DNA of 52,140 nucleotides from a virus: positions 1 through 52,140 of IMG/VR virus record IMGVR_UViG_3300025122_003001, one strand, 5' to 3'. Each line of letters begins with the position of its first letter. Positions within the stretch are counted from its first letter, which is position 1. Of the stretch, positions 1 through 52,140 are shown piece by piece. Below the pieces are notes generated by a model. That model saw nothing but the letters and a program-made list of their open reading frames with translations. It searched no databases and was not told the DNA's origin. The position numbers were made by a program, and so were the translations under genes.

Positions 1-1118
1 ATAGTCTTTAAAGCGAGTTTACTTAGTCCCATAATATAGCCTTGTGAACCAACAGTATTTGTCTTATATCCACCACCAAAATTATAAAAACTACTTAGTG
101 AATTTTTATTAATTACTAATTGTCCGTCTCTAGCCATTAAATCTATACCATTCGCTAGTATACTATTATCCTCTCCGTGAGTTCTTGATGTAATAATACC
201 ACACTTATTAATTTTTGAGTAAATCTTAACAAATTCAGTTACTACATCATTTAATGGTGCTGTCTCATTAAAAAATACATATAAATCACACTCTTCATCT
301 TCTGGCCTATCTAACCACACTATGTTATTATATGTACAATTATCTTCTATATGTTTTTTTATATCCTCCTCTTCAAATGCACTATTAACCACAACTCCCA
401 CTTTTACTTTATTATTTTTTATATGTTTTATAGTGTTAAATTTTAATTGCCCTTCTTGTTTCATCGGAAGATTAGTAAAATGTTTACCGACAAATATAAA
501 TCTATTCTTGTGCCATTCATCGTTTACCATACCTACTGATTTATGAATAACTTTAACTTCAAAGTTTACACCAATTTTAACACCTTCTAACCAGTTAGAT
601 ACACAAAAGTCTATCTCGTAGAAATGAAATCCTTTGAAATAGTTATCAAATTTCTTTTTTATTATATCTCTATCAACTAAAAAGAATAATCCGTCTACTA
701 ATAAAGCATCTAATATTTCATTTTTAAAAATCCCTGAGTATTTGGATTGCCATGTTCTGCCTTCATGTGTATGCCATACACTTCCCATCATCTTGGCCCA
801 ATTAGTCCACCACATACCATTCTCTGGTAGTTCAGTCGTACCAGCTATACCTAATATCCCATAATCTGGATTATTAGATTTTAATTTTAATAATTTTTTT
901 GCCCAACCTCTGGTTTCAATGATTAAATCATCATGACAAAAAACTATATTATTATTTTTTGCCTCTTTTAATCCTTTATTATATAATTCTGTTAAAGAAT
1001 ATTTCCCAGGATTTTCATAAATGATAATTTCTATATCTTTTAACCCAGATGTTGACTTTAGATGTCTAACATATTCTTCATCTCTCTGCTTTGTACTTAC
1101 TACTACCGATAATCCCAT
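1..1118 (-). CDS. Glycosyltransferase (Glyco_tranf_2_5-like), C-terminus cut by window edge
   Basis: About 372 residues are visible; the reading frame runs off the left edge still open. The start at 1118 begins MGLSVVVSTKQRD. The N-terminal half resembles the family 2-like glycosyltransferases of phages and polysaccharide loci: a Rossmann-like first strand, then KYSLTELYNKGLKEAKNNNI, a DxD-type stretch VFCHDDLII near residues 61-69, the GILGIAGTT segment, and VDGLFFLVDRDI with GFHFYEIDFCVSNWLEGVKI further on. From about residue 240 the sequence no longer fits that domain (KVGVVVNSAFEEEDI), so a second domain is likely. It would transfer a sugar from a nucleotide-sugar donor; the acceptor is unknown (virion protein, DNA base or host surface glycan). 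It lies 4 bases downstream of the dUTPase gene in the same direction. The fold assignment is from family memory; the substrate is not inferable. Confidence 0.75.
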   Translation of the reverse strand, partial: MGLSVVVSTKQRDEEYVRHLKSTSGLKDIEIIIYENPGKYSLTELYNKGLKEAKNNNIVFCHDDLIIETRGWAKKLLKLKSNNPDYGILGIAGTTELPENGMWWTNWAKMMGSVWHTHEGRTWQSKYSGIFKNEILDALLVDGLFFLVDRDIIKKKFDNYFKGFHFYEIDFCVSNWLEGVKIGVNFEVKVIHKSVGMVNDEWHKNRFIFVGKHFTNLPMKQEGQLKFNTIKHIKNNKVKVGVVVNSAFEEEDIKKHIEDNCTYNNIVWLDRPEDEECDLYVFFNETAPLNDVVTEFVKIYSKINKCGIITSRTHGEDNSILANGIDLMARDGQLVINKNSLSSFYNFGGGYKTNTVGSQGYIMGLSKLALKT

Positions 1119-1122
1119 AATA

Positions 1123-1734
1123 TTATTTTATCCCTGTACTTCCAAAACCACCCGTGTCTCTATCAGTACTTTTTAGTTTAGATACTTTTATATATTTTGC
1201 CCAATTAGTATTAACAATATTATTTAAAACTGCTTGAGCTATCCTATCACCAGGATTTATGATGAAAGGAACATCACCTAAATTTATTAGTATGACCTTT
1301 ATCTCGCCTATATAACTTCTATCCACAGTACCTGGTGTATTAAGAACTGTTATACCATGTTTTAAAGCTAACCCACTTCTAGGTCTTACCTGTAATTCAT
1401 AATTCTCTGGTAATTCAAAGTAAAGGCCAGTAGGGATGAGTTTCCTTTGTAGTGGATTTATTGTGGTCGATTCATCTAAGTCAGCTCTTAAGTCAAACCC
1501 ACTATCATCTTTATGTGCGTATTCTGGGTCTTGGTTATTGGACTTATTAACATACTTTACCTCCATTTTTGGAATATCTTCCTCAGTTATAAAAGAAGTT
1601 TTTTCCAATTCTTCTAGGTCTATCCCTAAAATTTTTGGTAATTCTATAGGTGCCTCACTCATAGAATTATCACTTGCGTACTTTTCTATTTGAGATAAAG
1701 TACTTTTCATTTTCTTATTAGTCTTACTATTCAT
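1123..1734 (-). CDS. dut: dUTP diphosphatase (dUTPase) with N-terminal extension
   Basis: This trimeric dUTPase hydrolyses dUTP to dUMP and pyrophosphate, keeping uracil out of phage DNA and feeding dTMP synthesis. All five family motifs are present: AHKDDSGFDLRA (73-84), RPRSGLAL (117-124), NTPGTVDRSYIGE (132-144, with the presumed catalytic Asp138), PGDRIAQAVL (161-170) and the C-terminal phosphate-binding arm RDTGGFGSTG (182-191). At 203 residues it is longer than the usual 140-150. The excess is an acidic N-terminal segment of about 55 residues that matches nothing I recognise. Several Met codons (M1, M9, M25) could serve as starts, so the true N-terminus is uncertain. It sits between the exonuclease-like gene (6 bases upstream) and a glycosyltransferase, probably in one transcript. 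Confidence 0.95.
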   Translation of the reverse strand: MNSKTNKKMKSTLSQIEKYASDNSMSEAPIELPKILGIDLEELEKTSFITEEDIPKMEVKYVNKSNNQDPEYAHKDDSGFDLRADLDESTTINPLQRKLIPTGLYFELPENYELQVRPRSGLALKHGITVLNTPGTVDRSYIGEIKVILINLGDVPFIINPGDRIAQAVLNNIVNTNWAKYIKVSKLKSTDRDTGGFGSTGIK

Positions 1735-1740
1735 AATATT

Positions 1741-2454
1741 TTACTTCAATAATTTTATTTTTAACATTAGTCTCATCACATCTAAAAGGTTAGACTCACA
1801 TCTGTCTTTTATCACCTCCCATTCTCCAGTATTCTCAACTTCCCAATACAGTTGGTGTGTTTTTTCTGTACTAACTGTTTTTTCTTTTTCTTCTTTTTTT
1901 AATCCCATAGATGCTGTTATAACATCTAAAGAATATAAGCCTCTACCTGAAGCAAAACCCCAAACATCTTTTGTGTCTATAGCTCTAATCTCCCAAGGTT
2001 TGGTGTCATGATTAGGAAATATTTGTGGTGGGTTTATGCCATTTATAAGCATTCTTTTAGCAACACAGGGGATAGAAAATGATTTTATCTCATGACCACA
2101 TATTTTAAATCCTAAATTGTCTACCTTATTTAGTAACCCTTTGAATTTAGTTATTATTTCTTTCTCGTTTAGATTATAGTAGGATTCTACTTTTGGTGTA
2201 TTGTCAGTTTGTAAAAATCCTGCACTTATGCATACAATTCTAGCAAATTCTGGTATTCCTGCGGCTCTTTTTATAAAAATTTCTTCAGACGATAGGTTAT
2301 CGTCCTCGGTAAACCATTTTCTTATATATTGTAGAACATTATTCTCCCAACTATCATATAATAGAGGGTATTCTCTTTTTAATTCGGTTAGATTAGAAGT
2401 TATCCCAGCGGTTTCGATGTTAAAGAATAGTAGTTTATTAAGGTTTTCTGACAT
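1741..2454 (-). CDS. PolB-type DEDD 3'-5' exonuclease homologue with degenerate active site
   Basis: The 237-residue protein aligns from memory with the predicted 3'-5' exonucleases related to the PolB exonuclease domain (DNA_pol_B_exo2 family) common in Bacteroidetes. Family landmarks include AGIPEFARIVCISAG (65-79), KRMLINGI (133-140), KPWEIRAIDT (152-161) and LYWEV (202-206). The catalytic positions are changed. The usual DIET is NIET (Asn12, Glu14 kept). The usual HNxxEFD is HEIKSFS (Ser127). The usual YCxxDV is RCESNL (Arg218, Asn222). Thus three of four metal-binding acids and the Tyr are lost. It is therefore probably a non-catalytic homologue, or it acts through other residues. The frame is intact and long, so this is not simple decay. 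It is co-oriented with dut downstream. Confidence 0.8.
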   Translation of the reverse strand: MSENLNKLLFFNIETAGITSNLTELKREYPLLYDSWENNVLQYIRKWFTEDDNLSSEEIFIKRAAGIPEFARIVCISAGFLQTDNTPKVESYYNLNEKEIITKFKGLLNKVDNLGFKICGHEIKSFSIPCVAKRMLINGINPPQIFPNHDTKPWEIRAIDTKDVWGFASGRGLYSLDVITASMGLKKEEKEKTVSTEKTHQLYWEVENTGEWEVIKDRCESNLLDVMRLMLKIKLLK

Positions 2455-2548
2455 AATATTAGGTTTAAATGTTTTATTATAAAACTAACAAATACTATCA
2501 GTAAAATCAAACTATATTATTGTCTAATTAAACTTTATTTTAAACGGT

Positions 2549-2794
2549 CTACGCTTCTATTTTTTGGGTATAATACTTAGGGGTTAGTTGTGGGTGAATA
2601 ATATCTTCATAAGGCGCTTTAACTAAAGACACGATTTCAGAATCTCTAGTGTCTTCTGCTAAATAATAAGACATTCTTTGTGTTGCCTCAAATACAGATT
2701 CTGATTCTAAGATATATTTAAATTTTTTAACTTTTGGGGTTCCGTTATTGTCTATAACACCCGTTTCAAATGCGACTATTGCTTGGTAATACAT
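2549..2794 (-). CDS. Small conserved-type phage protein, DUF4494-like layout
   Basis: This 81-residue protein has the order seen in small Bacteroidetes and phage proteins of DUF4494 type: a first beta strand (MYYQAIVAFETG), a second strand with a lysine-rich turn (KVKKFKYILES), a helix with the SVFEATQRMSYYL pattern, then a strand (SEIVSLVKAPYEDII). The resemblance is in layout only and is weak; no function is assigned. It starts 5 bases downstream of the glycosyltransferase stop codon and so is probably translated from the same transcript. No signal peptide, membrane segment or metal site is visible. Confidence 0.55.
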   Translation of the reverse strand: MYYQAIVAFETGVIDNNGTPKVKKFKYILESESVFEATQRMSYYLAEDTRDSEIVSLVKAPYEDIIHPQLTPKYYTQKIEA

Positions 2795-2799
2795 AATTT

Positions 2800-4032
2800 T
2801 TAGTTTTTATTGTTTTTATCTACGAGCATCTTATAATATTCTGCTCTATTTCTAGTAACCACATCTATATGATATTTTTGAACTGTTTCATATAGTCTCT
2901 CTCCTAAATCCTCTCTTAAAGAAGGGTTATTTAGTAAAGTTTTTATGTGTTTATCCCACATCTTGTGGTTTTTATGTGTATCAACTAATAAAGCGTTCCC
3001 TTCATTAGTAAACCCACCACCGTATTTAGCGGCGTTTATTAAATCTATTTGATATGGCCCATAATTCTGAGCAATTAATGCTTTCTTATGGAATCCAGCT
3101 TCAATAACCTTTAACTGAGATTTAACTCTATTAAATGTATGTTCTTTAATTGGGGCAAGACTCACATCAAATTTATTATAATTAGAAGCATAAGTGGTAA
3201 TAGGTTTAGTCCATACTCTTCTATAAGGTACATCATCTTCATTATTATATTCTTCATCAATAAATTTTAATAAATGTTTATGATATTGTGGTGAAACTGT
3301 AGTAAATTTATTAGTAAAAATTTCTTCATATTTGTACCATATCGATTCATGTGGTTCAATTGGTCTTTGTTTCTGTTCACCTGTTGCCTGGTCTATAAAA
3401 GTTATACTTCCTCTAGTGTCAAACCCACACAATACAAATTGTAACTTATCTATATATGGTTGTAATTTCCCTACAACCCCAGATAATATTCTTAAATCTT
3501 CCATATGTGAAGACCCTCCTAACCATCCAACCCTTAGTCTATCAGAGTCTTGTGTATCTGATTGGAATTGTTTCTCTCTAGGGTCTACAGCGTTAGGAAA
3601 CACTTCTACTGAAGAATTTAACTTTTTTATTTCATCAGCAAATATTGGTGTGGTTGTATTAACATGTTCAGCTAATCTTATATTTTCCATGATTAACTCA
3701 TCTAAGTTATTTTGTTTTACCATCATATGAGCTGGGTGGTCTATGGTTGGTAACCAGTAATCATCTATATCCATAATACTAGTTATCCCCATCTTTTTCA
3801 GTTTAGGAGCAACTTTTTTAGATAAATCATAATTAGGTGATAAAGTTCTATGATAGTGAATAATATCATATTGTTTTAGATATTCATCATTCTCTAACTG
3901 TGGTTCATAATCTACATCAACCCAAAAATCATCTGGAAATAAGTTTTGTAAAGATAAATGAGGGTCTACACTTCTAAATTTAGATACACCTGTTCTGTCA
4001 CTCGGTATTACTAGTATTTTAATTTTGCTCAT
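2800..4032 (-). CDS. GT4-like (GT-B fold) glycosyltransferase
   Basis: The 410-residue protein has the two-domain layout of GT-B glycosyltransferases. The N-terminal Rossmann domain starts with KIKILVIPSD and contains YDIIHYHR (55-62) and SIMDIDDYW (around 85-93). The C-terminal donor-binding domain starts near DRLRVGWLGGSSHMEDL and ends with NNPSLREDLGERLYETVQ, a typical helix closing the GT4 donor domain. It would move a sugar from a nucleotide-sugar to an unknown acceptor. It is oriented with the exonuclease-like and dUTPase genes. The gene lies just downstream of the capsid-operon terminator (4093-4120) and has no clear promoter motif of either class seen elsewhere in the window. A role in glycosylating virion proteins or modified DNA bases is only inference. 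Confidence 0.8.
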   Translation of the reverse strand: MSKIKILVIPSDRTGVSKFRSVDPHLSLQNLFPDDFWVDVDYEPQLENDEYLKQYDIIHYHRTLSPNYDLSKKVAPKLKKMGITSIMDIDDYWLPTIDHPAHMMVKQNNLDELIMENIRLAEHVNTTTPIFADEIKKLNSSVEVFPNAVDPREKQFQSDTQDSDRLRVGWLGGSSHMEDLRILSGVVGKLQPYIDKLQFVLCGFDTRGSITFIDQATGEQKQRPIEPHESIWYKYEEIFTNKFTTVSPQYHKHLLKFIDEEYNNEDDVPYRRVWTKPITTYASNYNKFDVSLAPIKEHTFNRVKSQLKVIEAGFHKKALIAQNYGPYQIDLINAAKYGGGFTNEGNALLVDTHKNHKMWDKHIKTLLNNPSLREDLGERLYETVQKYHIDVVTRNRAEYYKMLVDKNNKN

Positions 4033-4092
4033 ATTTTTCTGTTGTTTGAATAAAAAGTAAGGAAAATAAATGGTATGTCAAACTTGTGGGCA

Positions 4093-4120
4093 TAAAAAAA
4101 AGCCCCGTAGGGGGCTTTTT
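4093..4120 (-). terminator. Rho-independent terminator downstream of the capsid gene
   Basis: A GC-rich stem GCCCC/GGGGC closes on the loop GTAG and is flanked by A and T runs, so it can act in both directions. It lies 25 bases beyond the capsid stop codon and gives a U tract when read leftward. It separates the virion operon from the glycosyltransferase-dUTPase genes. Confidence 0.85.
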
Positions 4121-4144
4121 CTTCTTATTCTATCAAACTTAAGA

Positions 4145-5977
4145 TTATCTAAGTTCTCTAATGTCAAATGTTCTAACACCGTCAATTGTAATAGCTCCAT
4201 AGAATCTATTGTTAACCACCTTCTTAGCGTATCTAGTCATGATACCTTTGATTGGTGCAAAGTTAAATGGATTATACATAGTTGGTGTAAGTTGTAATGG
4301 TACATACGGAGCGTAAATATATCCTGTATCTAATAAAGATGTCCCTTTATGTCCAATTAACACTTTGTTAGCTGGGAAATAAGGGTCTCTATATACAGTA
4401 TATCTACCTGATAATGTTCCAATCTTCTCAATACCCATGTTGTACTGGTCTTGGTCTGGAGCTGCGTTTGAAGCGTGGAAGTATTCTAAGTCATCAAATA
4501 TTGCCGAGCATTCTGATGAACATACAATCCAGTTCGCACCACCTCTCAACGTAGATTTGTGAATCTGTGCTGAAATTTGGTTAATAGCAGTAATCAGAGT
4601 TTGATTCCAGTCTTTTTGAGTATAAGGAGCTTGACCTGCTTGGAAACGTTTCCATCCGTTGTAATCCCATCTTAATGTCCAAGATGCTGCTGCTCTTAAA
4701 TCTTTAAGAATCTCACGGTCTATCTCAGCCGCAACTTCTTCAGATAATAGAGCTGTTAATTCAGCTTCTGCATCAATGTTATGGAACGCACTAACGTCTT
4801 GTGCAAGTTCAGGAGACCAAGTAGCTCTTAATTTTCTTTCTGTTACTGAAACAGTTACAGAGTCTAAATCAAATGATACTTCTCCTAATTCATCCTCAAA
4901 TTCAAGGTCTTGGTAAATTCTATACTCAGCAGTAAAGTTAGTAGTCGAAAGTGACGACGTAACATTAGCACCAACATAACCATCTACCGATTCACATGTA
5001 ATACATGCTGGACATGATAAATCTAGTTCTAAGTAAAGGTAACCCTCTATGTCACAAACTGTTTCATAAGTAGAGTCTCTTCCTGGCCAGTAAGCTTTAG
5101 CTGTACCTGGATTACCCTCAACAATACCTGAACCGTATTTTTGAGTTACCAATCTAAATGGTACATATCCACCAGCTGCAACTACTTGAGTAGTACTACC
5201 AGTTGGACAACAAGTTACTGCCGCAGCAGCTCTAATTTTTAATGAAGATAAGAATTCTTCTGTGTCCATCTCGTTACCGTTAGGACCAATTAATTTACCT
5301 GCTCCCGCAGTTGAGAAACCTCCTAATCTAACTAGTAAGCTTCTAAGACCTCCATTAAGACAGTCGTAAGTATTATACGTTCCACTAGCAGTTCTACCTG
5401 TAAGAGCGTACCATATACCCGCTTTTTCCATAGTTCCACCAGTAGTATTCCATGTTACAAAATCTGCTGTACGTGTTACAGCTGAATATCTACCTTTCGA
5501 AATATCAAATAGCCCTCTACCATCTTCATAGTATTGGTCGTATAAGTTTACTGTGTCATAAGTTTGGTTATTTGCGTTAGTTTGGCCTGGCATCCCTTTA
5601 GGTTCATAATGACCCCAATCGTTTGCACCTCTCCAACGTCTGTCTGAAATTTTTGGTACAAAGTAGAACAATTTACCAATTGGTAAGTTCAAAGCTTGTA
5701 CCGATACAATGTCGTTAGCTAGTAATTTAGAAAATACTCTTCTAATTATTGGGAAAACAACTGTTTCAAATGAACCTGATGCATCAGCTTGTGTCGCCTC
5801 ATTGATTAAATGAGTCGCTTGGTTTTCATATAACTGAGCAACGTTTTCTCTTGTATGACCTTTAAGACCATCCAAGAATCCAAGTTTGTTCCATTTTTCA
5901 ATAGTGTCTTCTCTAATAACTTTAAGATGTTTTAATCCGATATTACCTACTAAACCTGATTCTAATAAAGCACCCAT
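4145..5977 (-). CDS. Major capsid protein (T4 gp23-like)
   Basis: This is the main head protein, 610 residues, HK97 fold in T4-like phages. Recognisable family segments are ENVAQLYENQATHLINEA (44-61), FPIIRRVFSKLLANDIVSVQ (around 75-94) followed by PIGKLFYFVP, the insertion-rich centre with Cys pairs (CCPTGSTTQ, CPACITC), YTVYRDPYFP, and the C-terminal MTRYAKKVVNNRFYG. T4 gp23 is matured by the prohead protease after an LTE site near residue 65. The equivalent here would be after LINE, Glu60, giving a mature chain starting ATQADASG; this is inference. It is the last gene of the virion operon, after scaffold and protease, and is followed by a strong terminator, as expected for a very highly expressed late gene. 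Confidence 0.95.
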   Translation of the reverse strand: MGALLESGLVGNIGLKHLKVIREDTIEKWNKLGFLDGLKGHTRENVAQLYENQATHLINEATQADASGSFETVVFPIIRRVFSKLLANDIVSVQALNLPIGKLFYFVPKISDRRWRGANDWGHYEPKGMPGQTNANNQTYDTVNLYDQYYEDGRGLFDISKGRYSAVTRTADFVTWNTTGGTMEKAGIWYALTGRTASGTYNTYDCLNGGLRSLLVRLGGFSTAGAGKLIGPNGNEMDTEEFLSSLKIRAAAAVTCCPTGSTTQVVAAGGYVPFRLVTQKYGSGIVEGNPGTAKAYWPGRDSTYETVCDIEGYLYLELDLSCPACITCESVDGYVGANVTSSLSTTNFTAEYRIYQDLEFEDELGEVSFDLDSVTVSVTERKLRATWSPELAQDVSAFHNIDAEAELTALLSEEVAAEIDREILKDLRAAASWTLRWDYNGWKRFQAGQAPYTQKDWNQTLITAINQISAQIHKSTLRGGANWIVCSSECSAIFDDLEYFHASNAAPDQDQYNMGIEKIGTLSGRYTVYRDPYFPANKVLIGHKGTSLLDTGYIYAPYVPLQLTPTMYNPFNFAPIKGIMTRYAKKVVNNRFYGAITIDGVRTFDIRELR

Positions 5978-6004
5978 AATTTTATATTTTTTTTATGTTT
6001 TTAT

Positions 6005-7621
6005 TTATTTTATTTTACTCATGATATCTAAACTTCTTGCGATTTGTGGGTCAACATACGTTCTTGATTCTATCAAGTTCGATGCACCCGTCACAGGAGC
6101 TTTAGTTATCTTTTTTTGTACACTTTCACTAAGTTGTACAGTCTTTTTGCTATTTTTGTTTTCTAAAGATTCTTTTACAGCACTTTTTGTACTAGAAGAA
6201 AGTTGTTTCTTCATGTTTTTATAAAGTGCTTTAGACTCTTTAAGAGATTCAACTGAATCAAATCTTCTAAGAATGTTAATTTTCTCAGACTTGTTAGTTG
6301 TGTGTTCTGTAAACAATTTCGTAGCGTAAGCTAAGTTAGAATTGAATACAGCGACTTCATTTAACTTGTCTCTAAACATTACAAGAGCTTTTTTATATTC
6401 TCCATTTTTGCTTTTAAGAACATTAACTTCCCCTTTTAGATTATCGATAGTTTCAGTAAGAACTTTAGTCCCGGCCATTCTTTTTCTTTCGTTTATAAAA
6501 CGATTTCTTATAGAACGTTTAGACTCTTTCATGTTGATTCCGGCTTTTTCTCTTGCAGCTTTATTGTACTTATTACTTCTATTACCTGCATGAACTTTCT
6601 GACCTAGATTATTTCCACGCCACATTTCTTGAAAATCCGATTCACCTTCTTCTCTGGCTGTTTCTTTTCTTTTACCCCCTCGGCCATAATGACCTTTCTT
6701 TTTACGGTCTCCCGTTGGGATATCACCTAAACCTCCTCCGTAGGTGGAATCTTCTTCCATGTAGTCTTTACGTTCTTTTTCAACACCGTCAACATCTACT
6801 CTTGGGTCTTCACCCTTTTTAGAGCCCCATCTTTCTTCTAGGTCTCCTTCAGGAGTTGTTTCCATATCGATTTCATACATTTGTTCTTCAGCTGCCTCTT
6901 TGCCTTGTTCGTATTCATATTTGTCTACGTCACCTCTTTCAGCATCTGATTCATACTCATCTTCAGTAAGTTGGTATTCTACTTCTGCCTCTTCTTCTTC
7001 ACCTTCATTATCTAGGTCGCCTGCTTCTATGTCAATATCCTTCATTTCTACATCTGCACCTTCGTCCATCTCAGTCTTATCTTCATCTTCCAGTTTCTCT
7101 TCACCCGGCCTTGTCACCCCTGGGTCTTCTTTGATTCTCTTTTTAGATTCTTCTAATTCTATTCGGTACTCCTCTCCAGTACCCTCATCTTCTATGCTGA
7201 TTACATCATCGTCCTGTTTTACGATTACGCCGTCTTCAGCACCCATAGCTTTAAAGACTTTTAGTACATCATCGTCGGATGCTTGTGTTAAGTCTAGTGG
7301 TTCAAACTCGTCTTCGCCTTCAGGTGATGGAATTTCTTCTGCGTCTACTTCGTCCGCCATAGCTAAAACGTCTTCCATTTCGTCATCATCTTCCTCATCG
7401 TCTATGTCAATAACTTCTTCGTCATCAACCATTGCTTCGAGTTCTTGTTCTTTTATTACCTTTTGTTTTCTTAAACCATTATTAGATAATGATTCTTTTA
7501 CCAGTTCTTCAATTTCTTCCTTCATAGTAGAAGCAAGTATTTCTTTTGCATTGGATTTCACAGTTTCTTCAATCTGTTGGGCTTCAATCAGAGCCGATTC
7601 AAGTAAGGATTTGTTACTCAT
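6005..7621 (-). CDS. Prohead core scaffold protein (gp22-like)
   Basis: The 538-residue protein lies exactly between the prohead protease and the major capsid gene, the place of T4 gp22. The N-terminal two thirds is extremely acidic and low in complexity (DIDDEEDDDEMED and similar). The middle is basic (RKKKGHYGRGGKRKE). The last 150 residues form a predicted coiled coil (TIDNLKGEVNVLKSKNGEYK) resembling the helical core of gp22-type scaffolds. Several LxE/IxE sequences could be cut by the protease. Function: internal scaffold for capsid assembly, degraded at maturation. Identity rests on position and composition more than on sequence, and it is much longer than T4 gp22 (269 residues). A TATTTAT late-type motif lies 36-46 bases upstream of the start. 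Confidence 0.75.
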   Translation of the reverse strand: MSNKSLLESALIEAQQIEETVKSNAKEILASTMKEEIEELVKESLSNNGLRKQKVIKEQELEAMVDDEEVIDIDDEEDDDEMEDVLAMADEVDAEEIPSPEGEDEFEPLDLTQASDDDVLKVFKAMGAEDGVIVKQDDDVISIEDEGTGEEYRIELEESKKRIKEDPGVTRPGEEKLEDEDKTEMDEGADVEMKDIDIEAGDLDNEGEEEEAEVEYQLTEDEYESDAERGDVDKYEYEQGKEAAEEQMYEIDMETTPEGDLEERWGSKKGEDPRVDVDGVEKERKDYMEEDSTYGGGLGDIPTGDRKKKGHYGRGGKRKETAREEGESDFQEMWRGNNLGQKVHAGNRSNKYNKAAREKAGINMKESKRSIRNRFINERKRMAGTKVLTETIDNLKGEVNVLKSKNGEYKKALVMFRDKLNEVAVFNSNLAYATKLFTEHTTNKSEKINILRRFDSVESLKESKALYKNMKKQLSSSTKSAVKESLENKNSKKTVQLSESVQKKITKAPVTGASNLIESRTYVDPQIARSLDIMSKIK

Positions 7622-7656
7622 AAATTATCTGTTATATTTTTATTATAGTTTTATTC

Positions 7657-7667
7657 ATAAATAAATA
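7657..7667 (-). promoter_or_regulatory. Candidate late promoter motif (TATTTATTTAT)
   Basis: Two overlapping copies of TATTTAT read on the minus strand, 36-46 bases upstream of the scaffold start. It belongs to the recurrent set described in the findings; activity is inferred from position only. Confidence 0.5.
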
Positions 7668-7723
7668 TGAAGGGGACTGTAAAAAGTTTGTGTTTTATAC
7701 GTCAAAACCCTTAAAAAGTAAGT

Positions 7724-8431
7724 TTACCTATCTAAAAAGTTATCTAACTTCTTCATCATAGATAAAGCATCTGATTTTGGGGCTGAATAATCTGCTGGTG
7801 GTATAGCTTCTTCTATCGTCTCTGCATATTTGTCTTTGTCCTTCATGTCGTTGAATAAATAAGCTCCTGGAGTTGATGGTGAGGACACTAAATCAAAACA
7901 TATTAACTCAAAATCATCTTGTACTATATTTTTTCCTCCTTCACTTTTTAATGACCCCACACCCCTAGAAGAAATCCCTAGAGTAACACCGTGTCTTAAT
8001 AAATTAGCTGCTATATCGCCCACACATGAAATAATCCCAGTCTTATGGTAAGCTGGTGAGGTTAGTATTTGGAGTTTTCCCATCAATGTATCTCCGTCCC
8101 AAAAAGTTTCTACAACTCTGTGAGAACTTCTTTCTAAATCTACTAATGATGATTCTGGATGGTTTAATTCGGATAAGGCTCTTCCTTGCCCTATTAATTG
8201 TTGGTATTTGTCTACTTCTCTTTTTAGTATCTCTGCGGGGTATACTCTACCATTTCTATTTTGTACACCACATTTTTGTAAAACAGCATAAATAAAAACC
8301 CCATCGGAATCTTTAAATCCTTTGGTCTCTGTTATTATTTTTTTATTTAATTCGTAATGTGGAGATATGTGCCCCGCATCATTCTCTAATAGGACTCCTT
8401 TACCGATTTCGTTTGCTTCAAGTATACGCAT
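7724..8431 (-). CDS. Prohead core protease (T4 gp21-like)
   Basis: The serine protease of the prohead (peptidase family U9/S80), 235 residues, cleaves scaffold and capsid proteins during head maturation, typically after L/I-x-E. Visible features: NRNGRVYPAEIL (58-69), the active-site His in ELNHPESS (His91), an acidic segment WDGDTLMG (111-118) that may hold the third catalytic residue, and the Ser in LGISSRGVG (Ser154 or Ser155). FDLVSSPSTPGAYL (179-192) is a characteristic family segment. The start MRILEAN lies 18 bases from a TATTTAT motif. Order protease, scaffold, capsid matches T4. Confidence 0.92.
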   Translation of the reverse strand: MRILEANEIGKGVLLENDAGHISPHYELNKKIITETKGFKDSDGVFIYAVLQKCGVQNRNGRVYPAEILKREVDKYQQLIGQGRALSELNHPESSLVDLERSSHRVVETFWDGDTLMGKLQILTSPAYHKTGIISCVGDIAANLLRHGVTLGISSRGVGSLKSEGGKNIVQDDFELICFDLVSSPSTPGAYLFNDMKDKDKYAETIEEAIPPADYSAPKSDALSMMKKLDNFLDR

Positions 8432-8449
8432 AGATTAATATCTTTACAT

Positions 8450-8471
8450 ATAAATACAAGATAGATAAATA
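8450..8471 (-). promoter_or_regulatory. Candidate late promoter motif pair upstream of protease
   Basis: TATTTAT on the minus strand at 8450-8456 and again at 8465-8471, immediately upstream of the protease gene. The nearer copy is 19 bases from the start codon. Confidence 0.5.
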
Positions 8472-8474
8472 AAA

Positions 8475-8906
8475 TTATTTTTTATTGGGGTGGAAGTTAA
8501 AGTATTTGTTATTTCTAAAATTCTGATTTACAATATGGCGGGTTATTTTGTATACAGAATCTTTAATACCCTGAGACCTGATATCTTCCTTAACTCTAAG
8601 AAACAATGTTATTTCACAAGAAACATAACTTCTTTTGTTTGGTTCGATACCGCTGGTACGTAAGTCTAAATCTACAATATTTTTATCTAATTTGAATAGG
8701 TTATTGTCCAATACTTCATTTAAACTCATTTTAATATCTCTTTTTAACAATCCAACAACTCTAACCCAATTACTCACTTCATTAATTGGCTCGGCCCAGG
8801 ATGAGAAATTAATATATAGAGATTTAAAATTCCTATAGTCTACAGTTCCATAGTTAGTTTTAAAACTAGGATGTATATTAAATTTGATTTGTTTTCCTGA
8901 CTTCAT
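8475..8906 (-). CDS. Unknown protein in the head operon
   Basis: A 143-residue, rather basic protein (pI clearly above neutral by eye), starting MKSGKQIKFNIHPSFKTNYG and rich in alternating hydrophobic residues, consistent with a beta-rich fold. It contains SWAEPINEVSNWVRVV (37-52) and KRSYVSCEITLFLRVK (around 91-106). I do not recognise the family. In T4 this position, between portal and protease, is held by small prohead core proteins (gp67, gp68). Here the sequence and charge do not resemble those acidic or helical proteins, so only membership of the head operon is supported. Confidence 0.7.
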   Translation of the reverse strand: MKSGKQIKFNIHPSFKTNYGTVDYRNFKSLYINFSSWAEPINEVSNWVRVVGLLKRDIKMSLNEVLDNNLFKLDKNIVDLDLRTSGIEPNKRSYVSCEITLFLRVKEDIRSQGIKDSVYKITRHIVNQNFRNNKYFNFHPNKK

Positions 8907-8965
8907 AATATATTCTACTTTATATATAAAATATACTAAGTAATACTGTAGAAGTCAAAATAATA

Positions 8966-9700
8966 TTAGGATAGGTCTTCCTCTAATTGTTGTAACCTGA
9001 ATAAGTCTTTCTTCTTGTAACCACAATTAACCACTTCATTTTCTACCGTTAAAAGTTTGTTTTTTAATTCTTCATCAGTAGATTCATTAATTAGGTTACT
9101 TAATATATTATTTAAGTTATCTTTAGTGGAGTCTACTTTTTCTTTTAGTGTGTCTCTTTTAATAGATAGGTATTCTTTTAATTTATCTTTTTCTGATTCA
9201 CTTAAAGATGAGTATTTCTCATTATATAATTTAGCTAAACTAGAAACTAATAAAGAATGTCTTACAGAGGTAGTTTCATTAATTGGGTTTTCCGGTTGAT
9301 TTAAAAATCCAACCAATTCTTTTTTTATATCATTATGTTGTCTTGGGTTGTAAGAAAAATTTTCAAAAATAAGGGTATCTAACTTCTGATATATCTTTTC
9401 GGTGTCACCTTTATAATAAGGGCTACTCTCTAGGAGTTTATTGATATTGTCAGATTCTTTTATTAGGACATTAGATTTAGATTTTAATTCAGATAGGATA
9501 TTTTCTAAGAAAATTCTTGCTTCATTTTTATCTGTGAATCTCTGTTTATCTATTTCACCGTATAGTGTAAAAAATTCTCTTAGGGTTTTAGTCTTCCTTA
9601 AAGACCCCATTAATACATTAAAATTTCTTTTAAATGTTTTTTTGTTAGAATATGATTCTGTTAGAATGTCGTTAATTCCTTTTTTTATTTTACCAAACAT
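8966..9700 (-). CDS. Unknown helical protein between portal and protease
   Basis: The 244-residue protein is predicted to be almost wholly helical, with heptad-like stretches (DKLKEYLSIKRDTLKEKVDS and following) and many Lys/Glu pairs. It starts MFGKIKKGINDILTE and lies directly downstream of the portal gene, where T4 has the prohead core proteins gp67 and gp68. A core or scaffold-associated role is plausible from position and coiled-coil content but is inference. The start codon is 16 bases from a TATTTAT motif (9716-9722), which supports this start and suggests it can be transcribed apart from the portal gene. Confidence 0.7.
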   Translation of the reverse strand: MFGKIKKGINDILTESYSNKKTFKRNFNVLMGSLRKTKTLREFFTLYGEIDKQRFTDKNEARIFLENILSELKSKSNVLIKESDNINKLLESSPYYKGDTEKIYQKLDTLIFENFSYNPRQHNDIKKELVGFLNQPENPINETTSVRHSLLVSSLAKLYNEKYSSLSESEKDKLKEYLSIKRDTLKEKVDSTKDNLNNILSNLINESTDEELKNKLLTVENEVVNCGYKKKDLFRLQQLEEDLS

Positions 9701-9715
9701 AAATTATATTTTAAT

Positions 9716-9722
9716 ATAAATA
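9716..9722 (-). promoter_or_regulatory. Candidate late promoter motif
   Basis: TATTTAT on the minus strand in the 23-base gap between the portal stop and the next gene, in the context GATATTTATATTA. Confidence 0.45.
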
Positions 9723-9723
9723 T

Positions 9724-11592
9724 CTAATCTTTTAGTAAATCTTCGAGGTTCTTACTAACGTGTTCCAATTTCTTAACCCCCTTATTTAGTTTGATGCTAC
9801 CATTATTTAACCTGTCCTCTAGGATTAATGGAAGGCCCGATTCTCTGGTAAACATTTCTATTTCTAACTCCGCTCCCATATCTGCTCCTCCAGCTCCTCC
9901 TTCTTCAGCTGCTGGTTCTTCTGGGGGTGCGCCACCTTCTTCTCCGCCTCCTCCTGTTGGTGGTGGGGGTGGTGTCTCGCCAAATCCTCCCTCTTCTTCA
10001 CCTGTATCTGCACCGGCTTCTGCTCCTTCTTCGCCCTCTACTTTTGGTGCTCCATATAATTCATCAATCTTATCGAATATACCAGTACTTGTTATAACTT
10101 CTCCAGTTTTGCCTAGTTCTTCACCAACGGCTTTCTCTATTCTTTGTTGTTGTAAGTCTAACTTAACTTCTTCATCACTCATACCCAATACATTCTTTTT
10201 AGCCCACGTTGATGACGTTGCCTGAATTCCATTTCCTGGGTCGGTAACACAATCTCTATATAGTGTCACTTTTTCTTTCCATAATTCAATCTTTAATAAA
10301 TCTGATTGTGTAGACGGATTAGTTAATCCTAATGTAAAATTATCTAATTCATCCTCAAACCCTAATATATACAAATGAATTATTGCTATCTTATTTAATT
10401 CTTGTATAATAGCTTTTTGTATATGATTTATTGTTCTTGCAAATCTAATATCTTGTAATGATAAGTTTTTACCTTCTCCCACTACTTCTTCAAAACCTAA
10501 GAAAGCTTTAGGTACTCTTAATGCTGCTAATAATTTTTTCTGTATGTATTCTATATCCGCTATCTCACTTAAATTCTGTGCACCAGGTAAAGTTTCTATA
10601 GGCATCGGTGCTGCTGGGTCACGAACAGGTATAAAATAATCTTGGTCTACAGCTAACTGATTATATCTTAAGTCTACATTACCATTTATTGGGTCTACAA
10701 CCTGGTCTCTTTTAAACTTATTAGCGATTCTTTGTACATAAGCCTCCACATCTTTATCATCCATGTTTCCAACATACACTTTAAATACTCTTCTCTCTGG
10801 GGCTCTAGAGGTTCTATAAATTAACATAGCATCTTCTGCTAATAATAATTGTTTCCATATTCTTCTAGATTTATCTAGTACTGATGTACCATATGGTAAT
10901 CTCCTATCATCCCCTAATAATCTAAAATGAGCGACTTCCCAATTTTTAAAAATCATGTCCTTATCTTTCCAGCCAAACTCTATCTTTCTTTCTTCAGTGT
11001 CACCATCAAATGCCCCAGTACCATATGCGTCTGGTTTATTTTCAAGTCTTTCAATTTCTATATTAGGTAATTGGTTGACCCCTAGAAGTCCTTTCTTAGG
11101 GTCTACTTTAAGGTATACGAAATTATCACCATATTTACAGGTATTTCTCACCCACATTGGTAGATTGGTTTCGATGTCTATTACATTATTAAATAAATCT
11201 GCTAATATACTTTTTATCCTTTTTGATTCAGAATATATATTCAACATAAATCCTTGTTCTGACATTGTAGTTGCTTCGTCTGCCATAATATCTAAAGCTG
11301 CTGAAATTTCTGGAGTAAACTCCATAGATTCATAGTCATAATAAGAAGCTAATCTTGTAGGTTCATAATATACTGCTTGTTGGTAAAGTTGATTTTCTAC
11401 CTTACTCCATTGATTAGTTAAATAAGCTGTCTGTTGAGCCTGGAGTTTTTCTTTTTCGAACTGAGATTTATTGTCTGTTCTTAAAAGAACTTCCTTATCA
11501 AAATCATAGGATGGTTTTGGTGCTCTTGGGCCTTGTGGACCAAATAAGGACGCTAATCTCTGAAATACTGTTAAATTCTTTTTTTCTGCCAT
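9724..11592 (-). CDS. Portal protein (T4 gp20-like)
   Basis: The dodecameric portal forms the DNA entry vertex and starts head assembly. The 622-residue protein carries gp20-like segments: SYYDYESMEFTPEISAALDI (63-82), MADEATT, NTCKYGDNFVYLKVD, VAHFRLLGDDRRLPYGTSVL, LLLAEDAMLIYRTSRAPERR, and VPKAFLGFEEVVGEGKNLS, the conserved clip/crown region. T4 gp20 is 524 residues. The extra length here is a C-terminal low-complexity tail (about 500-590) rich in Gly, Glu and runs of Pro, before a final conserved-looking helix. Upstream, a GATATTTTTATC sequence is a near match to the late motif. Confidence 0.95.
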   Translation of the reverse strand: MAEKKNLTVFQRLASLFGPQGPRAPKPSYDFDKEVLLRTDNKSQFEKEKLQAQQTAYLTNQWSKVENQLYQQAVYYEPTRLASYYDYESMEFTPEISAALDIMADEATTMSEQGFMLNIYSESKRIKSILADLFNNVIDIETNLPMWVRNTCKYGDNFVYLKVDPKKGLLGVNQLPNIEIERLENKPDAYGTGAFDGDTEERKIEFGWKDKDMIFKNWEVAHFRLLGDDRRLPYGTSVLDKSRRIWKQLLLAEDAMLIYRTSRAPERRVFKVYVGNMDDKDVEAYVQRIANKFKRDQVVDPINGNVDLRYNQLAVDQDYFIPVRDPAAPMPIETLPGAQNLSEIADIEYIQKKLLAALRVPKAFLGFEEVVGEGKNLSLQDIRFARTINHIQKAIIQELNKIAIIHLYILGFEDELDNFTLGLTNPSTQSDLLKIELWKEKVTLYRDCVTDPGNGIQATSSTWAKKNVLGMSDEEVKLDLQQQRIEKAVGEELGKTGEVITSTGIFDKIDELYGAPKVEGEEGAEAGADTGEEEGGFGETPPPPPTGGGGEEGGAPPEEPAAEEGGAGGADMGAELEIEMFTRESGLPLILEDRLNNGSIKLNKGVKKLEHVSKNLEDLLKD

Positions 11593-11631
11593 AATCTTAA
11601 ATTTACGATAAAAATATCGGTTGTCAATTAT

Positions 11632-11877
11632 CTAGACAACATAATCACATATAACATAATCTTCTAATACATATGTTACATCACAATCAACTTCTGGAAT
11701 AGGTTCAAATGGGACAGCTGATTGTACGTTTCTTTTATCCAAGTCAGGTGGGAACCATATCCATTCATAAACCGTTTGGTCTAGTGCTTGTCTTAAGTTC
11801 TTTTTAATACAACGCCCAAAACGATTTCTAGTTAATCCTTTTCCACATTTATTACCACCTACTTTTCTTACACCCAT
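11632..11877 (-). CDS. Small unknown protein between terminase and portal
   Basis: An 81-residue protein with a basic Cys-containing N-terminus (VGGNKCGKGLTRNRFGRCIKK) and an acidic hydrophobic C-terminus with three further Cys (DCDVTYVLEDYVICDYVV). Four to five Cys in 81 residues could bind a metal, but the spacing fits no family I know. It starts 7 bases after the terminase stop codon and is therefore almost certainly translated with it. In T4 the sheath and tube genes sit here; this protein is unrelated to either. Confidence 0.65.
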   Translation of the reverse strand: MGVRKVGGNKCGKGLTRNRFGRCIKKNLRQALDQTVYEWIWFPPDLDKRNVQSAVPFEPIPEVDCDVTYVLEDYVICDYVV

Positions 11878-11884
11878 ATAATTA

Positions 11885-13618
11885 TTATTTTAGTCCCCCG
11901 AACAACCATAAATATTCTTTCGGATTATTTGGGTCCATATTAACTGGCCTACCTGAAACTGTATGTGGCCTGAACGCTGGTTGTGGTCTTGCCCCTGTTT
12001 CCTCTCTAGCTGTTTCATGTGTAACCCAACTATCTAACATTGCTTTTGCTTGATTTGTATTTCTCTCTAATTCTGCAAAAGAATTTTGAGATACATATAA
12101 TGCCATTGAAATTGCCATAATTAAGTCGTCATGATGTCCTTTCATATGGTCGGGACGCCCATTTATATAAACAAATGTCTTAAACTCATTAATCAATCTA
12201 TGTGACCTAATAATAAAACCCGTTCTCAATTGTTCTTCTAAAGCTTGTACTATCTGTGCTCTTTTACTATTGAAGTTAATTCCGGGACATTTATCTGCTT
12301 GATTTGGATTAAATTTCCATATATCATTAGATTTTACATTATCATAATATAAGTTCTTGTACCCCAGTTCTATCAACTTCCTTGAAGTCGATACACCCAT
12401 ACCACCAGTAATGTCCACAACAATAAAACAATTATATTTTAAAGCCCATTTATTTGCAAGTTCAGCTGCAATATCTGGTGGAATTTTACCTAAATATTCT
12501 ACCACCTGTTCTCTTGCATCAAAATCTGTAATAATAAAAGATGTAAAATCATCACTATCTCCTCTAGAAACATCTATACCCATAATATAACGATGACCTT
12601 CTTTCGGTTGCTTCCAAACCCATAAGCTATTGCCCACCCATACTTCTAGTGGGTCACAAACATTTTTCATTAAATTTTCTATCGTATCTGGTGATATAAC
12701 ATTATCTCCGGACCCCAAAAAGGCACACTCTAATTCTTGTGATATTTTTCTTCTATCAAATTTTAGTTTTTTGCACATTTCTTCAAACCAATCACTAAAT
12801 GGTTTGTATCCTAATTCTTCTAATTCATCAGCTCTTTCTAATTGATTATATAAAATTTCAGATTCATCGTATTCATCTCTATTTAATAAAAAATGTGTAA
12901 TATCTTTAGTCTTAATCCATCGTAAATCTTTATTAAATCTTGGGTCATTATACCACGTTAATCTACTAATTTTAAATTGATTTAATCCTCGTAATGATTG
13001 GTCAAATATTTCATAATATATTCTATCAAAACCATTAGGTGTAGATATTACGATAACTTTACCACCGGTAGCTAAGGATGCCATACACGCCGCCCATAAG
13101 TCGTCACCAGTTTCTATATATGCAGCCTCATCAAATATTAACATTGTAGGGGTATACCCTCTCAAAGCATCCACAGATGTAGCGACAGCTTTTACTTCTG
13201 AGTCGTTATTTAATTTATAATGTTTTTGGGTGTCTTTATCTTTAGAAAATCCTACATCTATCCACTCTGGCCACTGTCGTAAAAAATTTCTAATTTTACT
13301 TGCCATTTCTACTGCTGTATCTAATTTATTAGCTAATATAAGTATTTTTTCTGGTTTTTCTTTAGACGAAAATTGTAGTATTTTAGATATCCATGCTGAT
13401 GTAACTGTAGATACTCCCGCCTGACGATATTTTAAAACTATATTATCATTGTTATTTTCATAGTCATTAACCATGTCTATTTGTTCTGGGAAAAGTTTGA
13501 ATGGGACGTACTTACTCTTTGTGTTATCATAAGTTTCTAAATATGTGCGCAATGCATATTCAGTGTCTTTATAACACTTGGCGTATTCTAATATATATTC
13601 TTGTTTATTCATGTCCAT
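11885..13618 (-). CDS. Terminase large subunit (T4 gp17-like)
   Basis: The DNA-packaging motor: an N-terminal ATPase pumps DNA through the portal and a C-terminal RNase H-like nuclease cuts concatemers. The 577-residue protein shows the variant Walker A KYRQAGVST (63-71), Walker B MLIFDEAAY (159-167, Asp163-Glu164) and the coupling motif VISTPNG (190-196). The nuclease acids lie in GIDVSRGDSDD, VVDITGGMG and HHDDLIMA, in the usual order. T4 gp17 is 610 residues. The start could be M1 or M3 (MDMNKQEY); a TATTTAT motif lies only 6 bases from M1 and 12 from M3. No small terminase subunit was recognised nearby. Confidence 0.96.
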   Translation of the reverse strand: MDMNKQEYILEYAKCYKDTEYALRTYLETYDNTKSKYVPFKLFPEQIDMVNDYENNNDNIVLKYRQAGVSTVTSAWISKILQFSSKEKPEKILILANKLDTAVEMASKIRNFLRQWPEWIDVGFSKDKDTQKHYKLNNDSEVKAVATSVDALRGYTPTMLIFDEAAYIETGDDLWAACMASLATGGKVIVISTPNGFDRIYYEIFDQSLRGLNQFKISRLTWYNDPRFNKDLRWIKTKDITHFLLNRDEYDESEILYNQLERADELEELGYKPFSDWFEEMCKKLKFDRRKISQELECAFLGSGDNVISPDTIENLMKNVCDPLEVWVGNSLWVWKQPKEGHRYIMGIDVSRGDSDDFTSFIITDFDAREQVVEYLGKIPPDIAAELANKWALKYNCFIVVDITGGMGVSTSRKLIELGYKNLYYDNVKSNDIWKFNPNQADKCPGINFNSKRAQIVQALEEQLRTGFIIRSHRLINEFKTFVYINGRPDHMKGHHDDLIMAISMALYVSQNSFAELERNTNQAKAMLDSWVTHETAREETGARPQPAFRPHTVSGRPVNMDPNNPKEYLWLFGGLK

Positions 13619-13623
13619 ATATA

Positions 13624-13630
13624 ATAAATA
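13624..13630 (-). promoter_or_regulatory. Candidate late promoter motif before terminase
   Basis: TATTTAT on the minus strand in the context CGATATTTATTAT. It lies so close to the terminase start that, if used, the message would have almost no leader. Confidence 0.4.
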
Positions 13631-13658
13631 TCGACAGAGTCATTCTAAGAGTGCGATT

Positions 13659-15968
13659 CTATTGGCTTTGTAAGAAATTCAATTCATCTGGTGATAATGA
13701 GCCCATACCTTGATTAAATATCTTATCAAGAATAGTATCCATATCTAAATCAGGTGACGTACTTCGTCTTGGTTTGGGTTGTGGTGTTGGTTGTGGTGTT
13801 GGTTGTGGTTCTTCTGAACTCAAACTTTCATCATAATCATCTTCTTGTAAATCTGCAATAATAGATTTTACAATCCTTTGAAGTTCCATTTTACCCTCTT
13901 CAGTGCCCGATAGAATCTCCTTTGCTAAATCAAAGAATTCTTCTGGTTCCATTCTTGTGAATTCACTGAAAAGATAATTTTGTATCTCAGCTTTATCTTC
14001 ATCCATAAGGTCTGCTGGGTAAGCTGCTCTAAATTTTGACCAAATTACTGGACCTAACCTTAAATCCCATATTTCTGCTGGTAAGGTATCAGTTTCCTTC
14101 ATAACCATTTCAGCTTTTCTAGGGTCACTAGGAAGTCCTTGTGAAGCTAATAATTCCATTACACCTTTTATTAATTCATGTACTAAAACTGGGAATGTTA
14201 TTCCTTCAGCTTTAATTGTCGGTGGGTCTGTCTCTATATCTATCTCTTCTTTTCCAGCTGCCGCTTCTCCTCCTTGCCCCATCATTTGAGCTGTTTCATC
14301 TGGCAGAATCCAATATACTAAATCATTAACTGACATCATAACACCATATAAATCTAATAACTCTGGATTTATGGAATTTATTTTTTCTGGAATCATATGA
14401 TACAAATAATGCCCTTTCTTAGCTGAACCTTGTATTAAAGAATTTATAAACCTTCTCTTTTCTTTCTCAGCGTCAAACATTTCAAATGTGCCAAATAATT
14501 CTTCTTCACTCTTCATTTCTTGTTGTGACGGTTCTTCCTCCTCCTCTTCTCCTTTTTGAAATCCTGACATGTCTACTTCTCCCATACCCACAATCTTAGC
14601 GTCAAATTGTACAGCGTCTTCAGGTAGTGCCATATATTCTCTTACCAAGTCTACAGCTAAAGTTTCTAACTCTGTTTTATTTTGTGATTCTATCTGTAAT
14701 ATTTTCATAGTTGAGTCCCTTAACATCATTTGGAGTTGCATGAACTCATTTTGTGTTACTTGCTCTAAGCCTGTATATTTTTTAACGTTATCTACAACAT
14801 CCTTAAATCTTTCAGATGCTACTAACTCTTCAAAATTATCTGGGATACCATCAGCGTCAACATCAGGAAATGCTGGGTTATCACCTAAAGGAAAATCTTG
14901 TGAACCTATTTTTTGTTCAATGTCTGGTGCCATTCTTTCTGGCCTATCACCATAATCAATTGGTGGTGCTTCTAATAATTGTGCTTTTGTATACTCTGGA
15001 AGGGCTTTAGGTTTTGGTTTAACTCCAGGATGTGGTTTATATGGAGTACCTCTTCTTCTAGGTGGAGTTTTTATTCCTGGTTTTGTTGGGGCTATGGTAG
15101 GTAATCCTGTTTCACCAGGAGCACCCATACCACCCGACAATATAGATTCAAAATCTAACCAGTCAGGTAGACCGGTTTCTTCATCAGTTTGTACATCTTC
15201 TATACTAACAACCTCTTCTGTCTCATTAATTGTTCTTATTAATTCTGCTTTTGTCATCGCAGGTCTAGCATTTTTTTCTACTATTTCTTTTATCCAATTT
15301 TCTACTAATTTAGGGTTAGTATTCTCTATACTTTCATCTTGTTCAACTTTCTCAGGTAAAGTATCAAAATCTTCTGTATCATCAGAAAATTCTTTAGTAT
15401 ATTTTTTCCATTTCTTTCCTTCTTTTCCTGGTTCATTAGATTTTGCATAAAAATATCTTGCTTGAGCTTTTGAAGCAAATTTTTCTATTAGGTGTTGTTT
15501 TGTTACACCTTCAAACATACCCATACCGTCATCATCTTCTTTTGGGTTACCGAACCCATCGTCCGTATCTGGACCAACTTGATGTGGGTCTTGTGTTACT
15601 TCACCTTCTCCTGGATGTATAGTATCTTCATCATAACCTTCTTCTAAATCATTCTCATCTATTACATCTTTTTTTCCGTTAACATCTTTTTTTAATTTCT
15701 TTCCATCTACTGATGCATCTGGAAAATTTTCTTCTAAATCACCCATTTCTTCTTCTTTTTTTGATATCTCACTATAAGCTGTTGATAGTGCTAGATGGTC
15801 TTTCGATAACTCTTCTGCAGTTTTAGGTTCTTCTTCTTTAATTACCATAGTGTGTAACATATTCATGCCACCCTCATTAAGTTTACTTAATAATTCTATA
15901 GATAACCCTTTATTGAGTAATCTTTTAATTTTTATTCTATTTTGTTTTGTATTCGAGATTTTTGACAT
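13659..15968 (-). CDS. Large acidic virion-associated protein of unknown function
   Basis: The 769-residue protein has a basic N-terminus (KQNRIKIKRLLNKG), a long acidic disordered stretch, a short conserved-looking segment SKAQARYFYAKSN with a following Lys-rich turn (about 167-190), Pro-rich linkers (PPRRRGTPYKPHPGVKPKPK) and a helical C-terminal domain. Just before the end is a PQPTPQPTPQPKP repeat, then an ILDKIFNQGMGSLSPDELNF helix pair resembling the DUF6576 tail of Bacteroidetes rhomboid proteins. I do not recognise the protein. It lies directly upstream of the terminase gene, and its start overlaps the upstream gene by 32 bases. A scaffold or internal head role fits composition and position but is inference. 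Confidence 0.75.
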   Translation of the reverse strand: MSKISNTKQNRIKIKRLLNKGLSIELLSKLNEGGMNMLHTMVIKEEEPKTAEELSKDHLALSTAYSEISKKEEEMGDLEENFPDASVDGKKLKKDVNGKKDVIDENDLEEGYDEDTIHPGEGEVTQDPHQVGPDTDDGFGNPKEDDDGMGMFEGVTKQHLIEKFASKAQARYFYAKSNEPGKEGKKWKKYTKEFSDDTEDFDTLPEKVEQDESIENTNPKLVENWIKEIVEKNARPAMTKAELIRTINETEEVVSIEDVQTDEETGLPDWLDFESILSGGMGAPGETGLPTIAPTKPGIKTPPRRRGTPYKPHPGVKPKPKALPEYTKAQLLEAPPIDYGDRPERMAPDIEQKIGSQDFPLGDNPAFPDVDADGIPDNFEELVASERFKDVVDNVKKYTGLEQVTQNEFMQLQMMLRDSTMKILQIESQNKTELETLAVDLVREYMALPEDAVQFDAKIVGMGEVDMSGFQKGEEEEEEPSQQEMKSEEELFGTFEMFDAEKEKRRFINSLIQGSAKKGHYLYHMIPEKINSINPELLDLYGVMMSVNDLVYWILPDETAQMMGQGGEAAAGKEEIDIETDPPTIKAEGITFPVLVHELIKGVMELLASQGLPSDPRKAEMVMKETDTLPAEIWDLRLGPVIWSKFRAAYPADLMDEDKAEIQNYLFSEFTRMEPEEFFDLAKEILSGTEEGKMELQRIVKSIIADLQEDDYDESLSSEEPQPTPQPTPQPKPRRSTSPDLDMDTILDKIFNQGMGSLSPDELNFLQSQ

Positions 15969-16341
15969 AATTTAAAATTAAATCTTTTGTATATAGTTTA
16001 TCTTCAACCAACTTCAAATTCTCACCAAAAGAGAAAACTAGTCTTGAGTCTGTGGTATTTTCATCGTCATATATCTCCCAACATAATGCAATGACATTAT
16101 CTACCGCGTCACACATACCAAAATAATCAGAATTTTGGATTAGTTCAAATTGTATATTACTACCATACAATGTGCCTACCTTCGTAATTGTTCCTAAATG
16201 TGGGGGATTAGGGCTTCCTTGTGCTGGTGTTTTATCCCAATCATCTCCACAAATTTCAGATAAAGTATCTGAGAAGATAAATTCGTACACATTTTGCCCT
16301 TTATAATTGGGTCCGAGTTCATTTACATAGACAAGGAACAT
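15937..16341 (-). CDS. Conserved-type phage protein of unknown function
   Basis: The 134-residue protein starts MFLVYVNELGPNYKGQNVYE and contains FSDTLSEICGDDWD (28-41), HLGTITKVGTLYG and AVDNVIALCWE (around 83-93). I recall similar small proteins beside structural genes of marine and enteric T4-like phages, without an assigned function. It is acidic and probably a small globular alpha/beta protein. The coding end overlaps the next gene by 32 bases, implying translational coupling to the acidic 769-residue protein. Confidence 0.7.
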   Translation of the reverse strand: MFLVYVNELGPNYKGQNVYEFIFSDTLSEICGDDWDKTPAQGSPNPPHLGTITKVGTLYGSNIQFELIQNSDYFGMCDAVDNVIALCWEIYDDENTTDSRLVFSFGENLKLVEDKLYTKDLILNYVKNLEYKTK

Positions 16342-16351
16342 GATTAATTTA

Positions 16352-17677
16352 TTAAGATTTTAAACCCTTTCTACTAATCTCTGTAACCTTACCATTACTA
16401 TTAAACACTAAAGAACCTTTAGTATTTTTACCTACTACTTCAATATTGTCGTTTTCAGTTAAAAAATTTCTACTAGCTGTTTCTTGTTCTATAGTTTCGG
16501 TATGTTCCAAGATAGAAGCTATATTTCTTGCCTTAGTTAACTTAGATTCTAAAAAGTTGTTTCTTTTTTGTTTATTATTTTGTTTCTCCTCTTTACTAAT
16601 TTTAAAGTACTTGTTAATTACTTCACTCACTCTATCATATCCTTCATTAAGTTCATCGCTATTTGTGGTCCTAAAAATTGATGATAATTCATCATCACTA
16701 AAATCCATTTTGTTTCCTCCTTTTCTCATGCCTCTTAATGTTTTTTCTAAAGCTTTATCAGCCATATAACCACCTACTGCTTCGCCTGCCATACCAGCTA
16801 TTTGTGGGATTTGCTCTTCTAATTCTACTTCATCTTCCATTTCAAAATCCTCAACACCTTCTTCATCTTCCATATCAAATTCTTCTTCACCACTAACTTC
16901 CATATCGGACATATCGTCTAATTCGTCATATTCAGAATCTACATCATCAAATTTCTCTACAATTTCTTCTTTATCCTCCGCGTCTAAATTGTCAAGATTA
17001 ACAGCCGAAATAACTGAATTTAATACATATTTTATAGTTTCAGAATCTAATTCACCTTTACCTTCTGCTTTACGTAATTTTTGACCTAATTTACCAGTTA
17101 ATTTTTGAATGCTTTTTACAGCGTCTTCCTCCTCTTCAGCTCCATCATCAGTTACCTCTACATCCATGTCCATATCTATATCTTCTTCACCACCTTCTAC
17201 ATCCATATCCATATCCATGTCCATATCTTCGCCTTCAACACCCATATCTTCATCTTCAATACCCATATCAAAGTCCTCTACTTCTTCAGCTTCAGGTTCA
17301 GGGGTTGGCACATCTACTTTTAATACTTTTCTTTGTTCTTCTATAGCACCGTAATTGTTAGCTTCATTAATAGATTTCATTTTAAAGTTTAATCTTTTTA
17401 AAGCTGCTGAATAAGAAGAGAAAGTTTCTTTTCTAGAATTTAATAAACCATCAATATGTGAAAGGTTATTTTCGTCTTTACCAGATTTTATAAAGTATTG
17501 TTTATTCTCTTTTATTATAGCATAAACATTACCATCTTGTCCTCTAGTACTATAATGAGTATTAGAATAACTTGTTGGGGTATCGATTGTTTTTACAATT
17601 CCCGCTATTTGTTTTATTCTATCTATTTTTTCTTGTAATGGTAGTTTTTCACTTCCTACTGGTTTTAATCCGCTCAT
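16352..17677 (-). CDS. Acidic protein with Met-Asp repeats, scaffold-like
   Basis: The 441-residue protein begins with a basic helical region (LQEKIDRIKQIAGIVKTI) followed by a beta-type segment (DGNVYAIIKENKQYFIKSGK) that resembles small domains seen in other phage virion proteins. The centre (about 125-290) is very acidic, with repeated Met-Asp and Glu-Asp dipeptides (DMDMDMDMDVEGGEEDIDMD). A helical segment carries the hydrophobic patch QIPQIAGMAGEAVGGYMADK, and the C-terminus is basic and coiled (KQNNKQKRNNFLESKLTKAR). Composition is like the gp22-type scaffold in this window and the 769-residue protein. Function unknown; a role in the prohead interior is inference. Confidence 0.7.
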   Translation of the reverse strand: MSGLKPVGSEKLPLQEKIDRIKQIAGIVKTIDTPTSYSNTHYSTRGQDGNVYAIIKENKQYFIKSGKDENNLSHIDGLLNSRKETFSSYSAALKRLNFKMKSINEANNYGAIEEQRKVLKVDVPTPEPEAEEVEDFDMGIEDEDMGVEGEDMDMDMDMDVEGGEEDIDMDMDVEVTDDGAEEEEDAVKSIQKLTGKLGQKLRKAEGKGELDSETIKYVLNSVISAVNLDNLDAEDKEEIVEKFDDVDSEYDELDDMSDMEVSGEEEFDMEDEEGVEDFEMEDEVELEEQIPQIAGMAGEAVGGYMADKALEKTLRGMRKGGNKMDFSDDELSSIFRTTNSDELNEGYDRVSEVINKYFKISKEEKQNNKQKRNNFLESKLTKARNIASILEHTETIEQETASRNFLTENDNIEVVGKNTKGSLVFNSNGKVTEISRKGLKS

Positions 17678-17704
17678 TTTTAAAATTTTTATTTTTTTTT
17701 TATT

Positions 17705-18148
17705 TTAACTAAATTGTCCTGGCCCACCTAGACTACTTCCTCCTAATGTATTTGGATAAAAAGTATATCCACTATAAATACCTGCTCCGCCTGGTAGATT
17801 CGGTGATGCGGCCGCTGCTGCATTTACATTATGTGCATCCCCACCAGCGAAAGGCCAAAACTTTTCTCTCATGGTTTGTGTTTCGTCCTCCCAACAATCA
17901 TGACAACTACAAGTAAAACATGCATTAGCTAAAGTACCACCAACTGAAGTTATAATTACGTCAAGTGTGCTACCTGCTGCTATTCCTATTGTTTGACCAT
18001 TAATTCTTAAACCGGTTACCGCACCATCTGCATATACTGAAGTACATGTTATACCAGTCAAATATCCGGAAGGTCCAGACATAAACGGTTGAATCGCTGA
18101 ATCACAGTATATTTTGTTACTCGAGCTGTTATCGTATCCTATTGCCAT
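17705..18148 (-). CDS. Small Gly/Ala-rich protein with a Cys cluster
   Basis: The 147-residue protein has a beta-rich start (MAIGYDNSSSNKIYC), a segment TGLRINGQTIGIAAGSTLDV typical of small beta-sandwich or fibre-associated proteins, then the cluster CFTCSCHDCWEDE (about 77-89), and a Gly/Ala/Pro-rich tail ending GGPGQFS. The four Cys and one His in nine residues may bind zinc or form disulphides. I do not recognise a family. A decoration or head-tail protein is possible from context. A TATTTAT motif lies 24 bases upstream. Confidence 0.65.
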   Translation of the reverse strand: MAIGYDNSSSNKIYCDSAIQPFMSGPSGYLTGITCTSVYADGAVTGLRINGQTIGIAAGSTLDVIITSVGGTLANACFTCSCHDCWEDETQTMREKFWPFAGGDAHNVNAAAAASPNLPGGAGIYSGYTFYPNTLGGSSLGGPGQFS

Positions 18149-18171
18149 ATTTTAAGTCTATTTTCTTTCTT

Positions 18172-18178
18172 ATAAATA
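18172..18178 (-). promoter_or_regulatory. Candidate late promoter motif
   Basis: TATTTAT on the minus strand (context GAAGTATTTATAAG) in the gap between the nucleotidyltransferase-like gene and the Cys-cluster gene. Confidence 0.5.
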
Positions 18179-18199
18179 CTTCGATTAAAAAGAAAAAAT

Positions 18200-18961
18200 T
18201 TATATAGTTAGTATGTTATCTATAAGTTTATTCTTTAAATCAATTAATTTTTTAATATACCCGTTTCTTCTTAATACTTTGAACACTAAATTCTCATAAG
18301 AATACTCTCCGCCTGATTCTAAACCACAACTTCTATATTTCTTTAATTTGGCTTTAATGTTCTCAATTTCTTTTAAAATTGTTTCTGGTTTAACGTTCTT
18401 AGACCTATCTATTATTCTATCTATAGCATCTATCCAATTAGTTGCTTTTTCATCTAACTTTTTATCATCTATTGTTACATGTTTGTAGGAAGGTTCAACT
18501 ATCCATTTATTGTATAGTACTGAATATACCCCGCTTGAATGGTGAGGTTCTCTATAATCTTGTGAGTATACTTCTACCTCATAACCATCTATAGTAATAT
18601 CGTGAGTACTATTCCATATAGTTTTTTTACTATTTAAGTACTTTCTAACAAGTTCGGAGTTTTTGTCTATTTCTGAAAAATCTAAAATTAAATGTAAGTC
18701 GATATCAGAAAATTTACTCCAGTTGAAGTTCGCTAGACTGCCGGTTATAGTAACATCATATATGTCACAATCTTGTGTACTAATATCACAGGTTAGCTCT
18801 TCCATCCCACTATAATCAAGAAATCTATTTGCTACCTTTAGTAGTGTGGACCTAACTTCAGGGTTTAAAGTATAGGTCCCATCTTCATTCTCTTCCCAGA
18901 TTGATGGTGCTAAATGGTCTTTTGTTTTAAAACTTTTTAGTACTGCTGATTTTACTCCCAT
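18200..18961 (-). CDS. Nucleotidyltransferase-fold protein
   Basis: The 253-residue protein carries the signature of the DNA polymerase beta-like nucleotidyltransferase superfamily: a glycine-serine loop followed by two acids, TGSLANFNWSKFSDIDLHLI (74-93), with a possible third acid in VEVYSQD (about 129-135). The rest is helical and ends in a Lys-rich helix. Such proteins occur often in marine T4-like phages, but the substrate is unknown; it could nucleotidylate a protein, a tRNA or a small molecule. It is the first gene after the terminator at 18989-19010 and follows two TATTTAT motifs, so it probably heads the leftward virion operon. No antitoxin partner is adjacent. Confidence 0.75.
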   Translation of the reverse strand: MGVKSAVLKSFKTKDHLAPSIWEENEDGTYTLNPEVRSTLLKVANRFLDYSGMEELTCDISTQDCDIYDVTITGSLANFNWSKFSDIDLHLILDFSEIDKNSELVRKYLNSKKTIWNSTHDITIDGYEVEVYSQDYREPHHSSGVYSVLYNKWIVEPSYKHVTIDDKKLDEKATNWIDAIDRIIDRSKNVKPETILKEIENIKAKLKKYRSCGLESGGEYSYENLVFKVLRRNGYIKKLIDLKNKLIDNILTI

Positions 18962-18966
18962 AATCT

Positions 18967-18985
18967 ATAAATATTTTTATAAATA
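18967..18985 (-). promoter_or_regulatory. Candidate late promoter motif pair at the operon head
   Basis: TATTTAT on the minus strand at 18967-18973 and 18979-18985, immediately after a terminator and before the first gene of the virion block. The placement directly after a terminator is what a promoter would show. Confidence 0.55.
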
Positions 18986-18988
18986 AAA

Positions 18989-19010
18989 AATGGTTGCAAT
19001 CGCAACCATT
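18989..19010 (-). terminator. Rho-independent terminator ending the chaperone-side transcript
   Basis: A perfect 9-base-pair stem AATGGTTGC/GCAACCATT with loop AATC is followed on the minus strand by a T-rich run. It closes the leftward transcript carrying dnaK, the KTSC gene and the small genes. Confidence 0.85.
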
Positions 19011-19039
19011 TATTAATGTGGACATGATATTATTAACTA

Positions 19040-19159
19040 TTATGTTCTATTATTATACTTCTTCCAGTATTCAAAAGTCTCTCTATCCTTCTTAGAACCG
19101 TGTACTACTGGTTTCCAAAAGATAACTAAAGTTAATATAAGTAAAATAAATGCTATCAT
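19040..19159 (-). CDS. Small single-pass membrane protein (39 residues)
   Basis: A 39-residue frame beginning MIAFILLILTLVIFWKPVVH and ending KKYNNRT. One hydrophobic segment spans residues 2-15 and is followed by a positively charged tail, so the tail would face the cytoplasm. It lies between the tRNA-like sequence and the terminator, in the direction of dnaK. No family recognised. Confidence is moderate because of its size, but the sharp membrane-tail pattern and the following terminator support it. Confidence 0.5.
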   Translation of the reverse strand: MIAFILLILTLVIFWKPVVHGSKKDRETFEYWKKYNNRT

Positions 19160-19183
19160 AATATTATTTTTTTTTAAGGTTAG

Positions 19184-19255
19184 AGCGGGTGGGTGGTCCA
19201 AGCCACCATCTACCTACTGGAATGTATGCCGCTTTTATCTTTAAGCTACACCCGC
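19184..19255 (-). tRNA. Degenerate tRNA-Gly(UCC)-like gene
   Basis: Read on the minus strand, the ends form a perfect 7-base-pair acceptor GCGGGTG/CACCCGC, the usual tRNA-Gly acceptor. A D-arm GCTT/AAGC follows after TA, as in many glycine tRNAs. A T-stem GGTGG/CCACC is intact, but its loop is CTTGGA (six bases) instead of the TTCGAnn type. The anticodon stem pairs only as GCATAC/GTAGGT with one A:G mismatch, closing a six-base loop ATTCCA that contains the glycine anticodon TCC. No CCA is encoded (CTA instead). It is either a decaying tRNA, a tRNA with a shortened loop, or a tRNA-like element; I cannot tell which. Confidence 0.5.
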
Positions 19256-19260
19256 GTAAA

Positions 19261-19428
19261 TTACTGATTATTGATTAGGTTATATACCTCATTAGTCTTC
19301 TTATTCAGAACCCTAATCTTTTTTGGTTCTTCTTTCATCTCTAAAACAAAATTCTCCATTTCTTTTTCAGAATCAAAATTATAACTTTTAATTTTTCCGT
19401 CGTTGTATATTACTCCTATTCTAATCAT
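19261..19428 (-). CDS. Small unknown protein (55 residues)
   Basis: A 55-residue frame, MIRIGVIYNDGKIKSYNF at the start and VYNLINNQ at the end. The pattern is two short beta strands, a Glu/Lys-rich helix (SEKEMENFVLEMKEE) and two more strands, a plausible small alpha/beta fold. It is oriented with the KTSC gene upstream and the tRNA-like sequence downstream. No family recognised and no ribosome-binding site of Shine-Dalgarno type, which is normal for Bacteroidetes. Confidence 0.5.
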   Translation of the reverse strand: MIRIGVIYNDGKIKSYNFDSEKEMENFVLEMKEEPKKIRVLNKKTNEVYNLINNQ

Positions 19429-19490
19429 AACTAAATTTTTTTATTATTTAGATACAAATATACGAATAAAAAATATACTACACAAATAAA

Positions 19491-19736
19491 TTACTTCTTA
19501 ATTTCGTTATATCTGTATTTTTTAGATATCTCTCTGTTAAAGAATTTTCCTTGACTTTCTGACATCCTAAACTTGGTGAATATGCTATGTGGCACATCGT
19601 GGTATTGATATTTTCTACCACCTTTAAATGTAACTAGAAGTTCACTTGTCTTCGTATCATAGTCTGTATAAGATATGTTACTTGACGCATATTCGTTTAA
19701 TATTCTAGTTCCTTTTACTTCTTCTTTTTTAATCAT
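19491..19736 (-). CDS. KTSC domain protein
   Basis: The 81-residue protein is essentially a single KTSC domain, named for the KTSC motif of its homologues. Landmarks are SSNISYTDYDTKTSELLVTF (18-37), GRKYQYHDVPHSIFTKF (40-56), SESQGKFFNREI and the final KYRY. In other proteins the domain is found next to lysyl-tRNA synthetase-like or phage genes, and its biochemical role is not established. It follows dnaK by 34 bases and is probably part of the same transcript; no TATTTAT or TAnnTTTG motif is seen in front of it. Confidence 0.8.
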   Translation of the reverse strand: MIKKEEVKGTRILNEYASSNISYTDYDTKTSELLVTFKGGRKYQYHDVPHSIFTKFRMSESQGKFFNREISKKYRYNEIKK

Positions 19737-19770
19737 TTTAAAAATTTTTTTAAATGCTTATATTATATAA

Positions 19771-21639
19771 TTATTCCTTTACCTCTTCATATTCTACATC
19801 TGTAGTACTTTCTTCAGCTGTAGGTTCTTGTCCTGCCTCTTCTTGCGTAGTCTGGTAAAGTTTAGTGCTTATTTCATTCCAATCACTAGTGAGTTTTTCC
19901 TTTAATGTACTTATAGACTCCATATTTTTATCTTTAATGGCATCTTTTAATTCTTTAAGAACACTTTCTAGTTTGGTCTTGTCCTCTTCATCTAACTTAT
20001 CACCAAATTCTTCAATTTGTTTTTCTGTTTGGTACACTAAAGCATCTACCTCATTCAACATATTTATCTCTTCTTTCTTTCTTTTGTCTTCTGCTGCATT
20101 TGTTTCAGCGTCCATTCTCATCTTTTTAATTTCCTCTTCTGATAAGCTACTTCCGGATTCAATTTTGATATTTTGACTCTTACCCGTTCCCTTATCATTT
20201 GCTTTTACATTAATAATACCATTAGCATCAATATCAAATGTAACCTCAATTTGAGGAATTCCTCTTGGTGCAGGTGGAATATCTGTAAGTTGGAATCTTC
20301 CTAATGTTCTGTTGTCTCCTGCCATAGGTCTTTCTCCCTGTAGAACATGAATGTCTACTGCTGGTTGATTGTTGGAAGCTGTGGAGAATACCTCACTTTT
20401 AGATGTCGGTATTGTAGTATTTGATTCTATTAATGTTGTCATTATGCCACCCATAGTTTCAATACCTAGTGATAATGGGGTTACATCTAATAATAAAACA
20501 TCTTTAACGTCACCCGCTAATACACCACCTTGTATAGCAGCTCCCATCGCTACTACTTCATCTGGGTTAACCCCTTTAGATGGTTTCTTTTTGAATAACT
20601 TTTCTACCGCTGCTTGAATAACTGGTATTCTAGTTGAGCCACCAACTAATATTATATCATCAATCTCACTAACTTTTATGCCAGCATCTTTAATTGCTTT
20701 TCTACAAGGTGCTAAACTTTTTTTAACCAATGAGTCTACCATAGATTCAAACTTAGCTCTAGATAATGTACGAACTAAATGTTTTGGTCCAGTATTGTCT
20801 GCCGTAATATAAGGTAAATTAATCTCTGTATTTGTAGAAGTTGATAGTTCTACTTTTGCTTTTTCTGAAGCCTCTCTTAACCGTTGTAGAGCAGATGCAT
20901 CATTACTTATATCCATACCACTCTCTTCTTTAAATTCTTTAATTAACCATTCTATGATTATCTCATCAAAATTATCTCCACCTAAATGTGTATCACCATT
21001 GGTAGATTTTACTTCAAATACACCATCAGCTATCTCTAATATAGAAATATCAAATGTACCACCACCTAAATCATATACCGCTATAATTTTTTCTTTTTTC
21101 TCATCTATCCCATAAGCTAATGCTGCTGCGGTTGGTTCATTAATAATTCTTAGGACGTTTAATCCTGCTATTTCACCTGCTTCTTTAGTGGCTTGTCTTT
21201 GTGAGTCATTAAAATATGCTGGTACCGTTATGACGGCGTCTTTTACTGTTTCTCCCAAATATTCTTCTGCTGTTTTTTTAAGATTCTGTAATACTACAGC
21301 TGATATTTCTTGTGGGAGATATGTCTTTCCGTCAATTACAATATCAACATTTGAGTCGGTGCCTTTTTTTACAGTATAAGCCATTTTTTTAGCTTCCTTA
21401 CTTATTTCACTAAATTTGCTACCTATAAAACGTTTTATAGAATAAACTGTATTTTTTGGGTTTGTTACTGCTTGTCTTTTAGCTGGGTCCCCAATAACCC
21501 TATCTCCATCTTTAAACGATACAACCGAAGGTGTTGTTCTTTTACCCTCCGAATTAACAATTATGGTAGGAGACCCACCTTCTACTACAGAAACACATGA
21601 GTTTGTAGTACCTAAATCAATTCCAATTATTTTTGCCAT
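19771..21639 (-). CDS. dnaK: Hsp70 chaperone DnaK, full length
   Basis: A complete DnaK of 622 residues. The ATPase domain has IDLGTTNS (7-14), DLGGGTFD (190-197) and VGGSTRIPV (332-340). The interdomain linker is DVLLLDV (380-386). Then follow the substrate-binding beta domain ([20 protein letters not shown]) and the helical lid. The C-terminus ends VEYEEVKE, close to the usual EEVKDK ending. Nothing indicates inactivation. It binds unfolded chains in an ATP-driven cycle; no DnaJ or GrpE gene is in the window, so host co-chaperones are presumably used. It starts one base after the hsp20 stop codon, indicating one operon. Phage-encoded full-length DnaK is uncommon. Confidence 0.97.
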
Positions 21640-21640
21640 A

Positions 21641-22087
21641 TTAACTTATTTTTATTTCTTTTTTATTATTACTATTTTTTACTAATTTAGGCACTTCTAT
21701 ACCTAAAATACCATTTTCTACCTTTGCTTTGATGTTATCCATATCAACATTCTCAGGTAATCTATAATCTAACTCTAATTCTGTATTATAGAAGTCTCTT
21801 CTAATATAAGTTTTATTATCTACTTTAAATTTATCCTCTGATTTTGAACTTATGTTTAAATGCCCACGTTCTGCTGTTATAGAAATATCTTTTTTTGTAA
21901 GTCCTGGAACTTGCATTTCTAACCTATAAGAATTATCGTCTTCTAATAAGTTACTTCTTCCAGTAGATATTGCTATATTATCAGGCGTTACAGTGGGTAA
22001 ATAACTGTCAGTTTCGAGGAATGGGTCGTTGAAGAAGTCATCTATCACTCTCCCCAAGTTTGTTCTCTTTGTTTTTAACATAATCAT
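21641..22087 (-). CDS. Small heat-shock protein (Hsp20, alpha-crystallin domain)
   Basis: The 148-residue protein has the Hsp20 layout: a short N-terminal arm with [12 protein letters not shown], the alpha-crystallin domain (about 45-135) with [18 protein letters not shown], and [11 protein letters not shown] (about 128-138). The C-terminal anchor is KEIKIS, providing the I-x-I motif used for oligomer assembly. It holds unfolding proteins for refolding by DnaK, whose gene follows one base downstream. Met1 or Met3 could be the start. T4-like phages often carry an Hsp20; its pairing with dnaK is the notable point. The upstream region shared with the clpC-like gene contains two perfect dyads. 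Confidence 0.92.
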
Positions 22088-22123
22088 TTTTTTTTAAATT
22101 TATTAAATATTATTATTTTATTC

Positions 22124-22141
22124 AAGTAATTTATATTACTT
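22124..22141. promoter_or_regulatory. Perfect dyad, candidate operator
   Basis: Inverted repeat AAGTAAT-TTAT-ATTACTT with no mismatch, 37 bases upstream of the hsp20 start, in the divergent control region. It could be an operator or a transcript hairpin; no known regulator site is recognised. Confidence 0.4.
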
Positions 22142-22195
22142 TTACAATAAGTTTTACTACAAATAGTATACCACTAATAAATATACAAAAAAATA

Positions 22196-22210
22196 ATGAC
22201 ATAATGTCAT
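22196..22210. promoter_or_regulatory. Perfect palindrome, candidate operator
   Basis: The sequence ATGACAT-A-ATGTCAT is a perfect 15-base palindrome lying between hsp20 and the clpC-like gene. It is shaped like a dimeric repressor or activator site. It does not match the CIRCE element. Confidence 0.45.
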
Positions 22211-22265
22211 GTAATGGGTAAAAATGTCACTACCATAATATTTTTACATTTTATAAAACATTTTA

Positions 22266-22273
22266 TATATTTG
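22266..22273 (+). promoter_or_regulatory. Host-type -7 box for the clpC-like gene
   Basis: TATATTTG fits the Bacteroidetes consensus TAnnTTTG and lies 24 bases before the start codon, leaving a leader of about 20 bases. The -33 element is not clear. Confidence 0.55.
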
Positions 22274-22297
22274 TTTAAACACTTTAAATTATAACAT

Positions 22298-24346
22298 ATG
22301 AAAGAAAAAATAGAATCAACATTTTCTGGTATCGAAGAAGAAGGAGCCCAGAGTAAGAAACCAAAGAAAAATAAAGGAGAAAAATCAAGTAGAACACCTA
22401 TCCTAGATAACTTCTCTAGAGATTTAATAAAGTTGGCTGGTGAGGGTAAATTAGACCCTGTAGTAGGTAGAAAAGCTGAGATAACTAGAGTAGCACAAAT
22501 ATTATGTAGAAGAAAGAAAAATAACCCAGTTCTAATTGGGGGTCCGGGGTGTGGTAAGACTGCTTTGGCTGAAGGGTTGGCACTCAAAATTCATAGCGGT
22601 AAATGTCCACGTAATTTATTAGATAAAAAAATTGTTGCATTAGAACTGACTAGTTTAGTAGCTGGCACTAAATACAGAGGCCAGTTTGAGGAGCGAATGA
22701 AGGCTGTCTTAGAAGAACTTAGAGAAAATCCAGATATTATAATTTTCATAGATGAATTACACACAGTTGTAGGTACGGGTAATTCTTCTGGTTCTCTAGA
22801 TGCAGCTAATATTTTTAAACCTGCATTAGCAAGAGGTGAATTACAATGTATCGGAGCTACTACATTAGATGAATATAGAGAAAATATAGAAAAGGATGGT
22901 GCGTTAGAAAGAAGATTCCAAAAAGTTATGGTGGAACCAACAACTATTGAAGAAACATTAGAAATACTAATTAACCTAAAAGAAAAATATGAAGACCACC
23001 ATAAAGTGGTTATTAGTAATGAAATACTAAAACTCTGTGTTAAGTTAGCAGAAAGATACATCACACATAGAGAATTTCCTGATAAAGCAATTGACATAAT
23101 GGATGAAGTGGGTGCTAAAGTTCAAGTAGATATAGAGTATCCTGTAGAAATAGAAAGTCTGCGTAAGAATATTAATAAATTAGGTGATGAAAAAAAATCT
23201 GTTGTAAAATCACAACAATATGAAAAGGCTGCACAACTAAGAGATAAAGAGCTGAAACTACTTAAGAGGTTGGATAGTTTAAAGTTTGCGTGGGAACTAG
23301 AAATGGAAGAAAAAAGAACTGTTGTAGATTTAGATGATTTATATACTGTTGTTTCCCAAATGACTAAAATACCATTAAGTAAATTATCTGAAAATGAAAT
23401 GGCTAATCTCATAGACTTGGAATCAAAACTAAGAGAGCATGTTGTAGGACAAGATGAGGCTATTGAAAAAATATGTAAAGCTATTAGAAGAAATAGGGTC
23501 GGTATTAGAGACGGTTCTAAACCTATAGGCACTTTTATGTTCCTAGGGCAAACCGGTATAGGTAAAACACACCTAGCTAAATCTTTAGCAAAAGAAATAT
23601 TTGGTTCAGCAGATTCTCTAATTAGAGTAGACATGTCAGAATATCAAGAGAAATTTAATACGTCTAGACTGATTGGTTCACCTCCTGGTTATGTTGGGTA
23701 TAATCAAGGTGGACAATTAACCGAGGCTGTACGTAATAAACCGTATAGTGTTGTATTGTTTGATGAGATAGAGAAAGCTCATCCAGATGTTTTTAATATA
23801 CTTCTTCAAGTCTTTGATGATGGTCATATGACTGATGGGATGGGAAGAGTTATTAACTTTAAGAATACTTTAATAATTATGACTTCGAATATAGGGGTTA
23901 AAAAACTTCAAGACTTTGGTAATGGAATAGGTTTTAATACTTCTGCTAGATTAGAGAAAAAAGAAGAAGCACTGAAGGACATAATTGCTTCTCAATTAAA
24001 AAAGTCTTTTAGCCCAGAATTCTTAAATAGAGTAGACGATACTATCGTATTCAATTATCTAGATGAAAAAAATATAGAAGAAATTGTTAAAATAGAACTT
24101 AATAACCTTAAAGAAAGATTATTAGAAAAAAATTATAATATAACCTTCAATGTTTCAGTTAAGAAATTTATAGCTAAAGAATCATATGATGAAAAATTCG
24201 GAGCAAGACCTTTAAAAAGAATGATTCAAAATAAAATAGAAGACTTTATATCTGAAGAAATTCTAAAAGGAAAGATTAAAGAAAATTGTAAATATTCTAT
24301 TAGTATGGATAAGAAAACAGAAAAACTTAAATTAAAAAGTCTCTAG
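22298..24346 (+). CDS. ClpC-like double-AAA+ unfoldase lacking the N domain
   Basis: The 682-residue protein has both AAA+ modules of class I Clp ATPases. D1: Walker A GGPGCGKT (81-88), Walker B IIIFIDE (147-153), GALERRFQKV (201-210). D2: Walker A GQTGIGKT (417-424), Walker B VVLFDE (485-490). Between them is a short UVR-like coil QQYEKAAQLRDKE (306-318), the ClpC mark, rather than the long ClpB middle domain. The loop GIGF (543-546) matches the I/V-G-F ClpP-docking loop. The N-terminal Clp repeat domain (about 150 residues) is missing, replaced by a short charged arm. It would unfold substrates and could feed them to host ClpP. The gene diverges from hsp20-dnaK and has its own host-type promoter. 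Confidence 0.93.
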   Translation: MKEKIESTFSGIEEEGAQSKKPKKNKGEKSSRTPILDNFSRDLIKLAGEGKLDPVVGRKAEITRVAQILCRRKKNNPVLIGGPGCGKTALAEGLALKIHSGKCPRNLLDKKIVALELTSLVAGTKYRGQFEERMKAVLEELRENPDIIIFIDELHTVVGTGNSSGSLDAANIFKPALARGELQCIGATTLDEYRENIEKDGALERRFQKVMVEPTTIEETLEILINLKEKYEDHHKVVISNEILKLCVKLAERYITHREFPDKAIDIMDEVGAKVQVDIEYPVEIESLRKNINKLGDEKKSVVKSQQYEKAAQLRDKELKLLKRLDSLKFAWELEMEEKRTVVDLDDLYTVVSQMTKIPLSKLSENEMANLIDLESKLREHVVGQDEAIEKICKAIRRNRVGIRDGSKPIGTFMFLGQTGIGKTHLAKSLAKEIFGSADSLIRVDMSEYQEKFNTSRLIGSPPGYVGYNQGGQLTEAVRNKPYSVVLFDEIEKAHPDVFNILLQVFDDGHMTDGMGRVINFKNTLIIMTSNIGVKKLQDFGNGIGFNTSARLEKKEEALKDIIASQLKKSFSPEFLNRVDDTIVFNYLDEKNIEEIVKIELNNLKERLLEKNYNITFNVSVKKFIAKESYDEKFGARPLKRMIQNKIEDFISEEILKGKIKENCKYSISMDKKTEKLKLKSL

Positions 24347-27300
24347 ATTGTCATTACAACAATTCGTAAGTCTGTTATCTCTGCTACACCAGTAACTTTA
24401 ATTGTGTCATAATTCATGATATTAATGGTTACAGACGCATCTCCAAGTATAATGTTTGTGCTGCCAATATCTGAATTTGTTCCAATTGCAGAAACTAAGA
24501 CATCTCTGCTGTTGAGATTGTGAGTTACGTATATTATCTCTGCGAGTCCTACAGCTAATTGGTCTGTTACATATTTTCTGGATATACCCATCATCGTAGT
24601 TCCAGATGTAAATGTTTTACTTGGTGCTGGAATAGCTATTACTCCGTTACCAGACGTATTCGCGGAATAAATTGTTGACCCTGTTATATATGCATTAGTT
24701 AAATGGAGCCCTTTTCCATCTGTTACGAACGCTTCTATATTACCTACTGAATTTATTTTAACACCAGAACCTTTAATTTCACTAATTATAGTGTCGTCCC
24801 CAAAATCAGTTTTTGTACCATCAGAAGAATCTACGGTGGTTCTACCGTCTAATGTGTATACATTGGTGGCGTGTACACTTGTAGCTGACATTGTATCCCC
24901 TGTTAAGAATGTGGATACTGACATACCACCAATTAAATCTATTTTACCATCTTCACCTCCAGCTTCTAAACTAGAATTAAGTCTTAATACGCCATCTATG
25001 GTTGTATCACCACTAATATTAGTTGTTCCACTAATTGTTAATGGGACAGGACCAATACCTACTTTATTTGGCCAAATAACAACTATATTATCATCTGCTC
25101 TAAATAAAGCAGTACCAGGATATGTACTAGCTGTTATGATTAAACCACCACCAATTGTCACATCTTCATTAAACCTACTATCACCCACAAAAGAAGTTAG
25201 ACCAGAAACACTGAATGCTCCATCTAAAGTAGTATTACCTGTTACTGATACTACTTGTGTATTCACTTCACCAGAAACAGATAATTTAGTATCAGGATAT
25301 TTCAATCCAATACCTAAATCACCACTATTTCTCATTCTTAATAAACTAGTATCGCCTGAATTAACTATGTGTAAAGCATCATAATTAGGTGTATCAGACC
25401 AACCTGCAATTAACATACCACCTCTATCGGACCAGTTATCAAAACTACCACGACCGTACCCACCACCAACAGCAAAAGTACCTCCTGTTGACACATAGAG
25501 TAATCCAGTTGTTGAGCTTTGACCTGAACCAGCGTAAACTCCTTGGTTTAGTGTTTCAGATTCAAACACATCTACCTTACCTGTAGCATCCCTGATTTGG
25601 AATTGATTTTGAGAATTACCAGCATGAATAACTCTCCATTCATGTATTGGTTGTGTATTTGAAGTTCCACTATAGTGAGTTAACGATAGAGCCATATATC
25701 CACTTACCGTACCAACAGCATCTTCATCTACTCTAATTTCCACTTCTGGAGCATTTCCATTTCCTCTAACTAAAAGTTCTGGCCAACTATCATTATTTTT
25801 ACCACCCCCTATTTGAACGACATCATTAATTGTTACAGCTGTTAATTGAGTTATATCTTTATTATAGGTGTTTCCAGAATTACAATATCCGTATATACGT
25901 GGAGACCAAAGTGCACCATCTAGATACATTTCTGATGTACCACTAATTTGTCCTATTACTGTAAGTGGTTTAGTTGGGTTCATTGTACCAACACCTAAAT
26001 GTGTAGAACCTGAACTTTCTGCATTTACAATATCATAAGGTAATCTATTACCAGCTTTAACTGCTATAGCTGAAATATTTAGAGCTTCAAACTCTGTGTT
26101 TTCTCTGGTTGGGTTTGAAGTGGGTCTTTGTCCAAATATTGAAGTGTTTCCACTTTGTATTATATATGTTTTACCAGAAGCTGCTTCACCAAGACTTTGT
26201 CCTAACTCTAATTTTGTGCCACTATCATAGTTTTGATTGAATAACGCTATCCTACCGTTTGCCGGTCCTGCTTCGTCAACATCTACTGTGAATAACGCGT
26301 TATATTTTTCAGTTGGGTTTACCCCGAAAGCTACCTCATAACCATCACTAGAATTACTAAATCTAGACGTAAGAACGGTATCATCATATATCCTTAAACT
26401 ATCTTGAGTGGTACTTGTATTATTTATTGTGAATTTACTACTAAAGTCTTGATTTGAATCCCAAGCGTTAAATGAAGATTTTTTACCCACCATTACACTA
26501 TCGCCACTAACTGATAGTGTTTGGTTTGTCGAACTCCCTGTGAAGATACCAAGTGGTGAATAACTAGTATGTCCTAATGTTAAAGCTTCAGAAGTTACTT
26601 TTAGGTTACCTTTACTGTATAGATAATAACCACCCTCTCCATCTGGGTTTGTATATGAATCATTTTGTAATATTAAACTTGCTGAACCTGTGCCTCTCCC
26701 TAAGAAATATGCAACAACATCATTATTAGATGCTGCGCTTATTGCTGGTAGACTTCCACTTCCTTCAATAGAAACAGTGGCCGACGGAGAGAATGTATTA
26801 TCGTAAGTACCTAAAGCTAAAGTACTAGTTGCCTGAACCGGACTAGCTAAAACAATACTAATAGGGATATCCACATCTGCACCAGTGCTACATGCTGTAA
26901 CATTTGAAGTAACTAGAGTACATGCGCTTACTACTCCTTCAAATTGAGTGTCTCCTGTTATTAGACCACCAGTAAATTGTGGTATTGGTCCTCCTAATGA
27001 TTTAAGTTCTCTTACCTTAATCGCTCCAAATCCTCCTGGTTGTTCAGGGTCCAATTCTCTAACTAAGAACTGTGTTATGGTGGTTGAGGTCATTGCTGAC
27101 TGTATATTAAATAAATTTGTGTAGGATGTATCCGCACTATAAGCGTATATGTCTTGTCCCGCGAGTATACTACTATTAACCGCAGTTGGTGCCATATGGT
27201 GATTATATCCAGCTAATACCGCTGCTGTATTCGCGTTGACGTGATGTCGGAGACCCGCAAGTATAGCTGAACCATCCGCATTAACCCAATTAAATTGTCC

Positions 27301-30300
27301 TCCTAATATTGTGGAATAATCTGACCTAGTCCCCGCACTATTGTAGGTACCATTAAGTATTGTATTATAGCTTTGGGTGTTTGCTTCCGAATTACCTGAA
27401 ATAACAATTGAGTTTTGGTATCCATTCAGTATTGTATTATAAGAATTAGTTGGGTTATATGGGTCACTACCATCTATAGAAATAGCCCTACCAACAATTC
27501 TATTAAGAGCACCATTAAATATTTGATTACTTAGAGGCAGATGAGATGTGATATAATTTTGTGTACCATTCCCTATGTGGTTAAACATAGATGTCCTGAG
27601 ACCGCCTTTATTCTCAATAATATTTTGGTCACCATTGATTATGGTTGACCATGATGTTGCCCCAGATTTTATCTGATTCCAAGCGCCTCCGGCTATGAGA
27701 TTACATGTCCATCCACTTATCTGGTTCATATACCCACCACCTATAATATTTAATGAACCATTTGCTTCACCCGCCTGGGTGAATTCTGGTTGTCCTACTA
27801 TTTTATTAAATGCTCCACCACCTATTGTGGATACAGTACCACTAAGAATGTGATTACCTGTACCACCCACAATTGTGTTACCAATATACAGAGATACACC
27901 AGCTTTAGATTGTGGTGCTATCATGTTTGTATATCCTATGGTGCCCGCACTAAGCATATCACCACCACCAAGAATTTGTGACCAATTAGACTTTATTATA
28001 TTTTCATTAGGTCCTCCTGGTACTGTTGGGTGCCACGAGTTAGTTGGTCCAGGAGTTCCTGCTACCCATTTATATGGTGAAACAAAGTTATTACAAGTAT
28101 CCGCTGTAACGGTATCACCAGAATTAGTGTATAAATAAAGAGTACACCCTATAGTGTGTGCAGAAACAACATAGGTATCACCACTCATATATTGTGGTTG
28201 TACTGTTCCGGGAAGTGGTGACCATTTTGCTCTACCTTCTGCATTTACTCCAGCTAAAAATACTGTTGGATTTGCAGAATATGCTGCACTATTAGGAATT
28301 ATTATATTATTCGCTGCACTTCCATGATAATGGAATGGTCTATCACCGTCACTTGTATCTGTCCATACATTTAATCCGTGTGTGTATGTGGTTTGAGAGG
28401 TTCTGGCTGTTATTGCGTTACCCCCTAATATTGCTGCGGATGCTGCTGTATCATATATAGTATTCCCTGTACCACCTAAAATATGTCCACCAGAAGCTAA
28501 AACTGTACTTCCAGAACTACTTAATATGGTAGCAAAGTTACCTTCTAATACATTACGAGCTCCAGATACATGAGAAAGGGTAGTAGCTGACCGTATAACA
28601 TTTATATGTCCATGGACATTATTCCAAGTAGCGTTATGAAGATAATTAATCCACCCATTTACTGTATTACCTGAAGAATTAGATTCAATATTTGACGAGC
28701 CCATAAGGTTGGAGTAGTATCCTGCGTTGTACCCCCCTAATATCATATTACCACTACCAAACAACCTGGAGTAGTTCCCCGACCCAAACATCCAATTGGA
28801 TGTACCGTGTTGATAACCGAATGCTCCAGCATGGTTTTGATTACCCATCCCATAAAGGTAATTGTATTCACCACCTTGGGCATTAAAGTGTGCTATGTTC
28901 AGTGTACCACCTAGAATGACGGTGAAAGGTTGCCAGTTATTATTTATGGCCCCAGAAGATACGTGACCATATACACCACTAGTTTGATTAAATCCTAATA
29001 CTGGTCTTATTGAATTGATTCCAGCACCAATCATATAAGGTCCCATACTAGAACAAGTATCTGCCGTCAATGTTGTCCCAGAATTAGTTATACCAAACCA
29101 AGTACAACCACTTGTATAAGCGGTTAGAACATACACATCAGAACCACCACTATAATTTGTTATCCCACTTGGGATTAGATTTGCTAAATTTTTCCATTTT
29201 GCATGGCCGTCATCATCATGAGAAACTAAAACCCTACCAAGTCCTTGGTCTGCATTTATACCGTGATACTGTAACCAATTACCGTTTGGTGTGTTTCCAG
29301 CTACATCAGAATTAACATTTAACCCTCTTAGATAAGTTGTTTGAGCTGATATAGCATTTAACTCTGAAGCTCCTATAATTGCGGATGATATTGCTGTTTT
29401 TTCGATAGTATTTCCACTACCACCAACAATAACAACATCAGAATTTTCATGTATTTTATTAGACGCACCACCTACTATAGAAGAATTTATACTACCATCT
29501 AAATAGTTACTACTACCACCTACTATTGCACTATAGGTAGAAGCTGTCATCGTATTATTAGTACCCGCTATAATTGCATTTCTAGTGCCACCACTTATTA
29601 GATTAACTCCTCCAGCACCTATAAAACTCCCAGTAGAATATTTAATTTTATTAGTAGTACCACCTACTATAATTGACTGTTGGCCACCAGACATCACATT
29701 AGTAATACCACCTAACATACCACCATATGCACTACCGTGTAAAAACTGGTTACTACCACCAACAATAGAACTATAATATGCTCGGTTTGCACTATCTCCT
29801 ATTATCTTCGAACTAGTGGAACCAATAATACTAGTATATCCATCACCTGATATGGTATTAAGTATACCACCAACTATGGCATTATACTGATGACCATCAC
29901 CAGCTACTATTTTATTTTGTTTCCCAGCGAATATACCTGATGAGGTAAACCCACTTTCTATAATATTACTATTACCTGCTGCTATTACATTATCTTCTGT
30001 GTTTGCTCCTGACATAATGATGTTATGTCTACCACCCCCAATAACACTATAATTAGCATTAGACTGATTGGCTCCTAGTTTTGGTTCTATGGATTGTGGT
30101 GCCTTACCATAACGATAGGGCCCAAAATCTTCACACGTATTCGCACTAAATGTTTGTAATCCTGTAGCCGCAGAATAAACTAAGAATGTTGTACATCCTG
30201 TTGTGTACCCACTAACTAAAAATGTTGTTCCTGTTAAATTGACAGGAATAATATTGTTTCCTCTTTTTACACTATTAGTGGTACTATCCCAAATTAAATT

Positions 30301-30807
30301 ATAATTACCACCAATTGCGACATCCCTAACCATTAAATCTCCAGCGATATCTAAAGTAGCCGCTGGGAGTAATTTTCTGATACCTACAGTACCACCACTT
30401 GTTATTACTAATTGGTAGTCTGAAGCAAAAGTAGTTCCGGTAGCTATTGTATATGTGTTGTAACTTCCTGTCCCATTATGATAGTCTACTCCTGCTGCCC
30501 ATATTGCATTCCCAATACCTATTGTGCCTTTTCTATGTACTAAATAGGAATCTGTCTCATCTCTCGTTTGGAAGTTAAGTATCGCATTACCACCATCAGA
30601 TACTATAGCTGCTTCTGAAGAGCTGCTCTGCCTAAATAATTCTAAATCCCAGTCTGGAGTACTGGTACCCATACCAATATCACCACCACTTCTAACTATT
30701 AAATCAGCTATTCCAGTACCAGAATGTACTACACTAAATCCAGTGTATGAATTATTATCTCCTTGTCCCCAAACCCTTAAAGACCCATATAAATCGTTAA
30801 TTCCCAT
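24343..30807 (-). CDS. Giant modular adhesin / tail fibre protein
   Basis: This 2154-residue protein is built of beta-solenoid repeats. It opens with a GMGTSTPDWDLELF segment of the type found in phage fibres. Then come three long modules, each starting with a paired-Cys segment (SGYTTGCTTF...SANTC near 202, AYTSGCTWF...TADTC near 566, AHTIGCTLY...TADTC near 886). Each is followed by dozens of YadA-head-like turns (IVGG..N.I). Residues about 1270-2060 are mixed beta repeats (TISGTTNISGDTTIDGVLRL). The C-terminal 85 residues (YVTDQLAVGLAEIIYVTHNL onwards) match the end of the upstream protein. No S74 chaperone domain is seen. Role: long trimeric receptor-binding fibre, inferred. Its stop overlaps that of the convergent clpC-like gene. 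Confidence 0.85.
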   Translation of the reverse strand: MGINDLYGSLRVWGQGDNNSYTGFSVVHSGTGIADLIVRSGGDIGMGTSTPDWDLELFRQSSSSEAAIVSDGGNAILNFQTRDETDSYLVHRKGTIGIGNAIWAAGVDYHNGTGSYNTYTIATGTTFASDYQLVITSGGTVGIRKLLPAATLDIAGDLMVRDVAIGGNYNLIWDSTTNSVKRGNNIIPVNLTGTTFLVSGYTTGCTTFLVYSAATGLQTFSANTCEDFGPYRYGKAPQSIEPKLGANQSNANYSVIGGGRHNIIMSGANTEDNVIAAGNSNIIESGFTSSGIFAGKQNKIVAGDGHQYNAIVGGILNTISGDGYTSIIGSTSSKIIGDSANRAYYSSIVGGSNQFLHGSAYGGMLGGITNVMSGGQQSIIVGGTTNKIKYSTGSFIGAGGVNLISGGTRNAIIAGTNNTMTASTYSAIVGGSSNYLDGSINSSIVGGASNKIHENSDVVIVGGSGNTIEKTAISSAIIGASELNAISAQTTYLRGLNVNSDVAGNTPNGNWLQYHGINADQGLGRVLVSHDDDGHAKWKNLANLIPSGITNYSGGSDVYVLTAYTSGCTWFGITNSGTTLTADTCSSMGPYMIGAGINSIRPVLGFNQTSGVYGHVSSGAINNNWQPFTVILGGTLNIAHFNAQGGEYNYLYGMGNQNHAGAFGYQHGTSNWMFGSGNYSRLFGSGNMILGGYNAGYYSNLMGSSNIESNSSGNTVNGWINYLHNATWNNVHGHINVIRSATTLSHVSGARNVLEGNFATILSSSGSTVLASGGHILGGTGNTIYDTAASAAILGGNAITARTSQTTYTHGLNVWTDTSDGDRPFHYHGSAANNIIIPNSAAYSANPTVFLAGVNAEGRAKWSPLPGTVQPQYMSGDTYVVSAHTIGCTLYLYTNSGDTVTADTCNNFVSPYKWVAGTPGPTNSWHPTVPGGPNENIIKSNWSQILGGGDMLSAGTIGYTNMIAPQSKAGVSLYIGNTIVGGTGNHILSGTVSTIGGGAFNKIVGQPEFTQAGEANGSLNIIGGGYMNQISGWTCNLIAGGAWNQIKSGATSWSTIINGDQNIIENKGGLRTSMFNHIGNGTQNYITSHLPLSNQIFNGALNRIVGRAISIDGSDPYNPTNSYNTILNGYQNSIVISGNSEANTQSYNTILNGTYNSAGTRSDYSTILGGQFNWVNADGSAILAGLRHHVNANTAAVLAGYNHHMAPTAVNSSILAGQDIYAYSADTSYTNLFNIQSAMTSTTITQFLVRELDPEQPGGFGAIKVRELKSLGGPIPQFTGGLITGDTQFEGVVSACTLVTSNVTACSTGADVDIPISIVLASPVQATSTLALGTYDNTFSPSATVSIEGSGSLPAISAASNNDVVAYFLGRGTGSASLILQNDSYTNPDGEGGYYLYSKGNLKVTSEALTLGHTSYSPLGIFTGSSTNQTLSVSGDSVMVGKKSSFNAWDSNQDFSSKFTINNTSTTQDSLRIYDDTVLTSRFSNSSDGYEVAFGVNPTEKYNALFTVDVDEAGPANGRIALFNQNYDSGTKLELGQSLGEAASGKTYIIQSGNTSIFGQRPTSNPTRENTEFEALNISAIAVKAGNRLPYDIVNAESSGSTHLGVGTMNPTKPLTVIGQISGTSEMYLDGALWSPRIYGYCNSGNTYNKDITQLTAVTINDVVQIGGGKNNDSWPELLVRGNGNAPEVEIRVDEDAVGTVSGYMALSLTHYSGTSNTQPIHEWRVIHAGNSQNQFQIRDATGKVDVFESETLNQGVYAGSGQSSTTGLLYVSTGGTFAVGGGYGRGSFDNWSDRGGMLIAGWSDTPNYDALHIVNSGDTSLLRMRNSGDLGIGLKYPDTKLSVSGEVNTQVVSVTGNTTLDGAFSVSGLTSFVGDSRFNEDVTIGGGLIITASTYPGTALFRADDNIVVIWPNKVGIGPVPLTISGTTNISGDTTIDGVLRLNSSLEAGGEDGKIDLIGGMSVSTFLTGDTMSATSVHATNVYTLDGRTTVDSSDGTKTDFGDDTIISEIKGSGVKINSVGNIEAFVTDGKGLHLTNAYITGSTIYSANTSGNGVIAIPAPSKTFTSGTTMMGISRKYVTDQLAVGLAEIIYVTHNLNSRDVLVSAIGTNSDIGSTNIILGDASVTINIMNYDTIKVTGVAEITDLRIVVMTI

Positions 30808-30808
30808 A

Positions 30809-33800
30809 TTATCCTATTATTACAGTTTTTATGTTGTCCTTATTCATAGTAAGTTCTACAGTGAGAGTATTTAATGTGCCGTATTGAATAGTTGCATCAA
30901 CTCTTTGACTTGTGGCGGTATCCCAAATATTCACTACTACATCTTGTGTGTCTAAATTATGTGTTATTGTTTCAGCTACATTTGCCGTATAATTTCTTGT
31001 GTCTACATATTTCTGTGGTACGTTCCATGCAAACACTGTGGTTGCTGATATTGTTCCAGCTGTTAAACCGCACATATATGTGGTATTAGATTGGTCTGCT
31101 GTTAAATCGTTACAACCTATAATTGCTGATGAAGTCGCTGTAGCATTTATAGTATTTCCGGTTCCACCAACTATATGCCCAAAATTACCATTTACCGTAT
31201 TACCTGAACCACCTAATATGCTTCCGTATATAGATGTGACCTCATGTTTTTGTCCGTTAAGAATTGTAGAATATTCGTGTGCTGTAATTAGTTGGTTGTC
31301 TCTACCGTTACCTATTAAACCAAAGTTACCATTAGAATCAGCAGTTATTGTATTACCTGAACCACCTAGAATAACGTCATACCCTGTACCCTGAACATAA
31401 TTTGTATGGCCCCCTAGAATTGATTTGAATCCAATATCAATTGTGTCCACGGAATTGTCCTGGGATATACTATTACTATGACCACCAACTATCAAACTAT
31501 TACTAACACTCCTTATGTCGTTATAATAGCCACCACCTATAAAATTATATTCACCCTCACCACTAATTAGATTAGAATCTCCACCAACTATAGAACTAAT
31601 CTTTGTTCTTCCTGTAGTTGCACCATCTTGTTGTGTTATTTTATTATTTGTACCTCCTCCTATAAATGAACTGGTGGCCCCTGAAATATAATTTTCAGTT
31701 CCTCCAACTATTCCTGATGTAACGCCAGAAATAACCATATTCTGGTGACCCGCACCAATAAACACTCCTGATGTAGAACCAATGTCTACCATAGGACTAT
31801 TAATTAAATTATGTTGACCAGCAACAATTACTGAAGTATTAGATTCACCACTTATTGCGTTATGCCTTCCACCTAATATACTAACTGTGTTCGCTGAAAT
31901 TAATTGATTATGATGTCCGTTAAGGATTGTACTATTAGTAGTACCTGAGATTATTCTATGTAGTGACCCATTACCGATTAGATTATACCCTCCACTTGTT
32001 CCTGGGGTTACAGCATCAACATTACCAGTTATCCTATTTTCTTTACCGTTTATGATTGTACTCCATTGAGCACCATCTTCTAAATAATTGGCGTCACCAT
32101 TTAAAATAGTACCACCACGAACTGAAGCATTATGTCCACTATAACCATTTAAAATAGTTCTGTGGTAATTACCTGTTGAGGTGTTTACAATTTTATTTTC
32201 TTGTCCATTACCTATAAAGTCATGTATTCCTTCAATATCATTACTAATACCATTAACAACTGAACCAAACGTACCTGGAGCTCTATTAAATAAACCTCCT
32301 TGTACCGTAGAGAAATCCCCTACTGTAGTATTTGTACCTAAAACTGGTTTTATTGAATTTGTACCCGCTCCATATTGATAAGGCCCGAGATTAGAACATG
32401 TGTTTGCAGTTAAGACTGCTCCTTGACATAAGGTACCACCTGTTAGAGTCATATATACGGTACACCCACTTGTATAAGCAGATGCCATATAACAACCACC
32501 AGAAACGTTAGTTATACCACTAGGTATAAATGGTAAACTTACCCATTTAGCGTGACCGTCATTAGAATTGGACATTAAAAATTTACCATAACCTGGTGAA
32601 GCATAATTACCATGATACCTAAATGGTCTATGTTCGGTATTAACAACACCCCCTAATGCTTGGGTTATGTCTGTATGGGCGTCTAATCCTCTTGTGTATG
32701 TTGTTTCAGAAGAATAAGCTATTAATCCTACACCCGCTGAAATAGTAGATGCACTAGCTGTAGGTGATATAGTATTCGCACTTGCATTTAGTATAACACC
32801 ATATATAGCATTAACATTATTATTATACCCCGCGAGAATACTTCCGTATGTTGTTTGTACTTTATTATTGTCACCACCAACAATTGATGCTGATTGTCCA
32901 CTTATAGCGTTATACCAACCACCTAATATAGAAGAAAACCCTCTAGTATTAAATGGGAGGTCGTCCTTAATTGCATCTGTCGACCCACTGGTAATCGTAT
33001 TAGAATAACCACCACCTATAAAGGAATGTGTTATATCTTGTATTTTATTTTCGGTTCCCCCCATTATAGAGGATTGTGATGCACCACTTATAAGGTTTTG
33101 TGTACCAGCACCAATTAAATTACTGACTCTATCTTCTCCGATAGGATTATCGAACGCTCCCGCATCCACATTTCCTATTCTATTTTCTTTACCACCTAAA
33201 ATTACAGAAGTAGCCGCAGAAGCTATTAAATTATCTTTTCCGTTAAGAATTACACTATGATAAGACGATGTACGAGCAAAATCATATCTGTGACTTCCCT
33301 CAATAGTATTACCTGAACCACCCCCTATAGAAGCATTGGTGTTACTTGGGGATATAGTGTTAGATTCTCCTCCAGCAATATTAGAATATATAGCCTTCGC
33401 GTCATTACTACCTAAACGTGGTCTAATCGCTGTATAGTCTGGTGCATTTTCATTAAACACATAAGGTGTTTCACCAGATAAGTTTAAGTTCCATTGTACA
33501 CCATCACTTCTATGTATATTAATGATGGTCGGGTGTCCACCTAAGTCGGTAGCCCATGTTGCACTATCTACATATAAGTCAGTAAATACTGTAGCTGAAG
33601 ATGACACAGTACCCCACATTAATTGATTACTACACCCACCTGTTTGAGCTGCTGGTGGAGCTAATACTAGTGTTTGGCCAGTAGTTGCTGGACCATACAT
33701 TGGGAATGTATACCCTGAAGCGGCTTTTTGGAATTTTATACCACAATCACCACAAGGTGTTATAGTAGCCGCTGTTAAAGCTGCTTCACAAAATGAAGGA

Positions 33801-34105
33801 ACCACACTAAGAGTTAAAGTAGCATCAGTGTATGTGTCAACTATTGTTATACCTGACCCCGCCAGTAGACTATAAAAATTTAATGTACCATTATCAGCAG
33901 CGTAAGTTTTACTATGGTAAACCCCAAAACTACCTACTGGCCCAATATTAAGTCCAATGGTATCATTAATTTTTTGATTAAGCATTAAAAGACTGGTGTC
34001 TAGTTCAGCCCAAGTTAGTACTGAACCTTTTGGTATGGTTTGACCAGCTATGGGAGTTGCATTTGCACGAGTGAAAAATTGACTCGGATATGGTGTTAAC
34101 GGCAT
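30809..34105 (-). CDS. Modular adhesin / tail fibre protein, paralogue of the next gene
   Basis: The 1098-residue protein starts MPLTPYPSQFFTRANATP, then TLTWAELD-type sequence (VLTWAELDTSLLMLNQKIND) that is typical of fibre proteins in Bacteroidetes phages and may anchor it. YadA-head-like turns (GGSGNTI, SIVGGDNNKV) fill the remainder, interrupted near residue 547 by a paired-Cys module start (AYTSGCTVYMTLTG...TANTC) like those in the 2154-residue protein. The C-terminal domain (PQKYVDTRNYTANVAETITH to IKTVIIG) is shared with that protein. Only one base separates the two genes, so they form one operon and probably arose by duplication. A TATTTAT motif lies 17 bases upstream. Confidence 0.85.
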   Translation of the reverse strand: MPLTPYPSQFFTRANATPIAGQTIPKGSVLTWAELDTSLLMLNQKINDTIGLNIGPVGSFGVYHSKTYAADNGTLNFYSLLAGSGITIVDTYTDATLTLSVVPSFCEAALTAATITPCGDCGIKFQKAASGYTFPMYGPATTGQTLVLAPPAAQTGGCSNQLMWGTVSSSATVFTDLYVDSATWATDLGGHPTIINIHRSDGVQWNLNLSGETPYVFNENAPDYTAIRPRLGSNDAKAIYSNIAGGESNTISPSNTNASIGGGSGNTIEGSHRYDFARTSSYHSVILNGKDNLIASAATSVILGGKENRIGNVDAGAFDNPIGEDRVSNLIGAGTQNLISGASQSSIMGGTENKIQDITHSFIGGGYSNTITSGSTDAIKDDLPFNTRGFSSILGGWYNAISGQSASIVGGDNNKVQTTYGSILAGYNNNVNAIYGVILNASANTISPTASASTISAGVGLIAYSSETTYTRGLDAHTDITQALGGVVNTEHRPFRYHGNYASPGYGKFLMSNSNDGHAKWVSLPFIPSGITNVSGGCYMASAYTSGCTVYMTLTGGTLCQGAVLTANTCSNLGPYQYGAGTNSIKPVLGTNTTVGDFSTVQGGLFNRAPGTFGSVVNGISNDIEGIHDFIGNGQENKIVNTSTGNYHRTILNGYSGHNASVRGGTILNGDANYLEDGAQWSTIINGKENRITGNVDAVTPGTSGGYNLIGNGSLHRIISGTTNSTILNGHHNQLISANTVSILGGRHNAISGESNTSVIVAGQHNLINSPMVDIGSTSGVFIGAGHQNMVISGVTSGIVGGTENYISGATSSFIGGGTNNKITQQDGATTGRTKISSIVGGDSNLISGEGEYNFIGGGYYNDIRSVSNSLIVGGHSNSISQDNSVDTIDIGFKSILGGHTNYVQGTGYDVILGGSGNTITADSNGNFGLIGNGRDNQLITAHEYSTILNGQKHEVTSIYGSILGGSGNTVNGNFGHIVGGTGNTINATATSSAIIGCNDLTADQSNTTYMCGLTAGTISATTVFAWNVPQKYVDTRNYTANVAETITHNLDTQDVVVNIWDTATSQRVDATIQYGTLNTLTVELTMNKDNIKTVIIG

Positions 34106-34121
34106 AATATATCTTTTAATG

Positions 34122-34128
34122 ATAAATA
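34122..34128 (-). promoter_or_regulatory. Candidate late promoter motif for the adhesin operon
   Basis: TATTTAT on the minus strand in the context GCATATTTATCAT, 17 bases before the first adhesin start codon. Confidence 0.5.
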
Positions 34129-34138
34129 TGCACGATGT

Positions 34139-35032
34139 TTAGAATAAATTAAGGTGGTTTGCGGGTTTTGATTTATATTTGTATTTGTTTTCCCCTAGTA
34201 TGTTAGTGACTTTTTTGCCCAGAGTAAGAGCATTAAATACGTCCTCTATCACTACATACTCATTTTTGGTGTGGTAGTTGTAATATCCTGATGCGAAATT
34301 TAAACAACTGAAGTCGAATTTCTTCTTTAACATCATAGTATCAGTATATGGGTGATTTAACCATTCTGTTATACCGTGTTCTAAAATAATGTCTTTAGTT
34401 TTATTAATAAATTCACTATTTTCTTTAAATAGTTTAACCCCCATTAAGGAAAGACTCATGGTATCATTTTCTGTAGAATCAAATTGTAAGGCATAACCAA
34501 CGTCCTTAAAAAAGTCTTCGTCTGCCTCTTTAGACCCATGACATCCAGTTTCTTCAGCAACTGGTAAAAATATTTTACAAGTATCAAGTTCTCTTAATAG
34601 TTCTAGACATATGAATACGCCTGCTTTATCATCGCCCCCAATACCTGTTGGTTCTCCAGTATCTCTTTCATAAGCTTTTAAAGCTGGTCTATGTTGTCCT
34701 TGTGCGTTTGGTAGTATCTCTTCTTTAACCACCATATCCACCCTTTCATGGACACTATCCAAATGTGCTACAAAACATGGGTAGTATTCAGCTTTACCCT
34801 TAGTTATGTAAATGTTACCTAAGTCGTCTATATCCATAGTATCGAAATCAGTGGTATTATCTACTATATGCTGAATTAACTCTTGTTCCTCCCAAGTTTT
34901 GGTGGGTACCGATAGAATTCCTTTCAATCTGTTTATTTTTTGTATATATTCGTCATATGAATAATCATAATCTATATAGTCATTTCCGATAGTCATTCCA
35001 GTCTTAAGTATGTGTTCTGTAGTTTTACTCAT
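34139..35032 (-). CDS. Di-metal (zinc) peptidase, M20/M28/M42-like
   Basis: The 297-residue protein has the metal-ligand pattern of co-catalytic zinc peptidases: VAHLDSV (88-94) with the first His and catalytic Asp, GIGGDDKAGV (131-140) with the bridging Asp, AEETGCHGS (158-166) with the catalytic and metal Glu, FDSTEND (about 179-185), and the terminal His in YHTKNEY (about 254-260). Together they form a complete active site. Substrate could be peptides or an amide; PepT-type tripeptidases are the nearest in spacing. It has a host-type promoter facing away from the tmRNA promoter and no late motif. Its place beside tmRNA suggests a link to peptide turnover, as inference only. Confidence 0.82.
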   Translation of the reverse strand: MSKTTEHILKTGMTIGNDYIDYDYSYDEYIQKINRLKGILSVPTKTWEEQELIQHIVDNTTDFDTMDIDDLGNIYITKGKAEYYPCFVAHLDSVHERVDMVVKEEILPNAQGQHRPALKAYERDTGEPTGIGGDDKAGVFICLELLRELDTCKIFLPVAEETGCHGSKEADEDFFKDVGYALQFDSTENDTMSLSLMGVKLFKENSEFINKTKDIILEHGITEWLNHPYTDTMMLKKKFDFSCLNFASGYYNYHTKNEYVVIEDVFNALTLGKKVTNILGENKYKYKSKPANHLNLF

Positions 35033-35047
35033 AATATATTTTAAACA

Positions 35048-35079
35048 AAGATACGTATTATTTATCTTAAATACAAATA
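35048..35079 (-). promoter_or_regulatory. Host-type promoter for the peptidase gene
   Basis: On the minus strand TTTG (35076-35079), 20 bases, then TATCTTTG (35048-35055). This fits the Bacteroidetes -33/-7 pattern and sits 16 bases before the start codon. Confidence 0.6.
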
Positions 35080-35101
35080 TAATTAAAATTATACATTATT
35101 G

Positions 35102-35133
35102 TTTTGTCCTTTTATAAAGTTTGTTTATATTTG
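35102..35133 (+). promoter_or_regulatory. Host-type promoter for the tmRNA
   Basis: TTTTG (35102-35106), 19 bases, then TATATTTG (35126-35133), the Bacteroidetes consensus. Position 35140, the mature 5' end of the tmRNA, is 7 bases further on, so little or no 5' trimming would be needed. Confidence 0.75.
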
Positions 35134-35139
35134 TCATAT

Positions 35140-35550
35140 GGGGGTGACTGGAATTGATTGGCATCATTTGGTCAATATCAGCACGTCAAGGCTGAACTAA
35201 CCTTGTAAAACTGGTTCATTTTTTTCTAATCGGCAACGTATTAGATACGATGGCTACTCTTGGACTTGTTCGTGAGGGGTCGTCTGTAGCTGTAGCGTAA
35301 CTAAGTTACGATATAGCTCCGGTTCAATTAGAGTGGATTTAAGATTTGTGGCTTTAATATAGAACCGTCATTCATACAAATCGAACCCGGCACTAACTGT
35401 TCGGCCGGTAAATAATAGAACAGGTGCGATAGCCCCTAAGGTTGTTTATTCTATAAGGGTTGTCAAAGCAAAATGAATAAACTAAACGTGTAGGATAGAT
35501 ATTTTTTGAAGATGAACAAGACGGGGGTTCGATACCCCCCACCTCCACCA
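35140..35550 (+). ncRNA. ssrA: Transfer-messenger RNA (tmRNA)
   Basis: A complete one-piece tmRNA of 411 bases. The 5' end GGGGGTG pairs with CACCTCC at the 3' end, keeping the G:U wobble at the third pair that marks tmRNA for alanylation. The T-arm is GGGGG-TTCGATA-CCCCC and CCA is encoded (35548-35550). The tag frame is read from GGC at 35232, tmRNA position 93 (position 90 in E. coli), preceded by CTAATC. It runs 22 codons to TAA at 35298. The encoded tag is GNVLDTMATLGLVREGSSVA followed by VA. The stop lies in a strong hairpin (35287-35316) corresponding to helix P5. It rescues stalled ribosomes and tags the nascent chain. The exact resume codon is inferred, but the frame is well supported. 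Confidence 0.95.
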
Positions 35551-35580
35551 AACTAAATTTAAATAAATAAAATCTAAAAA

Positions 35581-35850
35581 ATGGCAAAATTAAGAAAATA
35601 CGGAGCAACCAGTAGAAACGAGAGAAGAAAAAACGCTGAATCAAGACAAGGATATTACAATAGTTTAACTCCACAACAAAAACTAGATAGATTGCCGATT
35701 AATGGTGAATCTAAAAAAGAAATTAAAAAATTAACCCATTTAGTTACATTTGGTAGAAAGTTAAATGAGCCCGCAACCCCGTCTAAAACTAAAAAAATGA
35801 AGAATGAAAAACCTTCTAGAAGAGAAAGGTGGGAGTTAAAAAATAAATAA
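35581..35850 (+). CDS. Small basic protein downstream of tmRNA
   Basis: The 89-residue protein is strongly basic: a start MAKLRKYGATSRNERRKNAE, a centre YYNSLTPQQKLDRLP, and a tail PSRRERWELKNK. The SLTPQQKLDRL segment resembles a widespread but uncharacterised class of small phage proteins. The gene starts 31 bases after the tmRNA 3' end with no terminator between, so it is probably transcribed with the tmRNA and released when the tmRNA 3' end is processed. RNA binding is conceivable from its charge, but nothing more can be said. Confidence 0.75.
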   Translation: MAKLRKYGATSRNERRKNAESRQGYYNSLTPQQKLDRLPINGESKKEIKKLTHLVTFGRKLNEPATPSKTKKMKNEKPSRRERWELKNK

Positions 35851-35855
35851 TAGTT

Positions 35856-36740
35856 GTGTATAAAACATATAATTTAATAGATGGTGATTTTGCTCACGAC
35901 TTATATTCAGTAGCTGGTCAAAAATCCTCTTTTATAAAATGGGATAGAAATCGTACTAACCCAGAAAACCCAACCTTTTATACCCATGGCACAATAACAA
36001 GTGTTAATACCCCAAAAGAAAAATCGTTTGCTTGGATATTTGAATCCCAAGCGATTCAACCAGACCCTTATAAACGTATAATACCCATTATCGATAAATT
36101 TAACTTAGTGTTTACCCATAGTTCCGCGTTGTTGAGAAATCATTCTAACACAAAATGGATACCTGGTGGGGGCATATGGGTAGGAGGTACTTATGGAAAA
36201 GGGGAGATTGGCATAAAAAATAAAAATAAAATGTGTTCAATAGTTTCTTCTAATAAAGACTGGTGTGAATTACATAAATTAAGATTAGAAATAGTAGATA
36301 AATTTAAAAACAATAATAAAGTAGATGTGTTCGGTGTAATAGGTGGTTGGCGGCCTATTGTAGAATCTGTCGAAAATTATATGTTCTCCATTGTGGTGGA
36401 GAATTTTCAAGATGAGTTATATTTCACAGAAAAGATATTAAATTGTTTTGCTACAGGAACTATACCAATCTATATAGGAGCAACAAATATTGGTGAAAAA
36501 TTCAATTTAGATGGGGTAATACAATTCAGTACTCTTGAGGAGTTATCTCCTATTGTAGCTAGTTTGTCGGAAGAATTATATGGAAGTAAGATTAATGCTA
36601 TACAAGATAACTTTAATAGGTGTAAACAATATAGAATAATCGAAGATTATATATACAAAAACTATATGGGAATTATGGATAAAGAGTATGGATTATCTTG
36701 GGGTATGCTGGGTGGTTCCCCACACATATTTTCTAACTAA
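35856..36740 (+). CDS. GT10-type (fucosyltransferase-like) glycosyltransferase
   Basis: The 294-residue protein has the donor-binding signature of glycosyltransferase family 10 (alpha-1,3-fucosyltransferases): YMFSIVVENFQDELYFTEKI (about 168-187) followed by LNCFATGTIPIYIGA, matching the family pattern of F-x-ENS, a Tyr-x-TEK stretch and a GT-x-P-V/I-Y segment. The N-terminal half is poorly conserved, as usual in GT10. It would transfer fucose or a related sugar from a GDP-sugar. The start is GTG, 5 bases after the stop of the basic protein, implying translational coupling. A host-envelope or virion target is unknown. It converges on a leftward gene, overlapping its end by 4 bases. Confidence 0.78.
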   Translation: MYKTYNLIDGDFAHDLYSVAGQKSSFIKWDRNRTNPENPTFYTHGTITSVNTPKEKSFAWIFESQAIQPDPYKRIIPIIDKFNLVFTHSSALLRNHSNTKWIPGGGIWVGGTYGKGEIGIKNKNKMCSIVSSNKDWCELHKLRLEIVDKFKNNNKVDVFGVIGGWRPIVESVENYMFSIVVENFQDELYFTEKILNCFATGTIPIYIGATNIGEKFNLDGVIQFSTLEELSPIVASLSEELYGSKINAIQDNFNRCKQYRIIEDYIYKNYMGIMDKEYGLSWGMLGGSPHIFSN

Positions 36741-37516
36741 GATGTTGCTGCCTCTTTTTTACCAAATAAATTACTAATAAACCCAGTAAGGCCAGAACCA
36801 GCATCTTTATATTCTTCTTGTCCTGCTACCGCGTCTGTAGCGGGAGAAACTTTTTGTTGTGTAGCGTCCCCCATTCTACCTTTTAAATCTTTTAACTTAT
36901 CACATAATATCGGAATAGCTTTTTTCTTCATATCTTCAATGAAAGCATCATCAACTAATTCATTCATACTCTCACCCATCCATGAACTAAACATTCCACC
37001 ACCAGGTAATGTATTAGTCATTTTTCTTAAATAGTATTCAATTACACCCTTTAATGTTTTATCTAATAAAAATTCACAACTACTGAATAACTTAGGCCAT
37101 TGTGTAAATGGTACGTTACCTAAAGAAAGTGCAATAGCATCTTTTAACCCACTATCTTTTACACCAAACAAACTTAAAACCCAACCAACCATCCAAGTAC
37201 GAATTCCTTCTACCGCACCGGTTGACGAAGCTCCAAATATAAGGCTCATAATGCCTTCATTAATCATTTTTGGATTAACTCCTTGTTCACCTAAATGTAT
37301 ACTTTCACTAGCGACAGTATTAAAGATATATCTAGAATTAGATTCGTTTATTACTTTATACTTTTTGGAGATTCCTTGAAATGTTTTATTAACTAGAACT
37401 TTATGTTCTCTTATTAGTTCTTTCTCGTTAATAGTAGTCTTTTTATGGTTAGTTTCTTTAATAACTCTTTTAACTACATTCTTTAAGGTTTTTTCATTTA
37501 ATTTTATAGCTGACAT
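36737..37516 (-). CDS. Virion-associated protein with N-terminal VIKE-type leader
   Basis: The 259-residue protein starts KLNEKTLKNVVKRVIKETN (5-23), one of several proteins in this window with an L-(N/T/S)-E-x2-L-x2-(V/I)-V/I-x2-V/I-x-E leader ending in an IxE or LxE site. The middle has hydrophobic segments (IMSLIFGASSTGAVEG, TWMVGWVLSLFGV) that could insert in a membrane, and the C-terminus ends with TGFISNLFGKKEAATS. I do not recognise the family. By analogy with T4 internal head proteins the leader could be a capsid-targeting peptide cut by the prohead protease; this is inference. It follows the 776-residue gene by 2 bases. Confidence 0.65.
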   Translation of the reverse strand: MSAIKLNEKTLKNVVKRVIKETNHKKTTINEKELIREHKVLVNKTFQGISKKYKVINESNSRYIFNTVASESIHLGEQGVNPKMINEGIMSLIFGASSTGAVEGIRTWMVGWVLSLFGVKDSGLKDAIALSLGNVPFTQWPKLFSSCEFLLDKTLKGVIEYYLRKMTNTLPGGGMFSSWMGESMNELVDDAFIEDMKKKAIPILCDKLKDLKGRMGDATQQKVSPATDAVAGQEEYKDAGSGLTGFISNLFGKKEAATS

Positions 37517-37518
37517 AT

Positions 37519-39849
37519 CTAAAATTTCTCTGTTTTTTTAATGTTCTTTTTAAAATTACCTGTTTTTAATTTGTAAGTTTTTCTAACTCTTTTAGAGGGT
37601 CCAAACCATCCAAAGTCATGGTTGTCGAAACATGTTTTAAGTGCTCTTAACTCAGTTGCTCTCTCCATATTACTTTTTAACATTCCAGCTTCGAAAGCGA
37701 TTAAGTTCTTACAATAGTTCTTTTGTTGTTTACTATCTGGAGTCTTCAAAACAAGATTTTGTAATTTTTCTCTCTTACTAGTCACATCAGTAGTTGATAT
37801 ATCCTCTTGTGGTTTTTCTGTAGTTGTGTCAGTTGTTACTGCCTGTGTAGTTGTATCGGTTGTTGCCTGTGTAGTTGTATCGGTTGTTGTTTCACCAGCA
37901 GTCTCATTAGTATGTTTCAATGTTTCTAAGGCTATTAAATCATCACAATCTATAACCCCTCTCTGAGATTGACCACTCTTACCTAAAAATGCATTAACTG
38001 CTGTTTTAGTTTCTGGTCCAAAATCACCATCAGCACCATGCTCAGGTAATTTATAACCATTTCTTATTAATTCTTTCTGTAATTGTTTAACACCACTTCC
38101 ACTATCACCTAGTTTAAATACGTTAGTACATTCTTTTACCGAATCATATGATTTTTGTTTTTTCGGTTTAACGGGTTCTTCACCACTAGTGTCATCTACC
38201 TTACCTCTTATTCTGTGTATTCTATGTTTACCCTCAACTTCACTTCTTCTATATTTCTGTTCACCTAAGAAATGATTTTCTTTTAATAGACTTTCTAGTC
38301 CTTTATAAGCTTCTGTTAAAACTTCAAATTCATCCGTGTCCATGACAAATGCAATTGCAGCACCTTGTAGAACCCAATTTTGTCTTTGTGCACTTCTTGG
38401 ATTATCTTGTACCATTTCATCATAAATTACATCTGCATAACCACCAGGTCCTGCGATAGTAGCTAAATCTTCACCTTTTTCATAAAGTTCTCCAGCTACT
38501 TCTATATCTCTACCTAATACATAATCTGCTCCTTCACCACCTTCACCTTTTCCAAATATTTTTAATACAGCTTTTCTATCATCTTTATCAGCTATAGCTC
38601 CAACTTTTGAATTTGGTAGTAATAGGTAAACTTTTTCTTCAGATTCTTCTATATATTCAAATTGTCCTAGATATTCTTTTCCTGCCGCTACAAATACTGG
38701 AGCAACATTAACATCCAGAAAAACGTCTACAACCTCCCCACCAAATAATGTTTTAAATCTAACTCTTGTTGATGGTAACCCTTCTGGTCTGTTAACGAAA
38801 TCATTGACTAAAGATTCTATTTTGTCGTTTAAATCATCTACGTTATATATTTTCTCACCATCAATTATACAAATAGGTTTGTCTCTTAGAATGTCAGCAA
38901 TTGGTTGGAAGTCTTCTTCTGATAGTTCATCTAATAATTCTTCTATTAAATGAGTACCATATTTTAAGTGGTATATTCCTGATAGGTGTGAACAATCATA
39001 AAGTGAATTAACTTGTCTAAAAGCTGAATAGATAGTATCTTCTTCTGTACCAGCACCCTTTGTAGCTCCAAATGTAACAAAATCAACTACCCCTTTAAGC
39101 ATATATTTTTCGCCTCCTTCAGTAGCGTCATAAATTACATCAGCTAATTGAGCTAAGGTACCTTCTGCTTGGAAATTAAAAGGAATTTCTTGAATTAATC
39201 CTTGTTTTTCTACTTCATCATAAACTTCAGGTGTAAAAGCGATAGACAAAAAGTCGTCTTCTGTCATTTCACCACCCCCAGACCAATCCTCCATTGCTGA
39301 AGCTGCGTTTCCTGGAACTTGAACTCCACTACTCCCTATATTACCTATAAGATACGCTCCTGTTCCCCAAGTTAACATTCTAGCTAAACCAGAACCTGCT
39401 TGTCTATTAATTATACTTTTACTCAAATTAGCTGGTAGAATACCTTTTCCTAGTTTCTGTCCACTTGCTATTTTTGATGAAAGGGATGCTGGTATACCTT
39501 TTAATCCTTTTGTACTTACTTTACCAAACCCACCTAACCATTTTAAACCACTTGGTAATTTTGATATTAAACCTTTACTACCTAGTGCTGCGCCTCCTCT
39601 ACCTACATTTGCTAAACCTCTAACTACCCATGGAGATATTCTTCCAAGTAATCCAATTAAGGGTGCCCATTCTTGCAGACCATCTTTTTTAGATGGGTTG
39701 TCTGAAAGTATTTTTTTTGGTGTTATATTATCTAACTTAGTATACTCTAATAAGTCTTGTTGTTCTGTATGGGGTTTGGTTCTATCAAATTCAATTAAAT
39801 ATTGTAAAGAACCTAGTTCCTCCTTTAGATTTTGTTTGTCTTTTTGCAT
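37519..39849 (-). CDS. Large virion-type protein with peptidoglycan-binding domain
   Basis: The 776-residue protein has an N-terminal Gly/hydrophobic region (about 70-195; WAPLIGLLGRISPWVVRGLA, LGGFGKVSTKGLKG) that may interact with membranes. A central domain (about 200-540) has alternating strands and helices that I do not recognise. A PG_binding_1 domain (about 590-650) shows FKLGDSGSGVKQLQKELI and GADGDFGPETKTAVNAF. A Thr-rich linker with TTDTTTQ repeats and a Lys-rich C-terminus follow. No lytic active site is obvious. It may be an internal virion protein that acts at the cell wall during DNA entry. A good Shine-Dalgarno AGGAG (39862-39866) precedes the start, which is rare in this window, with TATTTAT just upstream. 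Confidence 0.75.
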   Translation of the reverse strand: MQKDKQNLKEELGSLQYLIEFDRTKPHTEQQDLLEYTKLDNITPKKILSDNPSKKDGLQEWAPLIGLLGRISPWVVRGLANVGRGGAALGSKGLISKLPSGLKWLGGFGKVSTKGLKGIPASLSSKIASGQKLGKGILPANLSKSIINRQAGSGLARMLTWGTGAYLIGNIGSSGVQVPGNAASAMEDWSGGGEMTEDDFLSIAFTPEVYDEVEKQGLIQEIPFNFQAEGTLAQLADVIYDATEGGEKYMLKGVVDFVTFGATKGAGTEEDTIYSAFRQVNSLYDCSHLSGIYHLKYGTHLIEELLDELSEEDFQPIADILRDKPICIIDGEKIYNVDDLNDKIESLVNDFVNRPEGLPSTRVRFKTLFGGEVVDVFLDVNVAPVFVAAGKEYLGQFEYIEESEEKVYLLLPNSKVGAIADKDDRKAVLKIFGKGEGGEGADYVLGRDIEVAGELYEKGEDLATIAGPGGYADVIYDEMVQDNPRSAQRQNWVLQGAAIAFVMDTDEFEVLTEAYKGLESLLKENHFLGEQKYRRSEVEGKHRIHRIRGKVDDTSGEEPVKPKKQKSYDSVKECTNVFKLGDSGSGVKQLQKELIRNGYKLPEHGADGDFGPETKTAVNAFLGKSGQSQRGVIDCDDLIALETLKHTNETAGETTTDTTTQATTDTTTQAVTTDTTTEKPQEDISTTDVTSKREKLQNLVLKTPDSKQQKNYCKNLIAFEAGMLKSNMERATELRALKTCFDNHDFGWFGPSKRVRKTYKLKTGNFKKNIKKTEKF
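37850..37885. repeat. Tandem repeat in the Thr-rich linker
   Basis: The unit GTAGTTGTATCGGTTGTTG occurs twice in near-tandem (with CCTGT between), encoding TTDTTTQ repeats in the linker after the peptidoglycan-binding domain. Slippage could change linker length. Confidence 0.7.
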
Positions 39850-39867
39850 AATAATTATTTTTCTCCT

Positions 39868-39874
39868 ATAAATA
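39868..39874 (-). promoter_or_regulatory. Candidate late promoter motif
   Basis: TATTTAT on the minus strand in the context CATATTTATAGGAG, just upstream of a Shine-Dalgarno sequence, 19 bases before the 776-residue gene. Confidence 0.5.
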
Positions 39875-39895
39875 TGTTTATAACGGTAAAAAAAG

Positions 39896-40495
39896 TTACA
39901 TATAAGTCGGATTTCCCTTACCTCTTGTCACTTTACTTTCCCATGGTGCTCCACTTTGTAATGGATTAGCGTTTGCTCGTGTTAAACCGGTGTCATAAGG
40001 TGCTCCACTTTGTAATGGATTTCCTCTCCCTCTTGTAAGACCAGTCTCCCATCCTGGTGCTCCTGTCCCACCGCCAGAACTTGCTGTTGAGGTGTCCGTA
40101 CTCGCGCCTGTATCTAATCCGGCGTCAAGGTCTTGTTCTGCTAAATCACTCTCGCTAGCCTCGTTCCATTCATCTAACAAATCTTGAGCTATATTATTTA
40201 CCCTATCGTTTATCTGACTTAGTGTTGGTTCTTCTTCTTCAGTAGTTAATTCTTCCATAGCTTGACTTATAAGGTCTTCTCTAAACTCTTCTACTATACT
40301 ACTCACATTAATCTTTTCACCAAGTTTATTCTCTAACTCTAGAAAATCAAAAACTTCAGTACTTACATCATAACCCACAAAAGGCAACCCTTCATCTTCG
40401 TATTCAGCATTCTCATATTCAGCATCATGTTCCATTAATACCTTTCTTACCAAATTTTCTATATCAGACTCCGTAAGTCTTACTACGTTTTTCAT
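39896..40495 (-). CDS. Protein with LxE leader and C-terminal triple repeat
   Basis: The 199-residue protein starts VVRLTESDIENLVRKVLMEH (4-23), a leader of the same type as in several neighbours, ending in LME. The middle is acidic and helical (about 25-115). The last 55 residues hold three imperfect copies of APxxxTGLTRGxGNPLQSG (APGWETGLTRGRGNPLQSG, APYDTGLTRANANPLQSG, APWESKVTRGKGNPTYM). Function unknown. The repeats could be short binding peptides presented on a disordered tail, such as for capsid or DNA contact; that is inference. Two TATTTAT motifs lie upstream in a control region that is duplicated near 50417. Confidence 0.65.
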   Translation of the reverse strand: MKNVVRLTESDIENLVRKVLMEHDAEYENAEYEDEGLPFVGYDVSTEVFDFLELENKLGEKINVSSIVEEFREDLISQAMEELTTEEEEPTLSQINDRVNNIAQDLLDEWNEASESDLAEQDLDAGLDTGASTDTSTASSGGGTGAPGWETGLTRGRGNPLQSGAPYDTGLTRANANPLQSGAPWESKVTRGKGNPTYM

Positions 40496-40510
40496 TGTTA
40501 TATATTTCTT

Positions 40511-40559
40511 TATAAATACACTGTAACATATTATAAATATTTTCGTATACCCTATTAGT
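40511..40559. repeat. Copy 1 of a duplicated bidirectional control region
   Basis: This 49-base segment matches 50417-50465 at 47 of 49 positions. It holds two minus-strand TATTTAT motifs (40512-40518, 40533-40539) serving the leftward gene and lies just upstream of a host-type -7 box for the rightward gene. Confidence 0.85.
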
Positions 40560-40577
40560 TAATTAAAAAAAAATTAT

Positions 40578-40585
40578 TATCTTTG
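40578..40585 (+). promoter_or_regulatory. Host-type -7 box directly at a start codon
   Basis: TATCTTTG ends 4 bases before the ATG at 40590. With the usual Bacteroidetes spacing the transcript would begin at or next to the ATG, giving a leaderless message. A TTAG lies at the -33 position within the duplicated segment. Confidence 0.5.
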
Positions 40586-40589
40586 TAAT

Positions 40590-40760
40590 ATGATTAAAAA
40601 AAGTGGATATAAATTAGTGAGTGTTGGGTTTAGTGACCCAAGAGGTGTCGAAATTGGCAGATTAGTTGCTAAAAAACAAGCGATGTTATCTCACTTTTCT
40701 ATGGATAAATTCTACTACTGGATTAAAAAAGGAATAAAATTGTCTAACCCTAAAAAATAA
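40590..40760 (+). CDS. Small basic protein, probably leaderless
   Basis: A 56-residue frame starting MIKKSGYKLVSVGFSDPRGV and ending KLSNPKK; basic, with a helix AKKQAMLSHFSMDKFYYWIK. No family recognised. It is followed after 5 bases by the lipoprotein gene and so likely shares its transcript. A host-type -7 box abuts the start codon. Confidence 0.55.
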   Translation: MIKKSGYKLVSVGFSDPRGVEIGRLVAKKQAMLSHFSMDKFYYWIKKGIKLSNPKK

Positions 40761-40765
40761 AAAAA

Positions 40766-41314
40766 ATGAAATATTCTAAACTTGTACTCTTTCTTTCACT
40801 CTTAATTGCTTTCACTTCGTGTGAAAAGTATGAATTTGATGATTGTCCACAACCGCCTAATACTGTAACTGTTGATACTGCTAATACTAGCATAGTAACA
40901 GATGATTACCCTAATCTTAGTGGTAAATGGTTATTATATGAAGGTATACGATATACACACACGGAAGGTATGGCTGCTAATGATACCTACGAGGTCACTC
41001 AATATTCACTAAATGGGTATGAAAATGTTTATAATTCCCCACAAACACCTTTAGATAGTGTATCAGTTAATAATACTGTTTGGGAACTTACCTATAACGA
41101 TTTATTAGTTAATTACCAATATAACTTTGTATATGTAATAGGTAATTTTAATAATACTATAGAAATTAGTACAGGAGGTACAAAAAGAATATTCACAATA
41201 TTAGAATATGAAAATCTAGGCACCGAATTAAGAATTAAAACCTCTAACCAAGAATGGCTTGAAAATGGTGTACCAATGTACCAATTTAGTATTTTAAAAT
41301 TCTATAAAATTTAA
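40766..41314 (+). CDS. Predicted lipoprotein, lipocalin-like
   Basis: The 182-residue protein has a lipoprotein signal: basic MKYSK, hydrophobic LVLFLSLLIA, lipobox FTSC with Cys19, then acidic EKYEFDD, which fits the acidic export signals of Bacteroidetes surface lipoproteins. The mature part has NLSGKWLLYEGIRYTHTEG and many alternating strands (about 45-182), like small lipocalin-like lipoproteins of this phylum. It would be placed in the outer membrane of the infected cell. Phage lipoproteins sometimes block receptors against superinfection; that role is inference. It follows a leaderless small gene by 5 bases under a host-type promoter. Confidence 0.75.
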   Translation: MKYSKLVLFLSLLIAFTSCEKYEFDDCPQPPNTVTVDTANTSIVTDDYPNLSGKWLLYEGIRYTHTEGMAANDTYEVTQYSLNGYENVYNSPQTPLDSVSVNNTVWELTYNDLLVNYQYNFVYVIGNFNNTIEISTGGTKRIFTILEYENLGTELRIKTSNQEWLENGVPMYQFSILKFYKI

Positions 41315-41472
41315 GTATCGTCTCTTTCAAAGTAGAAATCTTGTTTGTCGGAATCATCTTCCATGTCTTCTAGTGTACGTAAACACTGTTCTACTAAAGT
41401 CCAATCTTCTTCTTCTATAGCTGTTTTAAGGTCTTCTATTAAATCTGCAATATAATTCATATCTTTTTTCAT
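41311..41472 (-). CDS. Small acidic protein (53 residues)
   Basis: A 53-residue frame, MKKDMNYIADLIEDLKTAIE at the start and FYFERDDT at the end; very acidic and predicted to be a two-helix hairpin. It overlaps the stop of the convergent lipoprotein gene by 4 bases and follows the 356-residue gene. No family recognised; real by its clean helical pattern and fit between neighbours. Confidence 0.5.
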   Translation of the reverse strand: MKKDMNYIADLIEDLKTAIEEEDWTLVEQCLRTLEDMEDDSDKQDFYFERDDT

Positions 41473-41502
41473 ATTAAATATGAATTATATTGATAAAATC
41501 AT

Positions 41503-42573
41503 TTAAATCAACATACTATTCTTAAAAACATAATATTCTATAAGTGGTTTGAGTATTTTCTTGTGTTCTGCTTCCATTAATGTGGTACTAACAAAAGATG
41601 ATTTTGGGAATATGTATGTTTTACCGTCCCCACCCTTTTTAACACCCTCGTTTTTAAATACTAGTTTTTCACCATCTAATTCTCCACCGTTACCAACAAA
41701 CACATAAAATTCTGGTCCTCTTGGGGGTTGTGGGTATACTCTAGAGTTACCGACTTGTCTTACCACGTAGTTCCCGTCAACGGTCTCACCCACACCACGA
41801 AATGGTTTTACTTGGAATCCTTGTGGTATGCCATCTATTATTTGTGTTAAATCTATTCCATTCTTAACATCATCCTTATCTCCGTGACACGTACCTATCC
41901 ATTCTCCACCTTTTGTAGAAATACCCTGTAAATATGTTAAAGCGACCTCCTCTCTACTGTCTCCGTCTTCCGTAGTGTGTTGTATCACACATAAAATATC
42001 AGAGTAATATTGTCCATCCTCACTAAAAAAATCCTTGTACGTTGGTGTCTCTATAGTTTGTTCTTCTACTTCTATCTGTTGTGTTATCACTCTATCTTCT
42101 GGGCGAATATATTCACCTCTAGCTTCCATTTCTTCAGGGGCTAAATTAGGTGCCTCACTTTCTACTTCCTCTCCTATTGTCACCACACCTTTGGTTAACG
42201 CTTCTCTTAATAAATCTATATCCACCATATTCTTATTCACTACGTCTAAACCTGATGAGTATAACACATTAAGAATATACGCAAAAACATAGTAATGGTT
42301 ATCTACTCTATTTAATATTGACCATGACCTATCCTCATTAACCACACCAAACCTATAGGCTGTTTTGCCTTTAGCCTCAAGACACGGGGTAGTGTCGGTC
42401 CATCTACCCAATGGTTTATAAATGTCTGCTGTAAACCCAACTAAAAGTTTTCCAAAATCCCTTAGGTTACGTAGCCCTTTGGCTTTTGTATAATTCCACT
42501 TGCCACCAGCACTCCTAACAATAGTTCCAGGAGGACTACAGTTCTCTATTCTTTGTTCAGTAATAATCTTCAT
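41503..42573 (-). CDS. Unknown protein (356 residues)
   Basis: The protein starts MKIITEQRIENCSPPG and has mixed alpha/beta composition with a Glu-rich linker (about 135-180; GEEVESEAPNLAPEEMEARG). The C-terminal half has many strands and Gly turns (GISTKGGEWIGTCHGDKDDV, FRGVGETVDGNYVV, PQPPRGPEFYVFVGNGG). I recognise no domain, membrane segment or catalytic motif. It lies 4 bases after the DUF4314-like gene in the same direction and is probably in the same late transcript. A virion or host-interaction role cannot be decided from sequence. Confidence 0.65.
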   Translation of the reverse strand: MKIITEQRIENCSPPGTIVRSAGGKWNYTKAKGLRNLRDFGKLLVGFTADIYKPLGRWTDTTPCLEAKGKTAYRFGVVNEDRSWSILNRVDNHYYVFAYILNVLYSSGLDVVNKNMVDIDLLREALTKGVVTIGEEVESEAPNLAPEEMEARGEYIRPEDRVITQQIEVEEQTIETPTYKDFFSEDGQYYSDILCVIQHTTEDGDSREEVALTYLQGISTKGGEWIGTCHGDKDDVKNGIDLTQIIDGIPQGFQVKPFRGVGETVDGNYVVRQVGNSRVYPQPPRGPEFYVFVGNGGELDGEKLVFKNEGVKKGGDGKTYIFPKSSFVSTTLMEAEHKKILKPLIEYYVFKNSMLI

Positions 42574-42577
42574 ATAT

Positions 42578-42847
42578 TTAATTACTCAATTTAAGCCATA
42601 CATCTGCGTCGCCCATTAAATCTAAAGTTCTGCCATTATCCCATTTAATTGTGTACTGTTTCCCCCAAGGTGTCTTTTGTATCCCAATAACTTCACCTTC
42701 GCTGTTTGGTGGGACAGCGGTAGGGTCGTCCATATATAATAATCGTACTCTATCTTTTATACGCAATACTTGATTGACTTCCATCTTGGTAGTTCTTTCA
42801 CTAATTTCATTTATCAGTGATTGTGTTAAGCCGAATTTATTCTTCAT
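42578..42847 (-). CDS. DUF4314-like SH3-fold protein
   Basis: The 89-residue protein has an N-terminal helix (LTQSLINEISERTTKM) of the same general kind as the leaders of neighbouring virion-like proteins. It is followed by a DUF4314-type domain (about 28-88): RIKDRVRLLYMDDPTAVPPN, then EGEVIGIQ, then YTIKWDNGRTLDLMGDADVW. DUF4314 is a small SH3-like beta barrel found alone in phage and plasmid proteins; its function is not known. The TATTTAT motif lies 15 bases upstream of the start. Confidence 0.7.
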   Translation of the reverse strand: MKNKFGLTQSLINEISERTTKMEVNQVLRIKDRVRLLYMDDPTAVPPNSEGEVIGIQKTPWGKQYTIKWDNGRTLDLMGDADVWLKLSN

Positions 42848-42861
42848 AAAGCGTTTTACTC

Positions 42862-42896
42862 ATAAATAGTTTGATAACTTGTTTAATATTATTTAT
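42862..42896. promoter_or_regulatory. Divergent pair of TATTTAT motifs
   Basis: TATTTAT on the minus strand at 42862-42868 faces the DUF4314-like gene; TATTTAT on the plus strand at 42890-42896 faces the membrane protein starting at 42907. Confidence 0.45.
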
Positions 42897-42906
42897 TATT
42901 AAGAAT

Positions 42907-43251
42907 ATGAACCGATATATTTTAATTTCTACACTACTTTTCTTTGTTGGCCAAATTCTAGTTTGGTTACAACTTAATGGTCAATTTGTTTGGCCTGTCT
43001 TCAAAAAATATGAGTGGGCAGTTGCGTTATGTGGTATCCCTATAAGTTATGTGTTTCTTGAAGCGACGAGATGTGGTTATGTGGGCTTTAATGAATTATT
43101 ATGGCCTCAGAGAATACTGGTTTTTTGTTGTGGTGTAGTGGTATTTGCGTTTCTCACGTGGTGGTTTAAAGGTGAGGGCATAAACACAAAGACCATGGTA
43201 AGCTTAATGTTAGCTAGTGTACTGGTGTTTATTCAAATTTTCTGGAAATGA
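42907..43251 (+). CDS. Small multi-pass membrane protein
   Basis: The 114-residue protein has four hydrophobic segments (about 4-22 YILISTLLFFVGQILVWL, 33-52, 70-88 RILVFCCGVVVFAFLTWW, 96-113) and conserved-looking loops FVWPVFKKYEW and LLWPQR. I recall similar proteins in marine phages but no function. A holin is possible but the four-segment layout is not diagnostic. An in-frame ATG exists at 42871, but the ATG at 42907 (MNRYILIS) is preferred: it starts directly at the first membrane helix and lies 11 bases after a TATTTAT motif. Confidence 0.7.
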   Translation: MNRYILISTLLFFVGQILVWLQLNGQFVWPVFKKYEWAVALCGIPISYVFLEATRCGYVGFNELLWPQRILVFCCGVVVFAFLTWWFKGEGINTKTMVSLMLASVLVFIQIFWK

Positions 43252-43253
43252 TT

Positions 43254-43604
43254 CTATCTTAATGGCCCTGAAAAAGCTCCGGCAGAACCTGCTGAAGTAG
43301 CCTCCATATTCTCAACTTCTTCTTCTGACTCAAATGGCGGTTCACCATTATTAACTTTATGATTTTTATATTCCGTTACATCTAATTCATTATTAACTGT
43401 AATGCCCTCAGCATCTTCCACGAGACCATGATTTTCTTTATATTGTTTTAACAGACCTGTAACTTTAGTTGCAGCATCAAGTCTTTGATTTTCATGAATA
43501 TGTAGGTCTCTAATTCTATCCATTTCAGCGTCATTATTAGTAAAATTATTAGAATTTTGTTTGTAAGCGTTCCACTTATGTCCTGGCCAATGTAATACGT
43601 TCAT
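43254..43604 (-). CDS. Unknown hydrophilic phage protein
   Basis: The 116-residue protein starts MNVLHWPGHKWNAYKQNSNN and is helical and charged through the middle (MDRIRDLHIHENQRLDAATK). The end EEEVENMEATSAGSAGAFSG is followed by PLR. The final EATSxxSAGxFSGPL-type ending recurs, from memory, at the C-termini of small structural proteins of marine T4-like phages. Function unknown. Late motif copies lie 13-23 bases upstream (43617-43627), which supports this start and late timing. Confidence 0.65.
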   Translation of the reverse strand: MNVLHWPGHKWNAYKQNSNNFTNNDAEMDRIRDLHIHENQRLDAATKVTGLLKQYKENHGLVEDAEGITVNNELDVTEYKNHKVNNGEPPFESEEEVENMEATSAGSAGAFSGPLR

Positions 43605-43616
43605 AATATAATGTTT

Positions 43617-43627
43617 ATAAATAAATA
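43617..43627 (-). promoter_or_regulatory. Candidate late promoter motif
   Basis: Two overlapping TATTTAT copies on the minus strand (ATATTTATTTATAAAC), the same arrangement as at 7657 and 47219. Confidence 0.5.
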
Positions 43628-43702
43628 TAACTTAAGTATAATATAGTCTTTATTGTCTTTTTAAATTATTGACTTAAATTATAATATAGAGTGTAATATA
43701 TA

Positions 43703-43861
43703 ATGTACAAACAAATAGAAGTCAAAGGGTATTTTAGAAAAGATGGTACTTGGGTTAGTAAACATACCCGTAGAATAAAAGTATCAATTAAAAGAAATAC
43801 AACACCCTCACGAAGGTCTACAAATAAAAACCCAAATCAACTAAGATTTAATTTTGAATAA
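43703..43861 (+). CDS. Small basic protein (52 residues)
   Basis: A 52-residue frame starting MYKQIEVKGYFRKDGTWVSK with two strands, then a basic tail HTRRIKVSIKRNTTPSRRST. The GYFRKDGTWV segment followed by basic residues resembles short phage and plasmid nucleic-acid-binding peptides, without a clear family. It is probably expressed with the 105-residue gene 26 bases downstream. Confidence 0.5.
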   Translation: MYKQIEVKGYFRKDGTWVSKHTRRIKVSIKRNTTPSRRSTNKNPNQLRFNFE

Positions 43862-43887
43862 TAAAAAAAAATTATTACACTTATACT

Positions 43888-44205
43888 ATGAGACAATACA
43901 TAGACAAAAAATATAATGATTCAAGAAAATTAATATCGTCCCCATGGCGTTATGTTGATGTAGAATTTTCAAAACCTTATGATGTATTATTTCTGGTCCA
44001 AGAAAAAATAAATATGCACGATATGGGGAGTACCGATGTTAGTTATTGTGATTTATTGAAGTATAAAAATTTTAATAAATTTAAAAAGCTGACACATAAT
44101 CAAATGAAATGGTACGAACCCAAACTTTGTAAATTATACAAGAAGTACTATCCTGTAATAAAAACAATCAATAATCTTATAGGAAAATTAACTCCATGGA
44201 GATGA
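43888..44205 (+). CDS. Unknown protein (105 residues)
   Basis: The protein starts MRQYIDKKYNDSRKLISSPW and is rich in Lys, Tyr and Asn, with a helical C-terminal half (HNQMKWYEPKLCKLYKKYYP). No domain recognised. The last four bases (ATGA) overlap the start of a tiny membrane protein, showing translational coupling. Confidence 0.6.
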   Translation: MRQYIDKKYNDSRKLISSPWRYVDVEFSKPYDVLFLVQEKINMHDMGSTDVSYCDLLKYKNFNKFKKLTHNQMKWYEPKLCKLYKKYYPVIKTINNLIGKLTPWR

Positions 44206-44276
44206 CAATAGTTAAGTTTTTATCACTTCTATTGGTTTTATATGTTCTATATGTTTGTTTTATTAAAGAGGATTAA
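44202..44276 (+). CDS. Tiny membrane protein (24 residues), ATGA-coupled
   Basis: MTIVKFLSLLLVLYVLYVCF followed by IKED: one membrane helix with a short charged tail. The ATGA overlap with the preceding stop codon and the GGAG just before it favour real translation. An upstream in-frame ATG at 44196 would add two residues. Function unknown; small single-helix phage proteins often target host membrane enzymes or assist lysis. Confidence 0.45.
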   Translation: MTIVKFLSLLLVLYVLYVCFIKED

Positions 44277-44527
44277 TCCCAAAATAACATTTTACCTATT
44301 ATACCTAAAGTTGCTATCCAAACAGACCAGATAGCGGCTCCAGATTTTTTTCTAAAATCAGTATTACGATTAACTCTTGCTATAGCTCCTGAATCAGGGT
44401 CTAACAATGTTCGTTTAATCATTGTTATATCAGCTTGCATTTTATCTTGTCCTTCTTTTACATGACATACATCTTTTTTTACAAGTTTTATCTCAGTGTG
44501 TAAATGTTCGTGGGTTAATCGTGGCAT
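44273..44527 (-). CDS. Coiled-coil plus C-terminal membrane anchor protein
   Basis: The 84-residue protein starts MPRLTHEHLHTEIKLVKKDV, continues as a coiled coil (HVKEGQDKMQADITMIKRTL) and ends in one membrane helix (AAIWSVWIATLGIIGKMLFW). This layout resembles XhlA-type hemolysin/holin-accessory proteins of phages. A lysis-accessory role is plausible but unproved; the sequence match itself is weak. A late motif lies 17 bases upstream (44544-44550). Confidence 0.6.
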   Translation of the reverse strand: MPRLTHEHLHTEIKLVKKDVCHVKEGQDKMQADITMIKRTLLDPDSGAIARVNRNTDFRKKSGAAIWSVWIATLGIIGKMLFWD

Positions 44528-44543
44528 TAAATATTTTTTTTTA

Positions 44544-44550
44544 ATAAATA
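44544..44550 (-). promoter_or_regulatory. Candidate late promoter motif
   Basis: TATTTAT on the minus strand (context GGTATTTATTAA) in the gap after the Asn-rich lipoprotein gene. Confidence 0.45.
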
Positions 44551-44554
44551 CCTC

Positions 44555-45319
44555 TTACTTAGGTCTTCGGTTAGAATTAGTACGAGTATTAGACTTATTT
44601 TGTCTATTTATGTTGATTTTATTAGTATTTGAGCGATTATTACGATTAATATTAGTTTTATTGGTGTTTGTTTTAATCGTATTTGAGCGATTAATCTTAA
44701 TTTTATTAGTTTTTACATTAGGACGAGTGTAATTAGTGTTGGTTTTTACATTCGTTTTGTTATTACGAGTAACATTTACCTTTATATTTCTAAACTTGGT
44801 TGGCACATTTGACTTACTCTTAACATTTACACCTGTAGTATGAACCTTATCGTGATGGTAGGTTAAGTTTGTTCTATTATTGTGTCTCCAATTCCCTCTT
44901 GGTCTATAAACATACCCACTATTACCTATGTGACAATGCACATGGGTTGTAATGCCATAATAATATGGTGGAGTGAAATTATAATAGTACCACCAAGGAT
45001 ATGTGTGTCTATACCCGTAATAGTAATAATACCCACTATAATACCCCCAATAAGGAATATCGTTGTAATAATATAGTCCAGCTGTTGACGCGTAATTAGT
45101 TCTCCAGTAGGAAACTTCATCACTATCGTCTTTACAACAGGAGTGGTCTGAAAGACATGCCTGCCCTCTATCCATTAATTCACAACTATGTGTATTAGAT
45201 TTGGTTGTATAGCTTCCTTCATACACCATACAGCCCGGTAATACTGATATTATAAGAGCTATCCCTAATATCACTACCAATATTCTAAATGGTGTTATTT
45301 CGTCCCAATTTGTTTTCAT
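44555..45319 (-). CDS. Predicted lipoprotein with Tyr-rich and Asn/Lys/Arg/Thr-rich regions
   Basis: The 254-residue protein has a membrane signal (ILVVILGIALIISVLPGC, lipobox with Cys30) preceded by a longer than usual N-terminus. A Cys cluster follows (CELMDRGQACLSDHSCC), then a Tyr-rich stretch (GYYSGYYYYYGYRHTYPWWY, about 92-111). The final 110 residues are made almost only of Asn, Lys, Arg and Thr with repeats such as TNKTNINRNNRSNTNKININ. The strong positive charge would suit contact with DNA, peptidoglycan or acidic surface glycans. No family recognised. The glutaredoxin-like gene ends 6 bases upstream. Confidence 0.65.
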   Translation of the reverse strand: MKTNWDEITPFRILVVILGIALIISVLPGCMVYEGSYTTKSNTHSCELMDRGQACLSDHSCCKDDSDEVSYWRTNYASTAGLYYYNDIPYWGYYSGYYYYYGYRHTYPWWYYYNFTPPYYYGITTHVHCHIGNSGYVYRPRGNWRHNNRTNLTYHHDKVHTTGVNVKSKSNVPTKFRNIKVNVTRNNKTNVKTNTNYTRPNVKTNKIKINRSNTIKTNTNKTNINRNNRSNTNKININRQNKSNTRTNSNRRPK

Positions 45320-45325
45320 CTTATT

Positions 45326-45589
45326 TTATATTTTAATTAATTTTATTAATTGTTCAGGGGTATCAAAATCTCTATCTACCGCTAGGAATTTAAGTTCCTT
45401 ATTATTACGATTTACCGCAACAAGGGTTGGTGTGTATTTAATGTTTTCTTTTTCTCTTACCACTTCCCATTCCATTCTATTTAAAGCAACATCTTTTATA
45501 GTGTAAGTTACATTATTGTTGTCTAAGACCTTTTTTAATTCATCACAGAATTCACATCCTTGTTGACTATATAAGAAATATTTAATCAT
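45326..45589 (-). CDS. Glutaredoxin-like protein
   Basis: The 87-residue protein has the thioredoxin-fold layout of glutaredoxins: strand MIKYFLYSQ, active-site GCEFC (Cys12, Cys15) at the head of a helix, strand TYTIKDVAL, the cis-Pro loop KYTPTLVA (about 51-58) and FDTPEQLIKLI at the end. It would reduce disulphides or ribonucleotide reductase. Many T4-like phages carry such a protein (T4 nrdC), but here it is next to a Cys-rich lipoprotein, not nucleotide genes. A late-type motif sits 38 bases upstream (45627-45633). Confidence 0.85.
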   Translation of the reverse strand: MIKYFLYSQQGCEFCDELKKVLDNNNVTYTIKDVALNRMEWEVVREKENIKYTPTLVAVNRNNKELKFLAVDRDFDTPEQLIKLIKI

Positions 45590-45626
45590 CGTTGGTCTTT
45601 CTGGTTTTATTTGTTACATTTAATTA

Positions 45627-45633
45627 ATAAATA
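45627..45633 (-). promoter_or_regulatory. Candidate late promoter motif
   Basis: TATTTAT on the minus strand (context TCTATTTATTAAT) between the divergent glutaredoxin-like and PspC genes. Confidence 0.4.
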
Positions 45634-45669
45634 GATTCTATTAATATAAATTTATTAAAAAAATTTAAA

Positions 45670-45876
45670 ATGCAAAATGAAAAGACAAAAAATAATAAAT
45701 TAGTAAGAGATTTAACTCGTGGTAATATCGGTGGTGTTTGTGCGGGAATATCTAATTATTTTGGCAGTGATGTCACTTTAATACGATTATTATTCATAAT
45801 ATCATTCTTTATACCTTCAGTACCAATAATATTAATTTATGTTATTCTATGGGTAATAACACCTGAAAAATACTAA
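45670..45876 (+). CDS. PspC domain membrane protein
   Basis: The 68-residue protein is a PspC domain almost on its own: a short charged start, KLVRDLTRGNIGGVCAGISN with the GGVCAGIS core (25-32), YFGSDVTLIRLLFII, a membrane segment (FFIPSVPIILIYVILWVITP) and the ending EKY. Cellular PspC takes part in the phage-shock response to membrane stress. A phage copy could tune that response or protect the membrane before lysis; this is inference. The next gene starts one base after its stop, so they form a pair. Confidence 0.88.
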   Translation: MQNEKTKNNKLVRDLTRGNIGGVCAGISNYFGSDVTLIRLLFIISFFIPSVPIILIYVILWVITPEKY

Positions 45877-45877
45877 T

Positions 45878-46102
45878 ATGGGGTTCAATAAAAGATACTT
45901 ATTCAATGACCAGGTTCTAAACCTATTAAAAACTGGTGGGTTAGATGGTGTTAAGGATTGGTTAAAAAAAGCTGATGCAATAATTGCGGAAAGTGGGGCC
46001 TCTGCTGATGTCGTGAATTTATTGGAGGGTAACGATTTAACACCAGAAAAAATTCAAGAAAAAGTCAAAAAGATTATAGAAAAAGGTAACGACTTAAACT
46101 AA
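45878..46102 (+). CDS. Small helical partner of the PspC gene
   Basis: The 74-residue protein (MGFNKRYLFNDQVLNLLKTG, DGVKDWLKKADAIIAESGAS) looks like a bundle of four helices ending in a Lys-rich helix. No family recognised. It starts one base after the pspC-like stop codon, so both are made from one message. Its last 9 bases overlap the end of the convergent 370-residue gene. Confidence 0.65.
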   Translation: MGFNKRYLFNDQVLNLLKTGGLDGVKDWLKKADAIIAESGASADVVNLLEGNDLTPEKIQEKVKKIIEKGNDLN

Positions 46103-47206
46103 AACCACTTCCACCTGACAAAATGTAGGTGTAAACTCTATTCTATCACTATAGAATGCCCACATCATCTCTATAATTTCCAACTGGTCATTAGTATAAG
46201 TGTTAAATGAACTTAATTTATTTCTTGCACTTTCTGGGAATACTTCTTGTATATATGGGGTTTCACCATCTTCTCGTTCAGAAGGTAGGTCAAAATCACT
46301 ATCTTTATCTATATAAACTACAATATCCCAACAAGCATAACCATGTTCACCGAACTGTTCGGACTCGTCATATAAATAATCATAATTAACCGGTTCTACT
46401 TTAAATTTTATAGGGTTCCACCCGCCTTCCTTGGTTACCACCCACTTCATATTAGCAAACTTAGTGTTGTGAATACCACCAATCCATTCAAGATATAAAA
46501 GAGGATAAACTATGTCCCCAACATTACGAAAATCAGTATATTCTTCAGCCACACCCTCATCACCTATATTAAATAATTTTAAAACACTGTACTCGGCTTT
46601 ACCAAGTTTATCCCACTGTTTAAAAATAGCTTCTTTATATTCTGGTTTAACGAACTGGCTAAAATACATATCACTACTCCTATCCGCAAACTTATGTGCG
46701 TATTCGTCACTATCCTGTGTTGTATCTCGCTGTTCATTAATATCTTCACTTCTATTTAACTCTCTGTCAAAATATGGGGACTTCATAATAGTGGTATATG
46801 TTTTAAGTGCAAGTTTATTAAAGTGCCTATCCACATTACTATTAGTCATAGGTTCATTATTTTCTTGCATATATAAAATAGTTAATCTAGTCATCATGTC
46901 TCTCATTTTTTGTGAATTATCATGAATATATTTTACTTGTGGGTATCTTTCTTCTAAAAATGTCTCATAATCAAAATCTTCACCTTCTTCATCCATTGCA
47001 TTTAAAATCTCTGGAGCTAATTCTTGTCTAAGAACATTTTTTGCATCTGTAAAATAAGGTGTTAGGTTTGTGGTAAGCATATTATATTTGCCCCAATTTC
47101 TAAGTATGTTAAACCATTTAGCGATTTCTTGTTTATCCGAACCGCTTAGATGTTTCAAAATCTCTCGTTCGGTCCATAATATCTCTATGTTAGAAGGTAA
47201 GGCCAT
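46094..47206 (-). CDS. Unknown protein (370 residues)
   Basis: The protein starts MALPSNIEILWTEREILKHL and is acidic and largely helical in the first half (KMRDMMTRLTILYMQENNEP), with a more mixed alpha/beta second half rich in Asp and Tyr (GYACWDIVVYIDKDSDFDLP). I recognise no catalytic motif, signal or membrane segment. A terminator (47240-47255) followed by two overlapping TATTTAT motifs (47219-47229) sits directly upstream, so it begins its own late transcription unit. A virion or assembly role is plausible only from that regulation. Confidence 0.65.
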   Translation of the reverse strand: MALPSNIEILWTEREILKHLSGSDKQEIAKWFNILRNWGKYNMLTTNLTPYFTDAKNVLRQELAPEILNAMDEEGEDFDYETFLEERYPQVKYIHDNSQKMRDMMTRLTILYMQENNEPMTNSNVDRHFNKLALKTYTTIMKSPYFDRELNRSEDINEQRDTTQDSDEYAHKFADRSSDMYFSQFVKPEYKEAIFKQWDKLGKAEYSVLKLFNIGDEGVAEEYTDFRNVGDIVYPLLYLEWIGGIHNTKFANMKWVVTKEGGWNPIKFKVEPVNYDYLYDESEQFGEHGYACWDIVVYIDKDSDFDLPSEREDGETPYIQEVFPESARNKLSSFNTYTNDQLEIIEMMWAFYSDRIEFTPTFCQVEVVLV

Positions 47207-47218
47207 ATATTAATTTAT

Positions 47219-47229
47219 ATAAATAAATA
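47219..47229 (-). promoter_or_regulatory. Candidate late promoter motif pair
   Basis: Overlapping TATTTAT copies (ATATTTATTTATAT on the minus strand) directly after a terminator and 13 bases before a start codon. Confidence 0.5.
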
Positions 47230-47230
47230 T

Positions 47231-47255
47231 AAAAAAAAAAGGGACAAAAGTCCCT
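47231..47255 (-). terminator. Rho-independent terminator
   Basis: Stem AGGGAC/GTCCCT with loop AAAA, followed on the minus strand by a run of ten T. It ends the transcript of the 85-residue gene. Confidence 0.85.
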
Positions 47256-47283
47256 AATTAATTTTATATGTCGTTATATTCTA

Positions 47284-47541
47284 CTATGCTGGTTTATAAT
47301 CAATCCATTCTAAGTCTGTATATGGACCTTTTCTTGTATCTAATAAGAATTTATCACCATTTTGTGTTTGGCCAGTTAGATAATAAGTATAACCGAATCT
47401 TCCGTCTCTTATATTGTTACCACCTATTGTTCCTTCCGACATGTTCCACACTGAACCTCTTGTGTTGTAGTCATGACCGTCTGTATTTCCAGCCGGAGCT
47501 TTTTGTGGTGGAAATTGTCCGTAATTAGTATTTAATCCCAT
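47284..47541 (-). CDS. Unknown small protein (85 residues)
   Basis: The protein reads MGLNTNYGQFPPQKAPAGNT at the start and TDLEWIDYKPA at the end; Gly/Asn/Tyr-rich with beta character (GRFGYTYYLTGQ). No family recognised. An upstream in-frame ATG at 47571 would add ten residues, but that start would place the TATTTAT motif (47558-47564) inside the gene. The leader up to the ATG at 47541 is nearly the same as that of the 95-residue gene at 47899, so 47541 is preferred. Confidence 0.6.
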   Translation of the reverse strand: MGLNTNYGQFPPQKAPAGNTDGHDYNTRGSVWNMSEGTIGGNNIRDGRFGYTYYLTGQTQNGDKFLLDTRKGPYTDLEWIDYKPA

Positions 47542-47557
47542 AGTATTTGTTTTTATA

Positions 47558-47564
47558 ATAAATA
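47558..47564 (-). promoter_or_regulatory. Candidate late promoter motif
   Basis: TATTTAT on the minus strand, followed by the sequence AAAAACAAATACTATG leading into the start codon. The same leader occurs at 47916. Confidence 0.5.
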
Positions 47565-47611
47565 TTACCAACTTTTAAAAAGTTTGTAGTTAGTAGTGTG
47601 TTTTTTTATTT

Positions 47612-47899
47612 TTATATGTCGTCATGGTCATATTCATGAGTTACCGTTGTATGTGTTGGTTGTTCTTCTTCTACTGTTTCTTCGCTCACACCATTATGTG
47701 AAAAGTTCTCTGCTGCTGTAAATCCAAGTCCTGCCATAACTATCCATTGCAGGGATTGAAATAGGTCACTATCAATGGTAAAATCCCAAAATAAATTTGC
47801 TGTATATCCGATTAACATAAATAATAGACATACAAAAGTTACGAATCTCTTGCTTGAGACTTTCCCTTCACTACTTAACATATTTTTAAAGAAATTCAT
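47612..47899 (-). CDS. Two-helix membrane protein, holin-like
   Basis: The 95-residue protein starts MNFFKNMLSSEGKVSSKRFV, has two membrane segments (about 21-40 TFVCLLFMLIGYTANLFW, 54-70 LQWIVMAGLGFTAAENF) joined by a short acidic loop, and an acidic cytoplasmic tail (ETVEEEQPTHTT). I recall close relatives, with the KxSSKRF start, in many Bacteroidetes phages without proven function. Size and topology suit a class II holin; that remains inference. A late motif lies 17 bases upstream (47916-47922). Confidence 0.65.
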   Translation of the reverse strand: MNFFKNMLSSEGKVSSKRFVTFVCLLFMLIGYTANLFWDFTIDSDLFQSLQWIVMAGLGFTAAENFSHNGVSEETVEEEQPTHTTVTHEYDHDDI

Positions 47900-47915
47900 A
47901 GTATTTGTTTTTATT

Positions 47916-47922
47916 ATAAATA
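47916..47922 (-). promoter_or_regulatory. Candidate late promoter motif
   Basis: TATTTAT on the minus strand (context GGCTATTTATAAT), with the leader AAAAACAAATACTATG shared with the gene starting at 47541. Confidence 0.5.
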
Positions 47923-47969
47923 GCCGTATATTTAAGAAAATAACATTATTAGAATAAAAAAATTAAAAA

Positions 47970-48149
47970 ATGGCAGTAGAAATTAATATTATAGAAAATG
48001 GACCAATCTTGGTCAAAGGAGAAACTACAGTAACAAAAGGTGGTGAAGAGGTAATAGTAAGTGAAAATTATGCATTATGTAGATGTGGTCAAACTAAAAA
48101 TCAACCAATGTGTGATGGTGCACATAAATCTTGTGACTTTAAAGGGTAA
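47970..48149 (+). CDS. CDGSH iron-sulphur domain protein
   Basis: A 59-residue protein ending in a CDGSH-type motif: CRCGQTKNQPMCDGAHKSC (37-55), giving the three Cys and one His that hold a [2Fe-2S] cluster in mitoNEET-like proteins (C-x-C ... C-D-G-x-H). The N-terminal half (ILVKGETTVTKGGEEVIV) forms the beta strands usual before the motif. Possible roles are redox sensing or cluster transfer. It is followed 5 bases later by a HAD-type phosphatase gene. No late motif precedes it. Confidence 0.88.
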   Translation: MAVEINIIENGPILVKGETTVTKGGEEVIVSENYALCRCGQTKNQPMCDGAHKSCDFKG

Positions 48150-48154
48150 AACAA

Positions 48155-48517
48155 ATGAAGACAATTATTTGTGATATAGACGGTACTTTGGTTTCATACA
48201 AAAAAGACACTAAGGGTATTATGACTACACCTCATGATATACTACCCGGAGTATCAAAACATCTTAATAAGTGGGAAAATCAAGGTTGTAAAATAATTCT
48301 TATTACTGGGAGGAGAGAAAACCTAAGAAAAGTAACAGAAGAAGAATTAACCAAATTAGGCCTTCCTTTTGATTTATTAATCATGGGTTGTGCTGATTCT
48401 GGTAGGGTATTGATAAATGATGAGGGTAGTAAAGTAAAAGCTCACGCAGTCTCTTTAAAACGTGATGAAGGATTTATTAATTATGATTGGTCCCAAGTAG
48501 GATTAAGTAAAATATGA
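48155..48517 (+). CDS. HAD-superfamily phosphatase
   Basis: The 120-residue protein is a minimal HAD hydrolase: motif I DIDGTLV (Asp7 nucleophile, Asp9), motif II ILITGRRE (about 49-56, Thr/Ser position), a later Lys, and a motif III Asp in LINDEGSK (about 86-93). No cap domain is present, as in phosphatases acting on large substrates such as nucleic acid ends; T4 Pnkp has a related phosphatase half. Substrate unknown. It overlaps the next gene by 4 bases (ATGA), so the two are co-translated. Confidence 0.82.
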   Translation: MKTIICDIDGTLVSYKKDTKGIMTTPHDILPGVSKHLNKWENQGCKIILITGRRENLRKVTEEELTKLGLPFDLLIMGCADSGRVLINDEGSKVKAHAVSLKRDEGFINYDWSQVGLSKI

Positions 48518-48732
48518 AAAAACTAAAAAGAGATAAAATCGAAACCGTAGTAGTCGAACGTGTCGGTATAGAAAATTTTAAAGAAATAAAAAAACGTATA
48601 AATGATGGAAGAATAACTTCTCATTTAGAATTACGATTGTGGGGGTTATCGGATTTATACGCACACCCAAATTACCTAAAGGTTATTTATAAAGCCCTTA
48701 AAACCAAAAAATCTACTTGGTATATATTTTGA
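48514..48732 (+). CDS. Small unknown protein coupled to the HAD gene
   Basis: The 72-residue protein (MKKLKRDKIETVVVERVGIE ... STWYIF) is basic with alpha/beta alternation. No family recognised. The ATGA overlap indicates translational coupling with the phosphatase, so the products may act together. Confidence 0.6.
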   Translation: MKKLKRDKIETVVVERVGIENFKEIKKRINDGRITSHLELRLWGLSDLYAHPNYLKVIYKALKTKKSTWYIF

Positions 48733-48735
48733 TGT

Positions 48736-48942
48736 TTATGCCCAGATATCAGGCACCGTTTTTGGGGGTATGTTTCTTTGATTTGGTCTGGCTGGTTCTA
48801 CTAAAATATTTGTCCCTCTTGTCTCATCCTCTTTTACACTATTCATTCTAGATTTTAACAACTCTAAATCCTGGGGCGATAGCCCTCCTTCTTTTGAGTC
48901 TATAAACCCTTTTAACCAATTATAAAAATCTCTGTGATTCAT
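48736..48942 (-). CDS. Small conserved-type phage protein
   Basis: The 68-residue protein opens with DFYNWLKGFIDSKEGGLSPQ then DLELLKSRM, a two-helix unit that I recall from many phages of Bacteroidetes and marine hosts, with no known role. The C-terminal half is Pro/Asn/Arg-rich and probably extended. Its first base is shared with the stop of the upstream 106-residue gene, so the two are co-translated. Confidence 0.65.
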   Translation of the reverse strand: MNHRDFYNWLKGFIDSKEGGLSPQDLELLKSRMNSVKEDETRGTNILVEPARPNQRNIPPKTVPDIWA

Positions 48943-49262
48943 TATTTTTTATTTATCTTTTTTCTATCTCCTTTGTTTAAAGATTCGAAAACCTTTCTAC
49001 TTCTACGATTTTCTCTCAGTTTTCTGAATTTATCTTTAGTTATCTTTTTTTCTTTTTTTGATTCAACGATAGCTGGTTTTTGAACTTTCTTTGGTGTGCT
49101 AGCAACATTTTTTTGTTCAGCAGCAACTTTATCTACTATCTTATATAAATCGTTTTCACTTAACTTAACGACTTTAGATTGTCTTTCTTTTTTTATCTTA
49201 TTAACAGTATCTTCGATAAATTCTGTTAGTTGGGTTTCACTGAGTTGTAATTTCTTTTTCAT
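48942..49262 (-). CDS. Basic protein with two LSE-type leader repeats
   Basis: The 106-residue protein holds two copies of the leader motif found on other virion-like proteins here: LQLSETQLTEFIEDTVNKIK (5-24) and VKLSENDLYKIVDKVAAEQ (32-50). The rest is Lys/Arg-rich (KKEKKITKDKFRKLRENRRS), suggesting nucleic-acid contact. Such a composition would fit an internal head protein packaged with DNA, by analogy with T4 internal proteins; this is inference. The duplication of the motif inside one short protein is notable. Confidence 0.6.
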   Translation of the reverse strand: MKKKLQLSETQLTEFIEDTVNKIKKERQSKVVKLSENDLYKIVDKVAAEQKNVASTPKKVQKPAIVESKKEKKITKDKFRKLRENRRSRKVFESLNKGDRKKINKK

Positions 49263-49277
49263 GTTTAATTATTTTAA

Positions 49278-49949
49278 TTATTCACCTTTTGGTCCTTGTG
49301 GACTAAGATTTTTAGTGTGAGTGCGTCTATTACTATAATATGGTTGAACGCCTACTGAATGTAAAGTTCCATCAGCTGTATCAGCTAATCCACCCTTTAA
49401 TCCTTTAGTTACCATTGAGCCTAGTTTGTCGGTTCCACCTTCGAGAGCCCACGCATATCTTGGTGAATCACCTTGTGTACCGACTGGGTTTGTCGGGTCT
49501 CCTTCTCCTCCAGCACAACAATCAAAAGTACCACCACAACACTCTAACATTCCGTTGTCCATATAAGTGTCATTTAATAAAACCCAACGACCCTTACCTT
49601 GACCACACCAACAATACTGAATTCTTTCAGTTACTGGTGTGTTCTCCCCAGCTCCAAATAATACTCCTTCATTTGATTTACGTTCAAAAATTGGTTGTCC
49701 ATTTAACGTTTGACTTATTTTCATAAATGTTAGTCCACTGACTAATAATCCCATTACCTGATTTGGTATGTTTAAAGCTGTAGATGTTGTTGCTGTTGAA
49801 AAGTCTACATTTTTTGCTATTGGCTCTGCCTTTTGTCCTCCCGCCTGATTATTAGCCGTTTCACCACTACCCCGATTGTCTGCAGGTATAACTGGTGAGG
49901 TGAACATACCATAAGTGTGTGTTCCTCCTGGATTATTAATATTTCCCAT
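49278..49949 (-). CDS. Cys-rich virion-type protein
   Basis: The 223-residue protein is Gly/Asn/Thr-rich. A central beta-type segment (LNIPNQVMGLLVSGLTFMKI) is followed by a Cys cluster YCWCGQGKGRW and LECCGGTFDCCAGGEG (about 112-148) with seven Cys, then a Gly-rich tail ending SNRRTHTKNLSPQGPKGE. The Cys may bind metal or cross-link. It recalls the CSCHDCW protein at 17705 in style but not in sequence. Function unknown; a head or tail decoration role is possible. A late motif lies 25 bases upstream (49974-49980). Confidence 0.6.
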   Translation of the reverse strand: MGNINNPGGTHTYGMFTSPVIPADNRGSGETANNQAGGQKAEPIAKNVDFSTATTSTALNIPNQVMGLLVSGLTFMKISQTLNGQPIFERKSNEGVLFGAGENTPVTERIQYCWCGQGKGRWVLLNDTYMDNGMLECCGGTFDCCAGGEGDPTNPVGTQGDSPRYAWALEGGTDKLGSMVTKGLKGGLADTADGTLHSVGVQPYYSNRRTHTKNLSPQGPKGE

Positions 49950-49973
49950 AATTTCTTTTAATTATAAATATCT

Positions 49974-49980
49974 TTATTTT
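49974..49980 (-). promoter_or_regulatory. Candidate late promoter motif
   Basis: TATTTAT on the minus strand (context AGATATTTATAATTAA). Confidence 0.5.
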
Positions 49981-50412
49981 CTATTTAGTTCTACCAACTC
50001 TAAAGCCCATAGGGCCTAGTTCTTTGTCTGGTAAACTATCAAGAATATCGATTAACTCCTGTACTAGTGAATGTAGTTCACCACCTTCAGTTAAAAGTTG
50101 GTACATTCGTTGGACTATTACATCATCACCATATAAAGATTTCTTATCTACCTGGTCTTTGATGTGCCCACAGACTACTTCTATAAATGAAGTAATATCA
50201 CCCTCTAATTCTCCACTATAACTTTTAGTAAAACCCACAGCTTCTTCCATATCTTCAGTTGTTCCAATCTCTCCCATCTTTTGTGAGTCTGGTTTACATG
50301 CCTTACTCTCACCACACCAGTACATCCCTTTAGGACACTTCTTTTCTTTCTTCTCAGATATAACTTTTTCTATAAGTTCTACTAATTGAGTTTCTGTTAA
50401 TCTAGTTTTCAT
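49981..50412 (-). CDS. Protein with ISE leader and Cys motif
   Basis: The 143-residue protein starts TRLTETQLVELIEKVISEKK (3-22), the shared leader ending in an ISE site. Next comes CPKGMYWCGESKACKP (26-41), a short three-Cys element, and then a helical acidic domain (SFIEVVCGHIKDQV, ELHSLVQELIDILDSLPDKE). Function unknown. Cleavage after Glu20 would leave a product beginning with the Cys element; this is a prediction. Upstream is the second copy of the duplicated control region. Confidence 0.65.
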   Translation of the reverse strand: MKTRLTETQLVELIEKVISEKKEKKCPKGMYWCGESKACKPDSQKMGEIGTTEDMEEAVGFTKSYSGELEGDITSFIEVVCGHIKDQVDKKSLYGDDVIVQRMYQLLTEGGELHSLVQELIDILDSLPDKELGPMGFRVGRTK

Positions 50413-50416
50413 ATCT

Positions 50417-50465
50417 TATAAATACATTGTAACATATTATAAATATTTTCGTATACCATATTAGT
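50417..50465. repeat. Copy 2 of a duplicated bidirectional control region
   Basis: Matches 40511-40559 at 47 of 49 positions. It carries minus-strand TATTTAT at 50418-50424 and 50439-50445 for the leftward leader-bearing gene and is followed by a host-type -7 box for the rightward secreted protein. Confidence 0.85.
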
Positions 50466-50482
50466 AATCAATAAAAAATTCT

Positions 50483-50490
50483 TATATTTG
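50483..50490 (+). promoter_or_regulatory. Host-type -7 box directly at a start codon
   Basis: TATATTTG ends 4 bases before the ATG at 50495, the same arrangement as at 40578. It predicts a leaderless transcript. Confidence 0.5.
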
Positions 50491-50494
50491 TAAT

Positions 50495-51091
50495 ATGAAA
50501 AAAACACTACTAACATTATCCTTAATGTTCATTTCTGTGCTTGGGTTTTCCCAGTACACTAAGTTTGAAATGAAGATAGCTTCTGGCGTAAACGAGTATA
50601 GACATTCTCAGGGTTTGGGTGACATAAATTTCTTGCCTTCATTAAATGATAAATTAGACTTCCTTTTAGAACGGGTAGTGGAAGCTAATTCATTATGGAA
50701 CCCTGGTGGGGGACATTCCTCAAACTTCAAATATTCATATAAACTTATTTCAGAACAGATTAAAGAAAATTCTGTAGTTCATAAAGAAATAGAAAAAATA
50801 TATCCCAATGTAGAGTTCAAATATGAATCTATAAAAATAGTGAAGAGTGAAGGAGAAACAACCTTTAATGCTATTTCACATTATGCTGGTGAAAATCTAT
50901 GTCGTACAAATTATAATAAGTTTGATTCTCAATTATTTGTGAATAACTGGATAAAGTCACCTATACATGAACATATAATGACATTAGATGAAGATAAAAA
51001 TAATACAGTCCCAATAGGTGTAATTAATGTCATTTATGATGGGGAATGGTGTTACGCAACTTTAATAATAATCTTATTAGAAAAAGAATGA
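50495..51091 (+). CDS. Secreted CAP/SCP-domain protein, first of a tandem pair
   Basis: The 198-residue protein has a Sec signal peptide (MKKTLLTLSLMFISVLGFSQ, cleavage after residue 19 or 20). A CAP domain follows: IASGVNEYRHSQGLGDINF (29-47), GGGHSSNF, SHYAGENLCR (about 130-139) and NNWIKSPIHEHIMTLDED, the expected order of CAP signatures. CAP proteins bind lipids, glycans or peptides; some bacterial ones act at the cell wall. In a phage it may alter the envelope or block other phages, as inference. A host-type box abuts the start codon. The next CAP gene follows. Confidence 0.82.
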   Translation: MKKTLLTLSLMFISVLGFSQYTKFEMKIASGVNEYRHSQGLGDINFLPSLNDKLDFLLERVVEANSLWNPGGGHSSNFKYSYKLISEQIKENSVVHKEIEKIYPNVEFKYESIKIVKSEGETTFNAISHYAGENLCRTNYNKFDSQLFVNNWIKSPIHEHIMTLDEDKNNTVPIGVINVIYDGEWCYATLIIILLEKE

Positions 51092-51132
51092 ATTTAAAGA
51101 AACAAAATATAACGTATTTCGTATATAATAGT

Positions 51133-51612
51133 ATGAAGAAATTACTCACATTATTATCCCTAATTTTAACCCTAAATTCTTATGGACAAACCGTATTAGA
51201 TTCACTTGTTTTTGAAAGAATAAATGAATACCGTGTAGAAAATGGAATTTCCGCGTTAACTTTAGATACAACAGTATATAAAGCGGCTTACCACCACGCT
51301 AAGTATCTACATGATAACGGTTCTAGTTGGGGGCATAGAGAAGATTCTTTGGTTAACCCTTGGAACAGATTAAAAGCACAAGGATTATTTTTTTGGTCGT
51401 GTGGAGAAAATATTGCTACTTTTACCGCAAATTTAGTTTCGAAAGATGGCTGGGTGGATATGGAAGATTTATCAAAACAAGTTTTAACTCAATGGATTAA
51501 CTCTCCTAGTCACCATTGGTTGTTGTTACATGAAAAACCTAACAGGGGAGCGATAGCGGTATATATTGACTCCGGAGTGGTATTTGTAGTATTAAATGTT
51601 ATAGAGAAATAA
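51133..51612 (+). CDS. Secreted CAP/SCP-domain protein, second of a tandem pair
   Basis: From the ATG at 51133 the protein has 159 residues with a signal peptide (MKKLLTLLSLILTLNSYGQ). A compact CAP domain follows: FERINEYRVENGISALTLD (about 27-45), AAYHHAKYLHDNGSSWGHRE (52-71, with the CAP His), SCGENIAT and TQWINSPSHHWLLL. These match the CAP signatures more closely than its neighbour does. An in-frame ATG at 51046 would add 29 residues in front of the signal peptide, inside the upstream gene, and is unlikely. The pair probably arose by duplication followed by divergence. A bidirectional terminator follows immediately. Confidence 0.85.
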   Translation: MKKLLTLLSLILTLNSYGQTVLDSLVFERINEYRVENGISALTLDTTVYKAAYHHAKYLHDNGSSWGHREDSLVNPWNRLKAQGLFFWSCGENIATFTANLVSKDGWVDMEDLSKQVLTQWINSPSHHWLLLHEKPNRGAIAVYIDSGVVFVVLNVIEK

Positions 51613-51634
51613 AAAATCCCCGTTAGGGGATTTT
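51613..51634. terminator. Bidirectional Rho-independent terminator
   Basis: Perfect stem AAAATCCCC/GGGGATTTT with loop GTTA, between the convergent CAP gene and the last leftward gene. The A and T arms give a U tract on either strand. Confidence 0.88.
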
Positions 51635-51641
51635 ATTTATA

Positions 51642-52140
51642 TTAATTCTGAGCTATTTTTTCACAAGGATTAAATGGTCCAAATAATGGAACCATTTGTT
51701 TATAACTCTTAGCTTGAGCGTAACTTTTTACTGTACTCGCTTCCGCATCTAGTAAAGTTTCACCCCTACCATTTACCATGGTTATAAAAGGTACTTCAGA
51801 ATGAGGGTCAGAAGCCATACCTTTAATTTGTAATGTTAATTCACCAGGGTTCCACTTTCCTGTTTCTGCAGCATTTATTATTTCTTCTACTGTTTCTTTT
51901 GATACTGTGAATGTTCCTCTTCTACTCAAACCGTTGTTTCCGTTATTTAAGTTTACTATTCCTACTTCTACGTCATTGAAGAAAAATTTAAATTTTGCTC
52001 TATCACACTTATGGTACGTTGTGCTTGCCCGTCCACCATTAAATTCTTTTACAGAATCTGCTAATCCGTCATAGCTAAGTTGCTTACCCTTTGCTAGTTT
52101 ATATGTAACATAGTAACCTACAGTTATTTTAAGATTATTT
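51642..52140 (-). CDS. Unknown protein, N-terminus beyond the window edge
   Basis: The minus-strand frame is open from the right edge to the stop at 51642 (about 166 residues visible), so the gene begins outside the window. The visible part includes ITVGYYVTYKLAKGKQLSYD near the edge, FKFFFNDVEVGIVNLNNGNN, then GTFTVSKETVEEIINAAETG, LTLQIKGMASDPHSEVPFIT and the ending FGPFNPCEKIAQN. No family recognised. A TTG codon at 51929 could be read as a start but lies within the continuous frame, so the longer form is preferred. Confidence 0.65.
   Translation of the reverse strand, partial: NNLKITVGYYVTYKLAKGKQLSYDGLADSVKEFNGGRASTTYHKCDRAKFKFFFNDVEVGIVNLNNGNNGLSRRGTFTVSKETVEEIINAAETGKWNPGELTLQIKGMASDPHSEVPFITMVNGRGETLLDAEASTVKSYAQAKSYKQMVPLFGPFNPCEKIAQN

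Follow-up and report, generated by a model that had tools for sequence, protein, structure and literature searches.

We identified a complete transfer-messenger RNA (tmRNA) in a virus fragment of 52,140 bases from IMG/VR (the whole of which we call the window), and we consider it probable that this is a working phage tmRNA within a phage-encoded protein quality-control set, a tag-and-degrade pathway of a T4-like clade of large phages that probably infect Bacteroidota. The window has a T4-like gene content, with a gp23-type capsid protein, a gp20-type portal, an S77 prohead protease and a large terminase. Relatives collected by the terminase and by the peptidase next to the tmRNA amounted to more than 100 viral contigs, some of 245–362 kb, and the nearest named phages, Flavobacterium phage immuto, Microcystis phage Mel-JY01 and Rhodothermus phage RM378, were distant.

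The tmRNA (ssrA) is one-piece and full length and lies on the plus strand at 35140–35550. The match to Rfam model RF00023 covered exactly these positions and model positions 1–374 of 374 (111 bits, E 1.3e-42; cmscan, gathering score 47), reproducing the coordinates of the complete phage-borne tmRNA that the initial annotation had proposed. Its further details, an alanine-type acceptor with G:U in the third position, an encoded CCA and a canonical T-arm, were all seen in the sequence or the Rfam alignment. The 5′ strand of the acceptor stem (GGGGGUG, 35140–35146) pairs at 7/7 positions with 35540–35546 (CACCUCC), including the G3:U of the alanine type, and the 3′ strand together with the genome-encoded ACCA occupies 35540–35550; sequence, Rfam alignment and relatives agree on both strands. 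The helices of the pseudoknot regions, of which RF00023 has four, were aligned by the model with several mismatches, and the minimum free energy of the RNA was 3.4 standard deviations under that of dinucleotide shuffles. The tag frame, said to run from tmRNA position 93 to a TAA within a hairpin, was found at 35232–35300, between helix 2 and helix 5, with the hairpin placed by the Rfam alignment, and the full-length match did not put the resume codon in another frame. The window tmRNA is thus genuine, and the observation was confirmed in all points that could be checked.

A tmRNA above the cut-off was present in 37 of 50 related records. Among 44 distinct tmRNAs from the window, the clade and two huge phages, G3:U was kept in all but one, the exception having been wrongly oriented by our script, and acceptor pairs 4–7 varied on both strands (GGGGGUG/CACCUCC, GGGGAUG/CAUCUCC, GGGCCCG/CGGGUCC, GGGUCCG/CGGAUCC and GGGCCUA/UAGGUCC). 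A strict G3:U combined with compensatory changes in the rest of the acceptor is the pattern that selection for alanine charging would leave. Named phages searched by blastn with the tmRNA region gave no match.

The tag frame opens with the resume codon GGC at 35232 (tmRNA nucleotide 93) and closes with TAA at 35298–35300, giving 22 codons on the plus strand and the peptide GNVLDTMATLGLVREGSSVAVA. Short tags ending in ALAA are usual in Bacteroidota, and our literature search for Bacteroidota tag sequences found no paper. The tag had been called unusual, and its length and sequence hold; however, it is not peculiar to the window phage and is common to related phages. Across 38 distinct related tmRNAs detected by the covariance model, the tags were 20–22 residues long and started at nucleotides 91–97. 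As the script that compiled the tag statistics required GG at the start, N, E or D in second place and Ala at the end, it is the remaining positions that provide free evidence: G11 and L12 were invariant in 38/38 tags, position 3 was V, T or I, position 4 was L, F or Y, position 7 was M or L, and the penultimate residue was V in 28. Two clade members fell outside this selection. One (L268) has the tag GNTFAKLAALGLTKEEAVVTI, ending in VVTI, and was the sole related tag excluded for lacking the final Ala; the other (G028/L281), the most divergent phage, carries a different tag of 26 residues ending in AMAA. K was found at tag position 2 in other relatives.

The constraint on the tag is specific to its frame. 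For the first 14 codons, pN/pS was 0.46 in frame versus 0.92 and 1.49 in the shifted frames, and since synonymous sites are near saturation, the true constraint is probably stronger than the measured value. A degenerate tag pattern matched 112 stretches in viral contigs and had no match in the 257 Gb of GTDB contigs scanned. Querying 50,697 named phage records with two tag consensus sequences gave nothing significant. An origin of the tag as a copy of a phage protein was rejected, the fetched loci giving only weak matches besides other tags. Judged from these comparisons, the tag is a family trait of the related phages, about 20–23 residues long, under purifying selection in frame and seen only in these phages.

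A promoter of Bacteroidota type, TTTG-N19-TATATTTG (35103–35133, plus strand), ends 6 nt 5′ of the tmRNA; the per-position background of the full motif in the window is ∼0.001. The motif TTTG-N17-23-TAnnTTTG occurred at most 90 nt upstream in 16/36 clade tmRNAs, compared with 0.12 expected from shuffles. Only the window and its closest relative have it immediately before the tmRNA; in the others it is found at a greater distance upstream. We take this motif to be a Bacteroidota promoter, and its presence upstream of the tmRNAs points to Bacteroidota as the probable hosts of the phage clade. Host assignment from the terminase was dropped, as the GTDB scan gave four weak contigs of mixed taxa. 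Separately, an element GTTCTTTGAAAATAT resembling boxA of rRNA leaders was found just 5′ of the tmRNA in 23/36 clade members (e.g., L256, L257 and L277; 0.035 expected) and was absent upstream of the window tmRNA.

Scanning the window with ARAGORN did not report the tmRNA. We rejected this as a sign that there is no tmRNA and regard it as a failure of sensitivity, as Rfam and the relatives agree. The program detected 9 of 43 tmRNAs of the Gly-Leu tag type, three of the nine with a wrong or shortened tag, compared with 11 of 13 tmRNAs of other tag types; in six relatives (L258, L263, L270, L273, L515 and L520) it called the same frame with the full tag. As most are missed, tmRNAs of the Gly-Leu tag type are probably under-counted. 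The ARAGORN miss and the lack of a detectable intrinsic terminator downstream of the window tmRNA on the plus strand are what one could cite for a decayed or unexpressed copy without function. We consider such a copy highly improbable given the compensatory acceptor changes with strict G3:U, the frame-specific constraint on the tag and the promoter motifs far above background upstream of the clade tmRNAs.

Upstream of the tmRNA, the window encodes a ClpC-like double AAA+ unfoldase of 682 aa (22298–24346, plus strand), identified from domain matches, alignment to Staphylococcus aureus ClpC and relatives. The NCBIfam equivalog cut-offs for ClpA and ClpB were not reached, and we therefore use the label ClpC-like only; there is no true ClpX in the window, a weak ClpX match having led to this same gene. 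The protein contains two AAA+ modules, a UVR motif and a D2-small domain, and aligned with residues 149–802 of S. aureus ClpC at 727 bits. It resembles the ClpC of S. aureus and Bacillus in its two AAA+ modules, UVR-containing middle region and GF loop and differs from them in lacking residues 1–148, the N-terminal adaptor-binding domain. Its ClpP-docking loop reads NGIGFNTS, and both Walker A motifs and an [ILV]GF loop were present in 29/29 phage ClpC sequences checked. At one locus (L537, G044:31700-35600), the ClpC gene is interrupted at the first Walker A motif (GEPG|C...HN|CGKT), and the same split is found in G039 and G052. The interruption looks like a split intein with its two parts in separate ORFs; a 402-aa ORF between the two parts is perhaps a homing endonuclease, and the locus had no Rfam intron match.

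The divergent neighbor of the tmRNA is an M20/M42-type metallopeptidase of 297 aa (34139–35032, minus strand). Eight residues (H90, D92, D134, D135, E160, E161, D185 and H254), making up an HxD, D, EE, D, H metal/catalytic set, were invariant in 21 peptidase sequences, and the AlphaFold model (pLDDT 85) matched TET/M42 and PepT aminopeptidases. The Pfam score was slightly under the cut-off in the window and over the cut-off for M20 in a relative (L304). In two compact relatives read in detail, the peptidase lies inside the interval between ClpC and the tmRNA. An 89-aa ORF 3′ of the tmRNA was rejected as a general partner, being found in the closest relative only. A fucosyltransferase-like gene (PF00852; 35856–36740, plus strand) lies just 3′ of the window tmRNA and had no relative in any other fetched locus.

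Of 48 records searched, a set that included named comparison phages, 44 had ClpC. Where both genes are present (35 records), ClpC precedes the tmRNA in the same orientation in 33, within 11 kb in 32 and at a median distance of 2.8 kb; in the window the distance is 10.8 kb, with two very large genes in between. ClpP was identified in 9/32 records and in 5/13 further clade records, with the catalytic motifs intact in the relatives read (GMAASMG, LHQ and RDLWL in G003 and equivalents in other clade ClpPs; Ser-His-Asp triad, PF00574); the most divergent phage (G028) has its ClpP gene 63 bp away from the tmRNA, in the same orientation. SmpB was present in five records (G022, G028, G031, G052 and G060), adjoining the tmRNA in G031 and G060, and missing from most. 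The window fragment contains neither a recognizable ClpP nor SmpB, and 5 of the 11 contigs of at least 240 kb, several of the five being near-duplicates, have no recognizable ClpP; host partners are therefore needed. The window ClpC is adjoined by genes for Hsp20 (148 aa; 21641–22087, minus strand; PF00011, 74.6 bits) and DnaK (Hsp70, 622 aa; 19771–21639, minus strand; NCBIfam DnaK 991 bits, PF00012 861 bits). Just 12 of the 40 records searched had DnaK; the chaperone component is therefore not shared by all. A small KTSC-domain protein (19491–19736, minus strand; PF13619, 67.6 bits) is encoded beside DnaK.

We also collected viral contigs by a pattern for the tmRNA 3′ end, which is blind to the tag and to the neighboring genes, and searched 50 of them. 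A full-length tmRNA above the cut-off was found in 23, nine with the Gly-Leu tag type and 14 with other tags (ALAA and similar). ClpC was present on eight of the nine contigs with the Gly-Leu tag type, the ninth being a fragment of 4.3 kb, versus 0/14 with other tags (Fisher P value 1.8e-5, which is too small as the nine are interrelated). Ten of the 50 contigs, five of each kind, were included since their tags had already been read by our scripts, their ClpC status not having been read beforehand. Both the linkage and the association between tag and ClpC are partly due to shared ancestry.

From the parts read in the sequences, tmRNA, tag, ClpC, peptidase, ClpP and SmpB, we infer recognition of the tag by ClpC, a flow of substrates and the recycling of amino acids. 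In infected cells, the phage tmRNA, together with SmpB (mostly that of the host and sometimes that of the phage), would free ribosomes that have stalled on broken or cleaved messages. The rescued chain would receive the phage tag, usually with Val-Ala or Ala-Ala at its end, and the phage ClpC, having no adaptor-binding N domain, may bind the tag directly. Its IGF loop would then dock on phage or host ClpP, and the neighboring peptidase could cut the resulting short peptides down to amino acids, which would feed phage protein synthesis. A stronger form, in which the tag, conserved over its full length, is read by phage ClpC in preference to host ClpX and the whole constitutes an orthogonal viral tag-and-degrade system, is a tentative proposal to which we give somewhat less than an even chance. 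If true, the phages would have a route of their own for breaking down what stalled ribosomes leave behind, among it incomplete host proteins made from cut mRNAs, and for recycling the amino acids, and tag and unfoldase would evolve together.

The main rival is plain ribosome rescue, in which the tmRNA supplements that of the host under heavy translation load, host ClpXP or other proteases degrade the products, and ClpC, DnaK and Hsp20 act in folding or in the assembly of virions, with no particular connection to the tag. Such a role would suit the usual Val-Ala or Ala-Ala end, which resembles ordinary degradation tags, the several long relatives without ClpP and the position of DnaK and Hsp20 beside ClpC in the window. 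However, a short terminal signal would not need a tag that is conserved from end to end and has an invariant Gly-Leu core, the ClpP-docking loop was retained in every ClpC checked, and ClpC accompanies the Gly-Leu tag type and not the other tags of phage tmRNAs; we therefore consider this explanation rather unlikely, if a serious competitor to the tag-and-degrade pathway.

The initial annotation had suggested a phage-controlled rescue pathway in which the tag sends rescued chains to a different protease or spares them from host ClpXP. A phage-controlled rescue and degradation pathway gained support from context that the annotation had not drawn on: a ClpC with a ClpP-docking loop on the same contig, ClpP in relatives, the conserved linkage of ClpC, peptidase and tmRNA and a conserved phage-specific tag. 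Sparing from host ClpXP gained no support. Ala is the last residue of almost every tag, usually preceded by Val, which looks like a degradation signal under maintenance, and as the Val-Ala or Ala-Ala end is largely kept, this is the least supported of the ideas advanced. In its general form, a long tag that protects or sorts, escaping host ClpXP and so letting rescued chains persist or be stored, would agree with a tag seen in these phages alone and lacking the usual LAA end. We judge it improbable, as the small hydrophobic end with final Ala was found in 38/38 selected tags (Ala being a selection criterion that excluded only L268) and there is always an unfoldase close by that could dock on ClpP.

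Phage tmRNAs are known from mycobacteriophages Bxz1 and Wildcat and Bacillus phage G (PMC4131195), from Methylophilales phage Melnitz and 402 of 18,146 phage genomes (PMC9004378) and from huge phages (PMC7162821). Ours shares with them that the tmRNA is complete and phage-borne, in some cases alongside SmpB, and differs in being one-piece with its own conserved tag type of about 21 residues and in its linkage to ClpC and a peptidase. ARAGORN is the tool of the cited phage tmRNA surveys. Amino-acid recycling was proposed earlier for the Melnitz tmRNA by its authors (PMC9004378). The Sinorhizobium jumbo phage AP-J-162 likewise combines a tmRNA with several Clp genes, Hsp20 and DnaJ; however, its description does not connect tag and protease, its ClpX gene neighbors those for IF-3 and topoisomerase and its host is alphaproteobacterial (PMC11242549). 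As in bacterial ssrA tagging with ClpXP, ClpAP and Lon (PMC8012679), a tag attached during ribosome rescue would be recognized by an AAA+ unfoldase working with a protease; here, the unfoldase is phage-encoded, ClpC-like and without the N domain, and the tag is longer and absent from the bacterial genomes searched. Our literature search for a link between phage ClpP and tmRNA returned no paper drawing one. As far as the literature searched shows, the conserved long tag, its phage specificity, the tmRNA–ClpC–peptidase linkage and a reason for such tmRNAs having been missed, the low detection rate of ARAGORN, are new.

Phage tmRNAs have long been catalogued without a clear purpose. With a conserved phage-specific tag and nearby genes that could read the tag and destroy the tagged chains, that purpose can now be put to the test using a handful of proteins and a single reporter. 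The related phages may run their own protein clean-up in the host, and a tag and unfoldase foreign to common bacteria would be candidates for an orthogonal degradation tool.

Two further observations came from other records. Three very large phages (LR745206, LR756502 and LR756501; W01, W02 and W04) had no tmRNA above the Rfam cut-off, and all three carry genes for SmpB, a ClpC-like protein and DnaK, with ClpP in addition in two. Short tmRNA-like genes of 78–137 nt above the Rfam cut-off were found in LR756508 (W03, 414804–414915), LR756511 (W05, 2250–2386) and G091 (58147–58224), those of the huge phages W03 and W05 having a G3:U acceptor and being present besides a full-length tmRNA; the three may consist of the tRNA-like domain only, as in mycobacteriophage DS6A.
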